Source: Paludibacteraceae bacterium
GTDB lineage: Bacteria > Bacteroidota > Bacteroidia > Bacteroidales > Paludibacteraceae
Reading direction: 5' to 3'
DNA length: 64,000 nt
Assembly (NCBI GenBank): GCA_016285885.1
Contig: JAEERP010000001.1
Location: forward strand, 124,001 to 188,000
Shown: piece after piece, positions 1 through 64,000 of the stretch
How the letters are laid out: each line of letters starts with the position of its first letter
How positions within the stretch are numbered: position 1 is the stretch's first letter
Position numbers and translations under genes: made by a program
The notes under the pieces: model-generated
Database searches by the model: none
What the model was told of the DNA's origin: nothing
What the model saw: the letters and a program-made list of their open reading frames with translations, nothing else

Positions 1-497
1 AGTATTTGGACAAGTCTTCCATGGATGTGCTGATCGGTGAGAATGTCTTCAACGAGGTGGAACTGAAGGGACGTGTCGAAGTGGAGTACGAGAAGTTCTC
101 GAAGAAGGTGCAGATCGAGTCGCGCATCTTGGGCGACATCGCCATCAACCATATCGTGCCTACCGCGGTGGCTTACCAGAACCGTCTGATCGAAAACCTC
201 TGCGGCTTGAAGCAGTTGTTCGATGCAAAGGAGTACGATGTGCTTTCGGAGGATAGGAAGGACCTGATCCGTGAGATCTCCAGCCATGTCACCGCCATCA
301 AGAAGTTGGTGAAGCGCATGACGGAGGAGCGCCACACCGCCAACACGGCGAAGAGCGAGCATGAGACAGCCGTGGTGTACGACAGTGTGGTACGCCCTAC
401 GATGGAGGAGATCCGCTCCCACATCGATGACCTCGAATTGGTGATCGACGATGACTTCTGGCCGATGCCGAAGTACCGTGAGCTGTTGTTCTCTTGA
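1..497 (+). CDS. glnN: Glutamine synthetase type III, C-terminal part (5' truncated by window edge)
   Basis: ATP-dependent synthesis of glutamine from glutamate and ammonia in the cytoplasm. Only the last ~165 codons are present; the frame is open to the window edge, so the TTG 'start' at base 6 in the ORF track is not a real start. The stretch with SRILGDIAINHIVPTA and YQNRLIENLCGLK is the characteristic C-terminal region of GSIII (family GlnN), a large (~700 aa) form common in Bacteroidetes and different from GlnA. It ends in a TGA at 495-497 and is followed by a strong hairpin terminator. The catalytic core lies outside the window, so activity cannot be judged. Confidence 0.9.
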   Translation, partial: YLDKSSMDVLIGENVFNEVELKGRVEVEYEKFSKKVQIESRILGDIAINHIVPTAVAYQNRLIENLCGLKQLFDAKEYDVLSEDRKDLIREISSHVTAIKKLVKRMTEERHTANTAKSEHETAVVYDSVVRPTMEEIRSHIDDLELVIDDDFWPMPKYRELLFS

Positions 498-520
498 TAA
501 CTCCTTAGGGGTAAAATAGA

Positions 521-565
521 AGACGGGGAAGCAGTCGTGTTTGATCGCTTCCCCGTCTTTCTTTT
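521..565 (+). terminator. Intrinsic terminator after glnN
   Basis: A perfect 12-bp stem (agacggggaagc / gcttccccgtct) with a 14-base loop is followed by ttcttttc. It lies 24 bases after the glnN stop and ends the plus-strand transcript before the convergent minus-strand operon. Confidence 0.85.
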
Positions 566-663
566 CTCGGGAGGAGGCACTAGGCGCCGTCACCCGAAAT
601 GTTATCTTAAGGAGTCTATCGGACCTTCGTTTTGTTTGCTAGTCCATGATGTGCGTGATGGTT

Positions 664-1668
664 TTAGTCCCACCAAAAATACCAGAATCTGGAGTCCTTT
701 AATGAGTTGGCAAGGTTCTGTACCGTCTCGCAGCCTTGGGTGACGATGTCTGAGCAAAAACCGAACTGCTGGAGTGCGAGGGCTTTCACCTCTCCTTCCT
801 CCTTCACGGGTTGTTTCACGTAGAATTGCAGGACGTCGCCAGACATGAAGCAAGGAACCGCTCCGTATTTTTCAAACCAATATTTCGCGATGCTTCGGTG
901 TTCCAGCGGTTCAGGGCTTTCCGCACCGCCGAATGGTAGGTAGCAGAATACGTCGTAGACTGATTGCACCGGCACATCGACGAAGCATAGGATGTTGTCG
1001 CTTTGGCTTAGTATGATAGAGCTTAACGCATCACATTCAGCCGATTCCTTCCCCCAGGCGATCATATCGTTATCCCAATCTATGTCACCATCCGATGTGT
1101 AGATCTCCTTCGTCTCATCGAAACGGTTCTTGAGAATGCCCTCCGCATTTTCATAAGGCGTGCTCAACTTGCTTTGAATGAAGGCATCCATGTCAGACAG
1201 ATGCTCTTCGTATTCAATCAACAGATTATCGATCAGTATACTATCCAACTCCACCATGACACGGACGAACCCTGGATTCGGTTGCTCAGCCATGCGCAGG
1301 TATAAATCGGTCAGTTGATCTTCCGTGATGTTGTTGCAGCTGACGATGTGGGCGATTTTGCATCCAGTCTTTTCGATGATGTTGATGGCTTTTCCCGCCT
1401 CGTCGCTCACCTTGATCTGCGTCTCCGTTTTGGGCGTCTCCACTGGTAGCTCGGATTCCTGCGGTTTTTCGGATTCCTGCGTCTTCCCCGATTCTTGTGG
1501 CTTTTCAGCGTATTCAGGGCTTTCGGTATTCTTAGGGGTGGTCTCCTGACTCTTCTCCTTTCCCTCCTCGGCAGTCTGTTTCAGCTTAGCCTTGAGGTAT
1601 GCGGCTGCGATGGGAGCTAAGGCGGCGACAGATAATTTTATTAAGTTTTTAATTGTTTGTCGATCCAT
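664..1668 (-). CDS. DUF4253 domain protein with acidic repeat linker
   Basis: 334 aa. The N-terminus has a short hydrophobic stretch (about residues 10-26, VAALAPIAAAYL) that may be a membrane anchor. Residues ~35-85 are a low-complexity linker repeating units like EKPQES and KTQES. The C-terminal ~110 residues (IAKYWFEKYGAVPC ... FGFCSDIVTQG) match the DUF4253 pattern known from bacterial proteins of unknown function, some linked to contact-dependent toxin/immunity loci. It is the last gene of a four-gene minus-strand run (4528 to 664), 45 bases after its neighbour. No function can be assigned from sequence; family placement is from motif memory. Confidence 0.75.
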   Translation of the reverse strand: MDRQTIKNLIKLSVAALAPIAAAYLKAKLKQTAEEGKEKSQETTPKNTESPEYAEKPQESGKTQESEKPQESELPVETPKTETQIKVSDEAGKAINIIEKTGCKIAHIVSCNNITEDQLTDLYLRMAEQPNPGFVRVMVELDSILIDNLLIEYEEHLSDMDAFIQSKLSTPYENAEGILKNRFDETKEIYTSDGDIDWDNDMIAWGKESAECDALSSIILSQSDNILCFVDVPVQSVYDVFCYLPFGGAESPEPLEHRSIAKYWFEKYGAVPCFMSGDVLQFYVKQPVKEEGEVKALALQQFGFCSDIVTQGCETVQNLANSLKDSRFWYFWWD

Positions 1669-1713
1669 TTCGCTTGTCTTTTATTGGTTTAATATTGTTT
1701 ACTCCTCTTCTTC

Positions 1714-2343
1714 TCACTCATTGACGAAGACGGTGCACTTCGCTGTCACATTTCCCACGGAGGCAGATACGGTGGTTTCACCTTCAGCCATAGCGGTGAT
1801 TGTGCCGTCCGTTTCGACGGTTGCCACTGCATTGTTGTCGGAACTCCAGACGATGGATTTTTGGGTTGATCCCTCAGGATATATCGCTGCGTTGAGTCTT
1901 TTCTTCTCTCCGATGTTCAAGTGTAACTCGTTTTTGTTCAGCAATATATCGTTGGCTTTGATAGTCTCTTCCGATTTGACGATGAAACTATCCACCACAT
2001 AGACGGTGTTGCCCCTCCAAGGTAGGGCGTGGAAGTACTCCTTGTAGTAGAGGTCCACGGTGCGGTCGCCCATTTTCATAAGTTCCAGCGCCACGTTTTC
2101 GTCCTCGATGGAGAATATGAACTCGTTGGATTGTATGGTGCCGCCGTTGGCAGGTGCGCTTTTCAGTCCGTTCTGGATGATTTTGCCCTCATAGGTTTTG
2201 AAGACATAACCCTTTTTCATCACGTAGTTCAGTTCACCGCTCTTAACGCCCTCGCCGAAGACATAGTAGTATCGGAAGTAGAAGAAGGCTGCCAAGCCTA
2301 AAAGCACAAATAGGAATGTGAAGATGACAATTTTAAGTTTCAT
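1714..2343 (-). CDS. Membrane-anchored protein with Big_2 domain
   Basis: 209 aa. A single N-terminal membrane segment (residues ~4-25, IVIFTFLFVLLGLAAFFYF) is followed by a small domain containing GEGVKSGELNYVMKKG and FKTYEGKI, a pattern seen in Bacteroidetes proteins often loosely annotated as 6-phosphogluconate dehydrogenase-like without evidence of that activity. Residues ~130-205 form a bacterial Ig-like group 2 (Big_2) domain (LNIGEKKRLNAAIYPEGS ... VATVETDGTITAMAEGETT). It probably projects into the periplasm. The gene lies 18 bases after the DUF5723 gene and 45 bases before the DUF4253 gene, consistent with an operon. Role unknown. Confidence 0.7.
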   Translation of the reverse strand: MKLKIVIFTFLFVLLGLAAFFYFRYYYVFGEGVKSGELNYVMKKGYVFKTYEGKIIQNGLKSAPANGGTIQSNEFIFSIEDENVALELMKMGDRTVDLYYKEYFHALPWRGNTVYVVDSFIVKSEETIKANDILLNKNELHLNIGEKKRLNAAIYPEGSTQKSIVWSSDNNAVATVETDGTITAMAEGETTVSASVGNVTAKCTVFVNE

Positions 2344-2361
2344 TTTTTTTTCTAAATTATA

Positions 2362-3771
2362 CTAGAAATGATAGTTGTTATTCTTTTTGAATCCGATGAT
2401 TACGCCCATGCCTAAAGTCACCCTTGTGTCTCGCACGTAGCAAGGGATCTTGTGTCCCGACATGGATGCGTAACGCAGAGGGATGTGGTCGATGGCTGCG
2501 AAAAGGTTGATCGGCCCAGCGTTGGCGTTTAGGCCGATGCCGATGTTGTTCCATCCGTCGAACAGGTTGTAGGTGAATGTGCCCGAGAAGTATTCGATAG
2601 GGCGGAAGTTGGCGGAGAGGATAAATTCTTCCCTTGTCGCCTTGCGTTGGAAGAACGTTTTGGAGAGAGCTCCGATGCTTATTTTATCGTCCATGAAGGA
2701 GTATTCTCCACCCACAAGCACTTTGGCGGATAGCCATGCGGTGTAGTGGTTGGGCTTCTCGTTTTTCTTCAGCATTCTTTTGAAGCGGGTTTTGTAGGGG
2801 CTCCACCAACCGCTAAGGGAGTTGTTTTCGTCTAAGTCGTACTCGATACCTTTGTAGCTGAAGGTCTCGCGAGGGTTCAGTTCCTGTACGTTTCCTGTCC
2901 AGGCGAGGAATCCGAGATCCAGGACGCTGGCGGAAATCTTAAACTCCGGGCTGATCTCGTAGCTTGCGCCTGCGTCGATGGAGAATCCGTGGCCTTGCGC
3001 TTTGGTGATTCTACCTCCGTTCGACTCGATGCCGCTGACCCTGTCTGTCTCGGTGGTTGTGATCTCTAGGGTAGGGGTTGTGATGCGGATGTTGCCGCTG
3101 CCGGACACTATCCACTCATCCTCGCATGCGGTGAAGTGTAGGTTTCTTGTGTTGGAGCTCACGTTGGCGTTACCGACCAGGAGTTTCATCTTGGCGCCCA
3201 ACGACAGGTTCTCGTCGATCTTGGCGGAGAGTCCACCCGCATATTCCGTGTAGATGGAGGCGGCGATGGACATGTTGTCGAGATGGAAGTCGAATTTCTC
3301 TCCGTTCTTCATGCCCTCGAATGCGAATTGGAACAATTCCTTAGGGATGGAAATGGATGCCTCCATCTTGTTGCTTACAGAGAAGGTGACGAACAGGTTC
3401 TTGTTGATGCGGTATCCTGCGTCGAACAGGTCTATCTCATAGGCTGCGTGGACCTGCTCACGTCCGTGTAGGGCGTTCATGAACTCGTCTATCGCCATGA
3501 CGTTCTTGTCACAGAAGAGGTATGTCTTATACTTGCCGTCCACTTTTTTAGTCTTGAAGACATCCGTCAGCGTCAGGTCTGTGTTGCCTCCGCCGGCTGC
3601 GATCGTGGAGAAGAAAGGCACACCCACGTATAGTTTCCCGTCCGGTTGGAAGGCTGGGTTGAGGTGGTGCTGACGGTAGTTCTGCTTGTCAAAATAGAGC
3701 GTGTTGGATATTTGTGCAGACAATGTGCAGCAAATCATACCAAATAGAACGAGTAGTAATGTCTTTTTCAT
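2362..3771 (-). CDS. DUF5723 family outer-membrane beta-barrel protein
   Basis: About 469 aa from the preferred start at 3771 (MKKTLLLVLFGMICCTLSAQ), which gives a clean signal peptide; the ORF-track start at 3795 adds eight residues and overlaps the upstream gene. After the signal, LYFDKQNYRQHHLNPAFQP and repeated amphipathic strands with G/N/Y turns look like DUF5723, a Bacteroidetes barrel family related to PorV/FadL-type barrels. It follows the lipoprotein gene by 13 bases, so the pair is probably co-transcribed and may act together in the outer membrane. The specific cargo or ligand is not known. Confidence 0.75.
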   Translation of the reverse strand: MKKTLLLVLFGMICCTLSAQISNTLYFDKQNYRQHHLNPAFQPDGKLYVGVPFFSTIAAGGGNTDLTLTDVFKTKKVDGKYKTYLFCDKNVMAIDEFMNALHGREQVHAAYEIDLFDAGYRINKNLFVTFSVSNKMEASISIPKELFQFAFEGMKNGEKFDFHLDNMSIAASIYTEYAGGLSAKIDENLSLGAKMKLLVGNANVSSNTRNLHFTACEDEWIVSGSGNIRITTPTLEITTTETDRVSGIESNGGRITKAQGHGFSIDAGASYEISPEFKISASVLDLGFLAWTGNVQELNPRETFSYKGIEYDLDENNSLSGWWSPYKTRFKRMLKKNEKPNHYTAWLSAKVLVGGEYSFMDDKISIGALSKTFFQRKATREEFILSANFRPIEYFSGTFTYNLFDGWNNIGIGLNANAGPINLFAAIDHIPLRYASMSGHKIPCYVRDTRVTLGMGVIIGFKKNNNYHF

Positions 3772-3784
3772 TGTGCACATTGTT

Positions 3785-4528
3785 TTAGAAATCATATTCG
3801 TTTGCTAAAATACCTCCTTTGAAGAAACATGCGATTTTCATCTTCATCGTGTTCTTTTCCGTCAGGATGGTCTGTTCGAAATTCTCCATGACGAACTTAT
3901 ATTCCACATTGATCTGGTCCAACTGGCTCAGTGGTCCCATGTGGGATTTGTTGTAGGTTATAGTGTGTTTCGTGATCGTACTTCCAGAGATGGTCTTGTT
4001 CGTCTCGTTGAATGTCCCTGGTGCGGCGGAGAAGGAGTCCTCTTGGCTGAGTTCTGAGATCTCGACCAGCGTGTTGGTCGTGGTGTCCCTGTGGAGGAAC
4101 GTTAATTTGTAGTCGATCCTCATCGGCAGGCTGTTGTCCACTTCTACCTTTAAGATGCAGGTCTCCACCTTGTCTATCGCGTGTCCATCGCCCACTTTGT
4201 TGTTGAAGAAAAGGTTCGTGAATGAGTCCCTCTCCTCGATATAGGTGCCTTCTTTTACGGCGATTGGAAATTTGATCTTTGTGTTTATGTCTCCTCGGAC
4301 AATCAGTGTCGTGTCCGGCGTGTAGATAATTCCTTTGCTTTTGTTGTGTTTCACAATCTCTTTGAGCGATGCGTTTACTTGTGCGACGGGAACATCTAAT
4401 GCAGTTTGTAGGTATAAACTGTCTGTGTTCACATCACTCAAATCCAGTCCCTCTTCGGTGCAGGAATTCTGTCCACAGAACCAAACGAGAACACCTAATA
4501 TAAGGGTTAAAAATTTGATTTTTCTCAT
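3785..4528 (-). CDS. Predicted lipoprotein, function unknown
   Basis: 247 aa. The N-terminus MRKIKFLTLILGVLVWFCGQ followed by NSCTEEG is a lipoprotein signal with a plausible lipobox Cys near residue 23. The remainder is beta-rich with no recognised catalytic motif. It is the first gene of the minus-strand envelope operon, directly upstream of the DUF5723 barrel, which suggests a barrel-associated periplasmic or outer-membrane lipoprotein. A Bacteroidetes-type promoter lies just upstream and is divergent from that of the DUF3127 gene. Confidence 0.7.
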   Translation of the reverse strand: MRKIKFLTLILGVLVWFCGQNSCTEEGLDLSDVNTDSLYLQTALDVPVAQVNASLKEIVKHNKSKGIIYTPDTTLIVRGDINTKIKFPIAVKEGTYIEERDSFTNLFFNNKVGDGHAIDKVETCILKVEVDNSLPMRIDYKLTFLHRDTTTNTLVEISELSQEDSFSAAPGTFNETNKTISGSTITKHTITYNKSHMGPLSQLDQINVEYKFVMENFEQTILTEKNTMKMKIACFFKGGILANEYDF

Positions 4529-4550
4529 ACCTGTGCGTTTTTTATTTTAA

Positions 4551-4583
4551 CAAAGATAATTCTTTTTCTGAATAAATAACCAA
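4551..4583 (-). promoter_or_regulatory. Bacteroidetes promoter for the envelope operon
   Basis: On the minus strand TATCTTTG (4558-4551) matches the TAnnTTTG -7 box. About 20-22 bases upstream is TTGGT, a partial match to the TTTG -33 box. It lies about 25 bases before the lipoprotein start codon. Confidence 0.55.
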
Positions 4584-4637
4584 TTTAGTTCATGTAATTT
4601 ATGTGGATAAAAATTCTTTTCGTCCGTAAAGTTTTTG

Positions 4638-4645
4638 TAATTTTG
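4638..4645 (+). promoter_or_regulatory. -7 box (TAATTTTG) for the DUF3127 gene
   Basis: TAATTTTG matches TAnnTTTG exactly, 53 bases before the ATG. The -33 element is weak (only T-rich sequence at 4614-4620). Confidence 0.5.
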
Positions 4646-4698
4646 TCGAAAATATGTTTCGGGGAACGGTTGCTCCCCCTTTTTAAAAGATAATACAA

Positions 4699-5100
4699 AT
4701 GGATTTTACTGGTAGAATTATCGCTGTTTTGCCTGAAAGAAGAGGAGAGGGCAAAAATGGACCTTGGATGAGTCAAGAGTATGTGATGGAGCATGACACG
4801 TCTAATGCTCAATATCCCCGTCGCCTGTGCTTCAATGTTTGGGGAGAGCAAAAGATTCATGAGTTCAATATTCAGGAGGGTCAGTTTTATACGGTTAGCG
4901 TGGACATCGATTGCCGCGAGTGGCAGGGTCGTTGGTTCAATGATATCCGTGCGTGGAGGGTGGCTCCGGCAGGATCTCAGGCTTCTCAACCTGTACCGCC
5001 TGCACAACCTGCCATGCCTGCGGGTATGCCGAATGTGCCTACATTCGATGCGCAGTCTAATAACTCCCAGGAGAACGAGGCGGATCAGCTTCCTTTCTGA
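4699..5100 (+). CDS. DUF3127 protein (predicted OB-fold, ssDNA-binding-like)
   Basis: 133 aa. The N-terminal ~90 residues (DFTGRIIAVLPERRGEGKNG ... RRLCFNVWGEQKI ... WQGRWFNDIRAWRV) match DUF3127, a family restricted largely to Bacteroidetes and predicted to adopt an OB fold like single-stranded DNA-binding proteins. The C-terminal ~45 residues are a disordered P/Q/A tail ending in an acidic tip (ENEADQLPF) that resembles the SSB C-terminal interaction peptide. Monocistronic: own promoter, and an intrinsic terminator 50 bases downstream. A role in DNA repair or replication is inference. Confidence 0.8.
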   Translation: MDFTGRIIAVLPERRGEGKNGPWMSQEYVMEHDTSNAQYPRRLCFNVWGEQKIHEFNIQEGQFYTVSVDIDCREWQGRWFNDIRAWRVAPAGSQASQPVPPAQPAMPAGMPNVPTFDAQSNNSQENEADQLPF

Positions 5101-5149
5101 TCGGGGAATGACGCGATGAATTAGATTCTCTTTTTAATTCAATCATAGA

Positions 5150-5178
5150 GGGTGTGCCGAGTGGCGCACCCTTTTTTT
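5150..5178 (+). terminator. Intrinsic terminator after the DUF3127 gene
   Basis: Stem gggtgtgcc / ggcgcaccc (one G-U pair), loop gagt, followed by seven T. Confidence 0.9.
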
Positions 5179-5206
5179 GTCGCATGTCAGTCTGAAAGAA
5201 AATTCT

Positions 5207-5245
5207 AAAAAAAAAACGTGGCTACACCTGATGTGCGCCACGTTT
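5207..5245 (-). terminator. Intrinsic terminator after the GH5 gene
   Basis: On the minus strand the stem cgtggc / gccacg (5242-5237 with 5222-5217) is followed by a run of T, seen as a run of A at 5207-5216. It lies 20 bases past the GH5 stop, back to back with the plus-strand terminator. Confidence 0.8.
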
Positions 5246-5264
5246 TCCTGTTGCTTAACTAATA

Positions 5265-6413
5265 TTATTTCCCGATGATGATAGCTGGCAATTCATTGCG
5301 AGTGCCGTCCAAGTTCACGATAGGGAAGTCTCCCTTGTAGCACCAGTGGCAATTAGCGATGTTGTGCTCCTTGAAGATGCTGCAAATGTCCTTGTACCAA
5401 CGCAAACGAACATCTTTGTCTACGAAGAATGGGTATGCGCCGAACTCTCCGCAGTAGAGCTGTAGTCCGAGCGAGTCCGCCTTGTCGATGGCGAGCTTCA
5501 TGTGCTCGTACATGATCTCTTTGTTGTATTCTCCGTTCATTGAGGCGATCTTTTCCTGCTGTTCCTTCGTGAGGGAGTCCAATGCGAGGGTATCCGTCAC
5601 TTGCATGCCTGGGTAGTTGACTTTCCCCGCATAGAAAGCGTAGTCGGTCCAAGGTGCTTGGTGGTGCGTTACCAAGCTAGGCTCGTAGAAGTGATAGCTC
5701 AACATGATGTACTTGTCGTTTTCAGGCACGCGGAGCGAGTCGAACGTTTGAGGAATTTGCCAACGGTTTGAGCCGAATATGATGGTTCTCTCTTTCTCCG
5801 TCTCTCTGATACCGTTCACCATCTTCTCCACCAATTGGTTCCAAGCCTCGCAAGTAGGTGCTACTGGCTCGTTCATCAACTCGTAGGCTAGGCGGTCGTT
5901 TGGATATTGGCTCAGATCTTTTTGGAGATCTTTCCAGATGTTGACGATCTTCTCCTGCTCCTTAGGGTCTTGGAAGAGGGTGTTCGGATGTCCGTTCTCG
6001 TTGTTGAAGTGGTGGGAACGTACGATGTGGAGGTCTACGACGACGTTCAGGCAGTTGCCCAACGCCCAATTGATGGCATTGTGCATCAAGGCGAATGCGC
6101 TGGAGTCTCTGTTCATGGCCTCATCGTACAATTGCTCCTCGTCTACGGCAAGGCGTATGAAGTCGAAGCCCATGGCGGCGATGGAGTCGAAGTCCGCCTT
6201 CGTGATTTTGTTGGCTCTCACTTCCCCTCTGTCGCCCGACTGGGATAGCCAATGGCTGATGTTCACTCCGTTTTGGAGGTACAGGGTCGCATACGAGCTT
6301 TTTTTAGCCTCGCATATCTTCTCTTCGTTCAAATTTTGTTTTTGCTCTGCTGGTTTGTTGCATGACATGAATGCTAACATTAGTGCAGCGATGCTAAGGA
6401 TACGTGTTTTCAT
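5265..6413 (-). CDS. Glycoside hydrolase family 5 (cellulase-like) lipoprotein
   Basis: 382 aa. Signal with lipobox (LAFMSC, Cys18), so it is predicted to be a surface or periplasmic lipoprotein. The fold is a GH5 (clan GH-A) TIM barrel: GVNISHWLS near residue 49, DFIRLAV near 84, VVVDLHIVRSHH near 124, the acid/base in YELMNEP (Glu182) and the nucleophile in YCGEFGAYP (Glu323). Both catalytic acids are present and the length is normal. Members cleave beta-1,4 glucans, mannans or related polysaccharides; the exact substrate cannot be told from sequence. It stands alone without susC/susD neighbours, so it is not part of a polysaccharide utilisation locus here. Confidence 0.85.
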   Translation of the reverse strand: MKTRILSIAALMLAFMSCNKPAEQKQNLNEEKICEAKKSSYATLYLQNGVNISHWLSQSGDRGEVRANKITKADFDSIAAMGFDFIRLAVDEEQLYDEAMNRDSSAFALMHNAINWALGNCLNVVVDLHIVRSHHFNNENGHPNTLFQDPKEQEKIVNIWKDLQKDLSQYPNDRLAYELMNEPVAPTCEAWNQLVEKMVNGIRETEKERTIIFGSNRWQIPQTFDSLRVPENDKYIMLSYHFYEPSLVTHHQAPWTDYAFYAGKVNYPGMQVTDTLALDSLTKEQQEKIASMNGEYNKEIMYEHMKLAIDKADSLGLQLYCGEFGAYPFFVDKDVRLRWYKDICSIFKEHNIANCHWCYKGDFPIVNLDGTRNELPAIIIGK

Positions 6414-6525
6414 AAATTATATTGTTTTTCAGTAAAAACGTTTATACTTCTTGCGGGGATGTCGTATGGTGACACTCCGGCACGGAGGCTTGGGGGGCGC
6501 TTTATGGGCTAATCCCCTTCCCGCC

Positions 6526-7455
6526 TCATTTCGGGGTGATGATCAATGTCTCTGACTTGGACCCCTCCGTAGAGAGGAAATTCTCCGTGATTTGGTAGGA
6601 GATTAACCAACCCGTTTTGGCGTCGAATGTGGCGGACTCCTGCGAATTAGCCGATATCACCACTTTCTTGTAAGTCTTCATGGACTCTTTGATCTGTTTC
6701 TTCATTTCAGGGCTGTTGGCGTCAAGACCAGTCTCCTTCGCTATGTTTGCCATGTATTTTTCCATCCATTGCTTAATGGAGGCGAGACACTCTTTTTTCG
6801 CGAGTTCCGCATTGGTTTTGATGGTTATTTTATCGCCCGACTTCTCCACTTTTGTGGTGTATTTCGCATTCTTCAGTTGCATCGTCGTGAAGACGATTTC
6901 GGTCGTGCCCTTGGTCTCCTTTTCGGTGTCGTATTCTTTTCCGAAGAATTTGTGTTGGGCTAATACCTCCTTCAGGTTGATCTCCATGAAACTCTTCTCG
7001 TCAGCTGCGAGCATGGTTTTCATGATGCTTGAAATCAATCCGTTAATAGAGGATGCGGCTCCTGCCGTGTCTTTGGTTGTCTCATAGATCTTAAGGTATT
7101 CGTCGAAGTTGTCGACCTTAAGGATCTCTCCGGTTTTGGATACTGTATATGTGGGAACAAATTCCTTTATCTTCTCGAATATCTCTTTCCCTATGATTGA
7201 GGCTGCCATCTCCTCCATTCCTGAGTGGTCAACATAGTTGAGATAGGTGCAGGACATTTTGTAGTCGTTGCTGTCGTCTAATACTTTTATGAGCATGTCG
7301 GTGCTCCCTATGAGCGTCGTGTCCTCGTATTGTGTGACAGCGTATGATCTTGTTTCGCCCGTTTTCCAGTTTGGCTTTAGTATGACTGATTCCGCGAATG
7401 AGGCGGTTGATACTGCTAATAAGCAGAGAGTAGCTAGTAATCCTTTTTTCTTCAT
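6526..7455 (-). CDS. Secreted protein of unknown function
   Basis: 309 aa from ATG at 7455 (MKKKGLLATLCLLAVSTASF), a clear signal peptide. The 437-aa version in the ORF track adds 128 residues of basic, low-complexity sequence that runs through the promoter, so it is rejected. The mature part (LKPNWKTGETRSYAV, TYLNYVDHSG, then KKVVISANSQESATFDAKTG and LISYQITENF) looks like a periplasmic beta-rich protein resembling the DUF6263 type, but I cannot place it firmly. A textbook promoter sits 33 bases upstream. No operon partner. Confidence 0.65.
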   Translation of the reverse strand: MKKKGLLATLCLLAVSTASFAESVILKPNWKTGETRSYAVTQYEDTTLIGSTDMLIKVLDDSNDYKMSCTYLNYVDHSGMEEMAASIIGKEIFEKIKEFVPTYTVSKTGEILKVDNFDEYLKIYETTKDTAGAASSINGLISSIMKTMLAADEKSFMEINLKEVLAQHKFFGKEYDTEKETKGTTEIVFTTMQLKNAKYTTKVEKSGDKITIKTNAELAKKECLASIKQWMEKYMANIAKETGLDANSPEMKKQIKESMKTYKKVVISANSQESATFDAKTGWLISYQITENFLSTEGSKSETLIITPK

Positions 7456-7487
7456 GTGAATTTGTTTTTGACAAACGTTTATTTGCG

Positions 7488-7519
7488 CAAACTTACGAAA
7501 TGGGGCTGTTATTGTCAAA
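7488..7519 (-). promoter_or_regulatory. Consensus Bacteroidetes promoter
   Basis: On the minus strand TTTG, a 20-base spacer and TAAGTTTG form an exact -33 / -7 pair. It defines the start of the secreted protein gene at 7455 rather than at 7839. Confidence 0.8.
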
Positions 7520-7870
7520 TATTTGTCTCTTTTTTTCTTCTGTTTCTGCCGGTTACGATTGCGTAATCCTTGGAGCGATGTTTTTTGCGGTCGATGCTCT
7601 GTTTTTGCCCCGATTTTCGCCTGTTTCGATCTGTTGGAGCGATGTTCGGATGATGGTCTCTTCTCGTGTGTGCTAAGGATTTGATGATTTCCGTATTTGC
7701 TCTTTTTGATGAAAAATAATGATTTTTCCCTGAAATGAGCGGGTTGGGGGAATGTCCCTATGAAAAAAATATGTAAATTCGCGGTGATCTTTTCGATGAC
7801 GTGTATTAGGTTTTCAAGCGTGTCGGTCGAAACTGTCATTTGAAGAAATAGTGTTTCTTATTACATACTT

Positions 7871-9565
7871 ATGGATTACTTGCCATTATTAGTTCTTGCG
7901 GGTTCTGTGGCTTTGCTCATGTACGGTATGAAAGTGATGAGCGAGGGGTTGCAGAAGATGGCCGGCAGCAAATTGCGCCAAGTCCTCGGCAAGATGACAA
8001 CCAATCGTTTCACTGGTCTTTTGACCGGTGCGTTCATAACGACATCTATCCAGTCTTCCACCGCCACGACTGTCATGACGGTCAGTTTCGTGAGTGCAGG
8101 TTTGCTCACGCTGTCGCAGGCGATCTCGGTCATCATGGGTGCCAACATCGGTACGACCGCCACCGCTTGGATCATGGTTTTGGGAGGTAGCGGTAATTAC
8201 ATGCAGTATGTGGTCTATGCGGCCATCGTGGTGGGTATCGCCTGCATCTACTCCAATAAACGGAGGAACATGGGCGAGTTCATCATGGGTCTCGCGTTGT
8301 TGCTCCTCGGACTGACGACGCTGAGTGCGAACGCTAAGGGCATGCACCTCGACCAGAATGTGGCGGTGCAGGAGTTTTTCGGAAAATTAAGCAGCTGGGG
8401 GTACGGTTCGTATCTCCTTTTTTTATTCATCGGAGGCGTGTTGACCTGCTCCGTGCAGAGCTCCGCGGCCATCATGGCCATCACCATGACGCTTTGTTCG
8501 GCGGGTGTGCTGGACATCTACATGGGTATCGCCTTGGTGATGGGTGAGAACATCGGTACGACGGTCACCTCTAATGTGGTGGCGCTCTCGGCTTCCACGC
8601 AGGCCAGACGTGCCGCCATGGCGCACATGGTCTTCAACGTGTTCGGTGTGATCTGGATCTTCTCCATCTTCCCTCATTTCGTGGATTTCGTCTGCTGGAT
8701 GGTGGGTTGCGACCCTCATTCGCAAATGCAGGACAAGTCTATCCTGACGGTCGTGCTGGCTGCCTTCCATACCTCCTTTAACGTATGTAACGTATTGATC
8801 CTGATATGGTTCATCAAGCCGTTGGAGCGTTTGGTGTGCAAGATCATCTCTCCGAAGGCGAACACGGAGGAGGACGAGTCCCGCCTCACCTACATCGGTG
8901 GCGGTTTGCTCTCCACTGCCGAGCTCTCCATCCTGGAGGCTAAGAAGGAGGTGAATGTCTTCGCCACCCGTTGCCATAAGATGTTCCGCTTCGTGCCGGA
9001 GCTGTTGCACACGGAGAAGGGCGAGGATTTCAATAAGCTCTTCACCCGCATCGAGAAGTACGAGAACATCACGGACAATATGGAGGTGCAGATCGCGGAT
9101 TACCTGAACAAGGTCTCCGAGGGTCGATTGAGCGCGGAGAGTAAGACGGAGATCCAGCACATGATGAAGCAGGTGTCGGAGTTGGAGAGCATCGGCGACA
9201 GCTGCTACAACTTGGCGCGCACCATCCGCCGCAGGAGGCAGAACTCGCCGAATGAGGATTTCACAGAGAAGCAGTATGAGCATGTGCATAACATGTTCGA
9301 GTTGGTGGACCAATCCCTGACGCAGATGGAGTACATCGTGAAGTCGCCTGACGTCAGTGTGGCGGATGTGAACAAGTCCATGAATGTGGAGAATGAAATC
9401 AACAACTACCGCAAGCAACTGAAGAACCAGAACGTGGATGACATCAATAACCGCTTGTACAATTACCAACTGGGTGTCTACTATATGGACTTGATCTCCG
9501 AGTGTGAGAAGTTGGGCGATTATGTGGTGAATGTGATCGAGTGCACCGGTTTGCTTAAAAAGTAG
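7871..9565 (+). CDS. Na/Pi cotransporter family protein with PhoU-like tail
   Basis: 564 aa. Imports phosphate (or a related anion) with sodium across the inner membrane. The first ~310 residues are hydrophobic and carry the two inverted-repeat signatures of the NptA/PNaS family: TTSIQSSTATT near residue 57 and TCSVQSSAAIM near 194, each with the conserved QSS. After ~residue 335 comes a soluble helical region (KEVNVFATRCHKM ... YVVNVIECTG) resembling PhoU, which usually senses or regulates phosphate uptake. Full length. The nth gene follows after 7 bases, so the two are likely co-transcribed. Confidence 0.9.
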   Translation: MDYLPLLVLAGSVALLMYGMKVMSEGLQKMAGSKLRQVLGKMTTNRFTGLLTGAFITTSIQSSTATTVMTVSFVSAGLLTLSQAISVIMGANIGTTATAWIMVLGGSGNYMQYVVYAAIVVGIACIYSNKRRNMGEFIMGLALLLLGLTTLSANAKGMHLDQNVAVQEFFGKLSSWGYGSYLLFLFIGGVLTCSVQSSAAIMAITMTLCSAGVLDIYMGIALVMGENIGTTVTSNVVALSASTQARRAAMAHMVFNVFGVIWIFSIFPHFVDFVCWMVGCDPHSQMQDKSILTVVLAAFHTSFNVCNVLILIWFIKPLERLVCKIISPKANTEEDESRLTYIGGGLLSTAELSILEAKKEVNVFATRCHKMFRFVPELLHTEKGEDFNKLFTRIEKYENITDNMEVQIADYLNKVSEGRLSAESKTEIQHMMKQVSELESIGDSCYNLARTIRRRRQNSPNEDFTEKQYEHVHNMFELVDQSLTQMEYIVKSPDVSVADVNKSMNVENEINNYRKQLKNQNVDDINNRLYNYQLGVYYMDLISECEKLGDYVVNVIECTGLLKK

Positions 9566-9572
9566 TGCGTAG

Positions 9573-10202
9573 ATGACGGTCTCCGAACGGTATGCGAAGG
9601 TGCTCGCATGGTTCCAAACGAACATGCGGGATGCGGAGAGCGAACTGAACTTCCGGAATCCCTATGAATTACTGGTGGCGGTGATGCTTTCCGCCCAGTG
9701 CACGGACAAGCGGGTGAACATGGTCACCCCCGCCTTCTTTGAACGTTTCCCGGATGCTTTCGCCTTGTCGGAAGGCACGTTCGACGAGGTGTTGTCGTTG
9801 GTGAAGAGCATATCGTACCCTAATTCCAAGGCTGAACATATTTTGTCGATGGCAAAGATGGTCGTTTCCGACTTCAATGGGGAGATCCCCTGCACGATGG
9901 AGGAGCTGACCCGTCTGCCGGGTGTTGGGCGGAAGACGGCCAATGTGATGTTGACCGTGGCCTTCGGTCAGCCAGCCATGCCTGTCGATACGCACGTCTT
10001 CCGTGTCTCCAACCGTATCGGGTTGACGAACCAATCCAAGACGCCGGAGCAGACCGAGAAGATCCTTGTGAAGCATATCCCTCATGACATATTAGGCAAC
10101 GCTCATCATTGGCTGCTGTTGCACGGACGGTATGTCTGCACGGCCAAGAACCCGAAGTGCGGTGAGTGTGGAATCCGTGAGTGGTGTAAGAGCAAGAATT
10201 AA
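9573..10202 (+). CDS. nth: Endonuclease III (DNA glycosylase/AP lyase)
   Basis: 209 aa, normal length. Removes oxidised pyrimidines and nicks abasic sites in base-excision repair. The helix-hairpin-helix LPGVGRKTA contains the catalytic Lys121, the catalytic Asp139 is in PVDTHVFRV, and the C-terminal [4Fe-4S] cluster ligands follow the expected spacing C-x6-C-x2-C-x5-C (CTAKNPKCGECGIREWC). It starts 7 bases after the Na/Pi transporter stop. Confidence 0.95.
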   Translation: MTVSERYAKVLAWFQTNMRDAESELNFRNPYELLVAVMLSAQCTDKRVNMVTPAFFERFPDAFALSEGTFDEVLSLVKSISYPNSKAEHILSMAKMVVSDFNGEIPCTMEELTRLPGVGRKTANVMLTVAFGQPAMPVDTHVFRVSNRIGLTNQSKTPEQTEKILVKHIPHDILGNAHHWLLLHGRYVCTAKNPKCGECGIREWCKSKN

Positions 10203-10222
10203 ACTATATAATTTAACTACAT

Positions 10223-10636
10223 ATGAAATCTTTTCTTTGGGTCTTATTTACATTGCTTTCTATAGTTGCAGTGGGACAAAATAAGCCTTCAAATGTTCCT
10301 CCTAAAACACCTAAAAAGAGTGTGGTTGCAATAGATGAGCCATCCTATGAGATGTATCCAACGAAAAACATGTGGAATTTTTTGAAGTTAAATACAATTA
10401 CAGGCCAAGTCTGGGTTGTCCAATATGGATTAACGGACGAAAATAGAATACAAATTCCAGTGAATTCTTCTGGTTTATTGTGGAATGATGAACAACGGAT
10501 AAAAGGTCGTTTTAAATTAATTCCAACGGAGAATATGTGGAACTTTATTTTAATAGATCAGGTTGATGGTCGGGTTTGGCAGGTGCAATGGAGTACTTCT
10601 CCTAGTAACATGGGTGTGATGAAGATATCCGATTAG
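10223..10636 (+). CDS. Small secreted protein with duplicated NMWNF motif
   Basis: 137 aa. Signal peptide (MKSFLWVLFTLLSIVAVGQ). The mature protein carries two copies of a ~25-residue unit: YPTKNMWNFLKLNTITGQVW and IPTENMWNFILIDQVDGRVW, each followed by xVQY/W. This looks like an ancient internal duplication, perhaps two beta-hairpins. Codon use and base composition are clearly more AT-rich than the flanking nth and rpoD genes, which hints at separate origin. It starts 20 bases after nth and ends before a strong terminator. No known family recognised. Confidence 0.7.
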   Translation: MKSFLWVLFTLLSIVAVGQNKPSNVPPKTPKKSVVAIDEPSYEMYPTKNMWNFLKLNTITGQVWVVQYGLTDENRIQIPVNSSGLLWNDEQRIKGRFKLIPTENMWNFILIDQVDGRVWQVQWSTSPSNMGVMKISD

Positions 10637-10671
10637 TTACCGCTTTTATATTGATTATACTGGAATGTGAA

Positions 10672-10710
10672 AAAATAAACCCAGCAACCGAGAAGGTGCT
10701 GGGTTTTTAT
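10672..10710. terminator. Bidirectional terminator between the small secreted gene and rpoD
   Basis: Stem aacccagca / tgctgggtt with loop accgagaagg, flanked by an A run on the left and a T run on the right, so it can end the transcripts of both convergent genes. Confidence 0.85.
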
Positions 10711-10727
10711 TTGTCGTGAAATCCCTA

Positions 10728-11588
10728 TTATCCCAAATAAGACTTCAGCAATTTGCTTCTTGAATTTTGTCTGAGGCGGCGGATAGCCTTCTCCTTGATT
10801 TGGCGGACACGCTCACGGGTCAGACCGAAGTTCTCGCCGATCTCTTCGAGGGTCATCTCCTGGTAACCGATACCGAAGAACATCTTGATGATTTCGCTCT
10901 CCCTTTCGGTAAGGGTGGAGAGGGCTCTGTCGATCTCTCTGGACAAAGACTCGTTGATGAGGGATTTGTCCGCAATTGGAGAATCATCGTTCACCAGCAC
11001 GTCCAAGAGGCTGTTGTCCTCGCCCTCCACGAATGGAGCGTCCACGGAGATATGACGGCCGGAGATCTTCATGGCGTCGGAGATCTTGTCCACAGGCATG
11101 TCCAAAATGCCGGCCACCTCTTCGGTGGAAGGACGTCTCTCGTTCTCTTGCTCGAATTGTGAGAGCGCCTTGTTGATTTTATTGAGTGAGCCCACCTGGT
11201 TGAGGGGCAGGCGGACGATTCTAGACTGTTCAGCCAATGCCTGAAGGATGGATTGGCGGATCCACCACACGGCGTAAGAGATGAACTTGAAACCCCTTGT
11301 CTCGTCGAATTTCTCGGCGGCTTTGATCAAACCCAGGTTACCCTCGTTGATGAGGTCAGGCAAACTCAATCCTTGGTTTTGGTACTGCTTAGCAACAGAA
11401 ACCACGAAACGGAGGTTGGCGCGTGTCAGTTTCTCCAATGCGCGGCGGTCACCTTTCTTGATCCTTTGCGCTAACTCGACTTCCTCCTCGACGGTGATCA
11501 GGTCTTCACGTCCGATTTCCTGAAGGTACTTGTCCAGGGAGGCACTCTCTCTGTTCGTGATTGATTTTGTAATCTTTAACTGTCTCAT
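10728..11588 (-). CDS. rpoD: Primary RNA polymerase sigma factor (SigA/RpoD, short Bacteroidetes form)
   Basis: 286 aa, the usual size for the Bacteroidetes housekeeping sigma, which lacks most of region 1.1. Region 1.2 ([18 protein letters not shown]), region 2 ([51 protein letters not shown]), region 3 and region 4 ([10 protein letters not shown]-type segment, [19 protein letters not shown]) are all present. It recognises the TTTG / TAnnTTTG promoters seen across this window. Own promoter upstream; convergent terminator downstream. Confidence 0.95.
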
Positions 11589-11626
11589 TTAGCTTTTCTC
11601 CTCACTTAAATGAAAATTTCGGAACG

Positions 11627-11634
11627 CAAAGATA
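11627..11634 (-). promoter_or_regulatory. -7 box (TATCTTTG) upstream of rpoD
   Basis: TATCTTTG on the minus strand matches TAnnTTTG, about 40 bases before the start codon. No good TTTG -33 box at the expected spacing, so this is tentative. Confidence 0.45.
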
Positions 11635-11712
11635 CGAAAAAAAATGGATTGTTCATCTTTTAGGGGAGAAAAAATGGACGGATTGTGTGTGGTCGTCTCG
11701 CTTATCGCATTA

Positions 11713-11773
11713 GGTGCTGTGCGTCTTTCCTATTTATAGAAAGCCCCTATGGGGCAAGGTGTGGAATGCGTTT
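11713..11773. repeat. 61-bp direct repeat, left flank of the hsd island
   Basis: Identical at 60 of 61 bases to 17708-17768, in the same orientation. It contains the palindrome gcccctatggggc. The rest of the gap 11589-11875 holds the rpoD promoter and another gtttcc/cagtgggg-like palindrome (ccccagtgggg) but no gene. Confidence 0.9.
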
Positions 11774-11875
11774 CTGTTAAATCTCGCACTCCATACCCCA
11801 GTGGGGTTTCCTTTCGCATCGTCCCCATGTGATGCATGTGTCTTGAAAATGTTTTTCTTCTGTCATGTCACAACC

Positions 11876-14296
11876 TTATGCCCAACGATACAATTGCTTC
11901 TGGAACTCGAAATATTGCTGGCGTATTTGGCTTACGTCCATGTTCAGATTAGACTTCGCATCGTTTATGGTGCCGTATTTCATGTTGATTAATGTTGCTA
12001 AATTATTGGTTGTGAGCTCTCTGTAACTATTCCGTAAATATTGTTCCAAGAGAAAATCGACGAATACTTTCTGGGCGGCGTTTTGCTTCTTGTAATAATC
12101 GTTACGCACCATTTCGACTCGTTTTTCACGCTCCATCGGGGTGGTCTCGTAGGCGATATACTCCAGTACGTCAAGCAGGTCGCAATCCTCACGTCCCATC
12201 ACACGCTGTATGGCCTGTAATTTATCTTCATGGAAACCTTCTTGCTCAAGGTGTTCGAGCAATGCCTGACGTGTGTCAGGGTGTTCCCACTGCTTACGCA
12301 AATCCTCTGGCCCGCTGAAAAATGATGGAAGGCGACCAAAAAGTTCTTGTATCAGTTCTTCTATCGAAATAAGTTTGTCTCCGTACTGGAACTTCTCTGT
12401 CCACTTCGTTCGCAGTTCAATTGTCCGCTTGTTTGAAAGACGAACTGTTATCTTCTTTTTCTGCTTGCCTCCACCATCGCATGTGCAGGGCATGTGTCCG
12501 CAGACGGGACATGGGATGGGAAAGTCGATCAGTGAATCGTCTTTGACAGGCGACACGGATCCCTCGTCTGGTACTGCGTAGGGCTTATGTCTGCCGCATG
12601 TGCATGGATAGTTGCCACATACAGGGCAGAACGGGTCACCGTCCCACTCGGCATCTTGGAAGTTCTTGCTTGCGCCCACAAAGTCGTAGATGGTGAAGTA
12701 GTATTTGTCGTCGAAAAGGCGGGTGCCTCGACCGATGATTTGCTTGAATTCCACCATGTTGTTCACGGGACGCATCAGCACGATGTTGCGCACATTGCGG
12801 GCATCCACGCCTGTGGAGAGCTTCTGCGACGTAGTAAGGATGGTGGGTAACTTCCGCTCGTTGTCTTGGAAGAGTTTCAGGGTCTCTTCACCCTCCGATC
12901 CATCATCGGCGGTGACACGCTCGCAATAATTGGACGCAGGACTCTTCTTATACTGATTGATCATATCACGGATGATGTGTGCATGCAATTGTGTGGCACA
13001 GAAGACAATCGTCTTTTCATCTGGATTTATTTGTGACAACAGCTCCTTTACACGATGTTCGTCTCGTTGGCGAATCTCTATCTTGCCATTATAGAAATCA
13101 CTTTCCGTGTAGGTTTTTTCGGTGTCTATTTCGCCTTCTACCTCATCATCAGAATCGTAAACATACTCATCGATGTTACTTTCCGAAATTCGCACACGGA
13201 ATGGCGTCAGGTAACCGTCTGCAATGCCTTGCTTGAGCGAATAGGAATAGACGGGGTTGCCGAAATACTTATATGTATTGGCGTTGTCTTGACGGCGCGG
13301 CGTGGCGGTCATACCGAGTTGATATGCAAACGAGAAGTAATCCATCAGTTCGCGCCATTGGCTCTCGTCGTTCGCACCGCCGCGATGACATTCGTCTATT
13401 ATGATGAAATCGAAGAAATCTGCCGGATATTGCTTGTAGTACGGCTCACCGCTCTCATCGGCACACATGAAGGTCTGGAAGATGGTAAAATAGAGATGTC
13501 TTGCCGTTGGCACCTTATCATGGTTTTTATGCAGTTCATCGGGTGTGATGCGCACCATGGCATCTTCTGGGAACTGTTCAAAATCGTTGACAGCCTGGTT
13601 GGCGAGTATGTTTCGGTCGGCGATGAAGAGGATACGTGGACGTTGGTCGGTTCCATGCAGGTTCCATTTGGTCTGAAACAGTTTCCAACAGATCTGAAAA
13701 GCCGTGTATGTCTTGCCCGTACCAGTTGCCATGGTGAGTAAAATATGCTTTTGACCGCGAGCAACGGCATTCAGCACGTTGTTAATGGCATTCACCTGAT
13801 AGTATCGTGGCTCACGACCGCTATCACGGTTCATCGGTTGCAAATTGAACTTATCGCGCCATTCGTTATCCTCAGGGAAGGTCATCTGCCACAACTCCTG
13901 CGGGGATGGAAATTTATCTATAAAACCTTCGGTGGAAGGGACAATATATTCACCCTTAGCATCTCTCACACCCATATCTATGAAATAGATGCTATCGCCG
14001 TTGGTGGAATAGGCGTAGCGAATCTGCAACATCTCGGCGTACTGCTTGGCTTGCGGCACACCCACCGACACATCCGTCTCGTCCGACTTAGCTTCCACAA
14101 CGGCCAGTTTTATGCCTTTGTATTCAAGGATGTAATCCACTTTTTTAGGATGGCGGGCTTTTAGCTTCTCCACTCGTCCCGGAGCAATGACATAAGCACG
14201 TTGCTCATTGAGGATTTGGCTGTCGGGCACCTGTTCCCAGCCCACGGAATAAAGGGCTGGATCGATCTTTTTGCGGCGTGTTGTTGATTCGTCCAT
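11876..14296 (-). CDS. hsdR: Type I restriction enzyme R subunit
   Basis: 806 aa. ATP-dependent translocase/endonuclease of a type I restriction system. The N-terminal nuclease has the PD-(D/E)xK pattern (VDYILEYKG ... AVVEAKSDE). The superfamily 2 helicase follows: Walker A TMATGTGKT near residue 196, DECHRGG (motif II), GMTATPRR (motif III) and QIIGRGTRL (motif VI). The C-terminal region resembles the EcoEI R C-terminal domain. Odd feature: two CPVCGxxPCTC motifs between the helicase and C-terminal domain look like zinc-binding pairs. Last gene of the minus-strand hsdM-hsdS-hsdR set, separated from hsdS by a 177-bp repeat-bearing gap. No frameshift seen. Confidence 0.95.
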   Translation of the reverse strand: MDESTTRRKKIDPALYSVGWEQVPDSQILNEQRAYVIAPGRVEKLKARHPKKVDYILEYKGIKLAVVEAKSDETDVSVGVPQAKQYAEMLQIRYAYSTNGDSIYFIDMGVRDAKGEYIVPSTEGFIDKFPSPQELWQMTFPEDNEWRDKFNLQPMNRDSGREPRYYQVNAINNVLNAVARGQKHILLTMATGTGKTYTAFQICWKLFQTKWNLHGTDQRPRILFIADRNILANQAVNDFEQFPEDAMVRITPDELHKNHDKVPTARHLYFTIFQTFMCADESGEPYYKQYPADFFDFIIIDECHRGGANDESQWRELMDYFSFAYQLGMTATPRRQDNANTYKYFGNPVYSYSLKQGIADGYLTPFRVRISESNIDEYVYDSDDEVEGEIDTEKTYTESDFYNGKIEIRQRDEHRVKELLSQINPDEKTIVFCATQLHAHIIRDMINQYKKSPASNYCERVTADDGSEGEETLKLFQDNERKLPTILTTSQKLSTGVDARNVRNIVLMRPVNNMVEFKQIIGRGTRLFDDKYYFTIYDFVGASKNFQDAEWDGDPFCPVCGNYPCTCGRHKPYAVPDEGSVSPVKDDSLIDFPIPCPVCGHMPCTCDGGGKQKKKITVRLSNKRTIELRTKWTEKFQYGDKLISIEELIQELFGRLPSFFSGPEDLRKQWEHPDTRQALLEHLEQEGFHEDKLQAIQRVMGREDCDLLDVLEYIAYETTPMEREKRVEMVRNDYYKKQNAAQKVFVDFLLEQYLRNSYRELTTNNLATLINMKYGTINDAKSNLNMDVSQIRQQYFEFQKQLYRWA

Positions 14297-14354
14297 GGTA
14301 ATTATTTTAATCTATTGATTTACAGAATAATACATTCTTTTTATATAGCTTCCA

Positions 14355-14482
14355 CTACATTTTTATGAGGGAATAATTTCAAAAATCTACACTTTTATGA
14401 GGGAATAAATCGAAAAATCTACACTTTTATGAGGGAATAATTTCAAAAAAACACACTTTTATGAGGGAATAAATCATCCATC
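14355..14482. repeat. Four tandem 32-bp repeats between hsdS and hsdR
   Basis: Units begin at 14355, 14387, 14419 and 14451, each with the core acttttatgagggaataa (first copy has attttt). Copies 1 and 3 share the tail aatttcaaaaa, copies 2 and 4 share aaatc, so a 64-bp pair seems to have been duplicated. The last unit overlaps the hsdS stop codon. The array fills most of the gap before hsdR, where it could bind a protein or act on the transcript. Confidence 0.95.
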
Positions 14483-15670
14483 CTCCTCAAACACCTTTTT
14501 CAGCAACGCCTGTTTCAGGTCGTTGCAGAGGGTTATGGTTTCGGTGTAGTTAGTTTGCAATGCTTTCACATTGGCAGAGAGGGCGTCGAGGCGGTCGGCG
14601 ATGCGTTGCTGCTCGGGAAGTGTCGGAATTGGTAATACTATTGCTTTCAATGATGGTGCATTTGTGTGTACAACTTTCAATTTTGTTTTGCCAAATCCTT
14701 TTTGTGCAATAGCATCGGGGGTTGATAGAGCATAAGCAAGATATTTAGGATTTTGATTGTGTTTCATAACAATAATATCTCCGCCTGCCAAACACTTATT
14801 ATGTCCCAAATATGCAATACTTTTGCCTATATCTTCAACGCTTTCTCCTGTTATAGCAAACAAAATATCTCCGTGTTCAAAGTATTTTTTTGAATTAATA
14901 ATTTGCTCATCTGTATGAGAAACACATTCTTCAAACCAATAATTATATGTAGTGTAAATTTCGCCATAACGAACACAAGGAACACCCTCTAACCTTATTT
15001 GTTCCCGAGTTATTCCCGAACCTCGATACATATCAGTTTGCAAAGAATCAATTGTTTTCATTTTCCATCCTTCTTTCGGTGTCAACAACTCTTTTAGAGC
15101 GGCTTGAAACAAATCTTTGGCGGCTTGCAGTTGCTTTTCGGCATTGGCTTTAAGGGCTTCTATCTTCGCAAACTCGGCATCAAGATAGGAAACAATGCGC
15201 TGCTGGTCGGAAATAGGAGGAACGGGAATTTGAACATTGGAAAGCCAAACTGTACTCAAGTTCAATTGTGCAGCCCCTGAAGCATTTTCTATACACAATT
15301 GCTCAAATGAATTAGAATTTAAATAATGGAACAGAAAAGTTTTTGATAAATTATCGTTCTTCATTCTAATACAAGCAACTCGCTGGTTTAGTGCTGCTGG
15401 CGTAAGTCCTGTTGGCAAAAGTCCCACTCTACCTACATTTCCAGTCAAAGACATTAATAAATCATTCTTTTTAAGAATGTATTTATTCAAATTGCTTTCC
15501 TCAGACAATGGATAGTATTTAGGTGAATTGTCGACTATAATACCTTTTTGTACGTTTGTTATTCTTATAATTCTTATGCCACAATCTACATAGTTGGAAC
15601 TTTTGAATGCAAATCCGTTCAATATCTCGCAAACCTCACCCAACTTCATATATTTCCATCCTTCTTTCAT
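14474..15670 (-). CDS. hsdS: Type I restriction-modification specificity subunit
   Basis: 398 aa. Sets the DNA target of the modification and restriction complexes. Two target-recognition halves are visible. The first starts EGWKYMKLGEVCEIL and ends in the conserved helix PPISDQQRIVSYLDAEFAKI; the second starts PKEGWKMKTIDSL and ends PTLPEQQRIADRLDAL. Full length and intact. Its ATG overlaps the hsdM stop by four bases (ATGA), showing translational coupling. The AT-richer second recognition half is typical of domain exchange. No second hsdS or recombinase lies nearby, so there is no evidence of an inverting hsdS system. Confidence 0.95.
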   Translation of the reverse strand: MKEGWKYMKLGEVCEILNGFAFKSSNYVDCGIRIIRITNVQKGIIVDNSPKYYPLSEESNLNKYILKKNDLLMSLTGNVGRVGLLPTGLTPAALNQRVACIRMKNDNLSKTFLFHYLNSNSFEQLCIENASGAAQLNLSTVWLSNVQIPVPPISDQQRIVSYLDAEFAKIEALKANAEKQLQAAKDLFQAALKELLTPKEGWKMKTIDSLQTDMYRGSGITREQIRLEGVPCVRYGEIYTTYNYWFEECVSHTDEQIINSKKYFEHGDILFAITGESVEDIGKSIAYLGHNKCLAGGDIIVMKHNQNPKYLAYALSTPDAIAQKGFGKTKLKVVHTNAPSLKAIVLPIPTLPEQQRIADRLDALSANVKALQTNYTETITLCNDLKQALLKKVFEEDG

Positions 15671-17118
15671 AGCATCTCCTTTATTTCGTTAATCAATCTT
15701 GCGGAATCGCTGTTGAGGTCGGCGATGGTGCCGAGAATGTCGGCGGCGGTGCGGTTGTCAACAATTTCGGGTTTGTTGGGATTTTTGACAGAAAGGTCGC
15801 AGTCGTCGCCAAGGTCGGCAACATTGAGCGTCCAAGAGTTTTCGCTTTCGGATTTGGTTTTCTGTAATGTTACAAAATCTTCAAGGTCGGCTTCGGTGAG
15901 CGGATTTGTTTTGCCAAGGGTGCGGCTGAGGTTGAGTTGGTAATACCAAATTTTTTGTGTCGGCTCGCCTTTGGAGAAAAACAGCACCACGGTTTTTACG
16001 CCCGCGCCTTGGAAAACTCCTTGCGGAAGGTCGAGAATGGTGTGCAAATTACATTCTTCGAGTAGTTTGCGACGCAGGGATGCGGCATCGCCATTGCTCA
16101 AAAACGTGTTTTTGATTACAATGCCAGCGCGTCCGTTTACTTTGAGCATCTTGATAAAATGCTGCATAAACATATACGCCGTTTCGCTGGTGCGGATGTC
16201 AAAATTTTGAAGCACTTCGGCGCGTTCGCTGCCTCCAAATGGCGGATTGGCAAGGATGATGTCTTTGCGGTCGCGTTGCTGAATGGCGGCGAGGTTTTCG
16301 GTAAGTGTGTTGCCGCGAACGATGTTGGGCGCAGCCACGCCGTGAAAAATCATATTCATTGTGGCAATGATGTAGGGCAATCCCTTTTTCTCCTTGCCAA
16401 AGAATGTTGACTTTTGCAAGGTGTCGGAATCGCTCACCGAATGTACCTGTTCTTGCATATAATTGAACGCCTCGCAGAGGAAGCCCGCCGAGCCGCAAGC
16501 CGGGTCGTAAACGGTTTCGCCAATGCGCGGGTTCACCACTTTGACGATGGTACGGATGAGCGGACGAGGCGTGTAGTATTCGCCACCGTTGCGTCCGGCA
16601 TTGCCCATACGTTTTATTTTGTCTTCATACAGTACGGTCATTTCGTGCTTGTCGTCGGCAGACTGAAAATGCAGCGAATCTATCTTGTTGATAATCTCGC
16701 GCATATTGTATCCGCTGCTCACCTTGTTGCGGAGTTCGCTGAATATCTCGCCAATCTTGTATTCAAGCGTGTCGGGCGACACGGCGGTATCTTTGAAGTG
16801 TTTGAGCGAAGGAAAGAGTTTTTGGTTAACAAATTCCACAAGGTCGTCGCCGGTCATTGCGTTGATAACGTCGAGTTCACCCTTTGCGGTTTTTGGGGCA
16901 GCCCAAGCGTTCCAACGGTTGAAGCCGGTGATAATGCGGCGGTATTCCTTGCCGTTGAGTGCGGCTTCGTCTTCGCGCTCCGTTTCAAGGTCGTCGAGGT
17001 ATTTCAAAAAGAGCAACCACGAAGTCTGCTCTATATAATCGAGTTCGTTGCTGCATCCCGCCTCGTTGCGCAGAATGGCATCGATTGCATTAAAAGTTGA
17101 TTCGTATTTCATCTCCAT
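15667..17118 (-). CDS. hsdM: Type I restriction-modification methyltransferase subunit
   Basis: 483 aa. N6-adenine methyltransferase. The N-terminal HsdM helical domain (residues ~10-150, SWLLFLKYLDDLE) is followed by the catalytic domain with SAM-binding motif DPACGSAGFL (205-214) and catalytic NPPF (291-294). First gene of the hsd set; four-base overlap with hsdS. The region 5' of the start contains a large inverted-repeat structure that would lie in or near its leader. Confidence 0.95.
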   Translation of the reverse strand: MEMKYESTFNAIDAILRNEAGCSNELDYIEQTSWLLFLKYLDDLETEREDEAALNGKEYRRIITGFNRWNAWAAPKTAKGELDVINAMTGDDLVEFVNQKLFPSLKHFKDTAVSPDTLEYKIGEIFSELRNKVSSGYNMREIINKIDSLHFQSADDKHEMTVLYEDKIKRMGNAGRNGGEYYTPRPLIRTIVKVVNPRIGETVYDPACGSAGFLCEAFNYMQEQVHSVSDSDTLQKSTFFGKEKKGLPYIIATMNMIFHGVAAPNIVRGNTLTENLAAIQQRDRKDIILANPPFGGSERAEVLQNFDIRTSETAYMFMQHFIKMLKVNGRAGIVIKNTFLSNGDAASLRRKLLEECNLHTILDLPQGVFQGAGVKTVVLFFSKGEPTQKIWYYQLNLSRTLGKTNPLTEADLEDFVTLQKTKSESENSWTLNVADLGDDCDLSVKNPNKPEIVDNRTAADILGTIADLNSDSARLINEIKEML

Positions 17119-17160
17119 CGAGTTGTGAATACGAATGCTATTTGTCTAAAAAACGAAAGC

Positions 17161-17330
17161 CATGCCAGATACCTCTATATACAAAAAGAACGTGGGACAA
17201 TTCCTTATCCAACGTTCGAGGTACCTGGCATGACCTACAGATTTGAGATAAGAAATGCCCACGTATGCACGCAGGCATTTGCTTATTTATCCTCAAATCT
17301 GTTCTTCTACTGCCAGGTTTCCGAACGTTT
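17161..17330. other. Large nested inverted-repeat (cruciform) structure upstream of hsdM
   Basis: Three nested pairings are visible. An inner stem pairs 17237-17247 (acagatttgag) with 17292-17302 perfectly and extends through 17253-17259 (aaatgcc) with 17274-17280. An outer stem pairs 17211-17230 (aacgttcgaggtacctggca) with 17311-17330 with few mismatches. A third arm at 17161-17175 (catgccagatacctc) matches 17218-17232 at 14 of 15 positions, so it competes with the outer stem. This is a switch-like arrangement in the hsdM upstream DNA. The plus-strand ORF 17125-17373 across it is probably fortuitous. Confidence 0.75.
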
Positions 17331-17473
17331 CAGATTAAATAGCAAACGCTATGTTTTACAATATGTTAACTAAAATATTTATTATCTGTTTTTTGTTGTA
17401 ATGTTTTTTGTTTGTTAATGAAATTATTATCTGGATAAAATTATCTGTTTTGTTTGGTGGAGACAATGTACAC

Positions 17474-17499
17474 ATCGTCTCTACGTGACCGTCGGTTCC
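17474..17499. repeat. 26-bp direct repeat, copy 1
   Basis: The 26 bases containing cgtctctacgtgaccgtcgg are identical at 17772-17797. They sit in the gene-free stretch 17380-18070, which otherwise holds AT-rich low-complexity sequence and the 61-bp repeat. Confidence 0.85.
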
Positions 17500-17707
17500 T
17501 CCAGACGGGACAACCTCTATTTATCTCTTCTTCCGAGATGAAATTTGTTTTGCGATTATGCACGTACAAATATAGGGAATTAAGAATTAAGAGTTAAAAA
17601 TTTAGAATCAAAAATTTCGGGGATGGCGATTTAGGGATTTACGATTTACTATTTTGGAATCTAGATTTTTGGGGGAATGAATTATCTTAGGTTTATCATT
17701 TTTATCT

Positions 17708-17768
17708 GGTGCTGTGCGTCTTTCCTATTCATAGAAAGCCCCTATGGGGCAAGGTGTGGAATGCGTTT
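17708..17768. repeat. 61-bp direct repeat, right flank of the hsd island
   Basis: Second copy of the repeat at 11713-11773 (60 of 61 identical). The two copies bracket hsdR, hsdS, hsdM and the inverted-repeat structure, 6.0 kb apart. Confidence 0.9.
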
Positions 17769-17771
17769 TCT

Positions 17772-17797
17772 ATCGTCTCTACGTGACCGTCGGTTCC
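17772..17797. repeat. 26-bp direct repeat, copy 2
   Basis: Identical to 17474-17499 and directly adjacent to the 61-bp repeat. Confidence 0.85.
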
Positions 17798-18070
17798 CAT
17801 AGACAGGTGAAAATAGAGGGCCGGCCAAGCAGACCAATTGCATCTTTATGCGAAAATGATTGGATTTTATAAAAAAACGATTTATTTTTGTGTGATGTTC
17901 ATAAACTCGATTGGACATGATTGCTGGTGATTCGTGTTTACATGATAGGGAATGAATTGAGAGAATAGGGTAGAATGGCACAATCCGGTAGAGTCACCAT
18001 GGGGTAATTAATGCGCAATTTGTGTTTTGACTTCGGTTGAAATTAACTTATGTGTTAAAAAAATGTTGTT

Positions 18071-18877
18071 ATGAAGAAAATTTCACTACAAGCAAGATCA
18101 ATCATCAGAAGAGCCATCGTCTCTTTGTTGTCGTCTATGGGTTTTATCACCGTGCATGGACAAGCGACGGGGAAAGAGGTGGATAGGAGTAGCCGTATAA
18201 ATGACTTTGAAACTGTGGAGGAGTATAATCCTGAAAGAGATTTAATTGCGCTTTACGGATGTCCTTCCGCGGATTTCAGGTTCAGAGGTAATGTCACGGA
18301 CAAGTACGGCAACCCGATAAAGAATGTGAGTGTGCAAGTCACTCATTGCCAGAACGGCGCATTCCCGCCTGTGATGACGGACGAGGATGGAAAGTTTGTG
18401 TTTGAATATAAGACAGCTCCATGGTGCGATATTAGGATATCGGCTACGAATGACATCTCATCCGCTTGTGACACTATCATGGAAGAGGAGTACAAGGACG
18501 AGTTCGTTATGCCTGATTCTCCAAGCGGTGACCCGTTTTACCGTGGCGTATATGATAAAGAAATGACCATCGTCCTTGGGGATGAGGGAGAGACTGGGCA
18601 AATCATATTCGGTCGCCCGAATACGACGGGTGTGAATGATGAAGCCGCGGAGAAAATCCTTTTGATCTCTAACCCGGTGGAGAATTATTTGTGGTTCAAC
18701 TTGACAGGGGAGGAAAGCACCAATGTCGCCATCTATACTTTGAGCGGCGAACAGATGTTGAGCGCCTCTGTTCCGAGCGGAGAGAGCCTTTACGTGGGCA
18801 ATCTGAAGAGCGGAAATTACTTGTTGACCGTCGTTTCCGGAGATAAGAAACTGGCTGCCCGTTTCTTGAAGAAATAG
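18071..18877 (+). CDS. rSAM-associated exported protein (lipo_with_rSAM type) with T9SS sorting domain
   Basis: 268 aa. The segment LIALYGCPSADFRFRG followed by VTDKYGNPIKNVSVQV matches the family known as the radical SAM-associated putative lipoprotein (TIGR04134), and the cognate radical SAM gene is next door. Residues ~70-130 form a carboxypeptidase-regulatory-like/beta-sandwich domain. Unlike the usual family members, the N-terminal signal (ISLLSS-type, MGFITVHGQA) has no lipobox Cys, and the last ~75 residues (ILLISNPVENYLWFNLTG ... LKSGNYLLTVVSGDKKLAAR) are a type A T9SS sorting domain. So it is predicted to be exported through T9SS instead of lipidated. Modification by the rSAM enzyme is inferred from the family. 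Confidence 0.8.
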   Translation: MKKISLQARSIIRRAIVSLLSSMGFITVHGQATGKEVDRSSRINDFETVEEYNPERDLIALYGCPSADFRFRGNVTDKYGNPIKNVSVQVTHCQNGAFPPVMTDEDGKFVFEYKTAPWCDIRISATNDISSACDTIMEEEYKDEFVMPDSPSGDPFYRGVYDKEMTIVLGDEGETGQIIFGRPNTTGVNDEAAEKILLISNPVENYLWFNLTGEESTNVAIYTLSGEQMLSASVPSGESLYVGNLKSGNYLLTVVSGDKKLAARFLKK

Positions 18878-18950
18878 TGCGGGCGCATTCTCCTTAGATA
18901 GCTTATTTTGCATGTTTAATAAATCGTAGAATTATTAGCACGTACCATCG

Positions 18951-18989
18951 CATCAGTCACCCGAACCTTTGGATGACTGATGTTTTTTT
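18951..18989 (+). terminator. Intrinsic terminator between the rSAM-associated gene and its rSAM gene
   Basis: Stem catcagtca / tgactgatg with a 14-base loop and seven T. It would uncouple or attenuate expression of the downstream radical SAM gene. Confidence 0.85.
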
Positions 18990-19038
18990 GCCATGAAGGC
19001 AGTCGGGTGGGTGATTGATTAAATAAAAAAGAGAGGAT

Positions 19039-20124
19039 ATGGATAATCCGAAAAAGATTCCGTTGAAGAAGAGGCTCGCTCTCAGGTTGTTCGATATGTA
19101 TCGGCACAGTGTGGCGAAGGATCATAAACTGACCTATATTTTCTGGGAATGCACGCTGCGTTGCACGTTGAACTGTCTGCATTGTGGCAGTGATTGCCGG
19201 CAGATGTCCGACGTCAAAGATATGCCGGTGGAGGATTTCCTCAAGGCCATCAAGCAGATCGTCCCTATTGTTGAGCCGAACCATACCCAGATCGTCTTCA
19301 CGGGCGGAGAGGCTCTCGTCCGCAAGGACCTGGAACAGGCCGGAATTGAGTTGTACAAGCTCGGTTTCCCTTGGGGCATCGTCACCAACGGCTATCTGCT
19401 GACGGAAGAGCGGCTGGAATCCCTGCTCCGTGCGGGCATGCGCTCGTGCACGGTCAGCCTTGACGGACTGAAGGATTCGCACAATTGGTTGCGGCAAAAC
19501 GACCTCTCCTATGACCGTGCCGTCAACGCCATCAGGATGCTCCCGCGGACGGACCTCAAGTTTGATGTGCTGACGTGCGTCAACAATCGGAACTTCGATG
19601 AACTCCCACAAATCAAGCAGTTGCTGATCGGTTGTGGCGTGAGGAATTGGAGGGTCGCGACGATCTTCCCTATCGGGCGGGCCGCGGATAATCCGGGACT
19701 GCAGTTGCCTGACGATAAATTCAAGGCGGTCTTCGATTTTATCGAGGAGACGAGGAAGGAGGGGAAGATAAGGGCTAACTACGGTTGCGAAGGTTTCCTG
19801 GGCGATTATGAAAGCCGTGTCAGGGACAATCCGTTCTTCTGCCGGGCTGGAATCAATATAGGCTCCATCCTTGTGGATGGAAGCATATCCGCCTGCCCTG
19901 ACCTGAGGGATCGTTTCATCCAAGGTAACATCTATACGGACAATTTCGCGGAGGTGTGGCAAAACCGATACCAGATCATGAGAGACCGCTCCTGGGCCAA
20001 GACGGGTATCTGCAAGGATTGTGAATTCTTCAGCCATTGCGAAGGAAACGGACTGCATCTTCGGAACACGGAGACCAACGAGGTCGCATTTTGCCACCTG
20101 AAAAGGATGACGGGAGGAATGTGA
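19039..20124 (+). CDS. Radical SAM/SPASM enzyme of the rSAM/lipoprotein system
   Basis: 361 aa. The radical SAM cluster motif is C42-x3-C46-x2-C49 (CTLNCLHC), followed by FTGGEALVRKDL. The C-terminal SPASM-type region has the auxiliary-cluster cysteines (FFCRAGINIG, ISACPDL, GICKDCEFFSHCEGNG). The N-terminus LRLFDMYRHSVAKDHKLTYI and the neighbour fit TIGR04133, the radical SAM enzyme paired with the exported protein upstream. The family is thought to modify its partner peptide or protein; the actual product is not established. It starts 49 bases after the upstream terminator. Confidence 0.9.
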   Translation: MDNPKKIPLKKRLALRLFDMYRHSVAKDHKLTYIFWECTLRCTLNCLHCGSDCRQMSDVKDMPVEDFLKAIKQIVPIVEPNHTQIVFTGGEALVRKDLEQAGIELYKLGFPWGIVTNGYLLTEERLESLLRAGMRSCTVSLDGLKDSHNWLRQNDLSYDRAVNAIRMLPRTDLKFDVLTCVNNRNFDELPQIKQLLIGCGVRNWRVATIFPIGRAADNPGLQLPDDKFKAVFDFIEETRKEGKIRANYGCEGFLGDYESRVRDNPFFCRAGINIGSILVDGSISACPDLRDRFIQGNIYTDNFAEVWQNRYQIMRDRSWAKTGICKDCEFFSHCEGNGLHLRNTETNEVAFCHLKRMTGGM

Positions 20125-20135
20125 CCAACAAATAA

Positions 20136-20164
20136 ATAGCCCAAGGCATGACGCCCTGGGCTAT
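20136..20164. terminator. Hairpin after the rSAM gene
   Basis: Stem atagccca / tgggctat around aggcatgacgccc. No clear T run, but the position (12 bases after the stop, between convergent genes) fits a terminator. Its core resembles the gcccagggcaacgccctggg palindromes found elsewhere in the window. Confidence 0.6.
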
Positions 20165-20214
20165 TCACATCACGTTGTTTTGATATGTAGTTTATAAAAA
20201 GCTATTTCTACCGC

Positions 20215-21669
20215 TTAGTTCATATCCACCGCATAATAGACCACCTTTCCGTTCGGGAGGATACCTGAGATGAAGAGCGCTTTCTCCTCTTGCTTGGAGA
20301 TGCTGCTGACGATCCTGTCCACGTCTGCCTGGCTGTTCACTACGAGGTTGTTCATCCTGACGATGATGTAGCCGTTCGGGATGCCCGCGCGGTTGAATTT
20401 ACCGCCTCTCATCACCTTGGAGACCTCCAGTCCGTTGTTGAGTCCGTACTGCTGCAGCTTCTGTTTGCTCAGAGGGGTAAGCGTAGCGCCCAATTCGTTG
20501 GCGGATACCTGTTTGATCATCTCGGTGTCACCGTTCACGTTCTTGAGGGTCACTGTAGCTTTCTTGGACTTGTTATCCCTGAGGTAGATGATCTCCACCT
20601 TGTCTCCCGGTCTGAATCGGCTGATCTGGTCTTGCGTTTCCGAAACGCTCTTCACCTTGTTGCCATTGATGTGGGTGATGATATCTCCCTTCTTGATGCC
20701 CGCCTCTTCTGCCGCGCTGTTCTCGCTGACGGCGGCCACGTAGGCGCCTTCGAGCACCTCCAAGCCCTTCTCCTTGGCGAATTCAGCGTTGATGTCTTGG
20801 ATCTGCACGCCGAGGAGCGCCCTCTGCACGGTGCCGAACTCCTTCAGGTCGGCCACCACCTTGCTCATGATGCTGGTAGGGATGGCGAAGGAGTAGCCCG
20901 AGTAGGAGCCGGTCTGGGAGGCGATGGCCGCATTGATGCCGACCAGTTCGCCACGTGTGTTCACCAAGGCGCCGCCACTGTTGCCAGGGTTGACCGCCGC
21001 ATCCGTCTGTATGAACGACTCGATCTTCATGTCGGAGGTGAGGATGTTGATGTTACGCGCCTTGGCGCTGACGATGCCGGCTGTGACGGTGGAGGTCAGG
21101 TTGAACGGGTTGCCCACCGCCAAGACCCATTCGCCCACCTTCAGGTCGTCCGAGTTGCCCACGGTGAGGGTAGGGAGGTCCTTCGCGTCTATCTTCAGCA
21201 AGGCGAGGTCCGTGTTCGGGTCCGTGCCCACGATGGTAGCCTTGAACTCACGCTTGTCGTTGAGGACGACCGTCACGTTGTCCGAACCGTCCACCACGTG
21301 GTTGTTGGTCACGATGTAGCCATCCTGCGAGAGGATGACGCCCGAGCCCGAGCCCATCTGTTGTTGCCGAGGCTGTTGGCGTTGGTTGCCGCGTTCGCCG
21401 AAGAAGAACTCCAGGAACGGGTCGTAGTTGTAGCTGGTCTGTTTGGTCTCGATGACGGTCATCACGTGGACCACAGCGTTGACGGAAGTCTCGGCCGCCT
21501 CGGTGAAGTCCACCATGCCCCCCTTGTTGTAGGAAGCGTGTTGCGCGGGTGTCGTTTTTTCCACGATGATGGTCTCTTGTGGACCGAACTTCTTGTAGCA
21601 GAAGCAAGAGACCCCTGCGCTTAGAGCGGTCACCGCCAATACGGTGCCAATTGTTTTCAAGTGTTTCAT
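20215..21669 (-). CDS. htrA: HtrA/Deg-family periplasmic serine endopeptidase (Do family)
   Basis: 484 aa. Protein quality control in the periplasm. Signal/anchor at the N-terminus (TIGTVLAVTALSAGV). Trypsin-like domain with the catalytic triad His124 (TNNHVVDG), Asp154 (NTDLALLKI) and Ser231 (NPGNSGGAL). Two PDZ domains follow (about 285-375, EEAGIKKGDIITHINGNKV, and 390-480, FNRAGIPNGYIIVRM). Q-linker-like loop (RGNQRQQPRQQQ) before the protease core. Complete and typical for Bacteroidetes DegP/DegQ. Monocistronic. Confidence 0.95.
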   Translation of the reverse strand: MKHLKTIGTVLAVTALSAGVSCFCYKKFGPQETIIVEKTTPAQHASYNKGGMVDFTEAAETSVNAVVHVMTVIETKQTSYNYDPFLEFFFGERGNQRQQPRQQQMGSGSGVILSQDGYIVTNNHVVDGSDNVTVVLNDKREFKATIVGTDPNTDLALLKIDAKDLPTLTVGNSDDLKVGEWVLAVGNPFNLTSTVTAGIVSAKARNINILTSDMKIESFIQTDAAVNPGNSGGALVNTRGELVGINAAIASQTGSYSGYSFAIPTSIMSKVVADLKEFGTVQRALLGVQIQDINAEFAKEKGLEVLEGAYVAAVSENSAAEEAGIKKGDIITHINGNKVKSVSETQDQISRFRPGDKVEIIYLRDNKSKKATVTLKNVNGDTEMIKQVSANELGATLTPLSKQKLQQYGLNNGLEVSKVMRGGKFNRAGIPNGYIIVRMNNLVVNSQADVDRIVSSISKQEEKALFISGILPNGKVVYYAVDMN

Positions 21670-21880
21670 ATCCTTAAGTTTTTATTACGTTTTATAATCC
21701 ATTTGGAGGGAAGAAAATCAACTCCCGCTCCGTTGAAATAACGTACAAATATTATGCAAATTTGTGCGAGTCGGTAGGTATTTAAACTGATTTAACATCA
21801 ACCGTTCGTTTTTAACGTTTGATGATGAATTAATCTGTGCAAAATGTGAAAAATTGTCAGTGTCATAAGGAAAAAATGCT

Positions 21881-21888
21881 TATTTTTG
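21881..21888 (+). promoter_or_regulatory. -7 box (TATTTTTG) of rnpB
   Basis: TATTTTTG matches TAnnTTTG and lies just before the predicted 5' end of RNase P RNA. A TTG at 21854-21856 could be the -33 element but the spacing is long. Confidence 0.6.
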
Positions 21889-21890
21889 CG

Positions 21891-22246
21891 GAGTAGAGTA
21901 GGAGGGTTTGTCGCTGGCGGCAACGTCAGAGGAAAGTCCGGGCAACAGAGGGCGCCGCGCTTCCTAACAGAAAGTCGTCCGTGAGGGTGAACTATCGCAG
22001 AAGAGAATGACCGCCTGCTTGCAGGTAAGGGTGAGAAGGTGGGGTAAGAGCCCACCAGTCCCGCTGGTGACAGTGGGAGCTGTGCGAGTCGCGGGTTGTA
22101 AGATCGAATATACCGACGCATGTAGGGCTGCCCGTCCGATGTCGGGGGGTAGATTGCTTGAGGCTTATGGTGACATAAGTCCTAGATTAATGACAAACGC
22201 CCGTCCGCGGGTACAGAACTCGGCTTATACGCCTACTCTCTTTTTT
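21891..22246 (+). ncRNA. rnpB: RNase P RNA (class A)
   Basis: Catalytic RNA that matures tRNA 5' ends. The 5' part contains the conserved gaggaaagtccgggc block and the 3' part the conserved acagaactcggcttat block, with cgcctgcttgcaggta and agtgggagctgtgcgag-like stems between. The 5' end (gagtagg) pairs with the 3' end (cctactc), giving helix P1, followed by a T run (tttttt). Length ~350 nt fits. The ORFs overlapping it are spurious. Confidence 0.97.
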
Positions 22247-22320
22247 GTGTAACACCATGGTGTGACGATTTGTCAGTCTCTGTGACAGATCTCCATCGTG
22301 CATAGATATGCTAATTGCGT

Positions 22321-23640
22321 ATGAAAAAAATCATACGGTTTATTGTGGATCAGGTGAAGTTCGTCACCATTGATATTTGGCGGACCACCATACACGACGA
22401 GCAAGGCAAGCGAGGATACCTTATGCTCTTCGCGAAGACGCTCGTCCTCTCCATCCAGAACTTCGTCAAGGGGAAGATGCCGGTCCGCGCCTCCGCATTG
22501 ACCTACTACTCCGTCTTCGCCCTGGTGCCGTTGCTCGCCTTCGTGTTCGGCATGGCGAGGGGCTTCGGGCTCGACACCTACATCGTCGACATGTTGCACA
22601 ACCGCTACGCCTCCCACCAGGAGCTGGTGCAGGTGGTGCTGAATTTTGTGGAGAACTATCTGAACAACGCCACGGGCGGCGCCTTCGTCGGCATCGGTAT
22701 CTGCGTGTTGCTATGGTCCGTCATGAAGGTCTTCTCGCAGATTGAGATGTCGTTCAACGAGATATGGTACATCACCAAGAACAGGAACTACATCCGTCGT
22801 TTCACCGACTACATCTCCCTGCTGTTGGTCATTCCGATCTTCGTGCTGGTCTCCAATGGTATCTCGTTCTACTTCAACCATGCGCTGGGTGTCTTTGATG
22901 GTTCGTATATCATCTCGCCGACGCTGAAGATCGTGTTGGCCGTGATGCCTTACTTGGTGTCGTGGGTGGTCTTCACGATGATCTACGTGGTGATGCCTAA
23001 CACGAAGGTGAGGTTCACCGCGGCCATGGTGGCGGGTGCCTTTTCCTGCATCACCTTCTTCGCGTTCAAGTGGGTCTACGTCTATTTGCAGACGATGATG
23101 ACCTCCTACAACGCCGTGTATGGTGGTTTGGCGGCCATACCGTTCGCCCTGTTGTTCATCCAGACGACGTGGATGATCGTGCTGTTCGGTGCGGAGATCT
23201 CCTTCGCCTTGCAGAACGTCCGTAACTTCGAGTTCGAGAAGGATGTGAAATCCATCAGCCACCGCTATTTCGAGTTCGTGCTTTTGTCCGTCACCAAGAT
23301 TGTGGCGAAGCGGTTCCGGGAAGGCGAGTCGCCTATGACACTGAATGAGATGTCCGATAAATACCGTATTCCTTTGCGCTTGGCCTCCGTCATCGTGCGT
23401 CGGTTGTGCAAGGCGGGAATCCTCACGGAGGTGCGGATAGACGAGCGGGACGCGTACATGCCGGCCATGGATGTCAATCGTATCACGGTCGCCACGTTCT
23501 TCGACATGGTGGACCGAGCAGGGCAGGAGACGTTCAAGCTGGAGCAGCTCGATGAGTTCGCTTCCGTGTGGGAATATACCCTGAACATACGTGAGTCGTT
23601 GATGAGCGTGTCGGGCGATAAATTGGTGATGGATCTATGA
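22321..23640 (+). CDS. YihY/UPF0761 family inner-membrane protein
   Basis: About 439 aa from ATG at 22321 (the track start at 22315 is a TTG two codons earlier). ALTYYSVFALVPLLAFVFGMA near residue 60 and the pattern of about six membrane segments to residue ~310 match the YihY (formerly BrkB/RNase BN) family, whose function is still unclear. The C-terminal ~120 residues are a soluble winged-helix-like extension (LNEMSDKYRIPLRLASVIVRRL) seen in Bacteroidetes members. Its stop overlaps the start of the M3 peptidase gene (ATGA). Confidence 0.9.
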   Translation: MKKIIRFIVDQVKFVTIDIWRTTIHDEQGKRGYLMLFAKTLVLSIQNFVKGKMPVRASALTYYSVFALVPLLAFVFGMARGFGLDTYIVDMLHNRYASHQELVQVVLNFVENYLNNATGGAFVGIGICVLLWSVMKVFSQIEMSFNEIWYITKNRNYIRRFTDYISLLLVIPIFVLVSNGISFYFNHALGVFDGSYIISPTLKIVLAVMPYLVSWVVFTMIYVVMPNTKVRFTAAMVAGAFSCITFFAFKWVYVYLQTMMTSYNAVYGGLAAIPFALLFIQTTWMIVLFGAEISFALQNVRNFEFEKDVKSISHRYFEFVLLSVTKIVAKRFREGESPMTLNEMSDKYRIPLRLASVIVRRLCKAGILTEVRIDERDAYMPAMDVNRITVATFFDMVDRAGQETFKLEQLDEFASVWEYTLNIRESLMSVSGDKLVMDL

Positions 23641-25793
23641 TGGGACACTTAATGATTACAAGGATCGGTGAAGTGGGGAAGAGGTTGGTCATAGCCTCCG
23701 CCGTATGTGCGTTGCCCCTCCTCTCATCGTGTGATGTGAAAGAAAATAAAACTGAAATGATAGATAATATTTTTTTGAAGGCGGAGTATGGTACTCCGCA
23801 TGAGACCTTCCCTTTCGACAAGGTCAAGTTGGATGATTATTTACCTGCGGTGAAAGAGGCGATTCGTCTTCATGACGAGGAGATCGACGCTATTGTGAAG
23901 AACCCCGAAGCGCCCACGTTCGAGAACACGATCGTGGCGTTGGAGCGCTCCGGTGCGTTCCTTAACCGTATCCAATATGTTTTCTACAATCTGTTGGAGG
24001 CCGAGACCTGCGCCAAAATGGACAGTCTCTCCGAGGAGATCTCTCCGTTGGAGACGGAGCACTCCAACAACGTGACGTTGAACGCTGCCCTGTTCGAGCG
24101 GGTCAAGGCGGTTTACCAGCAAAAGGATTCGTTGGGGCTGACGGCGGAGCAGCAGATGTTGCTGACGAAGACCTACGAATCGTTCGAGAAGAACGGTGCG
24201 ACGCTCTCGGAAGAGGGCAAGGAGAAGTTCCGCGAGCTCAGCAAGCGCTTGTCCCTCCTGACGCTGAAGTATGGACAGAATGTCTTGAACGCCACGAACG
24301 CCTATAAACTGACCATCACCGATTCTGCGGATCTGGCCGGCTTGCCTCCTGCCATCGTTGAGGCTGCGGCGAAGAAGGCGAAGGACAACAACGTGACGGG
24401 TTGGATCTTCGACCTGACCTACCCAAGCTATGCCCCATTCATGAAGTACGCTGAGAACCGTGCGTTGCGTAAGCAGCTCTATATGGCCTACAACACCAAA
24501 GCCACGGAGGGTGATTTGGACAACCGTCAGGTGGTGAAGGATATCGTGAACGCCCGCCTGGAGTTGGCGAACCTGATGGGTTACGAGGACTATGCGGCCC
24601 GTGTGTTGCGCTACCGCATGGCGGAGAACAAGGAGAACGTCTACAAACTGCTGAATGACCTTTTGGAGGCCTATAAGCCTACGGCGAAGGCGGAGATCGC
24701 GGAGGTGCAGGCCTATGCCAAAGCGCATGGCGCCGACTTCGAGATCATGCCTTGGGACTGGTCCTTCTACTCAGAGAAACTACGTGACGAGAAATATAGC
24801 ATCAATGACGAACTGCTCCGTCCATACTTCGAACTGGAGCATGTGAAGAAGGGTGTGTTCGGCTTGGCCACCAAGCTCTACGGCTTGACCTTCAAGAAGA
24901 ACGAGAGCATCCCTGTCTACCACAAGGAGGTGGAGGCTTTCGATGTCTATGACAAGGACGGATCCTTCCTGGCGGTGCTCTATACCGACTTCCATCCGCG
25001 TGACGGAAAGCGGGGAGGCGCATGGATGACAGAGTACCTCTGCCAGCATGTGGACGAGAAGGGTGTGGATGTGCGTCCGCATATCTCCATCGTCATGAAC
25101 TTCACCCGTCCGACCGATTCGTTGCCGTCCCTGCTCACGTTCGACGAGCTGACCACCTTCATCCATGAGTTCGGGCACTCCATCCATGGCATGGTCTCCA
25201 AGTGCCACTACGAGAGCCTGGCGGGCACGAACGTCTACCGTGACTTCGTGGAGTTGCCATCCCAGATGATGGAGAACTGGGCGTTCGAGAAAGAGTATCT
25301 GGATGGATTCGCCGTGCATTACAAGACCGGTGAGCCTATCCCTGCCGAGCTGATCGAGCGGATCAGGAAGGCCGCCAACTTCAACATCGGCTACGCCACG
25401 TTGCGCCAGCTGAGCTTCGGCCTGTTGGACATGGGTTGGCATACGATCCAGAAGCCTTTCGACGGAGATGTGAAGGCCTTCGAGAACGAGGCGTGGAGCG
25501 CTGCGCAGACGCTTCCTCAGGTGGAAGGCACGCTGATGAGCACGCAGTTCAACCATATCTTCTCGGGAGGATATTCCGCCGGCTATTACAGCTACAAATG
25601 GGCGGAGGTGTTGGATGCGGACGCCTTCTCGGTGTTCCAGGAGCATGGCATATTCGACCAAGAGACGGCGGGACGCTTCCGTCATGAGGTGTTGGAGAAG
25701 GGAGGCAGCGAGCATCCGATGACCCTCTACAAACGATTCAGGGGGCAAGAGCCTACGATATTACCATTGTTGAAGAGACATGGGGTACGTTAA
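23637..25793 (+). CDS. M3 family metallopeptidase (peptidyl-dipeptidase Dcp-like), lipoprotein
   Basis: 718 aa. Zinc peptidase that trims oligopeptides. The active site FIHEFGHSIHG carries HExxH, and the third ligand Glu lies in the following helix (YRDFVELPSQMMENWAF), both typical of M3A enzymes such as Dcp and oligopeptidase A. The N-terminus ends in a lipobox (PLLSSCDVKE), so this copy is probably a periplasmic or outer-membrane lipoprotein. The start overlaps the yihY-like stop by four bases. Complete. Confidence 0.92.
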   Translation: MMGHLMITRIGEVGKRLVIASAVCALPLLSSCDVKENKTEMIDNIFLKAEYGTPHETFPFDKVKLDDYLPAVKEAIRLHDEEIDAIVKNPEAPTFENTIVALERSGAFLNRIQYVFYNLLEAETCAKMDSLSEEISPLETEHSNNVTLNAALFERVKAVYQQKDSLGLTAEQQMLLTKTYESFEKNGATLSEEGKEKFRELSKRLSLLTLKYGQNVLNATNAYKLTITDSADLAGLPPAIVEAAAKKAKDNNVTGWIFDLTYPSYAPFMKYAENRALRKQLYMAYNTKATEGDLDNRQVVKDIVNARLELANLMGYEDYAARVLRYRMAENKENVYKLLNDLLEAYKPTAKAEIAEVQAYAKAHGADFEIMPWDWSFYSEKLRDEKYSINDELLRPYFELEHVKKGVFGLATKLYGLTFKKNESIPVYHKEVEAFDVYDKDGSFLAVLYTDFHPRDGKRGGAWMTEYLCQHVDEKGVDVRPHISIVMNFTRPTDSLPSLLTFDELTTFIHEFGHSIHGMVSKCHYESLAGTNVYRDFVELPSQMMENWAFEKEYLDGFAVHYKTGEPIPAELIERIRKAANFNIGYATLRQLSFGLLDMGWHTIQKPFDGDVKAFENEAWSAAQTLPQVEGTLMSTQFNHIFSGGYSAGYYSYKWAEVLDADAFSVFQEHGIFDQETAGRFRHEVLEKGGSEHPMTLYKRFRGQEPTILPLLKRHGVR

Positions 25794-25826
25794 AAAAGTA
25801 AATAATTAATTATTAATGATATAAAA

Positions 25827-26438
25827 ATGGGACTGTCTGAAGTACTAAAAGCGAGAAAACAGAAAAAAGAGGAGTTCGTCAAAGAGAAGGTGCAGAACTT
25901 CATCACGTTGCTCAACGTCTATATACAAGCATCTTCCGCCGCCACATTGGGCATCATGAACCTGCAGCAATTGCCACAGTTGAAGGTGATGAAGCAGAAG
26001 TTCAAGATCCCTACGGAGGGACGTCTTGGCATCGCGGAGAAGAAATTCGTGGCGTCTAAGATGAAGGAGGAGTACAAATTGTCGGACGCATTCTTCTCGG
26101 AGATTGATAACTCAATCAAGAGATGTTGCAAGAAAGTGATGGATTTGCAGCCATACGGTGTATGGTTCCAGAGCCTCATGCAGGATGTCATGATGGCGGT
26201 TTCGTTGGACGTGCAGGTAGGTCTTCGTCTCCCTTTGGTTTTCCGCAAGTGGATGAAGTCCATGATTCAGGAGTCCGTGCATAAGATTGTCACATCGGCT
26301 GATTTCAAGAACCCAGACCTGATCAAGTCCGCCATTAACGTGCGCACTTACAAAGAGAAGTTGCACTTCTCGGAAGATTGGTTGACGGACGTATGTTTCG
26401 TGTACATCATCTTGGCGAGGGGCTCAAAGATGAAATGA
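25827..26438 (+). CDS. Conserved hypothetical cytoplasmic protein
   Basis: 203 aa, mostly alpha-helical and lysine-rich at the N-terminus (KARKQKKEEFVKEKVQNF), no signal peptide, no known motif. Codon use is like its neighbours, and it lies in the same orientation between the M3 peptidase and the RSH gene (34 and 12 bases apart), so it is probably a real gene of that operon. Function unknown. Confidence 0.7.
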   Translation: MGLSEVLKARKQKKEEFVKEKVQNFITLLNVYIQASSAATLGIMNLQQLPQLKVMKQKFKIPTEGRLGIAEKKFVASKMKEEYKLSDAFFSEIDNSIKRCCKKVMDLQPYGVWFQSLMQDVMMAVSLDVQVGLRLPLVFRKWMKSMIQESVHKIVTSADFKNPDLIKSAINVRTYKEKLHFSEDWLTDVCFVYIILARGSKMK

Positions 26439-26450
26439 TGATTGATACCT

Positions 26451-28562
26451 ATGGCGGGTAATTTGGAGGAAATATTGGATACGTACGACCTGCTTCCGCA
26501 GGAGCGGGAGGAGTTGTCACGTCTGTTCGCCACCAATCATCCATTGATTGGTAGGGGGGCGGATATTGTCCGTATCATCAAGGTGGAGGTGGATTTGGGC
26601 AAGGTGCCGGTGGTCGGTGTCCTGCTCTACGAGGCTGTGCTTGCCGAGCTGACCACCCCCGAGGCTGTCCAGACCCTATTCGGTGAGCAGGTTGCCACGT
26701 TTGTCAACTCCTTGCTCAAGGTGGGCGAGTTGTACAGGAACCATCCCCCGGTGGAGTCGGATGCCTTCAGGCGTCTGTTGCTCTCCATGGCGGAGGATAT
26801 CCGTGTGGTAATCGTGCTGATCTGTAACCAACTCTACCAAATCCGCAATTTGAGTCAGTACGACGAGGAGAGCCGCAACCGCATCGCCAAGGAGGCATCC
26901 TTCCTCTATTCGCCTTTGGCCCATCGTCTGGGACTCTACAAGGTGAAGTCGGAACTCGAAGATCTCTCCCTGAGGCAGACCAATCCCGCCATCTACGAGG
27001 ATATCGTCAACAAACTACATGATACGAAGCAACAGCGCGACGCCTACATCAAGGCCTTTATCGAACCTGTGAAGAAACGGTTGGAGGAGGCTGGCTTCAC
27101 CTTCACGATGAAAGGGCGCACGAAGTCGGTCTATTCGATATGGAACAAGATGAAGAAGCAGAACACTGTCTTCGAGAACATCTATGACATCTTTGCCATC
27201 CGTATCATTTTAGATACTCCGTTGGAGAAGGAGAAGGCGGCTTGTTGGCAAGCCTATTCCATCGTCACGGACATGTACCAACCCAACCCGAAACGTCTGC
27301 GGGATTGGTTATCTATACCAAAGTCAAATGGTTACGAATCACTCCACACCACCGTGATGGGTCCGGAGGGCAAGTGGGTGGAGGTGCAGATACGCACGCA
27401 ACGCATGGACGAAATCGCCGAGAAGGGATTCGCCGCCCACTTCAAGTACAAGGGTGTGAAGGGGGAAGCCCTCTTTGACGATTGGCTCGCCAATGTGCGT
27501 GACCTGTTGCAACACCCTAACGTGGACGGTTTGGAATACATGGATGATTTCAAGCTGGATCTCTACGACAAGGAGGTGTTCGTCTTCACCCCTTCCGGCG
27601 AGTTGAAGCAGTTGCCGAAGGGCGCCACGTTGTTGGACTTCGCCTTCATGATCCATTCAGGCTTGGGCTCCAAGTGCATAGGCGGTAAGGTGAACGGTAA
27701 GAACGTGCCGATCCGTTACCAGCTGAGTAGCGGAGACCAGGTGGAGATCATGACCGCTTCGAACCAGACGGTTCACAAGGAGTGGTTGGAGTTCGTGCAG
27801 ACGACCAAGGCGCGGACGCACATCAAACGCATACTCAAGGAACAAGAGTCTGCCAACGTCGAGTTGGGCAAAGAACTGTTCAAACGTAGGCTGAAGAACT
27901 GGAAGCTCGAGTACGACGAGCGGGTCGCCGCTAAGTTGGCGAAGAAGATAGGCTGTGCCACGATACAGATCTTCTACCAACGTCTGGCGGAGGATAGTAT
28001 AGACTTCTCAAAGATAAAAGACCTCTATGTGGAGTGCTCCACGGACGCCAAGCCCGACGAGGTGCGTACCGCGGATGGTTTCGAGCATATCTCGTCATCC
28101 TCCACGGATCCGAACAAGGAGGATGTCTTGGTGATAGACGATCATCTGCAGGGCATACTCTACACGCTCTCGAAGTGTTGCAACCCGATCTATGGCGACG
28201 ACATCTTCGGGTTCGTCTCCGTGAGGGGAACCATCAAGATACACAAGAAGGATTGCCCGAATGCGCCGCAGATGCTCTCCCGCTTCGGCTATCGTTTCAT
28301 CAAGGCGAGGTGGGCCGGCAAGTCAGGCACGCAGTACAACTGCACCCTGCATGTCACCGGTACGGACGATATAGGCATTGTCACGAACATCTCCTCGTTG
28401 ATACAAAAGGAGACGAACGTGTCGTTACGGGCCATGTCCGTGGATTCGTCCGACGGCCTCTTCCGTGGCACCCTCACCGTCACTGTTTCGGACACGCATG
28501 TGTTGGAGGATGTGATCAAGAAGATCAAGGCAATCAGAGGCGTGAAGAGCGTGGAGCGTTAG
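26451..28562 (+). CDS. RelA/SpoT homologue, apparently synthetase only
   Basis: About 703 aa from ATG at 26451 (the track start is a TTG three codons upstream). Makes the alarmone (p)ppGpp. The synthetase domain is well kept (GRTKSVYSIWNKM, NIYDIFAIRIIL, KSNGYESLHTTV, WVEVQIRTQRMDEIAEKG), then TGS (VFVFTPSGELKQLPKGAT) and a C-terminal ACT domain (GTDDIGIVTNISSLI). The N-terminal HD hydrolase has lost its metal-binding residues: the usual LLHDxxED is LLYEAVLAE and LADRLHNxRT is ICNQLYQIRNL. So hydrolase activity is predicted to be absent. Bacteroidetes commonly have a second, bifunctional Rel elsewhere. Confidence 0.9.
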   Translation: MAGNLEEILDTYDLLPQEREELSRLFATNHPLIGRGADIVRIIKVEVDLGKVPVVGVLLYEAVLAELTTPEAVQTLFGEQVATFVNSLLKVGELYRNHPPVESDAFRRLLLSMAEDIRVVIVLICNQLYQIRNLSQYDEESRNRIAKEASFLYSPLAHRLGLYKVKSELEDLSLRQTNPAIYEDIVNKLHDTKQQRDAYIKAFIEPVKKRLEEAGFTFTMKGRTKSVYSIWNKMKKQNTVFENIYDIFAIRIILDTPLEKEKAACWQAYSIVTDMYQPNPKRLRDWLSIPKSNGYESLHTTVMGPEGKWVEVQIRTQRMDEIAEKGFAAHFKYKGVKGEALFDDWLANVRDLLQHPNVDGLEYMDDFKLDLYDKEVFVFTPSGELKQLPKGATLLDFAFMIHSGLGSKCIGGKVNGKNVPIRYQLSSGDQVEIMTASNQTVHKEWLEFVQTTKARTHIKRILKEQESANVELGKELFKRRLKNWKLEYDERVAAKLAKKIGCATIQIFYQRLAEDSIDFSKIKDLYVECSTDAKPDEVRTADGFEHISSSSTDPNKEDVLVIDDHLQGILYTLSKCCNPIYGDDIFGFVSVRGTIKIHKKDCPNAPQMLSRFGYRFIKARWAGKSGTQYNCTLHVTGTDDIGIVTNISSLIQKETNVSLRAMSVDSSDGLFRGTLTVTVSDTHVLEDVIKKIKAIRGVKSVER

Positions 28563-28600
28563 TCTAATTGTTTGAATATAAAATAAATAGATATATAATT

Positions 28601-29206
28601 ATGTTTTCAGGAATAGTAGAGACGGCGGCCAAGGTGGTCGCGTTACGAAAAGATCAGGAGAATCTGCACATCACGATGACCTGTCCTTTCGTGTCAGAAT
28701 TGAAGATAGACCAGAGTGTGGCGCATAACGGTGTGTGCCTGACGGTGGTGGAGAAGACGGCCGACACCTATACGGTGACCGCCATCCAAGAGACGCTTCG
28801 TCGCTCGAACCTCGGGCTCCTCAAGGAGGGTAGCCTCGTCAATCTGGAGCGCAGCATGGTGATGAACGGACGGTTGGACGGGCACATCGTGCAGGGACAT
28901 GTGGACCAGGTGGCGAAGTGCGTTGGCAAGAAATCCGAGGAGGGCAGTTGGTATTTCACCTTCCAATACGACATGGACGCTGAGATGGCCAAGAAGGGCT
29001 ATGTGACGGTCGAGAAGGGATCCGTGACGGTGAACGGAGTCAGCCTGACGGTCTGTGACTCCAAGAAGGATGGGTTCTCTGTGGCCATCATCCCCTACAC
29101 CTACGAGCACACGAACTTCTGCCAGATCGAGGTGGGAAGCGTCGTGAACATCGAGTTCGACATTGTCGGCAAGTACATCAGCCGCATGTTGGAGTTCCGC
29201 GGATGA
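28601..29206 (+). CDS. ribE: Riboflavin synthase alpha chain
   Basis: 201 aa from ATG at 28601, giving the canonical start MFSGIVET. Converts two 6,7-dimethyl-8-ribityllumazine molecules to riboflavin. Two similar barrel halves each have the family pattern: SVAHNGVCLTVV and SVTVNGVSLTVC, and NLERSMVMNGRLDGHIVQGH. Complete. Located 38 bases after the RSH gene; the other rib genes are not in this window. Confidence 0.95.
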   Translation: MFSGIVETAAKVVALRKDQENLHITMTCPFVSELKIDQSVAHNGVCLTVVEKTADTYTVTAIQETLRRSNLGLLKEGSLVNLERSMVMNGRLDGHIVQGHVDQVAKCVGKKSEEGSWYFTFQYDMDAEMAKKGYVTVEKGSVTVNGVSLTVCDSKKDGFSVAIIPYTYEHTNFCQIEVGSVVNIEFDIVGKYISRMLEFRG

Positions 29207-29225
29207 CTCTTTCTTGCGGGGTTCG

Positions 29226-29257
29226 TTTGTCTTTCAGCCTAAAAAAGACTAATTTTG
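29226..29257 (+). promoter_or_regulatory. Consensus Bacteroidetes promoter for iorA
   Basis: TTTG, a 20-base spacer and TAATTTTG form an exact -33 / -7 pair, 48 bases before the iorA start. Confidence 0.8.
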
Positions 29258-29304
29258 TAGGTGTGATTCGTTTACAGAAAAGAATATAAAAAGATACGAT
29301 AGTA

Positions 29305-30894
29305 ATGAAACAATTGTTATTGGCTGACGAAGCCATTGCCCAAGGGGCGATTGATGGTGGACTTTCAGGTGTTTACGCATATCCTGGAACACCTTCCACC
29401 GAGATCACAGAGTATATCCAGAACTCCAAGCAAGCGAAGGAACGTAATATCCACAGTCATTGGTCATCCAATGAGAAGACGGCCATGGAGGCTGCGTTAG
29501 GCATGTCGTATGGTGGCAAGCGTTCGCTGGTTTGCATGAAGCATGTGGGTATGAACGTGGCGGCGGACTGTTTCGTGAACACCGCCATCACGGGTGTGAA
29601 TGGAGGTATGATGGTGCTGGCGGCGGACGATCCGTCGATGCACTCCTCTCAGAACGAGCAGGACTCCCGCTTCTATGGTAACTTCGCCATGATCCCTATG
29701 TTGGAGCCATCCAATCAGCATGAGGCGTACGATATGGCCTACAACGGTTTTGACCTCTCCGAGAAGTTGGGTTACCCTGTCCTGATGCGCATCGTCACCC
29801 GTTTGGCGCACTCCCGCTCAGGCGTGGAGCGCAAGGAGGTGCGGCCGGAGAACGGTAACAGCGTACCTGCGGACCCACGTCAGTTCGTCTTGTTGCCAGC
29901 CATCGCACGCCGCCGTTACCAACATCTGTTGGACATGCAGGGCGAGATATTGTCCGCTTCCGAGAATTCACCATACAACCGTTACATCGACGGAAACAAC
30001 AAGAAGATCGGTGTGGTGGCTTGCGGAATCGGTATCAACTACTTGAACGAGGTTTACCCGGAGGGTTGTGAATACCCTGTTGTCAAGGTTTCCCAATACC
30101 CGTTGCCTAAGAAGATGATCGACAAACTGGCCTCCGAGTGTGAGTCCCTCTTGGTGATCGAGGACGGTTATCCGTTCGTGGAGAACCAGCTGAAGGGCTT
30201 CTTCGAGACGAAGAAGGTGATGGGCCGCTTGGACGGCACGTTGCCACGCACGGGTGAGTTGGATCCAGACAGCGTGGGCAAGGCCTTCGGAAGAGAGCAT
30301 AAGTCTGTTTACAGCATACCATCCGTCGTGAAGATGCGTCCACCGCAGATGTGCCAAGGATGTGGCCACCGTGACATGTACGAGGCCCTGAACGAGGTGC
30401 TCCGCGGCTACGAGCACAGCAAGGTGTTCGGCGACATCGGTTGCTACACGTTGGGTGCGTTGCCTCCATATCAGGCGATCAACTCATGCGTGGACATGGG
30501 GGCCTCCATCACCATGGCGAAGGGTGCGGCGGATGCAGGCATCTACCCGGCTGTGGCAGTGATCGGAGACTCCACCTTCACGCACTCCGGTATGACCGGT
30601 CTTTTGGATGCTGTGGATGAGAACGCTAACATCACGGTTGTGATTTCAGACAATGAGACGACCGCCATGACGGGTGGTCAGGACTCCCAAGGTACGGGTA
30701 AGATCGAGAGTATCTGCTTGGGCTTGGGTGTGGATCCGGCACACCTCCGCGTGTTCGTTCCGTTGAAGAAGAACTATGACGAGATGATAAAGATCATCAA
30801 GGAGGAGATCGATTACAAGGGACTCTCCGTCATCATCCCACGTCGTGAGTGCATTCAGACGCTCACGCGCAAGATGAAGGCCAAGAAGAAATAG
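29305..30894 (+). CDS. iorA: Indolepyruvate ferredoxin oxidoreductase alpha subunit-like, TPP-dependent
   Basis: 529 aa. Oxidative decarboxylation of aryl pyruvates from aromatic amino acids with ferredoxin as acceptor. The N-terminal pyrimidine-binding domain (GVYAYPGTPSTEITEYI) and the C-terminal TPP-binding domain (CQGCGHRDMYEAL, VIGDSTFTHSGMTGLLDAV, VISDNETTAMTGGQ) are intact. The C-terminal 2x[4Fe-4S] ferredoxin domain of archaeal IorA is absent, as the protein ends at TRKMKAKKK. No iorB gene follows: the next gene is an exonuclease after a terminator. Either iorB is elsewhere or the enzyme works with another gamma subunit. Confidence 0.85.
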   Translation: MKQLLLADEAIAQGAIDGGLSGVYAYPGTPSTEITEYIQNSKQAKERNIHSHWSSNEKTAMEAALGMSYGGKRSLVCMKHVGMNVAADCFVNTAITGVNGGMMVLAADDPSMHSSQNEQDSRFYGNFAMIPMLEPSNQHEAYDMAYNGFDLSEKLGYPVLMRIVTRLAHSRSGVERKEVRPENGNSVPADPRQFVLLPAIARRRYQHLLDMQGEILSASENSPYNRYIDGNNKKIGVVACGIGINYLNEVYPEGCEYPVVKVSQYPLPKKMIDKLASECESLLVIEDGYPFVENQLKGFFETKKVMGRLDGTLPRTGELDPDSVGKAFGREHKSVYSIPSVVKMRPPQMCQGCGHRDMYEALNEVLRGYEHSKVFGDIGCYTLGALPPYQAINSCVDMGASITMAKGAADAGIYPAVAVIGDSTFTHSGMTGLLDAVDENANITVVISDNETTAMTGGQDSQGTGKIESICLGLGVDPAHLRVFVPLKKNYDEMIKIIKEEIDYKGLSVIIPRRECIQTLTRKMKAKKK

Positions 30895-30905
30895 TATCAT
30901 AGCGA

Positions 30906-30942
30906 GGGGGGATGCAAGTTTGCGTGCATTCCCCCTTTCCTT
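30906..30942 (+). terminator. Intrinsic terminator after iorA
   Basis: Stem ggggggatgca / tgcattccccc with an 8-base loop, then tttccttt. Confidence 0.85.
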
Positions 30943-30983
30943 TCAATCATACCTGTTTATTAAATATTTAAAACTGAGAAATT

Positions 30984-31712
30984 ATGCCTGATTTGAAAAA
31001 CATTCTGTTTTTGGACATCGAGACGGCCCCTATGACGGCCACGTTGAGTGAATTGGACCCCGCTTTGGCGCATCTGTGGGAAGAGAAGGTGGAGCAGATG
31101 AGGCGACGTGTGCCCGAACGTTACACGGACGATTGTACGGCCGAGAGCATGTACCATGAGGCGGGTATCTTCGCTGAATTCGGACGGGTGGTATGCATCT
31201 CCGTAGGGTTTGCCTACGAGGAGGAGGGAGCGCTCCTTTTCAGGGAGAAATCCTTCTACGGGGAGGATGAACGGCAGTTGTTGCTCGACTTCGCCGACCT
31301 GCTGAACCACTCCTACCAGACACCGAACCATTACCTCTGCGGACACAATGCGAAGGAGTTCGATTTCCCCTTCATCGCCCGTCGTATGTTGATCTATGGT
31401 ATTCAATTGCCTGAGATATTGAACGTTGCGGGAAGGAAGCCGTGGGAGGTCCGCCTATTGGACACGATGGATATGTGGAAGTTCGGGGACTACAAGCATT
31501 ACACCTCGCTGAAGCTCCTATGCGCCGTGTTGGGCATCCCCACACCGAAGGATGATATCGACGGTAGCCAGGTGGCGGGTGTTTTCTACGAGGAGCGAGA
31601 TCTGAAGCGCATCGCGGTCTATTGCGAGAAGGATGTGTTGGCCACGGCGAGGGTATATCTGCGGATGAGAGGGGAGAGGTCAATTATTAACGACGAGCGG
31701 TGTGCAATTTAG
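30984..31712 (+). CDS. Predicted 3'-5' exonuclease (DnaQ-like, PolB-type)
   Basis: 242 aa. RNase H-like fold with the three DEDDy motifs: ExoI FLDIETA (Asp, Glu), ExoII GHNAKEFDFPFIARRM (Asp), and ExoIII YCEKDVLATARVYL (Tyr, Asp). It matches the Bacteroidetes family called predicted PolB exonuclease-like 2, stand-alone proofreading-type nucleases. Probably acts in DNA repair; the substrate is not known. Own transcription unit after the iorA terminator. Confidence 0.88.
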   Translation: MPDLKNILFLDIETAPMTATLSELDPALAHLWEEKVEQMRRRVPERYTDDCTAESMYHEAGIFAEFGRVVCISVGFAYEEEGALLFREKSFYGEDERQLLLDFADLLNHSYQTPNHYLCGHNAKEFDFPFIARRMLIYGIQLPEILNVAGRKPWEVRLLDTMDMWKFGDYKHYTSLKLLCAVLGIPTPKDDIDGSQVAGVFYEERDLKRIAVYCEKDVLATARVYLRMRGERSIINDERCAI

Positions 31713-31723
31713 TCGCACACCGC
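31697..31723. terminator. Hairpin at the end of the exonuclease gene
   Basis: Perfect 9-bp stem gcggtgtgc / gcacaccgc overlapping the stop codon, located between convergent genes. No T run, so assignment as terminator is tentative. Confidence 0.55.
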
Positions 31724-31749
31724 CCGGCAATGATTCTATATTTATTATT

Positions 31750-34700
31750 CTATTTCACTACAACCTTCGCCGCTTTTTTGCCACACTTGACGATGTAGAC
31801 GCCTTTGCGGAGCTTGTCGGAGACTATTTCGTTGCCGCTTGGTTGGGCGTGGTAAACGATATTGCCCAAGATATCATATATCACGACATCGGCAGGTTCG
31901 GAGGTTTGGACCACAATCCTTCCCTCACGCGTGAAGACCCTCAACTTCTCGTTGGCGGTGTTCTCGACCCATACAGGAGCCGATTTCACCATTGTCTCAC
32001 CCTTCGCTGTCGTGAAGACTATATCCTCGTATAGTGCGTTCAGTTGGTAATAATACAATCCGTCATGCAGGTGCGACAGGTCATATTCGATCTGGGAAGA
32101 TAGGTCACGCAGGTGGCTCTCCGTTATTTCGCCCTCCTTGTTGTACGTGACGTACGATGCGGTGTCCGTCATGGCGGAGTCTCTGTAGACAACCAATTTG
32201 TAACCGGTGGCATCCTCCAGTTTGTTCCACAGCATCTTTGTGCCATCCGATAGGTTCGTCACCTTTAATCCCAGGGCATCCGGGTCATCTTTCAGCACAG
32301 CCCATCCAATAGGTATTCTGCTTATTCCGTAATCTTTCAGCAGTTCTTTCGGGCAAAAGAAGACGCCGCTATCACCGACATATCCTACCCATCCAAGCGT
32401 AGAAATGAGGCTAGTGGAATCGAACCATTGTGTGAAGTTGACATGTATTTCATTTAGTCTACTGCACCCATCGAATAGTTCCCTATAGCAGTCTGCGACC
32501 ATTTCCGAAGCCGGTAAGTAAGGCGCTTTTTCCAGATTGGAGCATGCCGTGAACATGCCATAGTAACAACCAGGGGCCAACGTTGTGGCAGGCAGTTCTG
32601 GCGCTTGTGTGAGGTTTATACACTCTATAAACATATAGTAGTAGCAATATTCAGCCAATGTGGTCGCAGGCAATTCAGGCGCTTCCGTGAGTCTACCGCA
32701 TGATTCAAACATATAGTTGTAGCAATAGTCTGTCAGGATAGTTGCTGTCAATTCAGGCGCTTTCGTGAGGCAGAGACATCCTGAGAACAAAGATTTGAAA
32801 CAGTAGTCGCTTGGAATCATATCACAAGTACCCTTGTTGTCTATTAGGCTCATGACGCTACCGCTTGCGGCGATCTTACCTGTCATTGTGAATGTTGTCT
32901 GTCTCTCTCTGTTAGATAACCTTTTCGGATTATATCCCCTAAACAAGACCTTGTCGCCTTTCTTCTCCAGTGTGACCTTCTCGTTGTTGTTCAGGACTGT
33001 CCAAGTCACTCCGTTGTCTAGTGAGTATTGGATGTCAGGATCATTGTTTATGTTAAAGATTCCGATGGTGGAGCTGTCCTCTTCCGCCGTGAAAGTCAGG
33101 TAGTTGGCTGGCTCGTCAGGAAGCGTGTCCACCTTGTGGACTACCGTCCATCCCTCAGGAATCCTGTCGTAGTTGAACACCTCTTCCAGACCTTCCGGGC
33201 AGATGAAGGTGCCCGATGTGCCGACATTGCCCACCCAATCACCGGTGGCATAGAGTCCATACTCTCCCCAATCTGTGAAATCGACCTCTATTTCAGACAG
33301 GTTTAGGCATCCTGCGAACATATCCAAGGCGCAACGGTAAGCTAGATCCTTAGCTTTGATGTTCGCCTTTTTCAGACCCGTACAATCCATGAACATTGAG
33401 AAGTAGCAGCAATCCGCTATGGTGGTGGCCGGCAGTTCCGGCGCCTCTTCCAGGTTTGCGCACATGTTGAACATATAGGCATAGCAAGCTTTCGCCAAGT
33501 ATTTAGCGTTCAGTTCCGGCGCCTTTTTCAGTCCCTTGCAGTAGGCGAACATCTCCTTATAGCAGCTGTCGGCCAGTTGGTTGGCGGGCAGTTCCGGCGC
33601 TTCGACCAGGTTGTCGCATCCGTAGAACATGCCGTCATAGCATTGCTTAGCCAGTTTTCTGGAGTGCAGTATCGGTCCGTGGGTTATTTTCTTGCAGGCG
33701 ACGAACATGGATTTGTAGCATCTGCGGGCCATTTGGGTGGCAGGCAGTTCCGGTGTCTCAGCCAATTGGGTGCAACCAGCGAACATGCCAGAGTAGCAGC
33801 TGGCCGCCAATTCCGTGGCGGGGAGTTCCGGCGCTTCCCTCAGATTAGAGCAGTAGCAGAACATATCGCAGTAGCAGCTGTCCGTCAGTTGGGTGGCAGG
33901 GAGTTCCGGCGCTTGGGTCAGTGCATCGCAACTGATGAACATGGTGGAGAAGCAAGCGTTGTTCGGGATGGTTAAACTTTTGCCCACCCCGTCGATTAGG
34001 CTCATGATGCTACCGCTTGCGGCGATGGCGCCCTTCATTTCGAAACGCAAGAATTTCCTGTTCCCTTGTTCGAAACCATTGGGGTTGTTTCCTCTCAGCA
34101 GGGCCTTGTCTCCCGCTTTCAGCAGGATGACAGGATCCGTCTTGGTGAGTCTTTCCCATGAGGCCCCATCGTTGGTGGAATATTCTATGATAGCGTTTTC
34201 GTTCGCCACGATGGACAGGTTGAATTGGGAGCTATCCTTCTCCGCCGTGAAGGTGAGGTAGTTAGGAAGGTTCGCTGTCGTGTCGTCTTCAACATATTTC
34301 ACTGTCCAGCCTTCCGGTATGTAGCCTGTTCCGTATTCAAGCGCTAACGCTTTGGGGCAGATGAATGTGCCAGAAGGAGCAACCCCTTCGACCCACTCGC
34401 CTGTTGCATAATTGGCATCATCCCATGCATTGAAATTGACTTTGATCTTGGATAATTTCGTACAGTTATGGAACATTAGGTCATAACATAACCTGACCAG
34501 TGTGGTGGCGGGCAATTCCGGCGCTTCGACCAAGTTGTCGCAGTCGTAGAACATGTCTAAATAGCATGAGTTGGCTAGTGTGGTGGCAGGTAATTTAGGA
34601 GCTTTCGTGAGGCCTGTGCATCTCCCGAACATTCCTGTATAACAGGACTCGGCCAATGTGGTGGCGGGCAATTCCGGTGCCCGCGTGAGGCTCGTGCATT

Positions 34701-35247
34701 TAAAGAACATGCTATAATAACACTCCTTGGCCAGTGTGGTGGCGGGCAGCTCCGGTGCCTGGGTTAGGCTGGTGCAGCCAGCGAACATTTCCTCATAACA
34801 GCTCTCTGACAAGAGAGTGGCAGGTAATTCAGGTGCGACAGTCAGGCTGGTACATTCTTGAAATAGTGTCATGAACGAATATTTTTCAGGGAAGGCAGTG
34901 GCATTGCCCACATTGTCCATTAGACTCATGACGCTACCGCTTGCGGCTATTTTACCGGTCATTTTGAATCGTACTCTGTTCCTTGAAGAGGAGAATGATT
35001 TAGGGTTATTTCCCCGAAGTAGGACCCTGTCTCCTTTTCTTTCCAAAGTGACTAAGTCTCCGTGCTCTAATTTTTCCCACGTCTTCCCCTCGTCTAAGGA
35101 ATATTGTATGTCGGGGATGGTGGTTTCGTAGGATGTTACACCAAACCTTGAATTGTCCATTTCGGCCGTGAAGGTCAGGTAGTTGGCTGCGAATGTGGCG
35201 CAAAAGGCACAGAGCAGCAGGATAGTTAGCGTGAATTTTTTTACCAT
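31750..35247 (-). CDS. CYxxMF-repeat surface protein, three modules, T9SS substrate
   Basis: 1165 aa. Signal peptide (TILLLCAFCATFAA), then three head-repeat-cap modules starting near residues 22, 332 and 716. Each head reads NYLTFTAExDSS, a YSxDxGxxWExL strand, GDKxLLRGxNP and GxIAASGSVMSLxD. Arrays of 26-residue repeats follow (ELPATTLAESCYTGMFGRCT), each with two Cys spaced eight apart. Each module closes with a cap (FICPKAL ... IPEGWTV). After residue ~990 there is a fibronectin III-like domain, and the last ~65 residues (REGRIVVQTSEPADVVIYDI ... LRKGVYIVKCGKKA) form a type A T9SS sorting domain. Predicted cell-surface protein, possibly adhesive; binding partner unknown. Confidence 0.85.
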   Translation of the reverse strand: MVKKFTLTILLLCAFCATFAANYLTFTAEMDNSRFGVTSYETTIPDIQYSLDEGKTWEKLEHGDLVTLERKGDRVLLRGNNPKSFSSSRNRVRFKMTGKIAASGSVMSLMDNVGNATAFPEKYSFMTLFQECTSLTVAPELPATLLSESCYEEMFAGCTSLTQAPELPATTLAKECYYSMFFKCTSLTRAPELPATTLAESCYTGMFGRCTGLTKAPKLPATTLANSCYLDMFYDCDNLVEAPELPATTLVRLCYDLMFHNCTKLSKIKVNFNAWDDANYATGEWVEGVAPSGTFICPKALALEYGTGYIPEGWTVKYVEDDTTANLPNYLTFTAEKDSSQFNLSIVANENAIIEYSTNDGASWERLTKTDPVILLKAGDKALLRGNNPNGFEQGNRKFLRFEMKGAIAASGSIMSLIDGVGKSLTIPNNACFSTMFISCDALTQAPELPATQLTDSCYCDMFCYCSNLREAPELPATELAASCYSGMFAGCTQLAETPELPATQMARRCYKSMFVACKKITHGPILHSRKLAKQCYDGMFYGCDNLVEAPELPANQLADSCYKEMFAYCKGLKKAPELNAKYLAKACYAYMFNMCANLEEAPELPATTIADCCYFSMFMDCTGLKKANIKAKDLAYRCALDMFAGCLNLSEIEVDFTDWGEYGLYATGDWVGNVGTSGTFICPEGLEEVFNYDRIPEGWTVVHKVDTLPDEPANYLTFTAEEDSSTIGIFNINNDPDIQYSLDNGVTWTVLNNNEKVTLEKKGDKVLFRGYNPKRLSNRERQTTFTMTGKIAASGSVMSLIDNKGTCDMIPSDYCFKSLFSGCLCLTKAPELTATILTDYCYNYMFESCGRLTEAPELPATTLAEYCYYYMFIECINLTQAPELPATTLAPGCYYGMFTACSNLEKAPYLPASEMVADCYRELFDGCSRLNEIHVNFTQWFDSTSLISTLGWVGYVGDSGVFFCPKELLKDYGISRIPIGWAVLKDDPDALGLKVTNLSDGTKMLWNKLEDATGYKLVVYRDSAMTDTASYVTYNKEGEITESHLRDLSSQIEYDLSHLHDGLYYYQLNALYEDIVFTTAKGETMVKSAPVWVENTANEKLRVFTREGRIVVQTSEPADVVIYDILGNIVYHAQPSGNEIVSDKLRKGVYIVKCGKKAAKVVVK

Positions 35248-35276
35248 AAGCCTCTTCGTATTTATTAATAATACTA

Positions 35277-35284
35277 CAAAAATA
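35277..35284 (-). promoter_or_regulatory. -7 box (TATTTTTG) of the three-module surface gene
   Basis: TATTTTTG on the minus strand, 29 bases before the start, matches TAnnTTTG. Confidence 0.5.
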
Positions 35285-35325
35285 TAAAAAATTATGAAGT
35301 GTGAGGTGCGAAGTGTTTGATGAGA

Positions 35326-36471
35326 CTATTTCACGGTGCGGATTTCTATCACCTCCCAGATCATTGGGCAGTTATCGATCATTCCCTTGAAATAATCAAG
35401 TGGATCTTTCCCCTCAGGTATTCGGGGTAGTACAGGCGTTTGGATCAGCTGTGTGCAGCCTGCGAACATGAAGTGATAACATCTGTAAGCCAATTCCGTG
35501 GCGGGTAGTTGCGGGAGTCGTTTCAGGCTGGTGCAGTCCTCGAACATACCTTCGTAGCATGACTCTTCCAACTTTTTGGCGGGTAATTCCGGGGCCTGTG
35601 TTAGGTTGGTACATCCGTTGAACATTCCTGCGTAGCATCCCTTAGCCAGTGTTTGGGCGGGTAGTTTAGGAGCTTGTTTGAGGTTGGTACATCCGCTGAA
35701 CATTCCTGCGTAACAATTGTCGGTTAATGTGGTGGCGGGTAGTTGTGGGGCATCTGTTAGGCTGGTGCAGCCCTCGAACATGTGGATGTAACAATACTTT
35801 CCCAGTTGCGTGGCGGGTAATTGTGGGGCCTTCTTCAGCTTGGTGCAATTCGCGAACATGGATTGATAGCAACTATGCGCTAGGGTTTTGGCGGGTAGTT
35901 GCGGGGCCTTTGCCAATTGGGTGCAATTCATGAACATGGATCCGTAACAGAAATCGGCCAATTCTGTGGCGGGTAGTTGCGGGGCTTGGGTCAGGTTGGT
36001 GCAGTCTATGAACATGCACGAATAACAATTTTGGGATAGTCCGGTGGCAGGCAACTCGGGCGCTTGGGTGAGGCTGGCGCAATCCCTGAACAGGTATATG
36101 AAACATAATCTTCCCACATTTGTCTCTTTGTCCCCTGTGCCGTCGAGCAGGCTCATCACGCTACCGCTGGCGGCGATTTTGCCGGTCATGACAAAGTAGG
36201 TGTAGCCTTCTTGGGCTAATTGATCGATGTTTTCCCCTTTCAATAGCGCTTTGTCCCCCTTCTTGGGCAACTTGACGAGGATGTCGTTCTTGAGGTTTGT
36301 CCATGTCATCCCTTTGTCCAGGGAGTATTGTATGTTGGATTGATACCCTGATTGGTTCTTGATGCCGAACGACGAATTCTTTGCCTCCGCCGTGAAGGTG
36401 AGGTAGTTGGCGGCGTGGAGGACGCAGGTGACGCATAGCAGAAACAGAAAGGTGGTGAATCTTTTTAGCAT
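35326..36471 (-). CDS. CYxxMF-repeat surface protein, single module
   Basis: 381 aa. Signal peptide (FTTFLFLLCVTCVLHAA) then one head (NYLTFTAEAKNSSF, GKIAASGSVMSLLDGTG) and about nine 26-residue repeats (QLPATELADFCYGSMFMNCT). Unlike its paralogues it ends in a divergent tail (LPRIPEGKDPLDYFKGMIDN ... EVIEIRTVK) with neither the usual cap nor a T9SS sorting domain, so its surface route is unclear. Located between the 1165-aa and 1926-aa paralogues, same strand. It has its own upstream sequence with the shared promoter motif. Confidence 0.8.
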   Translation of the reverse strand: MLKRFTTFLFLLCVTCVLHAANYLTFTAEAKNSSFGIKNQSGYQSNIQYSLDKGMTWTNLKNDILVKLPKKGDKALLKGENIDQLAQEGYTYFVMTGKIAASGSVMSLLDGTGDKETNVGRLCFIYLFRDCASLTQAPELPATGLSQNCYSCMFIDCTNLTQAPQLPATELADFCYGSMFMNCTQLAKAPQLPAKTLAHSCYQSMFANCTKLKKAPQLPATQLGKYCYIHMFEGCTSLTDAPQLPATTLTDNCYAGMFSGCTNLKQAPKLPAQTLAKGCYAGMFNGCTNLTQAPELPAKKLEESCYEGMFEDCTSLKRLPQLPATELAYRCYHFMFAGCTQLIQTPVLPRIPEGKDPLDYFKGMIDNCPMIWEVIEIRTVK

Positions 36472-36491
36472 ATGTTTAATTGTTGGTTATG

Positions 36492-36499
36492 CAAATATA
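36492..36499 (-). promoter_or_regulatory. -7 box (TATATTTG) with shared GCGATAAAA upstream element
   Basis: TATATTTG on the minus strand, preceded by TTTTATCGCAAAAAAAAT, a sequence also found before the genes at 54060 and 55795, and partly before 42471 and 57807. Confidence 0.6.
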
Positions 36500-36690
36500 A
36501 TTTTTTTTGCGATAAAAAATAATGGGTGTGTGATCGTCTGTTTTGGGTACCGTTCTGTTGTAGAGACGTGGCGCGCTGCGTCTCTACAAAACACACATCG
36601 TCTCTACCGTGTCTGCCAGGCTCCTGCGAACATGGATTTATTTGTGGAACCGCAAAGTTAAATCCTTGCCCAAGCGTGTCGGAAAGCGCA

Positions 36691-39600
36691 TTAGAGCTCC
36701 ACCGTGTAGTTCCGGTTGCCCGTCTTGACGATAAAGATTCCATGGACAGGCATTGTGAACGTGTGCGATTTAGGACTTTTCCCCCGGGCGCTGTGGATCA
36801 ACTGTCCGTTGATGTTATAGACCTCGACGCTGTCCTGTTTGCCGCTCACGAAGAGGGTGAGGTCCTGCGTCCAGATGATGAGGTTTTCGGGCTCGGCAAA
36901 CGAGGAATCTGGGACTTCGCCTCGGTTCGTGGTCCACGTTGTCGGTATGCGGTTGTCGGCGTACTCTTCCTCGAGTTGGTTCGGACATATGAATGTGCCG
37001 GTTGGAGCGACGTTGACCACCCAGTCAGTCGTGCTGTTATCGTCCCAGGAGGAGAACGCCACCGTGATTTCGGAGAGTTTGGAGCAGTTGGCGAACATTC
37101 CTTTGTAGCATCCGGGCTTCAGTTCAGTCGCGGGCAGGTTCGGCGCCTTGGTCAGGCTGGTGCAGCCCGAGAACATCTCCTTGTAACAATCCTCGTCCAG
37201 GGTTGTGGCGGGAAGTTCGCTGAGAGCCGTCAGACCAGTACAGTTGGCAAACATCTTGTTGTAGCAAGATCGTTTCATGTGCGGGGAGGGGAGTGCCGGT
37301 GTCTTGGTTAGGCGATAGCACCCGTTGAACATGCTGTGGTAACATTCGTCGGCCAGTGAGTCGGCCGGCAATTCGGGTGTATCCGTCAGTTGTTCACAAT
37401 CCGAGAACATCGCGTAATAGCAATAGTCGGTCAGTGAGGTGGCGGGCAGTTCGGGCGCTTGTGTCAGATTCGCGCATTGGGAGAACATGTCCATGTAGCA
37501 ATGGTTGGCCAGGGTGGTGGCGGGCAGTTCGGGCGCATGTGCCAGATTCGTGCACAGGGAGAACATGTCCGTGTAGCAATAGTCGGCCAGTGTGGTGGCG
37601 GGCAGTTCGGGCGCATGCGTCAGGTTGGTGCAAGCGTGGAACATGCTGTTGTAGCAACGTTCAGCCATTTCCGTGGCGGGAAGTGCGGAAACATCCTTCA
37701 GGTTGGCGCAGTAGCTAAACATATCCATGTAGCACATCTCGGCCAATTCTGTGGCGGGTAGCTTAGGCGTCTTCTTTAGGTTGGTACAGCTTGTGAACAT
37801 GCTCTTGTAGCACTCCTTCTCCAAAGATGTAGCCGGTAGGACCTCAGGGACATCCGTCATGTTCTTGCAATTTTTGAACATGTTATTGTAGCATCTTTCG
37901 GCCAATTTTGTGGCGGGCAGTTCGGGCGCCGTTACCAGTCCGCTCTGTGCGAACATGTTTTCGTAGCAGCTCGTGTCCAACGTGATGGCGGGCAGTTCGG
38001 GCGCTTTCGTCAGGTTGGCGCATTGTTCGAACATGTGACTGTAGCATCCTTGAGTCAGTTCGGTGGCGGGTAGTTCCGGCGCTTGGGTCAGTGCCTTGCA
38101 TTTGCTGAACAAATAGACGAAGCACATTTTGTTCGGGATTGATGTGCTCGCCCCCACACCATCTGTCAGGCTCATGACGCTACCGCTTGCGGCGATGGCG
38201 CCGGTCATTTTGAACTGTGAGTATATGTCGTCTTCCTGGGAAAAACCACTTGTGTTTTTACCTTTTAGCAAGACTTTGTCTCCCGTATGTTCCAAAACGA
38301 TGGTCATGCCGCCATTCAGATCTATCCAGGACATGCCTTCGTCCAAGGAATATTTCAGGTTTGGATTGTTCTGCCCGAAGTGCTCTACGCTGAATGAGGA
38401 GGAATCCTCTTCGGCGGTGAAGGTGAGGAAGTTGCAATCCCCTTCTAAGTATTTTACGGTCCAGCCTACGGGTATGCGGTTGTCGGCATACTCTTTGTCG
38501 AGTTCGCTCGTGCAAATGAAAGTGCCGGTCGGGGCGACGCCGGCCACCCAATCCATTGTGTTGTTGTGGTTCCAGTCCAATATTCCTGTTGTTATTTCGG
38601 AAAGGTTGGAGCATCCGTTGTACATGTTCGCGTAACTGAATGACCCGATTTTTTCCGCAGGCAATATCGGCGCTATTGTGAGGCTGGTGCAATTCCTGAA
38701 CATTCCATCGTAGCAATTGGTCGTCAACGTGGTGGCGGGCAATTCAGGCGCCTTTGTCAGGTTGGTGCAACCCGAGAACATGTTTTTGTAGCAATTGCTG
38801 GCCAATGATGTGGCGGGGAGTTCCGGGGCCTCTCTCAGACTTGAACAGTCTGAGAACATACCCTCGTAGCAATTGTTGGCCAGTATTGTCGCTGGTAATT
38901 TAGGCGCCTGCGTCAGACTGATGCAGGCGCTGAACATGCTATGGTAACAGTCGTATTTCATTTCCGTGGCTGGTAATTCAGGTACTTCCGTCAGTGCCTT
39001 GCAGCTTGCGAACATGCGTTCGTAGCAATTTTCGTAAAGAGTCTCCGCCGGCAATTCTTTGGGTACTTGTGTGAGGCTTTCGCAGGAATAGAACATATCC
39101 ATGTAGCAGTATTTAGCCAATTTGGTGGCGGGTAGTTCGGGTGCGCGTTGCAGGCTGGTGCAATATTCGAACATTTGCTCATAGCATTGTTCCTCCAGTT
39201 CGGTGGCGGGTAGTTCGGGCGCTTCCGTCAGATTTTCGCAATGGTCAAACATATTCATGTAGCACCTCTCGGCCATCTTTGTGGCGGGCAGTTCAGGCGC
39301 CTTTTTCAGTCCACAGTAGGCAAACATGCTTCTGTAGCAATCCTTGAACATTGTCATGGCGGGTAGAACCGCAGGTGATTCGGTTAGCTCTCGGCACTCC
39401 TCGAACATCCCTGTGTAGCAATTGACGGCCAGTTGTGTGGCGGGTAGCTCGGGTGCTTTTGTTAGAGCGCAGTTCGTGAACATCTCTTCATAGCAACTGA
39501 ATTCCATCACGGTGGCGGGTAGCTCGGGCGCTTGTGTCAGGCTTGAACAAAAGTTGAACATGGATTGGTAGCAATTCGCCTCCAGCTTGGTGGCTGGTAG

Positions 39601-42471
39601 CTTAGGGGCGTTCGTGAGGCGGGTGCAAACCGCGAACATATTGTAGTAACATCCTTTGGAGAGTTTCGTGGCGGGCAGTTCGGGGGCTTGCGTCAGCTCC
39701 ATGCAGTAATAGAACAAATTGGCGAAGCACCTGTTGTTGGGTATGGTTGTGCTTAGACCCGTGCCGTCGATCAGACTCATCACGCTACCGCTGGCGGCGA
39801 TGGAGCCTGTCATGTTGAACTGCGTGTATGTCTCGTGATCGGAGGAGAAGCCGTTCGGGTTGACTCCTCGCAGCAGAGCCACGTCTCCGGCATGTTCCAG
39901 TACGATGGTCTCACCCTCTTCCAACTCGGTCCAGGTCTCTCCGTTGTCCAGGGAGTACTCCACGTTCGGGGCGCTCATGTTGACGCATTGTATGCCGAAA
40001 GAGGAGGCGTCTTCTTCCGCGGTGAAGGTGAGCAGGTTGATGCCGTCCTCTATGTGCGCCGCGGTCCAATTCGCAGGTATGAAGCTCTCTCCGTACTTCT
40101 CTTCGAGCGCTTTCGGGCAGATGAACGTGCCGGTCGAATCGATGAGGGACATCCACTCCTCCGTTTCCCCCCAAGAGGTGAAACGCACGATGATTTCGGA
40201 GAGCATGCCGCAGCCTGCGAACATTCTTCCGTAGCAGTTCGGGGCCAGTTGTGTGGCGGGCAGTTCGGGCGCTTGGGTTAATTGGGCGCATGATTCAAAC
40301 ATGCCGTAGTAGCAGCCTTCCGTTAGGGTGGTGGCGGGCAGTTCGGGCGCTTTTGTCAGGCTGGAGCATCCGGCGAACAGTTGGGTGAAGCACCACTCTG
40401 TCGGGATGACGGTGCTTTGTCCCAGGTTGTCGATGAGGCTCATCACGCTACCGTTGGCTTCGATGGCGCCGGTCATGACGAACCTTGTGTATTTCTCGGG
40501 GTAGTTGGAGGAGAATCCGTTCGGGTTTTCGCCCCTCAGCAAGACTTTGTCCCCTGCGTGTTCCAGGAAGATGGTGTCGCCCTCTGCCAGTTGGGTCCAA
40601 GACCCGCCGTTGTCCAGGGAATATTGCACGTCAGGATTGTTTCCGCCCGTGCTTTCCAGTGTGAGCGAGGAGCTGTCCGCCGTGGCGGTGAAGGAGAGGT
40701 ATTGGGCGTTAGGGTCTATCACGGCCTCTCCGAAATGTCTGACCGTCCAATCCGCGGGTATCCCGCTTTCCCCGTACTCTTCCGAAAGCTCTTCCGAGCA
40801 GATGAATATACCGGAGGGGGCGACATCCTCCACCCAGGCGTAGTTGAAGCTTGATTCCCATTGTGTGAAATGGACTGTGATCTCGGATAGTTTCTCACAC
40901 TTCGAGAACATGTTATAATAACAATTATATTTCAATGTGGTGGCGGGTAGTTCGGGCGCTTTTGTCAAACTGCTACATCCTTTGAACATGTTGGAGTAGC
41001 AAGAGTACCCCAGTTCGGTGGCAGGCAGTTCGGGCGCTTGTGTCAGGCTGGTGCAGCCTAGGAACATGCTATTGTAGCAGGTTTCCGCAAGGATCGTGGC
41101 GGGTAGCACGGGCGCTTGCGTTAGGCTGGTGCATCCATCGAACATGCCGGAGTAGCAGCTTTTCTCCAGGGTTGTGGCGGGTAGCACGGGTGCTTGCGCC
41201 AGACTGGTACATCCCTCGAACATATGAGAGTAGCACTCCTCTTGGAGACGGGTTGCGGGCAGTTCGGGGGCTTGTGTCAGGTTGGTACATCCCTCGAACA
41301 TGTTTGCGTAACAGCTAATGCTTAGTCCTGTGGCGGGTAGTACGGGCGCTTGTGTCAGGCTGGTGCATCTTTTGAACATGCTCGTATAGCAGCCTTGGGG
41401 TAGTTTCGTGGCGGGCAGTTCGGGCGCTTGTGTCAGGCTGGTGCAATTTAGGAACATGCCGGAGTAGCAGTTGCTATCCAATGTGGTGGCGGGTAGATCA
41501 GGCGCTTGCGTCAGGCTGGTGCATCCCATGAACATGCAGAGATAGCATTTCATGTACAATGAGGTGGCGGGTAGTACGGGTGCTTGCGTCAGGCTGGTGC
41601 AATACTCGAACATGTTCGCATAGCAGTTTAGCTGTAGTTGTGTGGCGGGCAGTTCGGGCGCTTGCGTCAGGCTGGTGCATCCGCTGAACATCGCCTCATA
41701 GCAGAAGTAGCCTAGGCTCGTGGCGGGCAGTTCGGGCGCATGGGTGAGGCTGGCGCAATTTTTGAACATCTCGTTGTAGCATTTATTCTTCAGCGCTGTT
41801 GCAGGCAATTCTGGCGCCGTGACGAGGCTTTCGCAGTCGGTGAACATCTTCGCGTAACAACTGATGCTTAGTTGTGTGGCGGGCAGTTCGGGCGCATGGG
41901 TGAGGTTGGTGCACTCCCTGAACATGGCGAAGTAGCAACTCTCCGTTAGACTCTCCGCAGGTAATGCGGGTGCTTCCGTCAGTTGGGTGCATCTTTCAAA
42001 CATGGAATTGTAGCAGTTGCTTTTTAGTGTCAAGGCGGGCAGTTCCGGCGCATGGGTGAGGCTGGCGCAGTCGGCGAACAATTGCAGGAAACAGTAATCG
42101 TTCGGGATGACTTCGCTTTCGCCCACGCCGTCGAGTAGGCTCATCACGCTACCGCTGGCGGCTATGGAGCCGGTCATTGAGAAACTGGCTTTGTTGTAAT
42201 ATCCTGAGTTGAAGCCGTTTGGATTGTCTCCTTTCAGCAAGCATTTGTCGCCTCTCATGTCCAACGTGACTACATATCCCGTGTCGAGCGTCTGCCACGT
42301 CTCGCCACTGTCCAAGGAGTATTGAAGGTCCGGAACGCTTCCGCTCTCTGTTTTCAGGCTGAACGAGGAGCTGTCCTCCTCTGCCGTGAAAGTTAGGTAA
42401 TTGGCGGCGAGGCTGGTGCGGAAGGCGCACAGTAGCATGATAAGCAATGTAATCCTTTTTAGCATAAACAT
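36691..42471 (-). CDS. CYxxMF-repeat surface protein, four modules, T9SS substrate
   Basis: 1926 aa, the largest gene here. The start is at 42471 or, by comparison with the 381-aa paralogue (MLKRFT), at 42465 (MLKRIT). After the signal peptide four head modules begin near residues 25, 590, 815 and 1350 (TFTAEEDSSSF; the second is TFTATADSS with EANGSVMSL). Long arrays of the 26-residue repeat follow (ELPATSLGYFCYEAMFSGCT), with some copies one residue shorter or longer. Caps read FICxxEL ... IPxxWT. The last ~65 residues (LIIWTQDLTLFVSGKQDSVE ... HGIFIVKTGNRNYTVEL) form a T9SS type A sorting domain. Upstream is a long repeat-rich region. Likely surface or biofilm adhesin; function not shown by sequence. 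Confidence 0.85.
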   Translation of the reverse strand: MFMLKRITLLIMLLCAFRTSLAANYLTFTAEEDSSSFSLKTESGSVPDLQYSLDSGETWQTLDTGYVVTLDMRGDKCLLKGDNPNGFNSGYYNKASFSMTGSIAASGSVMSLLDGVGESEVIPNDYCFLQLFADCASLTHAPELPALTLKSNCYNSMFERCTQLTEAPALPAESLTESCYFAMFRECTNLTHAPELPATQLSISCYAKMFTDCESLVTAPELPATALKNKCYNEMFKNCASLTHAPELPATSLGYFCYEAMFSGCTSLTQAPELPATQLQLNCYANMFEYCTSLTQAPVLPATSLYMKCYLCMFMGCTSLTQAPDLPATTLDSNCYSGMFLNCTSLTQAPELPATKLPQGCYTSMFKRCTSLTQAPVLPATGLSISCYANMFEGCTNLTQAPELPATRLQEECYSHMFEGCTSLAQAPVLPATTLEKSCYSGMFDGCTSLTQAPVLPATILAETCYNSMFLGCTSLTQAPELPATELGYSCYSNMFKGCSSLTKAPELPATTLKYNCYYNMFSKCEKLSEITVHFTQWESSFNYAWVEDVAPSGIFICSEELSEEYGESGIPADWTVRHFGEAVIDPNAQYLSFTATADSSSLTLESTGGNNPDVQYSLDNGGSWTQLAEGDTIFLEHAGDKVLLRGENPNGFSSNYPEKYTRFVMTGAIEANGSVMSLIDNLGQSTVIPTEWCFTQLFAGCSSLTKAPELPATTLTEGCYYGMFESCAQLTQAPELPATQLAPNCYGRMFAGCGMLSEIIVRFTSWGETEEWMSLIDSTGTFICPKALEEKYGESFIPANWTAAHIEDGINLLTFTAEEDASSFGIQCVNMSAPNVEYSLDNGETWTELEEGETIVLEHAGDVALLRGVNPNGFSSDHETYTQFNMTGSIAASGSVMSLIDGTGLSTTIPNNRCFANLFYYCMELTQAPELPATKLSKGCYYNMFAVCTRLTNAPKLPATKLEANCYQSMFNFCSSLTQAPELPATVMEFSCYEEMFTNCALTKAPELPATQLAVNCYTGMFEECRELTESPAVLPAMTMFKDCYRSMFAYCGLKKAPELPATKMAERCYMNMFDHCENLTEAPELPATELEEQCYEQMFEYCTSLQRAPELPATKLAKYCYMDMFYSCESLTQVPKELPAETLYENCYERMFASCKALTEVPELPATEMKYDCYHSMFSACISLTQAPKLPATILANNCYEGMFSDCSSLREAPELPATSLASNCYKNMFSGCTNLTKAPELPATTLTTNCYDGMFRNCTSLTIAPILPAEKIGSFSYANMYNGCSNLSEITTGILDWNHNNTMDWVAGVAPTGTFICTSELDKEYADNRIPVGWTVKYLEGDCNFLTFTAEEDSSSFSVEHFGQNNPNLKYSLDEGMSWIDLNGGMTIVLEHTGDKVLLKGKNTSGFSQEDDIYSQFKMTGAIAASGSVMSLTDGVGASTSIPNKMCFVYLFSKCKALTQAPELPATELTQGCYSHMFEQCANLTKAPELPAITLDTSCYENMFAQSGLVTAPELPATKLAERCYNNMFKNCKNMTDVPEVLPATSLEKECYKSMFTSCTNLKKTPKLPATELAEMCYMDMFSYCANLKDVSALPATEMAERCYNSMFHACTNLTHAPELPATTLADYCYTDMFSLCTNLAHAPELPATTLANHCYMDMFSQCANLTQAPELPATSLTDYCYYAMFSDCEQLTDTPELPADSLADECYHSMFNGCYRLTKTPALPSPHMKRSCYNKMFANCTGLTALSELPATTLDEDCYKEMFSGCTSLTKAPNLPATELKPGCYKGMFANCSKLSEITVAFSSWDDNSTTDWVVNVAPTGTFICPNQLEEEYADNRIPTTWTTNRGEVPDSSFAEPENLIIWTQDLTLFVSGKQDSVEVYNINGQLIHSARGKSPKSHTFTMPVHGIFIVKTGNRNYTVEL

Positions 42472-42700
42472 CCTTTTAATTCGTTTTAGCGTTAATAAGT
42501 TGTTGCCCTATATACCCTTTGTTCGACATTTTCGTTTGATTGAAAAACCATCTGTCATGTAAATTCATGAGCCATGTCAAATTTAATAATAAAATACATT
42601 CGACCCTATTAAATTGACAATAAAAAACATTCAAATTTTTTTGCGATAAAAATTGATAGGGGATTTGATCACCCGTTTTTTTGGGGCGGTGTTCTATCGA

Positions 42701-42866
42701 AGAGACGATGTGCATATTGTCTCCACCGCCAACGAATATGCATCCATTGTCCGTGCGGATATTGAGGCGGGGTGTTAATTGTCCGCCCTGGAAGGGCATA
42801 TCATTACCTAGCCCAGGGCAACGCCCTGGGAAAAATGTGAGGAGGTTAAATACGCCCTGAAGGGGC
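42701..42866. repeat. ~165-bp direct repeat, left copy (REP-like)
   Basis: Highly similar, in the same orientation, to 45971-46138. Contains the palindromes gcccagggcaacgccctggg and cgccctgaaggggc. The two copies bracket the BspA remnants and the two-gene cassette. The rest of 42472-43300 is gene-free: AT-rich low complexity (cttaattcaaaattcttaat) and two copies of gactacgtcgaactaacgtt. Confidence 0.85.
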
Positions 42867-42956
42867 AAAAGGATGTGGATGGTTGGTTGTTTGTTGCATT
42901 CCACCGTAAAGACGATGTGCACATCGTCTCCACCACCAACCCGCATGTGTTGTCCA

Positions 42957-43036
42957 ATTGACTACGTCGAACTAACGTTTCAAAATTCTTAATTCAAAAT
43001 TCTTAATTCTTAATTGACTACGTCGAACTAACGTTT
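42957..43036. repeat. Two copies of gactacgtcgaactaacgtt, inverted at 46157-46180
   Basis: The ~22-base sequence occurs at about 42957-42980 and 43013-43036. A one-mismatch inverted copy (cgctagttcgacgtagtc) lies near 46159, on the far side of the cassette. Confidence 0.7.
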
Positions 43037-43307
43037 CTTAATTATCTTCCATCCCTGGGGTATTTATTAATTGGGTTATGTTGCAAATTAGGTCATTAAT
43101 AAATTATTCCCCCCGAAAGAACGGTATCCCTTTTTTCCAGGATTTCCCTTCCTCATTCTTGTACATAATGTAGATTTCAAGAGGAATTTGTGAAGATCTA
43201 AGTAACAATTGTTTTTCGGGAATTTTGAGTTCTCTCCATGTTGGAATGAGTTTACTACCGATGTCCGTCCCGCCTTCTCTCGTTATGTCGTGATGGGTCA
43301 CGTGCTG

Positions 43308-43575
43308 TCATTCATGATTTTTCACTTGGTCAGAATTGATGACAACGGAATCCGACCCTATATATTTAAGCAGACTTTCCTTCCCCAACTCTGCGTACAT
43401 GAAATCTCTGTCAACAATGGAACCCTTATGCATGGCTTCCCAAAGAGAGCCTGTGCTAATTATCCCATAGTAGATGCTGCCTACATTATAGAACGCATAA
43501 CTCCCTATGAATGTGACAGAATTCAGAATGGTGACGGTTGTCAGTTCGCTACAATCGTGATATTTACAACTTGTT
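43308..43575 (-). pseudogene. Remnant of a BspA-type LRR gene (internal fragment)
   Basis: Not in the ORF track. Minus-strand translation between two stops gives CSELTTVTILNSVTFIGSYA, then SIYYGIISTGSLW, FMYAELGKESLLKYIGSDSV and a stop at VKNHE. This aligns well with the 1793-aa BspA-type protein (VTYIGGSAFYG, IYYGGISSGSPWGA, FSYADEEKENLLKYLGTD). It lacks a start, signal and C-terminus. Together with the start remnant at 45614-45664 it appears to be what is left of a second BspA-type gene. Confidence 0.8.
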
Positions 43576-43798
43576 GTGTATCAGTTAATCTTAATTAAAG
43601 CAGCAAAAAACTGATAATGCTCTGTTGAGCGAATATGGGAAACGTGCAGATATAACGTTTTTAACTATATTTTAATACGGTTTGTTATGTGAATATTGCA
43701 AAAAAATGCTGTTTATAAGGGTATTCTTTGACGGCAGTCCATACACAACATTAGGTTATCTTCACAATTGGTTGTTATCCCATCCTTTTGTGAAATCC

Positions 43799-45130
43799 TT
43801 ACCATGGTAAATCATTTTCAGTCTCATCTTCCGAACCTCCATTTTTTCTAATAAATTTGTATGGTATAGCATTCATGCCAGCAAACGAATCAATGGATTC
43901 AACAGATGGGGTTCGTATATACCTATTATTCAAATCTCGATTAAGATCTAAGGTGTCAATAGCATGAAGTATAACTTCATTGTCTTTTGTAACCGAAAGC
44001 ACATCTTGATACTTGTTAGAGCTCATAAAATTGCGCACTTTTATTGCAATACCATCTTCTATCACCTGAACATGTCTATCTCTCAAAAGTATAACCTTGT
44101 CAAAATATTCTATTACACATCCTTTTGGAATGGTGAACCCCGATATTATTCGTCCAAAGCCATTTATTGTACTATCATTCGTAGCTTGCTTAGTATATTG
44201 GGATAAGGTGAATTCGCCAATTTCGCCTTGCCTATTCCCTTTCAATGTTACCATTACAAGTTTCCCATTCTTCAAATGTACAAATGCGTTAGTTGCACCA
44301 TTGAAACAATATAGTATATCCTCTTTTTTGATACGTGACATTTCAAGCATACTATCCATGCTATGCTGTCTGACGCCAAAGTTACTTATTCTCTTGCCGT
44401 CAGCTCTTTCCCAATACCTTCCGTTTTCATTTTTTACTGTCTCGTACTCATTAGCATAGAAGGAAAAATCTGCCGTATCAGAGTAATTGAAGATATCAAC
44501 TTCTGACCATCCTGTACGTAAAGACCTTTGCTGAATAACATCTCTATCATGAATGAATGTTGGCTTATTGCCATCCATGTCGATAGATTTTGCTATCAAA
44601 CCATCACTATCAGCGGATGCAACAAGTTCTCCGAATTTAGGATTAACGCAGATTATCTTGGACGAGTCAAAACACTTTTCAATTTTTGCGGGATTAAGGT
44701 TATGCCTTGCTGGTCTTAGATTTACTTCATATAAACCTTTACGGCATCCGATAAACATCCTCATGCCATAGATTCTAAAATCTATAGGGAATGATTCGTA
44801 TTCACAAACTGTTGTCATCAAGTCTTCAAAATCTTCCCATTCAAGACGGAACTCTTCATTTGTCAACTGATTCCAATTGCTATATATAGCCTCCTTGACT
44901 CCCGGTATTTTCAGAAATGGTTTTATTTGTTTGCTATAATAGTTTTCATTTCTAAGAAATGCCACTTTTAGCAAGGAAGTTTCACCTTCTATCTTCTTTA
45001 TGGCTTTATTTATAAGCCGTTCATAGGAACCATATACAATTCTTCCATCTTGCAAAACAAAGAAAATATACCCTCCATAAATATAGCAATCAAGGGCTTT
45101 GACTGATATCTTTAGTTGAATAGTTTTCAT
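43799..45130 (-). CDS. Unknown 443-aa protein, second gene of an AT-rich two-gene cassette
   Basis: 443 aa, no signal peptide or membrane segment, so probably cytoplasmic. Recurrent short beta-strand segments with polar turns (IYGGYIFFVLQDGRIVYGSY, IYGMRMFIGCRKGLYEVNL, IEYFDKVILLRDRHVQVIED) suggest a beta-propeller-like fold, but this is only a visual impression. The C-terminus is acidic (GGSEDETENDLPW). Base composition is far more AT-rich than the surrounding surface-protein genes, indicating recent acquisition. Its start overlaps the stop of the 151-aa gene by four bases (ATGA), so the two are translationally coupled. I do not recognise the family. Confidence 0.75.
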   Translation of the reverse strand: MKTIQLKISVKALDCYIYGGYIFFVLQDGRIVYGSYERLINKAIKKIEGETSLLKVAFLRNENYYSKQIKPFLKIPGVKEAIYSNWNQLTNEEFRLEWEDFEDLMTTVCEYESFPIDFRIYGMRMFIGCRKGLYEVNLRPARHNLNPAKIEKCFDSSKIICVNPKFGELVASADSDGLIAKSIDMDGNKPTFIHDRDVIQQRSLRTGWSEVDIFNYSDTADFSFYANEYETVKNENGRYWERADGKRISNFGVRQHSMDSMLEMSRIKKEDILYCFNGATNAFVHLKNGKLVMVTLKGNRQGEIGEFTLSQYTKQATNDSTINGFGRIISGFTIPKGCVIEYFDKVILLRDRHVQVIEDGIAIKVRNFMSSNKYQDVLSVTKDNEVILHAIDTLDLNRDLNNRYIRTPSVESIDSFAGMNAIPYKFIRKNGGSEDETENDLPW

Positions 45131-45582
45131 ATCTTACGAGCTAATAATCTTGTATAGTTAGCAATGCTAATCTTTTCTTTTTCCAAAAACTTATCAACCA
45201 TTTCATCAGTAAGTTTGTATTCATCCTTACTAAAAAATGGATAACCATGCCATGCATCATTGACATTCATTGGTGTTTCAAAAATTGCCAATCGTTCTCC
45301 ATCTTGACCTAATATTTCATTGCAATCGTCCAGAAGAGAGAAGATGCCACTTTGATCAATAAACTCATTTGATTCACCTTCAAGAAAGACATCATATTGT
45401 TGAGACTTGTTGAGTGTCCAATGTGTCTTATCCTCATGCTCAGCCTTTTTAGCTTTACGTCCTTTATTATGTGCTTTCTTCACAGGATTATGATATCCCG
45501 CAGGTTGGTAATATTTGTTTCCTGGCGATGGACCATATTTTTTGCCATCAGCCATCGCATGTTTCTTGTATTCGTATGCCAT
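45127..45582 (-). CDS. Unknown 151-aa protein, first gene of the AT-rich two-gene cassette
   Basis: 151 aa. The N-terminal ~55 residues are strongly basic and low-complexity (HAMADGKKYGPSPGNKYY, KKAHNKGRKAKKAEHEDK), which would suit nucleic-acid or ribosome binding. The rest is acidic and probably globular (FIDQSGIFSLLDDCNEILGQ, AWHGYPFFSKDEYKLTDEMV). No export signal. Coupled to the 443-aa gene by a four-base overlap. Its transcript probably starts at the promoter left over from the broken BspA-type gene, ~190 bases upstream. Family and function unknown; a toxin/immunity or defence pair is possible but not supported by any motif I can name. Confidence 0.7.
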   Translation of the reverse strand: MAYEYKKHAMADGKKYGPSPGNKYYQPAGYHNPVKKAHNKGRKAKKAEHEDKTHWTLNKSQQYDVFLEGESNEFIDQSGIFSLLDDCNEILGQDGERLAIFETPMNVNDAWHGYPFFSKDEYKLTDEMVDKFLEKEKISIANYTRLLARKI

Positions 45583-45613
45583 AGTTTAAAACATTTATTC
45601 GGTCAAATTCTCT

Positions 45614-45664
45614 CTACCTGCAAAAATTCCTATTGAACCATGTAATCGTGAAAAGATGTTTCAT
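45614..45664 (-). pseudogene. Start-codon remnant of a BspA-type gene
   Basis: Reads MKHLFTITWFNRNFCR then stop. The intact 1793-aa gene starts MRHFFTITWFDRKDTV. Homology ends abruptly after about 12 codons, at ~45626, where the AT-rich cassette begins. Confidence 0.8.
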
Positions 45665-45810
45665 ACCATTCGTTTTTTGACAGGCCCTGAGTTTTTTATC
45701 CTTCCCGGCAATCGCAGGAACCCACATGCCCATTGCCGAAATTCGTCCATATATTGAACCGATTCGGCAAATGTATCATTATTTCAATATGATTGCAAAA
45801 ATATGCTGTA
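45626..45810. repeat. ~185-bp duplication of the BspA-type gene promoter region
   Basis: Matches 51623-51812 (promoter, leader and first codons of the 1793-aa gene) with roughly one difference per ten bases, same orientation. Confidence 0.9.
45768..45799 (-). promoter_or_regulatory. Surviving promoter of the broken BspA-type gene, now upstream of the two-gene cassette
   Basis: Minus strand TTTG, a 20-base spacer, TACATTTG: an exact Bacteroidetes promoter, homologous to 51764-51795. Confidence 0.75.
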
Positions 45811-45970
45811 TAAATTTCACCTTACGGGGTAATTGTTGATTGTTGATAATTGTATTTTGGGGTGAAAAGGTTGTCGATTGTGTCGCCCCGATTAAAAGAA
45901 AACTCCTACGGGGTAGGGGATGTGCGTGTTTGGGGCGGATGTTCGTTTCACTATAGAGATGATGTACACA

Positions 45971-46138
45971 AGAGACGATGTACACATTGTCTCCACCGCC
46001 AACGAATTTGCATCCATTGTCCGTGCGGATATTGAGGCGGGGTGTTAATTGTCCGCCCTGAAAGGGCAACACATTATCTAGCCCAGGGCAACGCCCTGGG
46101 GAAATGTCCGGGGTGTTGATATGCGCCCTGAAGGGGCA
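45971..46138. repeat. ~165-bp direct repeat, right copy (REP-like)
   Basis: Second copy of 42701-42866. Carries the gcccagggcaacgccctggg palindrome. Confidence 0.85.
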
Positions 46139-46210
46139 TGATAATTATGAATTATGAAACGCTAGTTCGACGTAGTCAATTATAAATTTTGAATGGCCAT
46201 CCGGTTCAAC

Positions 46211-46238
46211 GTAGAGACGCATGATTATGCGTCTCTAC
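46211..46238. repeat. 28-bp palindrome gtagagacgcat / atgcgtctctac
   Basis: Perfect 12-base arms around gatt. Related palindromes with gtagagacgcac arms occur at 54318-54345 and 56069-56096, and a weaker one near 36560. Confidence 0.85.
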
Positions 46239-46279
46239 AACGGCCGTGCGTCTATGGAATTTATGAATGGCCATTCGGT

Positions 46280-49200
46280 TCATTTGCCCCTACGTACGAT
46301 CACCTTAACCCCGCACACGATGTACACGCCTTCCCGTAGGCCATCCACCGTGGTGAGCCCCTCCGTGTAGGCGACGCTTGCGACCGCCTTGCCGTGTAGG
46401 TCGTAGAGGGTGGCTTTCCTTGCGTGTGCCGAGCGGATGTAAATGGTTCCGTCTACCGCATAGACGGAGATCCCGTCTGGTGTGGCGCGGCGCACGTCTG
46501 GAAGGCTGACCGACGTGTGGGTAGGTTGTAGCTTAGGGTATCCGTCCACCTCGTCGCGCACCCAACGGGCGAAGACGATCTCAGACTGTGCGGCGTTCAT
46601 GGAGTCCACCCAAGCGTTCATGTCCGCCAGGAAGGCATCCGACTTGATGTAGTCCGTCGAGGTTTTGGTCACGCCTTCCCTCTCATTATCATAATTGCAT
46701 ATCACAGAATCTGTGAAACAACGGACACATCGTTCGACTTGGCAGAAAGGACCGGTTTCTTTTTCTTGAGGATATTCATATCTTTTATCCCACGTTATGA
46801 GGGCGGAGGAATAACAGTTCTCTAATTCCGAAGTTCCATGATTATAAGAAGCAATAGCGGCAGCTTGCCATTCGCTTCCCACCACTCCGAGGTTGTAGCA
46901 ATTCATGACTTTTAAGGTCCCTTTCCCATATGCGAGCATTGATGCCGCCCCATAATCGGAATAGCCATACAGTTCCGCTTCACTTCCGCAGTTCAGGATG
47001 GTTGTATTCTCGGCCGAGGCCACAATGGCGGAAACGCAATAACCAGTGATACGGGAATTCTTCACCACGACATTCTGTATGGTGGCATTTTTTGTATTCC
47101 CGAACAATCCTCTATCCCAATGGATGCCTTCTTTATCTGGTGAATCTATGTCATATAAATGCTCGATCGCATGCCCGGCACCATCAAAAACTCCTTCGAA
47201 AGCTATATAATCTTTCCCGTTTTTATTGACTCCGATAGGAATCCAAACGCTATCCTTACACTCTTCGCTGAGGTCGATATCGTTCGCGAGACGTCCGTTG
47301 ATGGCTACTGCTCCTTCGTTCACCACATCGCGGAATTTCGCCAGTTCCGCCCCGTTGTGGATGAGGTAGAAACCATCATCGTCCCGCTCCAGGAAGTTCG
47401 GATCTGTTATTTGCGAAACGGCGACGGTGGTGTCGCTCACGATGTTCTTTCCGTCGAAGTCATTTGAGAAGACATAGGTGCATCCATCGACTGGACAAAC
47501 CGGCAAGTTGATGGTACCATCCAATGAAACCTCTATATTGTTCACTTTCCCCGTAAATCGTACGATATAGCCTTGCGTCGGTTGCAAGTCCACCCCTTCG
47601 AAGCGAGGGAATCCGTCCTCACCCTGCACCCATGGAAGCAATGGAATTGAATCTTTTATTGTCCACCCGTCATATGTCTTCGGATTTTGTGCAACATACT
47701 TGTTCAGCGAATCGGTCACTGATCCGGATAGGAATGCGCTGGAATCCATCTCCTGAACGTTTTCCTCATCATGAAGGTTGATGCCCTCAATCTTTAGGTT
47801 GAAGCAGCTTTTGTATGCCTCATAGATGGAATAGGCTTCCGTAGATATAATAGCTCCTGCATTATAGCAATTCGTTGGATTGCAACAACAATACATTCCG
47901 ACTCCTTTCGCTGTACTTTCGTTGCTGACAATTCTTCCTCTATTGTAACAATTGATAGGTTTTTGAGCATATATTCCATCTGCTGCGTTTTTACCTCCAA
48001 CTACTAATCCATAATTGCTGCAATTAACCAAGGTACTGGCTTTCCCATATAAGTTTAATCCACCTGCGAAATCGGTGCCGATAACAACCCCCTCAAAGTG
48101 ACAATTCACAAGAAGAAGAGGGGAAGTACAGGATGTTATTCCTGCAGCATCAGTTCCTTTCACATAAGCATTCTTTACGGTTAAATTCTCTATATGTCTG
48201 CCGTTTAATAGAGCTATGTAATAGTTTGACCTATTGATGTATAGATTGGTGATGGTATGATTTCCTCCATCGAACATGGCATCACCGAGATTGATAGTTT
48301 CCCAGCTGACAATTTCGCCATTGATGATGCCGCAGACTGGGCTGAGGTCGATGTCGGCGTCAAGTCTTCCGTTCAGGTGGTATCCATTGTGGTTTATATC
48401 CCTATATGTCAAGAGTTCTTGGAGGTTGTGGATGATATAGAAATCTTTGATGATGAGGATGGTGTCAGTTCCCATCAGATAACATACAGTGTCAATACCA
48501 CTAAATGCATCTGTTCCGATTTTGGTAACTGAATTTGGAACAATCAACGATGATAGGCTTGTGCAATTCTTGAATGTTGCAACTCCGATGACGGAGACAG
48601 AGTCCGAGAAGGTAACGGCGGTTATTTTTGTGTTTCCGTAGAATGCGCTGTCACCGATGGTTTTCACTTGCTTAGGAATAACAACAACAGAGTCCATCCC
48701 CGCATATGCGATTAATTTCGTTTTCCCTTCATCCGCGTAGATGAAGTCTCCATCGACAAAACTCCTTTTATGCCGTTTTGCGCCCCATGGACTACCCGTG
48801 GCCGTTCCTGCGTAATAGATCGTCTCAATTCCTGAGAATGTGTTCGCATCAATGGAGGTGACGGAGTTAGGAATGACGACAACAGAAGCAGTGCCTATAT
48901 AAGCGACTAATCTTGTTTTCGCTTCATCCGCATAGACGAAGTCGCCATCGAAAATATCACCTTCGATATGACTTTTTGCGCCCCAAGGACTACCCGTGGC
49001 CGTTCCTGCGTAATAGACAGTCTCAAATCCATTGAAAGTTTTTGTGTCAATGGAGGTGACGGATTTAGAAATGGTAACAGCAGAGTCTGTGCCTATATAA
49101 GCGACTAATTTCGTTTTCGCTTCGTCCGCAAAGACGAAGTCGCCATCGAAAATGTCACCTTTAATGTGCCGTTTTGCGCCCCAAGGACTACCCGTGGCTG

Positions 49201-51661
49201 TTCCTGCGTAATAGACAGTCTCAAATCCATTGAAAGTTTTTGTGTCAATGGAGGTGACTGAGTTGGGAATGATGGCAACAGAATCAGTACCTATATAAGC
49301 GACTAATTTCGTTTTCCCTTCATCCGCATAGACGAGGTCGCCATCGAAAATGTCACCTTTAATGTGCCGTTTTGCGCCCCATGGACTACCCGTGGCCGTT
49401 CCTGTGTAATAGACAGTCTCAAATCCATTGAAAGTGTTCTTGCCGATGTTGTAGATAGAGTCTGGAATGGTGACGACAGAATCGGTGCCTATGTATGCGA
49501 CTAATTTTTTTTGGCCCCGATCCTCATATATGAGGTCACCGTCTCTACTGATCCCTCTATGGTTTGCGCCCCAAGGACTACCTGTGGCGTTTCCTTTGTA
49601 AACGGCGACATTTATGCCATAGAATGCATCTTCGCCGATTTCTGTGACGGAATCTGGGATGAAAATAATAGAGAGTGAACATTCGGAAAATGCGTATCTT
49701 CCTATAGAGGTGACTGAGTCCGGAATTTGCACGGAAGCTATATTCTTGTTGTATCTGAATGCATTTTCGTTGATGGTTTTCACTTGTTTAGGAATGGATA
49801 CGACCTTGTCCTCCCCAATGTAGGCAGCTAAATTTTCTTTATGTTCATCGGAATAGATGAAATCTCCATCGAAATAAGCCTCACGGATGTGTCTTGCCGC
49901 TCCCCATGAGCTTCCTTGGGCAGTTCCATCATATATTATGGTGCTCGCATTACTGAATGCACCTTCTCCTATTGTTGTGACTGAGCTTGGAATTTTAATA
50001 TAAGTCAACCCGGAGCATCCTCTGAATGCGGAGTTGCCAATTGTTGTGACAGAGTTGGGTATAGAGATAGTCTTTAGATTGTAATGCCATGCAAATGCGC
50101 TGAATTGAATATTTTCGACATAGTCAGGAATAATGACAGATGAGTCTGAACCTAAGTAATAAGCCAATATGGTTTTTTCTTTGTTCGCAAAGACAAAATC
50201 ACCATCGAATATACTACCATAGATACGTCTATGTTCTCCCCATTCATGTACATTAGCTGGTCCGTTATAAAAAAGAGTATCTATGCCAGTTAATGCATGG
50301 AATCCAATACTTGTGACACTGCTTGGAATAACGATGGATGACAATCCTCTACATCCATCGAATGCATGGTCCCCGATGGATGTGACAGATTCTGGTATTT
50401 CAACTGATTTTAGTCCAGTACACCCTTCGAATGCGTTGTCGTTGATGTATTTGACAGAATTAGGAATGGTAATGCTCGTTAATCCGACACAACTTCTAAA
50501 GGTGTAATTGTTTATTGTTGTGATGGAGTTGGAAATGGTAACTTCTGTCAGTCCGCTGCAGTTACTGAAAGCATATTCCTCTAATGAGGTGACGGAGTTT
50601 GGTATGTTAATGGATGTCAACCTTTCACAATTAGCGAATGCGTTTTTCCTGATGGTCTTAACGGAGTTGGGAATATTGATGGATGATAATTTTTTACAAT
50701 TAGAGAATGCGTATTCTCCTATGATAGTGACTGAGTTCGGAATGGTGACCGATTTCAGTGTTTCGTTTCCTTGAAATGCGCGGTCTCCAATGATTTTTAC
50801 GTTATTAGGAATGGTTACGGCTGTGTCTGTGCCTAAGTATTTGAGTAAGTTCTCTTTCTCTTCATCAGCATAGGAGAAGTCTCCATACTCGTATGACTTC
50901 CTGATTTTTGCTCCCCATGGACTTCCTGAGGATATTCCTCCGTAATAGATGGTATCTGTACCATAAAAGGCACTACCCCCAATATAGGTGACGGTTTTGG
51001 GAACTACGACAGAGGATAGTTGGCAACCATTGAATGCGGACGTTTCGATGCGAGTAACGGAGTCTGGAATGGTAACTGACGATAATTTGCAGTTGTGAAA
51101 CGCATTACTCTTGATTTCTGTGACAGACTTGGGAATGCTGGCGTCAACCAGTCTTATACAATCTTTAAATGTGTATTCATAAATGATCTTGAGAGAATCG
51201 GGGATGTCGAAGGATGTCAGCAATGAACACTTGGCGAATGCGGTTGGTCCGATGAAGTTGACCGTTTTCGGAATCGTAACGGAAGTCAGATTCGTGCAAC
51301 CTTGAAATGCTTGATAGTTTATGGATTTAACGGAACTTGGAATCACAACGGATTTTATTTCTGTATGATCCATGTATGCCTGGGGATAGATGCTTGTGAC
51401 GTTGTATTCAATTCCTTCATATTCTACTTTTTCGGGTATGACAATCTCTTCCAAATCAATAGAGTTTGAAAATACGGATACGTTTTTTTGAATGGAGTCT
51501 GTCTCGAAATAACGATAGTCTCCAATCGTAAAATACTTATCCGCCATTGTAGGCATAGCCATGAAGCATAGGCATGCCAGCCAGCAGAATAGGTGGCGCA
51601 TTGCCCTCTTTGTAACTGTATCCTTCCTATCGAACCATGTGATCGTGAAAAAATGTCTCAT
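46280..51661 (-). CDS. BspA-type leucine-rich-repeat surface protein with GLUG region and T9SS domain
   Basis: 1793 aa. The start is at 51661 or at 51601, where MRHLFCWLACLCFMAMPTMA begins a clean signal peptide. Residues ~60-1060 are LRR_5/BspA repeats of 23 residues (SVTSIGDHAFDGCRGLSSIV) broken by inserts of the form YYAGTATGSPWGAKRHI plus GDFVYADEAKTKLVAYIGTD. Residues ~1070-1640 contain GLUG-like segments (FDGGNHTITNLYI, GLFGNTKNATIQNVVVKN). The C-terminal ~55 residues (GTIYIRSAHARKATLYDLHG ... LREGVYIVCGVKVI) are a T9SS sorting domain. BspA proteins of oral Bacteroidales bind host matrix proteins and other bacteria; that role is inferred here. Consensus promoter upstream. Confidence 0.9.
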   Translation of the reverse strand: MRHFFTITWFDRKDTVTKRAMRHLFCWLACLCFMAMPTMADKYFTIGDYRYFETDSIQKNVSVFSNSIDLEEIVIPEKVEYEGIEYNVTSIYPQAYMDHTEIKSVVIPSSVKSINYQAFQGCTNLTSVTIPKTVNFIGPTAFAKCSLLTSFDIPDSLKIIYEYTFKDCIRLVDASIPKSVTEIKSNAFHNCKLSSVTIPDSVTRIETSAFNGCQLSSVVVPKTVTYIGGSAFYGTDTIYYGGISSGSPWGAKIRKSYEYGDFSYADEEKENLLKYLGTDTAVTIPNNVKIIGDRAFQGNETLKSVTIPNSVTIIGEYAFSNCKKLSSINIPNSVKTIRKNAFANCERLTSINIPNSVTSLEEYAFSNCSGLTEVTISNSITTINNYTFRSCVGLTSITIPNSVKYINDNAFEGCTGLKSVEIPESVTSIGDHAFDGCRGLSSIVIPSSVTSIGFHALTGIDTLFYNGPANVHEWGEHRRIYGSIFDGDFVFANKEKTILAYYLGSDSSVIIPDYVENIQFSAFAWHYNLKTISIPNSVTTIGNSAFRGCSGLTYIKIPSSVTTIGEGAFSNASTIIYDGTAQGSSWGAARHIREAYFDGDFIYSDEHKENLAAYIGEDKVVSIPKQVKTINENAFRYNKNIASVQIPDSVTSIGRYAFSECSLSIIFIPDSVTEIGEDAFYGINVAVYKGNATGSPWGANHRGISRDGDLIYEDRGQKKLVAYIGTDSVVTIPDSIYNIGKNTFNGFETVYYTGTATGSPWGAKRHIKGDIFDGDLVYADEGKTKLVAYIGTDSVAIIPNSVTSIDTKTFNGFETVYYAGTATGSPWGAKRHIKGDIFDGDFVFADEAKTKLVAYIGTDSAVTISKSVTSIDTKTFNGFETVYYAGTATGSPWGAKSHIEGDIFDGDFVYADEAKTRLVAYIGTASVVVIPNSVTSIDANTFSGIETIYYAGTATGSPWGAKRHKRSFVDGDFIYADEGKTKLIAYAGMDSVVVIPKQVKTIGDSAFYGNTKITAVTFSDSVSVIGVATFKNCTSLSSLIVPNSVTKIGTDAFSGIDTVCYLMGTDTILIIKDFYIIHNLQELLTYRDINHNGYHLNGRLDADIDLSPVCGIINGEIVSWETINLGDAMFDGGNHTITNLYINRSNYYIALLNGRHIENLTVKNAYVKGTDAAGITSCTSPLLLVNCHFEGVVIGTDFAGGLNLYGKASTLVNCSNYGLVVGGKNAADGIYAQKPINCYNRGRIVSNESTAKGVGMYCCCNPTNCYNAGAIISTEAYSIYEAYKSCFNLKIEGINLHDEENVQEMDSSAFLSGSVTDSLNKYVAQNPKTYDGWTIKDSIPLLPWVQGEDGFPRFEGVDLQPTQGYIVRFTGKVNNIEVSLDGTINLPVCPVDGCTYVFSNDFDGKNIVSDTTVAVSQITDPNFLERDDDGFYLIHNGAELAKFRDVVNEGAVAINGRLANDIDLSEECKDSVWIPIGVNKNGKDYIAFEGVFDGAGHAIEHLYDIDSPDKEGIHWDRGLFGNTKNATIQNVVVKNSRITGYCVSAIVASAENTTILNCGSEAELYGYSDYGAASMLAYGKGTLKVMNCYNLGVVGSEWQAAAIASYNHGTSELENCYSSALITWDKRYEYPQEKETGPFCQVERCVRCFTDSVICNYDNEREGVTKTSTDYIKSDAFLADMNAWVDSMNAAQSEIVFARWVRDEVDGYPKLQPTHTSVSLPDVRRATPDGISVYAVDGTIYIRSAHARKATLYDLHGKAVASVAYTEGLTTVDGLREGVYIVCGVKVIVRRGK
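48700..49590. repeat. In-frame 198-bp tandem repeats inside the BspA-type gene
   Basis: The landmark cgcccc(a)aggactacc... recurs at 48781, 48979, 49177 and 49375 (exactly 198 bases apart), then at 49567 (192). Each unit encodes 66 residues with SPWGAK and KLVAYIGTDS. Copies are nearly identical in DNA, so unequal crossing-over could change the repeat number. Confidence 0.9.
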
Positions 51662-51763
51662 ACCATTCGTTTTTTGACAGGCCCTGAATTTTTATCCTTC
51701 TCGGCAACCGCTGGAACCTACATGCCCATTGCCGAAATCCGTCCATATATTGAACCGATTCGG

Positions 51764-51795
51764 CAAATATATCATTATTCCAATATGATTGCAAA
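51764..51795 (-). promoter_or_regulatory. Consensus promoter of the BspA-type gene
   Basis: Minus strand TTTG, a 20-base spacer, TATATTTG. About 100 bases before the start at 51661. Conserved in the duplicate at 45768-45799. Confidence 0.8.
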
Positions 51796-51906
51796 ATATT
51801 GGTGTATAAATTTTATTTTACGGCTTGGTTGTTGATAAATGTGATGGCGTGGGAATTTTGAATGCCCATCCGGTTCAATGTCCGCCTCGTAGGGGCAACA
51901 CATTAT

Positions 51907-52248
51907 CTAGCCCAACGGTTCGGCGTCCATCCAGCCATAGAGGCAGAAACCCAGCATCAAGGCCCCTAAGAAGGGGTATCCCTTGGAGGTGAAGTAGATG
52001 GCCAGTAGTTGGATGACAGCGGTCAGTATCAGTTTCCAGAAGATGGCGCTGTTCTCAGGGTTGCCCGGATTCACGTCCTCCTCCAGCGGGAGGTAGTTTT
52101 GGCTTGTCACCCAAGCTACGGCGATCAAGCCTACCGAGCAGAAGAACGATAGCCATGGGTTGTCGATCCTATGTCCAACCACGAACAGGCTGACGGCGAC
52201 AACCAACAGTAGGATGCTGTTTAGCATGCTTTTTCTTTTTAGGTCCAT
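51907..52248 (-). CDS. Small membrane protein, unknown function
   Basis: 113 aa with about four hydrophobic segments (MLNSILLLVVAVSLFVVG, LSFFCSVGLIAVAWV, LILTAVIQLLAIYFTS, FLGALMLGFCLYGWM). No charged functional motif. It resembles the next upstream gene in length and in the pattern xFASRW/FTSKG-xxPLxGALxLG, so the two look like distant paralogues, 25 bases apart on the same strand. The stop codon lies inside a cattatctagccca sequence typical of the repeats here. Confidence 0.6.
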   Translation of the reverse strand: MDLKRKSMLNSILLLVVAVSLFVVGHRIDNPWLSFFCSVGLIAVAWVTSQNYLPLEEDVNPGNPENSAIFWKLILTAVIQLLAIYFTSKGYPFLGALMLGFCLYGWMDAEPLG

Positions 52249-52273
52249 TACTATAGAGGATTGGATGGTGGGG

Positions 52274-52633
52274 TTATAACTTCGTCCAGATGAGCCGTTT
52301 GGCGAAGTAGAGGATGAGCAGGATCATGGTGACCCGCAAAACAGCGTCGGGCTCGTTGTTCCTCATGCAGATGTAGAAGACGATCGTCAGCACAATCGCC
52401 TTGACGATGCTGAAGATCGCATCGAAACCAGCCGCCATGCCGTCGCCCGCCGGGTCGCTATTAAAATCCCGAGGGGTTATTGTCAGCCAGACAAATACGC
52501 TTACGCCGAGCACCAATGCGCCTGCGAGGGGACTCCACCTCGACGCGAAATAGACGGCGGTCAACAGTAGGAGGCCGATGACTATTAATATCAGATATAC
52601 TATTATGTTTTCTTTTGTGCTTTTTGAACTCAT
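52274..52633 (-). CDS. Small membrane protein, unknown function
   Basis: 119 aa from the preferred ATG at 52633 (MSSKSTKENIIVYL); the track start at 52699 runs into the AT-rich intergenic repeat. About four membrane segments (IIVYLILIVIGLLLLTAVYF, SPLAGALVLGVSVFVWLTI, IVKAIVLTIVFYICM, VTMILLILYFAKRL). Shares the SxxxPLAGALVLG-type segment with the downstream gene, suggesting a tandem duplicate. No function can be given. Confidence 0.6.
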   Translation of the reverse strand: MSSKSTKENIIVYLILIVIGLLLLTAVYFASRWSPLAGALVLGVSVFVWLTITPRDFNSDPAGDGMAAGFDAIFSIVKAIVLTIVFYICMRNNEPDAVLRVTMILLILYFAKRLIWTKL

Positions 52634-52893
52634 TATAAATCGTAAATTGTAAATCGTCAAATCGTAAATCTGTTTCGGCCTTTCAGGCCTATAATGCACC
52701 GCTTCCGATTAATTTCCTAACCCAGGGCGTTGCCTTGGGCTATATTTGTTTTGGCCTTTCAGGCCTATGCACAACCTCCCTCAATCATGAATCGCCTGCA
52801 TTTAAATCGTAAATTGTAAATAGTTAAATCGTAAATCAAAAATGGTTCCATCGAACCGCTATTCCCTAATTCAAAATTCAAAATTCAAAATTC
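52634..52893. repeat. ~270-bp intergenic repeat, copy 1 (3' of the 388-aa surface gene)
   Basis: Contains aaatcgtaaattgtaaat-like tracts, two ggcctttcaggcctat palindromes, cccagggcgttgccttggg and ggttccatcgaaccg. Copies lie at 54396-54664 and 56131-56415. No gene in it. Confidence 0.85.
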
Positions 52894-54060
52894 TTAATTC
52901 TCAATTACCGTCCATCCCTCCGGTATCCTGCTCTCCCCGGACTTCTTCGGCAACTCTTTCGGGCAGATGAAGGTGCCGTTAGGGGCGACGCCGGAGAGCC
53001 AGTTGCGGGTGCTCGAACTGGATTCCCCATCTATTCTATGCTCCTCTTCCCTTTCTATGACTTCAAATCTATACTCCTCGTTCCACTTTGTGAACCCCAC
53101 ATTGATTTCGACGAGGTTAGTGCACCCACTGAACATTTCTGTGTAGCACTCAGTTGCCAGTTTTTCTGCGGGTAGTTGCGGCGCCTGTGTGAGGTTGGTG
53201 CATCCTTTGAACATTTCTGTGTAGCACTTAGTTGCCAGTTTTTCTGCGGGTAGTTGCGGCGCCTGTGTGAGGTTGGTGCACCCGCTGAACATTCCGTTGT
53301 AGCAGTTCTTAGCCAATGCTTTGGCGGGTAATTCAGGGGCTTTTGTTAAGTTGGTACACTCTGTGAACATGTATGCGTAGCAATGGTCTGCCAGTTTTGT
53401 GGCGGGTAGTTTAGGGGCTTGTGCGAGGCTGGTGCATCCCCAGAACATTCCGAAGTAGCACCCCTTTGTCAGTTGTGTGGCAGGTAATTCAGGGGCTTTT
53501 GTTAAGTTGGTACACTCTGTGAACATTCCTGAGTAGCAATAGTCTGCCAGTTTTGTGGCGGGTAGCTTAGGCGCTTGTGTGAGGCTTGTACATCCGACGA
53601 ACATTCCTCCATAGCAATCCTTTGCCAATGTTGTGGCGGGTAGTTGTGGCGTTTGTGTGAGGCTTTCGCACCTGCTGAATAAATGATAGAAACAATAATC
53701 GTTCGGTATGACCGTTGTTTCTCCCTTCCCGTCGATGAGGCTCATCACGCTACCGCTGGCGGCGATGCGTCCCGTTATGACGAAACAAGTGTTCTCCCCG
53801 TAAGTTTTTGATATTCCTTGCGGGTTGTATCCTCTGAGCAGGGCTTTCTTCTTGTTGGGTAAGTCGATGAGCGTATTGTTTTTGAGTCTTTCCCACGTTT
53901 TCCCGCCATCCAAGGAGTATTGCACGTCGGGGTCGTTTCCCCCTACATTATAGATGCCGAATGATGAACTGTCCGCCTTCGCCGTGAAGGTGAGGTAGTT
54001 GGCGGCATGGAGGGCGCTGGTGGCGCACAAGAAGAGGAGCAATAGGATTTTCTTTATCAT
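52894..54060 (-). CDS. CYxxMF-repeat surface protein, single module
   Basis: 388 aa. Signal peptide (ILLLLFLCATSALHAA) identical to that of the 376-aa paralogue. Head NYLTFTAKADSSSFGIYNVG, GRIAASGSVMSLIDGKG, then about eight 26-residue repeats (KLPATKLADYCYSGMFTECT) and a cap with an insert (ERLREVIEREEEH-like charged stretch, then NWLSGVAPNGTFICPKEL). Ends IPEGWTVIEN with no T9SS sorting domain, although the cap could be the mature C-terminus of a secreted protein. Adjacent DNA repeats within the gene are nearly identical (53150-53280), pointing to recent repeat duplication. Confidence 0.85.
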   Translation of the reverse strand: MIKKILLLLFLCATSALHAANYLTFTAKADSSSFGIYNVGGNDPDVQYSLDGGKTWERLKNNTLIDLPNKKKALLRGYNPQGISKTYGENTCFVITGRIAASGSVMSLIDGKGETTVIPNDYCFYHLFSRCESLTQTPQLPATTLAKDCYGGMFVGCTSLTQAPKLPATKLADYCYSGMFTECTNLTKAPELPATQLTKGCYFGMFWGCTSLAQAPKLPATKLADHCYAYMFTECTNLTKAPELPAKALAKNCYNGMFSGCTNLTQAPQLPAEKLATKCYTEMFKGCTNLTQAPQLPAEKLATECYTEMFSGCTNLVEINVGFTKWNEEYRFEVIEREEEHRIDGESSSSTRNWLSGVAPNGTFICPKELPKKSGESRIPEGWTVIEN

Positions 54061-54260
54061 ATATTCAATTGTTGATTATACAAATATAATTTTTTTTGCG
54101 ATAAAAATTAATGGGGGGCATGTGAATTAAGAATTAAGAATTAAGAATTTTGAATTTTGAATGGCCATCCGGTTTATTGTTCGTTCGGTTCAATGTCCGC
54201 CCTGAAAGGGCACAACATTATCTAGCCCAGGGCAACGCCCTGGGGAAATGGCCCGGGGGT
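54061..54260. repeat. Upstream repeat of the 388-aa gene, with shared promoter
   Basis: Nearly identical to 55796-55990. On the minus strand it carries TATATTTG (54088-54081) preceded by TTTTATCGCAAAAAAAAT, then low-complexity aattaagaattttgaatt and the gcccagggcaacgccctggg palindrome. It shows that the gene plus flanks was duplicated as a block. Confidence 0.9.
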
Positions 54261-54317
54261 TAATATGCGCCCTGAAAGGGCAAAACAATTATGTTAGAGA
54301 CGCATGGTCGTCCCATT

Positions 54318-54345
54318 GTAGAGACGCACGGCCGTGCGTCTCTAC
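54318..54345. repeat. 28-bp perfect palindrome (gtagagacgcacgg arms)
   Basis: Arms gtagagacgcacgg and ccgtgcgtctctac, no mismatch. Same sequence at 56069-56096. Confidence 0.9.
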
Positions 54346-54395
54346 ATCGGCCGTGCATCTCTACACACAACCCTCCTCAATCATGAATTGTGTGC

Positions 54396-54664
54396 ATTTA
54401 AATCGTAAATCGTAAATTGTCAAATCGTAAATTTGTTAAGGCCTTTCAGGCCTATAATGCACCGTATCCGATGAATTTCCTAACCCAGGGCGATGCCCCG
54501 GGCTATATCTGTTAAGGCCTTTCAGGCCTATGCGAACAATCCTCCTCAATCATGAATCGCGTGCATCTAAATAGTAAATTGTAAATCGTCAAATCGTAAA
54601 TCAAAATTGGTTCCATCGAACCGCTATTCCTAATCCTTAATTCTTAACTCATAATTCTTAATTC
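54396..54664. repeat. ~270-bp intergenic repeat, copy 2 (3' of the 376-aa surface gene)
   Basis: Second copy of 52634-52893, with the ggcctttcaggcctat palindrome twice. Confidence 0.85.
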
Positions 54665-55795
54665 TTAATTCTCAATTACCTTCCATCCTTCCGGTATTCT
54701 GTTTTGTCCGAATTCTTCTGGTAGCTTTATCGGGCCGATGAATGTGCCGTTGGGTGCGACGCCGGAGAGCCAGTTGTAGTTGTTCGAGCGTTTTTCTCCA
54801 TACCAGTCATACTCCGTCCATTGGGTGAACCCCACCTTGATTTCGGCGAGTTTGGAGCACCCGCTGAACATCTCTGCGTAGCAATCTTTTCCCAATGTTG
54901 TGGCGGGGAGTTCAGGGGCCTGTGTGAGGCTGGTGCATCCCTTGAACATTTCTGCATAGCACCCCTCTGCCAGTTGGGTGGCAGGTAATTTAGGTGCTTG
55001 TGTGAGACTGGAACACTCGTTGAACATTCCTGTGTAGCAGCACCATGCCAATTGGGTAGCAGGTAGTTCAGGGGCTTGCGCTAGATTGTAACAACCTTTG
55101 AACATGTATAAGTAACAAGACGTATCCAATGTCGTGGCGGGTAGTTGCGGGGCTTGCTTGAGGTTTTCGCACTTGCTGAACATTCCTGCGTAGCAACTGT
55201 CTGCTAATTGGGTGGCGGGTAGTTGCGGGGCCTGTACGAGACTGGTGCACTCCCAAAACATTCCTTCGTAGCACTCCTTCTCTAATGTCGTGGCGGGTAA
55301 TTCAGGGGCTTGCTTGAGATTGGTGCATCCGCTGAACATTCCTCCATAGCAATCCTTTGCCAATGTTGTGGCGGGTAGTTGTGGGGCTTGTGTCAGACCG
55401 TCGCATCTCATAAATAGCTGGTAGAAACAGTATTCTCCCGGGATGTCCAAACTTTCCCCCTTCCCGTCGATGAGGCTCATCACGCTACCGCTGGCGGCGA
55501 TGCGTCCCGTCATGACGAAACAAGTGTTCTCCCTGTAGGTTTTTGATATTCCTTCTGGGTTATATCCTTTTATCAGGGCTTTCTTCTTGTTGGGTAAATC
55601 GATGAGCGTATTGTTTTTGAGCTTTGTCCATGTTTCCCCGTTATTTAGGGAGTATTGCACGTCGGGGTCGTTCCCTCCTTTGTTACGGATGCCGAACGAT
55701 GATCTGTCCGCCTCCGCCGTGAAGGTGAGGTAGTTGGCGGCATGGAGGGCGCTGGTGGCGCACAAGAAGAGGAGCAATAGGATTTTCTTTATCAT
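54665..55795 (-). CDS. CYxxMF-repeat surface protein, single module
   Basis: 376 aa. Signal peptide identical to the 388-aa paralogue; head NYLTFTAEADRSSFGIRNKG, YSLNNGETWTKL, GRIAASGSVMSLIDGKG. About eight 26-residue repeats (ELPATTLEKECYEGMFWECT), then cap NWLSGVAPNGTFIGPIKL (the usual Cys of FICP is Gly here) and IPEGWKVIEN. No T9SS domain. Clearly a tandem duplicate of the 388-aa gene: the first ~130 residues and the 5' flank are nearly identical while the repeat arrays differ. Confidence 0.85.
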   Translation of the reverse strand: MIKKILLLLFLCATSALHAANYLTFTAEADRSSFGIRNKGGNDPDVQYSLNNGETWTKLKNNTLIDLPNKKKALIKGYNPEGISKTYRENTCFVMTGRIAASGSVMSLIDGKGESLDIPGEYCFYQLFMRCDGLTQAPQLPATTLAKDCYGGMFSGCTNLKQAPELPATTLEKECYEGMFWECTSLVQAPQLPATQLADSCYAGMFSKCENLKQAPQLPATTLDTSCYLYMFKGCYNLAQAPELPATQLAWCCYTGMFNECSSLTQAPKLPATQLAEGCYAEMFKGCTSLTQAPELPATTLGKDCYAEMFSGCSKLAEIKVGFTQWTEYDWYGEKRSNNYNWLSGVAPNGTFIGPIKLPEEFGQNRIPEGWKVIEN

Positions 55796-55990
55796 ATATT
55801 CAATTGTTGATTATACAAATATAATTTTTTTTGCGATAAAAATTAATGGGGGGCATGTGAATTAAGAATTAAGAATTAAGAATTTTGAATTTTGAATGGC
55901 CATCCGGTTTATTGTTCGTCCGGTTCAATGTCCGCCCTGAAAGGGCACAACATTATCTAGCCCAGGGCAACGCCCTGGGGAAATGGTTGG
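55796..55990. repeat. Upstream repeat of the 376-aa gene, with shared promoter
   Basis: Near-identical copy of 54061-54260, including TATATTTG at 55823-55816 on the minus strand. Confidence 0.9.
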
Positions 55991-56068
55991 GGTGTTCATT
56001 TGCGCCCTGAAAGGGCATGATAATTATGAATTAAGAATTAAGAATTTTGAATGCCCATCCAGTTCATT

Positions 56069-56096
56069 GTAGAGACGCACGGCCGTGCGTCTCTAC
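56069..56096. repeat. 28-bp perfect palindrome, second copy
   Basis: Same as 54318-54345. Confidence 0.9.
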
Positions 56097-56130
56097 AACG
56101 GCCGTGCATCTCTACACACAACCCTCCTGA

Positions 56131-56415
56131 ATCATGAATTGCGTGCATCTAAATAGTAAATTGTAAATTGTCAAATCGTAAATCTGTTAAGGCCTTTCAG
56201 GCCTATAATGCACCGCTTCCGATTAATTTCCTAACCCAGGGCGATGCCCCGGGCTATATCTGTTAAGGCCTTTCAGGCCTATGCGAACAATCCTCCTCAA
56301 TCATGAATCGCGTGCATCTAAATAGTAAATTGTAAATCGTCAAATCGTAAATCAAAATTGGTTCCATCGAACCGCCATTCCTAATCCTTAATTCTTAACT
56401 CATAATTCTTAATTC
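56131..56415. repeat. ~270-bp intergenic repeat, copy 3 (3' of the 463-aa surface gene)
   Basis: Third copy of 52634-52893 and closest to 54396-54664. Confidence 0.85.
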
Positions 56416-57807
56416 TTAATTCCTAATTACCTTCCATCCTTCCGGTATCCTGTTTTGTCCGAACTCCTTCGGCAAGGCTTTCGGGCAGATGAAGGTGCCG
56501 TCAGGAGCGACGTTGTCGAGCCATAGGTCGTTGTCCCAGTATTCATGTCCCTCCGATCCTCGTTTCTCGCCCCATTTGGTCAGTCCGACCTTGATTGTGT
56601 CGATGTGGTGGCAGTCGGCGAACATCTCTTTATAGCAGTTGTAGTACATGGTCGAGGCGGGTAGCTCGGGCGCTTTCTCCAACAGGGTGCAGCCGGCGAA
56701 CATCCTCGAGTAACAATAGTCCTTTAGCTTTGGGGCGGGCAGTTCAGGGGCTTTCCTGAGCGAGTCGCAATCCTTGAACATCTCCTCGTAGCAACCGTTG
56801 GAGAGGTGTATGGAGGACAACTCGGGCGCCTCTTCCAGGGCAATGCAACTCATGAACATGGCGCGGTAGCACTCGTTGCTCAACTTGGTGGCGGGTAGGC
56901 GAGGCGCTTTTTTCAGACTGGAGCAGCCTTGGAACATGCTTCTGTAGCACTCCTCCGCCAACTTGCTGGCGGGTAGCTGTTCGGGCGCTTGCGTGAGTAG
57001 GGCGCAGTCTGTGAACATCGACATATAGCAATAATCCGCTAGGATGGTGGCGGGTAGTTCGGGCGCTTGTGCCAGTTTGGCGCACTCCAAGAACATCTCC
57101 TTGTAACAGCTCGACTTCAGGTCTGTGGCGGGTAGCTGCGGCGCTTTCCTCAGGTTGGCGCACTTCAAGAACATCTCCGAGTAGCATTCCTGTGCTAATT
57201 GTGTGGCGGGTAGCTCGGGCGCTTCCTTCAGATGGATGCAGTTCTTGAACATGCCCGAGTAACATCTGTCTTTCAGCTCTGTGGCGGGTAACTGTGGCGC
57301 CTGTGTCAGACTGGCGCAGTCGACGAACAACTCCTCGAAGCAATTGTTGCAAGGAATGGCCTTCGTCTTCCCTAATCCGTCGATCAGGCTCATCACGCTA
57401 CCGCTGGCGGCGATGCGGCCTGTCATGGAAAAGTAGGTTGTGTTGTAGGCGCGTGAGAATCCGTTTGGATTTTCACCTCTCAGCAAGACGCTGTCGCCTA
57501 TGTGCTCCAGGGTGACCGTCTCGTTGTCTTTGAGGGGTCTCCATGTCTTTCCTCCGTTTATTGAGTATTGGACGTGAGGGGTGGCCTCCACTACATTTTT
57601 CTTGAGATGTTTCTTGAGCTTGTCCCGCTTCCTGTATTCGTGGGATGAGGGTCTGTTGATTTGGAACGTGGAGTTGTCTTCTTCCGCTTTGAAGGATAGG
57701 TAGTTGGCGTCCTTCGGAACCTCGGTGGTGCATTGTGACGTCAGGATAACTAGAAGGCATTGAAACACCAGAAAGGTTACTAGGTGTATGAATCTCTTTT
57801 TTCTCAT
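56416..57807 (-). CDS. CYxxMF-repeat lipoprotein, single module
   Basis: 463 aa. The only paralogue with a lipoprotein signal (LLVILTSQCTTEVP), so it is anchored by lipid instead of relying on T9SS. Head NYLSFKAEEDNSTFQI with a basic insert (EYRKRDKLKKHLKKNV) before HVQYSINGGKTW, then GRIAASGSVMSLIDGLG and about ten 26-residue repeats (QLPATDLKSSCYKEMFLECA). Cap: WLDNVAPDGTFICPKAL ... IPEGWKVIRN. It is the most divergent single-module copy. A degenerate -7 box (TATATTCG) precedes it after the shared AAAAAAAA tract. Next gene downstream in the window is fur, 86 bases away but transcribed towards it. Confidence 0.85.
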   Translation of the reverse strand: MRKKRFIHLVTFLVFQCLLVILTSQCTTEVPKDANYLSFKAEEDNSTFQINRPSSHEYRKRDKLKKHLKKNVVEATPHVQYSINGGKTWRPLKDNETVTLEHIGDSVLLRGENPNGFSRAYNTTYFSMTGRIAASGSVMSLIDGLGKTKAIPCNNCFEELFVDCASLTQAPQLPATELKDRCYSGMFKNCIHLKEAPELPATQLAQECYSEMFLKCANLRKAPQLPATDLKSSCYKEMFLECAKLAQAPELPATILADYCYMSMFTDCALLTQAPEQLPASKLAEECYRSMFQGCSSLKKAPRLPATKLSNECYRAMFMSCIALEEAPELSSIHLSNGCYEEMFKDCDSLRKAPELPAPKLKDYCYSRMFAGCTLLEKAPELPASTMYYNCYKEMFADCHHIDTIKVGLTKWGEKRGSEGHEYWDNDLWLDNVAPDGTFICPKALPKEFGQNRIPEGWKVIRN

Positions 57808-57893
57808 ATTTGCATATCTGTTACGTTATAATGCGAATATAAATTTTTTTTGCGATTGATTGTTATGTCTACGGAGAGTTTAGGGTAAGTTTA

Positions 57894-58313
57894 TTACCCT
57901 ATCTGTTTTTTTGCGCATTTAGGACAGATGCCCTTGATCATGTAGTTGATGGATTGGCTCTCATATCCTTCTGGTAATTGGACAATCGGTATCTTTACGT
58001 CGTGCAGACAGGTGGTCTCTTGGCATATCTCGCAGTGAAAATGGGTGTGCATGTCTGATATGTTGCACCTCTTTTCGCCATGGCACGCCTCGTATCGGAT
58101 GGTGGCGCCATCGTCTATCTCGTGCGTGACATGGTGTTCCTTGAATAGGTTGAGGGTGCGGAATATGCTCGATTTGTCCATGTAGGGCAATTCGCTTTCC
58201 AACTCTGTGAGAGACATGGGGCGGTCGATGCTCATGAGCGTACGCAACACGAGCAATCGGTTGGCTGTCGGCCGCACTCCTTTGTTGACAAGCGTCTCTT
58301 CCTCTCTTTTCAT
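57894..58313 (-). CDS. Fur-family transcriptional regulator
   Basis: 139 aa from ATG at 58313 (MKREEETLVNKGVRPTANR); the track's 198-aa version starts inside the CotH gene. Winged-helix N-terminus (VRPTANRLLVLRTL, SSIFRTLNLFKEHHV) and a dimerisation domain with HTHFHCEICQETTCLHDV and ICPKCAKK, supplying the His and paired CxxC zinc ligands of the Fur/Zur/PerR group. The metal sensed cannot be read from sequence; the two Cys pairs fit a structural zinc. It begins 2 bases after the stop of the CotH gene, so both are probably on one transcript. Confidence 0.9.
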   Translation of the reverse strand: MKREEETLVNKGVRPTANRLLVLRTLMSIDRPMSLTELESELPYMDKSSIFRTLNLFKEHHVTHEIDDGATIRYEACHGEKRCNISDMHTHFHCEICQETTCLHDVKIPIVQLPEGYESQSINYMIKGICPKCAKKQIG

Positions 58314-58315
58314 CG

Positions 58316-61300
58316 TTATCGTTTGATGATCTTCCCTACAGCATGCTGTGAGTCGGATGTCACGGTGATGATGTATGTGCCGTTGGCCATCCTGCTGAGG
58401 TCGATCGGATCCTCTTCCCCTTTGACGTATTGCATGAGAAGCATGCCGCCGAGCTGGTTGCTTACGGTTACCAATGATTTCTCCTTGCATCCGTGTAGGT
58501 ATACAATGTTCTCCGTCGGGTTAGGATAGATGGTGATCTCGGACTTCTGCTCCTCGCCGCTCGCATCCTTTATGTCTGTGTGTCCGCTGACGATAAGTCT
58601 TGCGGAGAAGGCCTCTTTCGGTGTGATGGTGAAGGTCTCTTCCTTACAGATGTGGGAACGATACTTGGCCTTTACGGTCATGGCGAATGTCATGTCTGAT
58701 GTCGCGCTGTTGATCTGGTGTACCTCCGCCGCGATGATGTTCTTCCCCTTTACTAAATTAGAGGTGTTGATCGAGATCTCTTCTCGTTGATCATCGTAAT
58801 ATTTCAGTGTGGTGTCTGAATAGGACAATGTCTCGATTGAGTCTTTGCTCGGCAGGTTGAATCGGTCGAGCTCCTTCCCGTTGACGTAGATGGCCACACC
58901 ATCGTCGTATGTCACGTTGGCGATGACGGTTTTCAAACCTGTCGTGTCATCGATTATGAACTCATTTCTGAAATAGGCGGTTATATATTTAGCGCTATCG
59001 CCCTTTTCGTAGCTGATCTTTGTGTCATACTCGTAGCCACGGTCTTTGTTCGACGAATCGTATCCCATCATGCCATGTCCTGTTTTCCAACCGGTCGTGT
59101 CGTATTCGAGTTCCTTCCAGTTCCCTTTCGGCGCAGTGTTTTTGTGGAAGTAACGCCACTCGGAATCATTGGAAACGAATTCTTCCGTCGATTCCACGTA
59201 TGTGGAGAGTTCCCATGCGACGAATCCACACCACCTAGGCAGGATAGGGCTGATGGTGGCTGACTTGCCTTTCAATATCCGATAGGTCGTTGGATTTTCT
59301 CTCTGTCTTTCTCCGTTTATCCTATATTGCATGGACTCGAAATCGCAGGTGAGCTCTATCGGATAGGTCTTCATCTCGATGACGTTCTTGCAATTGTAGA
59401 TACCGTTTGCTTCACCCGGTGTGGCCTCGGAGAATTGCTTGTTCTCTGAGCATACGGAGAAGGTCGTGAAGGTGGATGAACCATCCGTCTTGCGCCCGTA
59501 GCTGCAATCCGCTTCCAATGATTTGAACTCTACACGGTCAATGATGATGATGGAGTCTCTCACGTTCTTGTATAGCTTGATCCTTTCTCCTTGAGTGGAG
59601 AGCTTGAAGCCGAGATGCTGCGCACCGCTCTTGCTTCTGCCGTCGGCCCAAAGCAGGAGATGCCCTTTCGGTGGAATGTTGGTCAACTCATATCCTCTCG
59701 CGATCTGTATGGTGGTGTCTCTGTCTTGCAGGTAGAAACCTGCCACGTCCACATATTCGTCGCCTGTGTTGTAGAGCTCGATCCAGTCTTCTCCTTCGTT
59801 GGACTCCGGGTCTATGAAGATGTTCGATTTGGCGCATATTTCGTTGATCACAATGCTTGGCTTGTCGTAGCTCTCTTCTTGTATGGTGAACTCTACGTCG
59901 ACGGTGTCTTTGTTGAGTTTAAAGTCGATGCTGTACTTGGTTGACTCCAACGTGTCCACTTTCCATTTCTTCACGATGTATCCGTCCGGCAATATTGGCT
60001 TTATGTTGATGTCCATCGTCTTGAGTAGCTTGATCTCCTTGGCGTCGCTCTTCGTTATGGAGGCGTCGTTGACAAGGAAACCGATCACTTTGTCCTTCAG
60101 ATCGCCCTTGCAGGTGATGCGCAATGTGGATTTCTTAATGTCTTTGATGCCACAGTAGTTGGCCACCTGTGTTTTGTATTTGTCTCGCCGCTGTATGGCG
60201 AATTCTGCCATGCTTTCGATGGTTGAAGTGGAACTCTCATTGCCTGGCATGTTCGCCTTCTTGGTCATGCAGTGCTCTTTCCTTACGAGTTTCGTGAATG
60301 CCTCCTTCTTTGCGTTGATGTTATCTTCTGAGAAGGTCGTGTATAGGTGTAGTAACGTCTTCGTTAGGAATAGGTTCCTAAAGCCTGGGTTCTTCATCAA
60401 GCTCTTGAAGAGAATGACCTTCCATTTACTCTCTTCTGTCACCGCATATCCATTGTTTGAACTTGCGTTCGCCCAGTTGTGCTCGTTCCCTTCTCCAGTA
60501 CACCACGTTACGGTGTTGAGGTCTACATTGGTGTAGTTGGGATCCCAACCTCCATAGAGGCCTAAGGCGAAGTCGGTGTCGTATAGGATCCATCTGAATT
60601 TGCCTCCGATGTGCTTCCTCCAACATTTCTGGTTGTTGCCTGGCCAGTCGGTGTTGACGACGAATTGCTCAAATATCATGTAGTTGGTGTATTCGTCTAC
60701 GTCCATGTAGTTGCTGAGCAGTGCCACAAAGTTGGATTTCTTGTAGTTGGCGCTGTCGCTGACGAACTCGATCATCTCGTTGTAGGCGTTCAAGTCTCCT
60801 TCGGATGCCTCGATTTTGTTCTCTGACATCTCGACGATGTCTAACTTGTCTTCCTCTATTCCGTAGTTGGCCTCAATGTATGATCCGTTGGTCCTCTCCC
60901 TGAGTCCCATGAGTCCTTTGTATTTTCCGTTTAGATAGTAGCTGACAGGCTGATAGGCTTGGTAGTCGATGTTGCCCATGTCCTTGGCGAGGTATTGGAT
61001 GAATCCGTCACGACACCTGAGCGTCTCGAATCCATTGCCTCCATTCCTGAGTTGCAGACTGGAGTATTGATTGTCTTTTTTGCCTTCATCCTCGAAGAAT
61101 TTATAGCTGAACAGCTCGGCTCCCGTCCTTTTGCTGGTGGTGATCTTCAATGATTTGACCTCGTATTGGCGTGAACATCCTCCCATGATGCCGATCATGG
61201 CTTCTTGAGACATCTTTTGCTGTCCCCCTTTGAAGTACTCGAAGTTCGCCGCTCTCTGCCATGCTTGGTTGTAATTGGCGCTGTTGGCGATACATCCCTT

Positions 61301-62266
61301 CGTGCCTGGTATTCCTGCTTCTCCGGTGCAGTGTATGCCGTATTCCTTGTTGTATAGGAACTCTCTGTCTGTCACGATGGAGACCACGGGCGGGTTTACG
61401 CCTTCACAATCATTCCTCTCGGATGGATAGATGATGAATGATCCGGTGAGGATGTCGCTCGGAAGATAGTCGTCCTTGTAGGCGCGCGCACGGACAATGC
61501 AGGTGGTGTCGAAATTTATTTTTGTCGTGTCTTTGATATATCTGTGGCTCGATTTTGTCGGTATGGATCCGTCCAATGTGTAGTATATGGTGGCTCCTGA
61601 CGTTTCACAGCCTAGCCTTACCTTCCTGCTCGACCAGTTGTCTTTGAAGTCTACTCCTGGTTGTGTCTCGGTGAAGGTCGGTCGCGCGCATTGCTTCAAA
61701 TCTTCATATGCTTTGTTGTTCTTTTCCCCTTTGCTTGGAATCATGTACCCATCGGTTGACTCGTCTTCTCCATCATATCCATAGGAAATGTGTGGCTTCT
61801 GTGCTGTGTAGTTCAGGATATTACCTTCCATGCTGTTATTATTGTCGCTCGAAGGCGGCACCAACTCCAGGGATCCTCCGTCTACATCTAGTTTGTATGG
61901 TATATGCTTCTCCTTGGCTGAGGTGTGGGGTAGTGGCACGTAGTTGTCGATCGGGACTACCTTGTATTCCCCTGCTGGTATGACGATGTCGAAGTCAATG
62001 ACCCACGTCCATTTGGGTTCCGGCGGAATCGTTGACTTCTTTGATTTCTTGCAATGGTGGATGAGGGTCCATCCTTTTATGTTCACTTTCTCTTTCCCGT
62101 CGTTGTAGAATTCAACCCATCCGCTGTATTCTTTTTCGCTGTTTCTGTAGGTGCTAATGTTACATGGCATTATCTCTGATATGATAACGCTTGTATTGGG
62201 GTATAAGCTGATGCTCGTGGTTAGCATGATGGCTACCACAAATGCCCTTATTAATACTGTTTTCAT
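58316..62266 (-). CDS. Secreted CotH-kinase/lamin-tail protein, T9SS substrate
   Basis: 1316 aa. Signal peptide (AFVVAIMLTTSISLYP). Lamin-tail domain 1 at ~25-170 (IISEIMPCNIS, SGWVEFYNDGKEKVNIKGW), chitobiase C-terminal-like domain at ~205-285 (GATIYYTLDGSIPTKSSHRY), CotH kinase-like domain at ~290-700 (MIGIMGGCSRQYEVKSLKI, LRNGGNGFETLRCRDGF, YKGLMGLRERTN), lamin-tail domain 2 at ~800-920 (SIVINEICAKS, WIELYNTGDEYVDVAGFYL), a beta-sandwich region, and a T9SS type A sorting domain at ~1240-1316 (TIYPNPTENIVYLHG ... MANGTYIITV). CotH proteins phosphorylate spore-coat proteins in Bacillus; in Bacteroidetes such secreted homologues have no settled role. Followed directly by the Fur-type gene. 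Confidence 0.9.
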   Translation of the reverse strand: MKTVLIRAFVVAIMLTTSISLYPNTSVIISEIMPCNISTYRNSEKEYSGWVEFYNDGKEKVNIKGWTLIHHCKKSKKSTIPPEPKWTWVIDFDIVIPAGEYKVVPIDNYVPLPHTSAKEKHIPYKLDVDGGSLELVPPSSDNNNSMEGNILNYTAQKPHISYGYDGEDESTDGYMIPSKGEKNNKAYEDLKQCARPTFTETQPGVDFKDNWSSRKVRLGCETSGATIYYTLDGSIPTKSSHRYIKDTTKINFDTTCIVRARAYKDDYLPSDILTGSFIIYPSERNDCEGVNPPVVSIVTDREFLYNKEYGIHCTGEAGIPGTKGCIANSANYNQAWQRAANFEYFKGGQQKMSQEAMIGIMGGCSRQYEVKSLKITTSKRTGAELFSYKFFEDEGKKDNQYSSLQLRNGGNGFETLRCRDGFIQYLAKDMGNIDYQAYQPVSYYLNGKYKGLMGLRERTNGSYIEANYGIEEDKLDIVEMSENKIEASEGDLNAYNEMIEFVSDSANYKKSNFVALLSNYMDVDEYTNYMIFEQFVVNTDWPGNNQKCWRKHIGGKFRWILYDTDFALGLYGGWDPNYTNVDLNTVTWCTGEGNEHNWANASSNNGYAVTEESKWKVILFKSLMKNPGFRNLFLTKTLLHLYTTFSEDNINAKKEAFTKLVRKEHCMTKKANMPGNESSTSTIESMAEFAIQRRDKYKTQVANYCGIKDIKKSTLRITCKGDLKDKVIGFLVNDASITKSDAKEIKLLKTMDINIKPILPDGYIVKKWKVDTLESTKYSIDFKLNKDTVDVEFTIQEESYDKPSIVINEICAKSNIFIDPESNEGEDWIELYNTGDEYVDVAGFYLQDRDTTIQIARGYELTNIPPKGHLLLWADGRSKSGAQHLGFKLSTQGERIKLYKNVRDSIIIIDRVEFKSLEADCSYGRKTDGSSTFTTFSVCSENKQFSEATPGEANGIYNCKNVIEMKTYPIELTCDFESMQYRINGERQRENPTTYRILKGKSATISPILPRWCGFVAWELSTYVESTEEFVSNDSEWRYFHKNTAPKGNWKELEYDTTGWKTGHGMMGYDSSNKDRGYEYDTKISYEKGDSAKYITAYFRNEFIIDDTTGLKTVIANVTYDDGVAIYVNGKELDRFNLPSKDSIETLSYSDTTLKYYDDQREEISINTSNLVKGKNIIAAEVHQINSATSDMTFAMTVKAKYRSHICKEETFTITPKEAFSARLIVSGHTDIKDASGEEQKSEITIYPNPTENIVYLHGCKEKSLVTVSNQLGGMLLMQYVKGEEDPIDLSRMANGTYIITVTSDSQHAVGKIIKR

Positions 62267-62543
62267 CTTTTCCCGATATCTAATACTTTATTTGGACGTT
62301 TTTATCCACACGCCACATCTGAAAATTATGCTAATATATGTGAAGTTTTGTTATAATCCAAAAAATGTGTTTTAAAATGAATCGATAATATGCCTTATGT
62401 CTATATTTTTTCGGATTGTTTTTACTTGTCTTACCGAAAATTCCGGATGGATTTTCTCTTCTTTATATGCTGTTGCTTCTGTGAAAAGAGATGTTCTTCT
62501 CTCTATGGATGGATCGCTCTGCTGGCTTTTCTCTCTCCGCTCG
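62267..62543. other. Gene-free AT-rich stretch
   Basis: Upstream region of the CotH gene. Short ORFs here (62372-62557 and overlapping ones) have no homology I recognise and overlap on both strands. No clear promoter match found. Confidence 0.5.
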
Positions 62544-63179
62544 TTAAGGTGTCTCATCCCCCAACTCTTTGTAGAATTCCGCTAGGAATTGGTGCAGGAA
62601 CTCGGTGCGTTCTTTCGCCATCTCCTTGGCGGTGGGGGTGTGCATCAATGATTCCAATTTGAGTAGTTTTTCATAGAAATGGGAGAGGGAGGTGTCGGTC
62701 GGATGATTCCAACCGACTTCCCCTCCCTCTCTCTTGATGTTGTCGTTGTCGTAGAACAGCCTGCCTTTCGCCGCTCCATACTCGATGGTGCGGATGATGC
62801 CCATCGCTCCGATGGCGTCGAGCCTGTCCGCGTCACGGACTATCATGGCGTTAAGACTGGTTAGCGGACGGTTCTCTCCTTTGTTGTAGGAGATGTTCTG
62901 GATGATGTACATCACCTCCGCCACCTCGTCCGAACGGTACCCCTGCGCTTCAAGGAATTGCTCGACTTTGCTGATTTGCCCCGCTACATCCGGATATAGT
63001 TTCTTGTCGATGCAGTCGTGCAACCAAGCTGCGGTGAGGATGATCTTTTCGTCGCCTCCCTCTCTCCGAAGAATCTGTTTGGCGTTGCTGACGACTCTCT
63101 CCGCATGCTGGTGGTTGTGGCCGCTATGGTCTTTCGACAACTCGGCCACGACAAACCGCTCTATGGCTGTGTACTCCAC
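62544..63179 (-). CDS. HD-domain phosphohydrolase
   Basis: 211 aa. HD-domain metal ligands are visible: His25 in GHNHQHAERVV, HD at 54-55 in AAWLHDCIDKK, and the distal Asp in VRDADRLDAIGAMGIIRTIE. This arrangement matches the YedJ-type HD proteins, metal-dependent phosphohydrolases, probably acting on nucleotides. Full length. The gene begins 5 bases after the stop of the upstream small lipoprotein gene, so they form an operon, though no functional link is obvious. Confidence 0.88.
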   Translation of the reverse strand: MEYTAIERFVVAELSKDHSGHNHQHAERVVSNAKQILRREGGDEKIILTAAWLHDCIDKKLYPDVAGQISKVEQFLEAQGYRSDEVAEVMYIIQNISYNKGENRPLTSLNAMIVRDADRLDAIGAMGIIRTIEYGAAKGRLFYDNDNIKREGGEVGWNHPTDTSLSHFYEKLLKLESLMHTPTAKEMAKERTEFLHQFLAEFYKELGDETP

Positions 63180-63184
63180 TCTGA

Positions 63185-63634
63185 TTACCTGCCTCTGTTG
63201 CTACTTCTTTGGTTGCTTGAGCTCCTTGAGCTTCTTGAACTGGATGAAGTGGAATTGCTAGGTTGTGCACTCTGCTGTTGAGAGGATCCGCTTCTTACGC
63301 TCGACGATCTTTCCTGCCTTTGTTGTGCGGGACGGGTCGTGCCGCTGTTGCGCATGTTGTTGTTCTCCACGTCTCGTACACTTGGCTTTTGTTTAGGCGG
63401 TGGCGGCGCTTGTGGACCTTTGTGGTGTGGCGCCTGCGGACCTTTCCTGAATTGGTCTATCGGATAACGTTTCGGCCCGTGCCCTGGACTTGGATGCCCA
63501 TAGTGCGGATGCCTGTAGTGTGGTGGCGGCGGTGGTGGCGTCGGACGAGACGTCGTGTGTGTCGTAACCGTACATGAAGCCATCATGATCGCGATGATAC
63601 ACGATGTGATGATCGCTGAAATCTTATGTTTCAT
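63185..63634 (-). CDS. Small low-complexity lipoprotein
   Basis: 149 aa. Lipoprotein signal (AIMMASCTVTT). Then a Pro/His-rich stretch (RPTPPPPPPHYRHPHYGHP), a basic middle (KGPQAPPPPKQKP) and a Ser/Arg/Gln-rich tail (SSSSRSSRSSSNQRSSN). No fold expected. Such His/Pro-rich surface lipoproteins may bind metal or peptidoglycan, but this is only a guess. Co-transcribed with the HD gene. Confidence 0.65.
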   Translation of the reverse strand: MKHKISAIITSCIIAIMMASCTVTTHTTSRPTPPPPPPHYRHPHYGHPSPGHGPKRYPIDQFRKGPQAPHHKGPQAPPPPKQKPSVRDVENNNMRNSGTTRPAQQRQERSSSVRSGSSQQQSAQPSNSTSSSSRSSRSSSNQRSSNRGR

Positions 63635-63720
63635 TTCCTTCTAATTTGTTTGTTAATTATATTGCATAGGTAAATATAGGCGAAATCTCTCTTCGCTCCA
63701 AATTTTTTTCTCTCGTATTT

Positions 63721-64000
63721 CTAAAAATCCCATCCGAGTGTGACGCCAATGTAATTCCTTTGACAGTCTTTCGAGAAGTCGTTTAAGATTGTTTTCGATA
63801 GGGCCTCGACGCCAACGTGTACTTGGTAATATTTCCTGTATCGCCACCCGAATCGTACACCTCCTCGTAACTCTGCATAGAAATCTCTTGTGACATTTAA
63901 TCCAATGCCCGGAAGAATGTATGGTGTCACTGTGAATACTTTGCCGAATCCAATCGGAAGGCCGGCTCCCATGTTATATCCTATGTATATCATCGTCTCC
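63721..64000 (-). CDS. Outer-membrane beta-barrel protein, C-terminal part (5' end beyond window)
   Basis: The frame is open to the window edge; about 92 codons are visible. Alternating strands (IGYNMGAGLPIGFGKVFTVT, FYAELRGGVRFGWRYRKYYQ) and the terminal IGVTLGWDF, ending in an aromatic residue, are typical of an outer-membrane barrel C-terminus. The internal ATG used by the ORF track is not the true start. No specific family can be given from this piece. Confidence 0.7.
   Translation of the reverse strand, partial: ETMIYIGYNMGAGLPIGFGKVFTVTPYILPGIGLNVTRDFYAELRGGVRFGWRYRKYYQVHVGVEALSKTILNDFSKDCQRNYIGVTLGWDF

Follow-up and report, generated by a model that had tools for sequence, protein, structure and literature searches.

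Two-gene defence modules, e.g. Kiwa, Olokun and Aditi, belong to the described systems that come closest to the gene pair analysed here, which was found in a window of 64 kb (the whole stretch of DNA under study). The pair resembles these modules in its adjacent, coupled genes, its patchy distribution and its occurrence in defence islands and on plasmids, but its proteins match no PADLOC model (neither protein gave a match at E≤1 against PADLOC-DB 2.0.0) and the pair is thus placed outside every system modelled there in 2023. With the BspA-type LRR surface genes the locus shares a leader and promoter that are a near-copy of those of the neighbouring BspA gene, whereas the cargo is an unrelated foreign gene pair and not a surface protein. 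Vassallo et al. 2022 (PMC9519451) described a defence protein composed of a seven-bladed propeller with an N-terminal Mrr-family nuclease. Compared by description, the likeness would consist in a propeller within a small anti-phage system and in an activity-bearing partner part; in contrast, the partner in the window is encoded upstream by a gene of its own, carries an HGYP motif and gave no nuclease match. The main interest of the locus lies in a widespread, unrecognised defence-associated gene pair rather than in the BspA fusion: the pair is conserved in three phyla, under selection and unseen by every family library tried, the genes around it point to a role in phage or plasmid immunity, and a pair this small can easily be tested directly. 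In addition, the locus appears to show an incoming gene pair placed behind a ready-made surface-gene promoter (see the table for coordinates).

Table. Features of the gene pair and its BspA-type surroundings in the window (coordinates are those of the whole stretch)
Feature	Position	Strand	Evidence
Gene 1, small protein, 151 aa	45127..45582	-	ORF listing, 11-homologue alignment, Ka/Ks
Gene 2, 443 aa, probable beta-propeller	43799..45130	-	ORF listing, alignment, low-confidence model, Ka/Ks
ATGA stop/start overlap, 4 nt, coupling both genes	45127..45130	-	ORF coordinates
Native 3' flank of the cassette, common to L005 and L006, ending ~AGTTG(T/C)AAATA	43575..43798	-	alignments
Internal BspA-type fragment, ~82 codons, then stop	~43320..43562	-	alignment
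Left junction, BspA leader end/cassette homology start	45606..45627	-	alignments
Copy of the neighbouring BspA gene's promoter and leader	45627..45840	-	local alignment to 51624-51836
Bacteroidota-type promoter TTTG-N20-TACATTTG	45768..45799	-	pattern search
Intact BspA-type gene, 1793 aa, source family of leader and fragment	46280..51661	-	LRR_5 E=1.9e-149
TAGCCCAGGGCAACGCCCTGG repeat copies	42806-42829, 46076-46099, 52722-52745, 54220-54243, 54485-54508, 55955-55978, 56236-56259		

An AT-rich pair of 151 and 443 aa with a four-base overlap had been claimed by an earlier, sequence-only reading of the window; the ORFs, the ATGA overlap and the GC content (0.36 for gene 1 and 0.35 for gene 2 versus 0.49 across the window) agree with this description. 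The Ka/Ks ratios between the window and its close relatives L005 and L006 range from 0.12 to 0.18 for the small and from 0.155 to 0.169 for the large gene (0.08-0.25 in the L005-L006 and L007-L008 comparisons), and both genes are therefore maintained as proteins by purifying selection. The further claim that no recognised family is present was also borne out: Pfam, NCBIfam, PHROGs, PADLOC and the PDB sequences gave no match for either protein, and the profiles of both proteins retrieved no credible match in the PDB sequence search. LRR_5 (Pfam) matches neither of them, the resemblance to BspA being limited to the flanking fragment in the alignment, and a signal peptide is not apparent from either sequence. 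In the literature searched (mainly open-access, without bioRxiv preprints), neither the HGYP protein family nor the pair has been described. These findings support the view of a foreign, self-contained and undescribed cassette.

The recommended look for homologous pairs in other contexts revealed the same pair in eleven other loci, including plasmids and defence-gene neighbourhoods (duplicates merged: L026/L028 correspond to locus L008, L017 to locus L007); these belong to Bacteroidota, to plasmids of Rhizobiaceae, to a Ruminococcus plasmid and to an Acinetobacter plasmid. The small gene precedes the large gene in all eleven of them, with an overlap of either 4 nt (as in the window; L005-L008, L023, L024, L027) or 13 nt (L010, L014, L021, L022). 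Four relatives, L005-L008, each with the small-then-large pair and the ATGA overlap, came from the collection scan: L005 and L006, from Bacteroidales/Prevotellaceae MAGs, show ~90% identity, L007 (Paludibacter sp.) and L008 36-37%. L010/L012 and L014/L030 were found by profile sampling of phylum and order, and L027/L029 were added by the class sample. The window protein as query gave no match to plasmids; those of Sinorhizobium, Agrobacterium, Ruminococcus albus and Acinetobacter lwoffii were reached by way of the protein of the distant relative L010. Three of 287 genomes in the class samples carried the small protein and three of 375 the propeller; since both profiles matched exactly the same three genomes, no orphan of either protein was seen in these samples. 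The pair is rare and patchy (~1% or less of the sampled genomes): the search of the families of two carriers did not yield a second carrier, the large protein was found in none of 15 genus relatives searched, and the viral contigs and phage records searched contained no relatives of the pair. Judged from these sequence comparisons, the module is genuine, mobile and kept by purifying selection. As candidate distant relatives, L011, L015 and L016 (short matches within ORFs of at least 831 aa) and L018-L020 (with ORFs resembling Skp/OmpH in L018 and L020) were rejected as chance matches.

At six to seven of the eleven loci, clearly more often than in random stretches, genes of restriction-modification, Druantia, nSTAND3-Mrr or Fic type occur within ~8 kb of the pair. 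In L022 the pair adjoins Druantia DruE2 (E=0) and Vsr; Vsr is also near it in L012, together with a cytosine methylase and an MvaI/BcnI nuclease. An HsdR-type gene is located 62 nt 3' of it in L030, and type III-like genes for restriction and modification (from reading and the pooled scan) were detected in L029. L006 contains a PDC-S73 protein (nSTAND3 plus Mrr_cat) and L005 a SoFic-like Fic protein, each along with SLFN_AlbA_2, and L021 has annotated DUF1998 and DEAD/DEAH helicase genes. At E≤1e-30, 75 PADLOC families were matched in 79 flank ORFs versus 10 (mostly housekeeping look-alikes) in 92 control ORFs, figures that count models and not independent systems, with pooled matches unassigned to loci, and that overstate the independent evidence because one methylase or helicase matches many PADLOC models. 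The control consisted of eleven random stretches from four Bacteroidota genomes, unmatched to the plasmid loci, with one 3664-aa ORF left out. As models were counted and matches pooled, the enrichment of the pair beside known defence genes is a rough one, obtained against a small, incompletely matched control. Against a defence function speak the four of the eleven loci (L007, L008, L023, L024) without a recognised defence system beside the pair, and likewise the window itself, in which the defence genes seen closest to the pair, namely a type I restriction-modification set named from sequence reading only, are ~27 kb away.

Several details of these surroundings were recorded. The type I genes of the window (11876-17118) comprise an R-like (806 aa), an S-like (398 aa) and an M-like gene (483 aa). 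A closely similar SLFN_AlbA_2 plus HTH protein is encoded upstream of the pair in L005 (5972-7387) and L006 (5693-7165), the outer flanks of which differ; it is possibly an optional member or a regulator of the pair. Directly upstream of the pair in the restriction cluster of L030, a 154-aa protein (5316-5780) has no Pfam match and appears nuclease-like by eye.

In the alignment of the 11 small-protein homologues, the residues that never vary include a Tyr and a His in the N-terminal part, a Trp and the motif HGYP; the two invariant histidines (in the window protein H31 and, within HGYP, H112) are compatible with an active site. The AlphaFold model of this protein was of unusably low quality (pLDDT 32.7). 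All 11 sequences of the large protein have the motif RxxxxSxxY close to the C-terminus. The AlphaFold model of the large protein, calculated from five sequences, is of low confidence (pLDDT 43.5, pTM 0.46), and the PDB fold matches of this model were mostly beta-propellers (COMPASS WD40, BamB, Nup159, Hir2, RCC1, clathrin terminal domain; best E 3.7e-4 with a TM of just 0.36), with many RCC1-type propellers also among its viral-model fold matches. No Pfam propeller exceeded the cut-off (CNH E=0.16), the profile self-comparison for blade repeats was not significant, and none of the 11 propellers matched a PADLOC model. According to the fold matches, the large protein is probably a beta-propeller.

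With regard to the BspA context, a ~185-bp copy of the promoter, the leader and the first 12 codons of the BspA gene had been claimed upstream of the pair. The copy is real and extends over 214 bp (214 alignment columns with one gap, ~88-89% identity to the leader of the neighbouring gene), and the genome-wide search detected these two copies only; the presumed 12 codons, however, may be leader and not coding sequence, because the signal peptide begins at the second Met of the BspA gene (MRHLFCWLACLCF...) and the copied stretch stands 5' of this likely signal-peptide Met. The promoter claimed within the copy was recovered ~190-217 nt 5' of the start codon of the 151-aa gene, with a counterpart (TATATTTG) before the neighbouring BspA gene; the full TTTG-20 pattern occurs just four times on both strands of the 64 kb. 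Given this promoter in the leader copy, and as the 400 nt upstream of the pair in L005 and L006 do not contain the pattern TTTG-20-TACATTTG, capture of the BspA promoter is the simplest reading, and transcription of the pair from it is predicted. In L005 and L006, an AlbA_2 gene ends 161 and 383 nt, respectively, upstream of the pair, so that co-transcription with the pair is possible in these loci. The left breakpoint falls, as had been claimed, at the end of the BspA homology: the latter reaches to 45627, and the cassette homology starts from 45625 (L005) or 45606 (L006). Part of the native 5' flank of the cassette has been retained, and from the leader ATG an ORF of 16 codons runs to a stop at the junction.

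On the opposite side, the cassette ends with an AT-rich 3' flank of ~224 nt. The internal BspA fragment that had been proposed for 43308-43575 is present in decayed form: ~82 residues align with residues 209-289 of the 1793-aa BspA protein (BLOSUM62 score 167, the two other frames scoring 24-31). The fragment and the neighbouring BspA gene are of one subfamily, and a near-identical second copy was not found in the genome. In L006, the right end of the cassette (AGTTGCAAATA) is likewise adjoined by an LRR repeat of BspA type, the codon phase being that of the window (CKY-xx-CS.LT), and beyond the first repeat the BspA genes of both loci do not look orthologous; in L005, unrelated DNA follows the same right end (positions of this transition: window 43550-43600, L006 9570-9700, L005 9540-9570). 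The repeat in L006 weakens the interpretation of the window fragment as the other half of the leader-donor gene; the right-hand piece may therefore not be half of a resident gene, i.e. it does not necessarily derive from the same gene as the leader, and may stem from a preferred junction or have been brought along by the cassette. Either the cassette landed twice at equivalent places of BspA repeats, with these as its possible recurrent landing site, or it carried a BspA piece that was later overwritten. From the claim that a cassette landed in a resident surface gene, the foreign cassette, the occurrence of the pair elsewhere without a BspA leader and the visible promoter capture are retained, while, in view of L006, the two BspA pieces are not established as the halves of one gene. 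The same reading had named pairs without BspA remnants as an argument against the landing; since a BspA gene was not seen beside the pair in ten of the eleven other loci (L006 has one 3' of it), the BspA context is secondary, and the landing is not refuted.

The arrangement alone, irrespective of the function of the pair, might also be the product of chance recombination, with the BspA leader and the fragment stemming from different genes and the pair being transcribed from its own upstream region or silent. The non-orthologous BspA repeat at the same right junction in L006, the partial conservation of the native 5' flank, and the 16-codon ORF and ~190 nt of untranslated RNA that the leader puts before the gene would be in line with such an origin, but the leader copy is intact and has a full promoter match, L005 and L006 are without such a promoter of their own, and the fragment falls into the subfamily of the neighbouring BspA gene; a chance arrangement is thus regarded as rather doubtful.

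From the features that are given by the sequence itself (the pair with its linkage, selection and scattered occurrence, the copied leader, the match to the promoter, and neighbourhoods rich in defence genes), we infer, with slightly more confidence than doubt, an undescribed two-protein defence module that has come under a captured BspA promoter. The small HGYP protein and the translationally coupled propeller would work as a single complex in protecting the cell from phages or other foreign DNA; in the presumed division of labour, the propeller would be the recognition or scaffold part that recognises a foreign or stress-related partner, and the HGYP protein the effector or adaptor that either acts itself or provides the link to the target. 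The module would here have been inserted into the BspA surface-gene array and would now most probably be transcribed from the captured promoter and leader. To be set against this reading is that the pair has no homology to any known defence protein and that the propeller fold depends on a model with a pLDDT of 43.5. A more far-reaching version, in which the pair constitutes a new immune family of at least three phyla, with a propeller sensor controlling a small effector of a new enzyme fold around H31 and H112, and may land repeatedly in the BspA LRR repeats of Bacteroidales, is considered unlikely to hold.

The main functional rival is a toxin-antitoxin or addiction module, in which one protein would be toxic and neutralised by its coupled partner, and addiction, not the stopping of phages, would keep the pair on its plasmids and islands. 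The tight coupling of two genes, their presence on plasmids and in mobile or defence regions and the patchy distribution are as expected for such a module, and two members of the small family weakly match the SocA/Panacea antitoxin (E=0.016); this match is, however, far below threshold and confined to two of the 11 members, no toxin or antitoxin domain exceeded the Pfam/NCBIfam cut-offs, and neither protein resembles a known toxin or antitoxin. A propeller of ~400 aa would be unusual as a toxin as well as an antitoxin, and an addiction function is judged improbable. Far less credit is given to a housekeeping or envelope pair, e.g. a chaperone or assembly factor for BspA-like surface proteins, for which the BspA context would be functional: although the locus is part of a large array of BspA type, the pair is followed by a BspA gene in L006 as well and BamB is among the fold matches of the propeller, a signal peptide is apparent in neither protein, ten of the eleven other loci, in unrelated phyla and on plasmids, have no BspA gene in sight, the large protein is missing from the 15 genus relatives searched, and the BamB resemblance is common to many unrelated propellers.

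The surroundings in the window contain further repeats. A 45-nt inverted repeat (87%) with TTGACTACGTCGAACTARCGTTTC brackets the whole locus (42999-43043 and 46150-46194), and a third copy of its core is located at 42958-42981. The search for an RNA element in the leader (Rfam) gave as its sole match a sub-threshold Acido-Lenti-1 outside the cassette: at 46054-46100, a copy of the intergenic hairpin-like repeat TAGCCCAGGGCAACGCCCTGG resembles this family with 26.2 bits, below the cut-off of 37. Seven copies of this repeat are situated between surface-type genes. The array of surface-type proteins spans 31750-57807 and comprises, besides the LRR_5 BspA gene, cysteine-containing repeats of 26 aa (LTxAPELPATxLxxxCYxxMFxGC) with a period of 78 nt.
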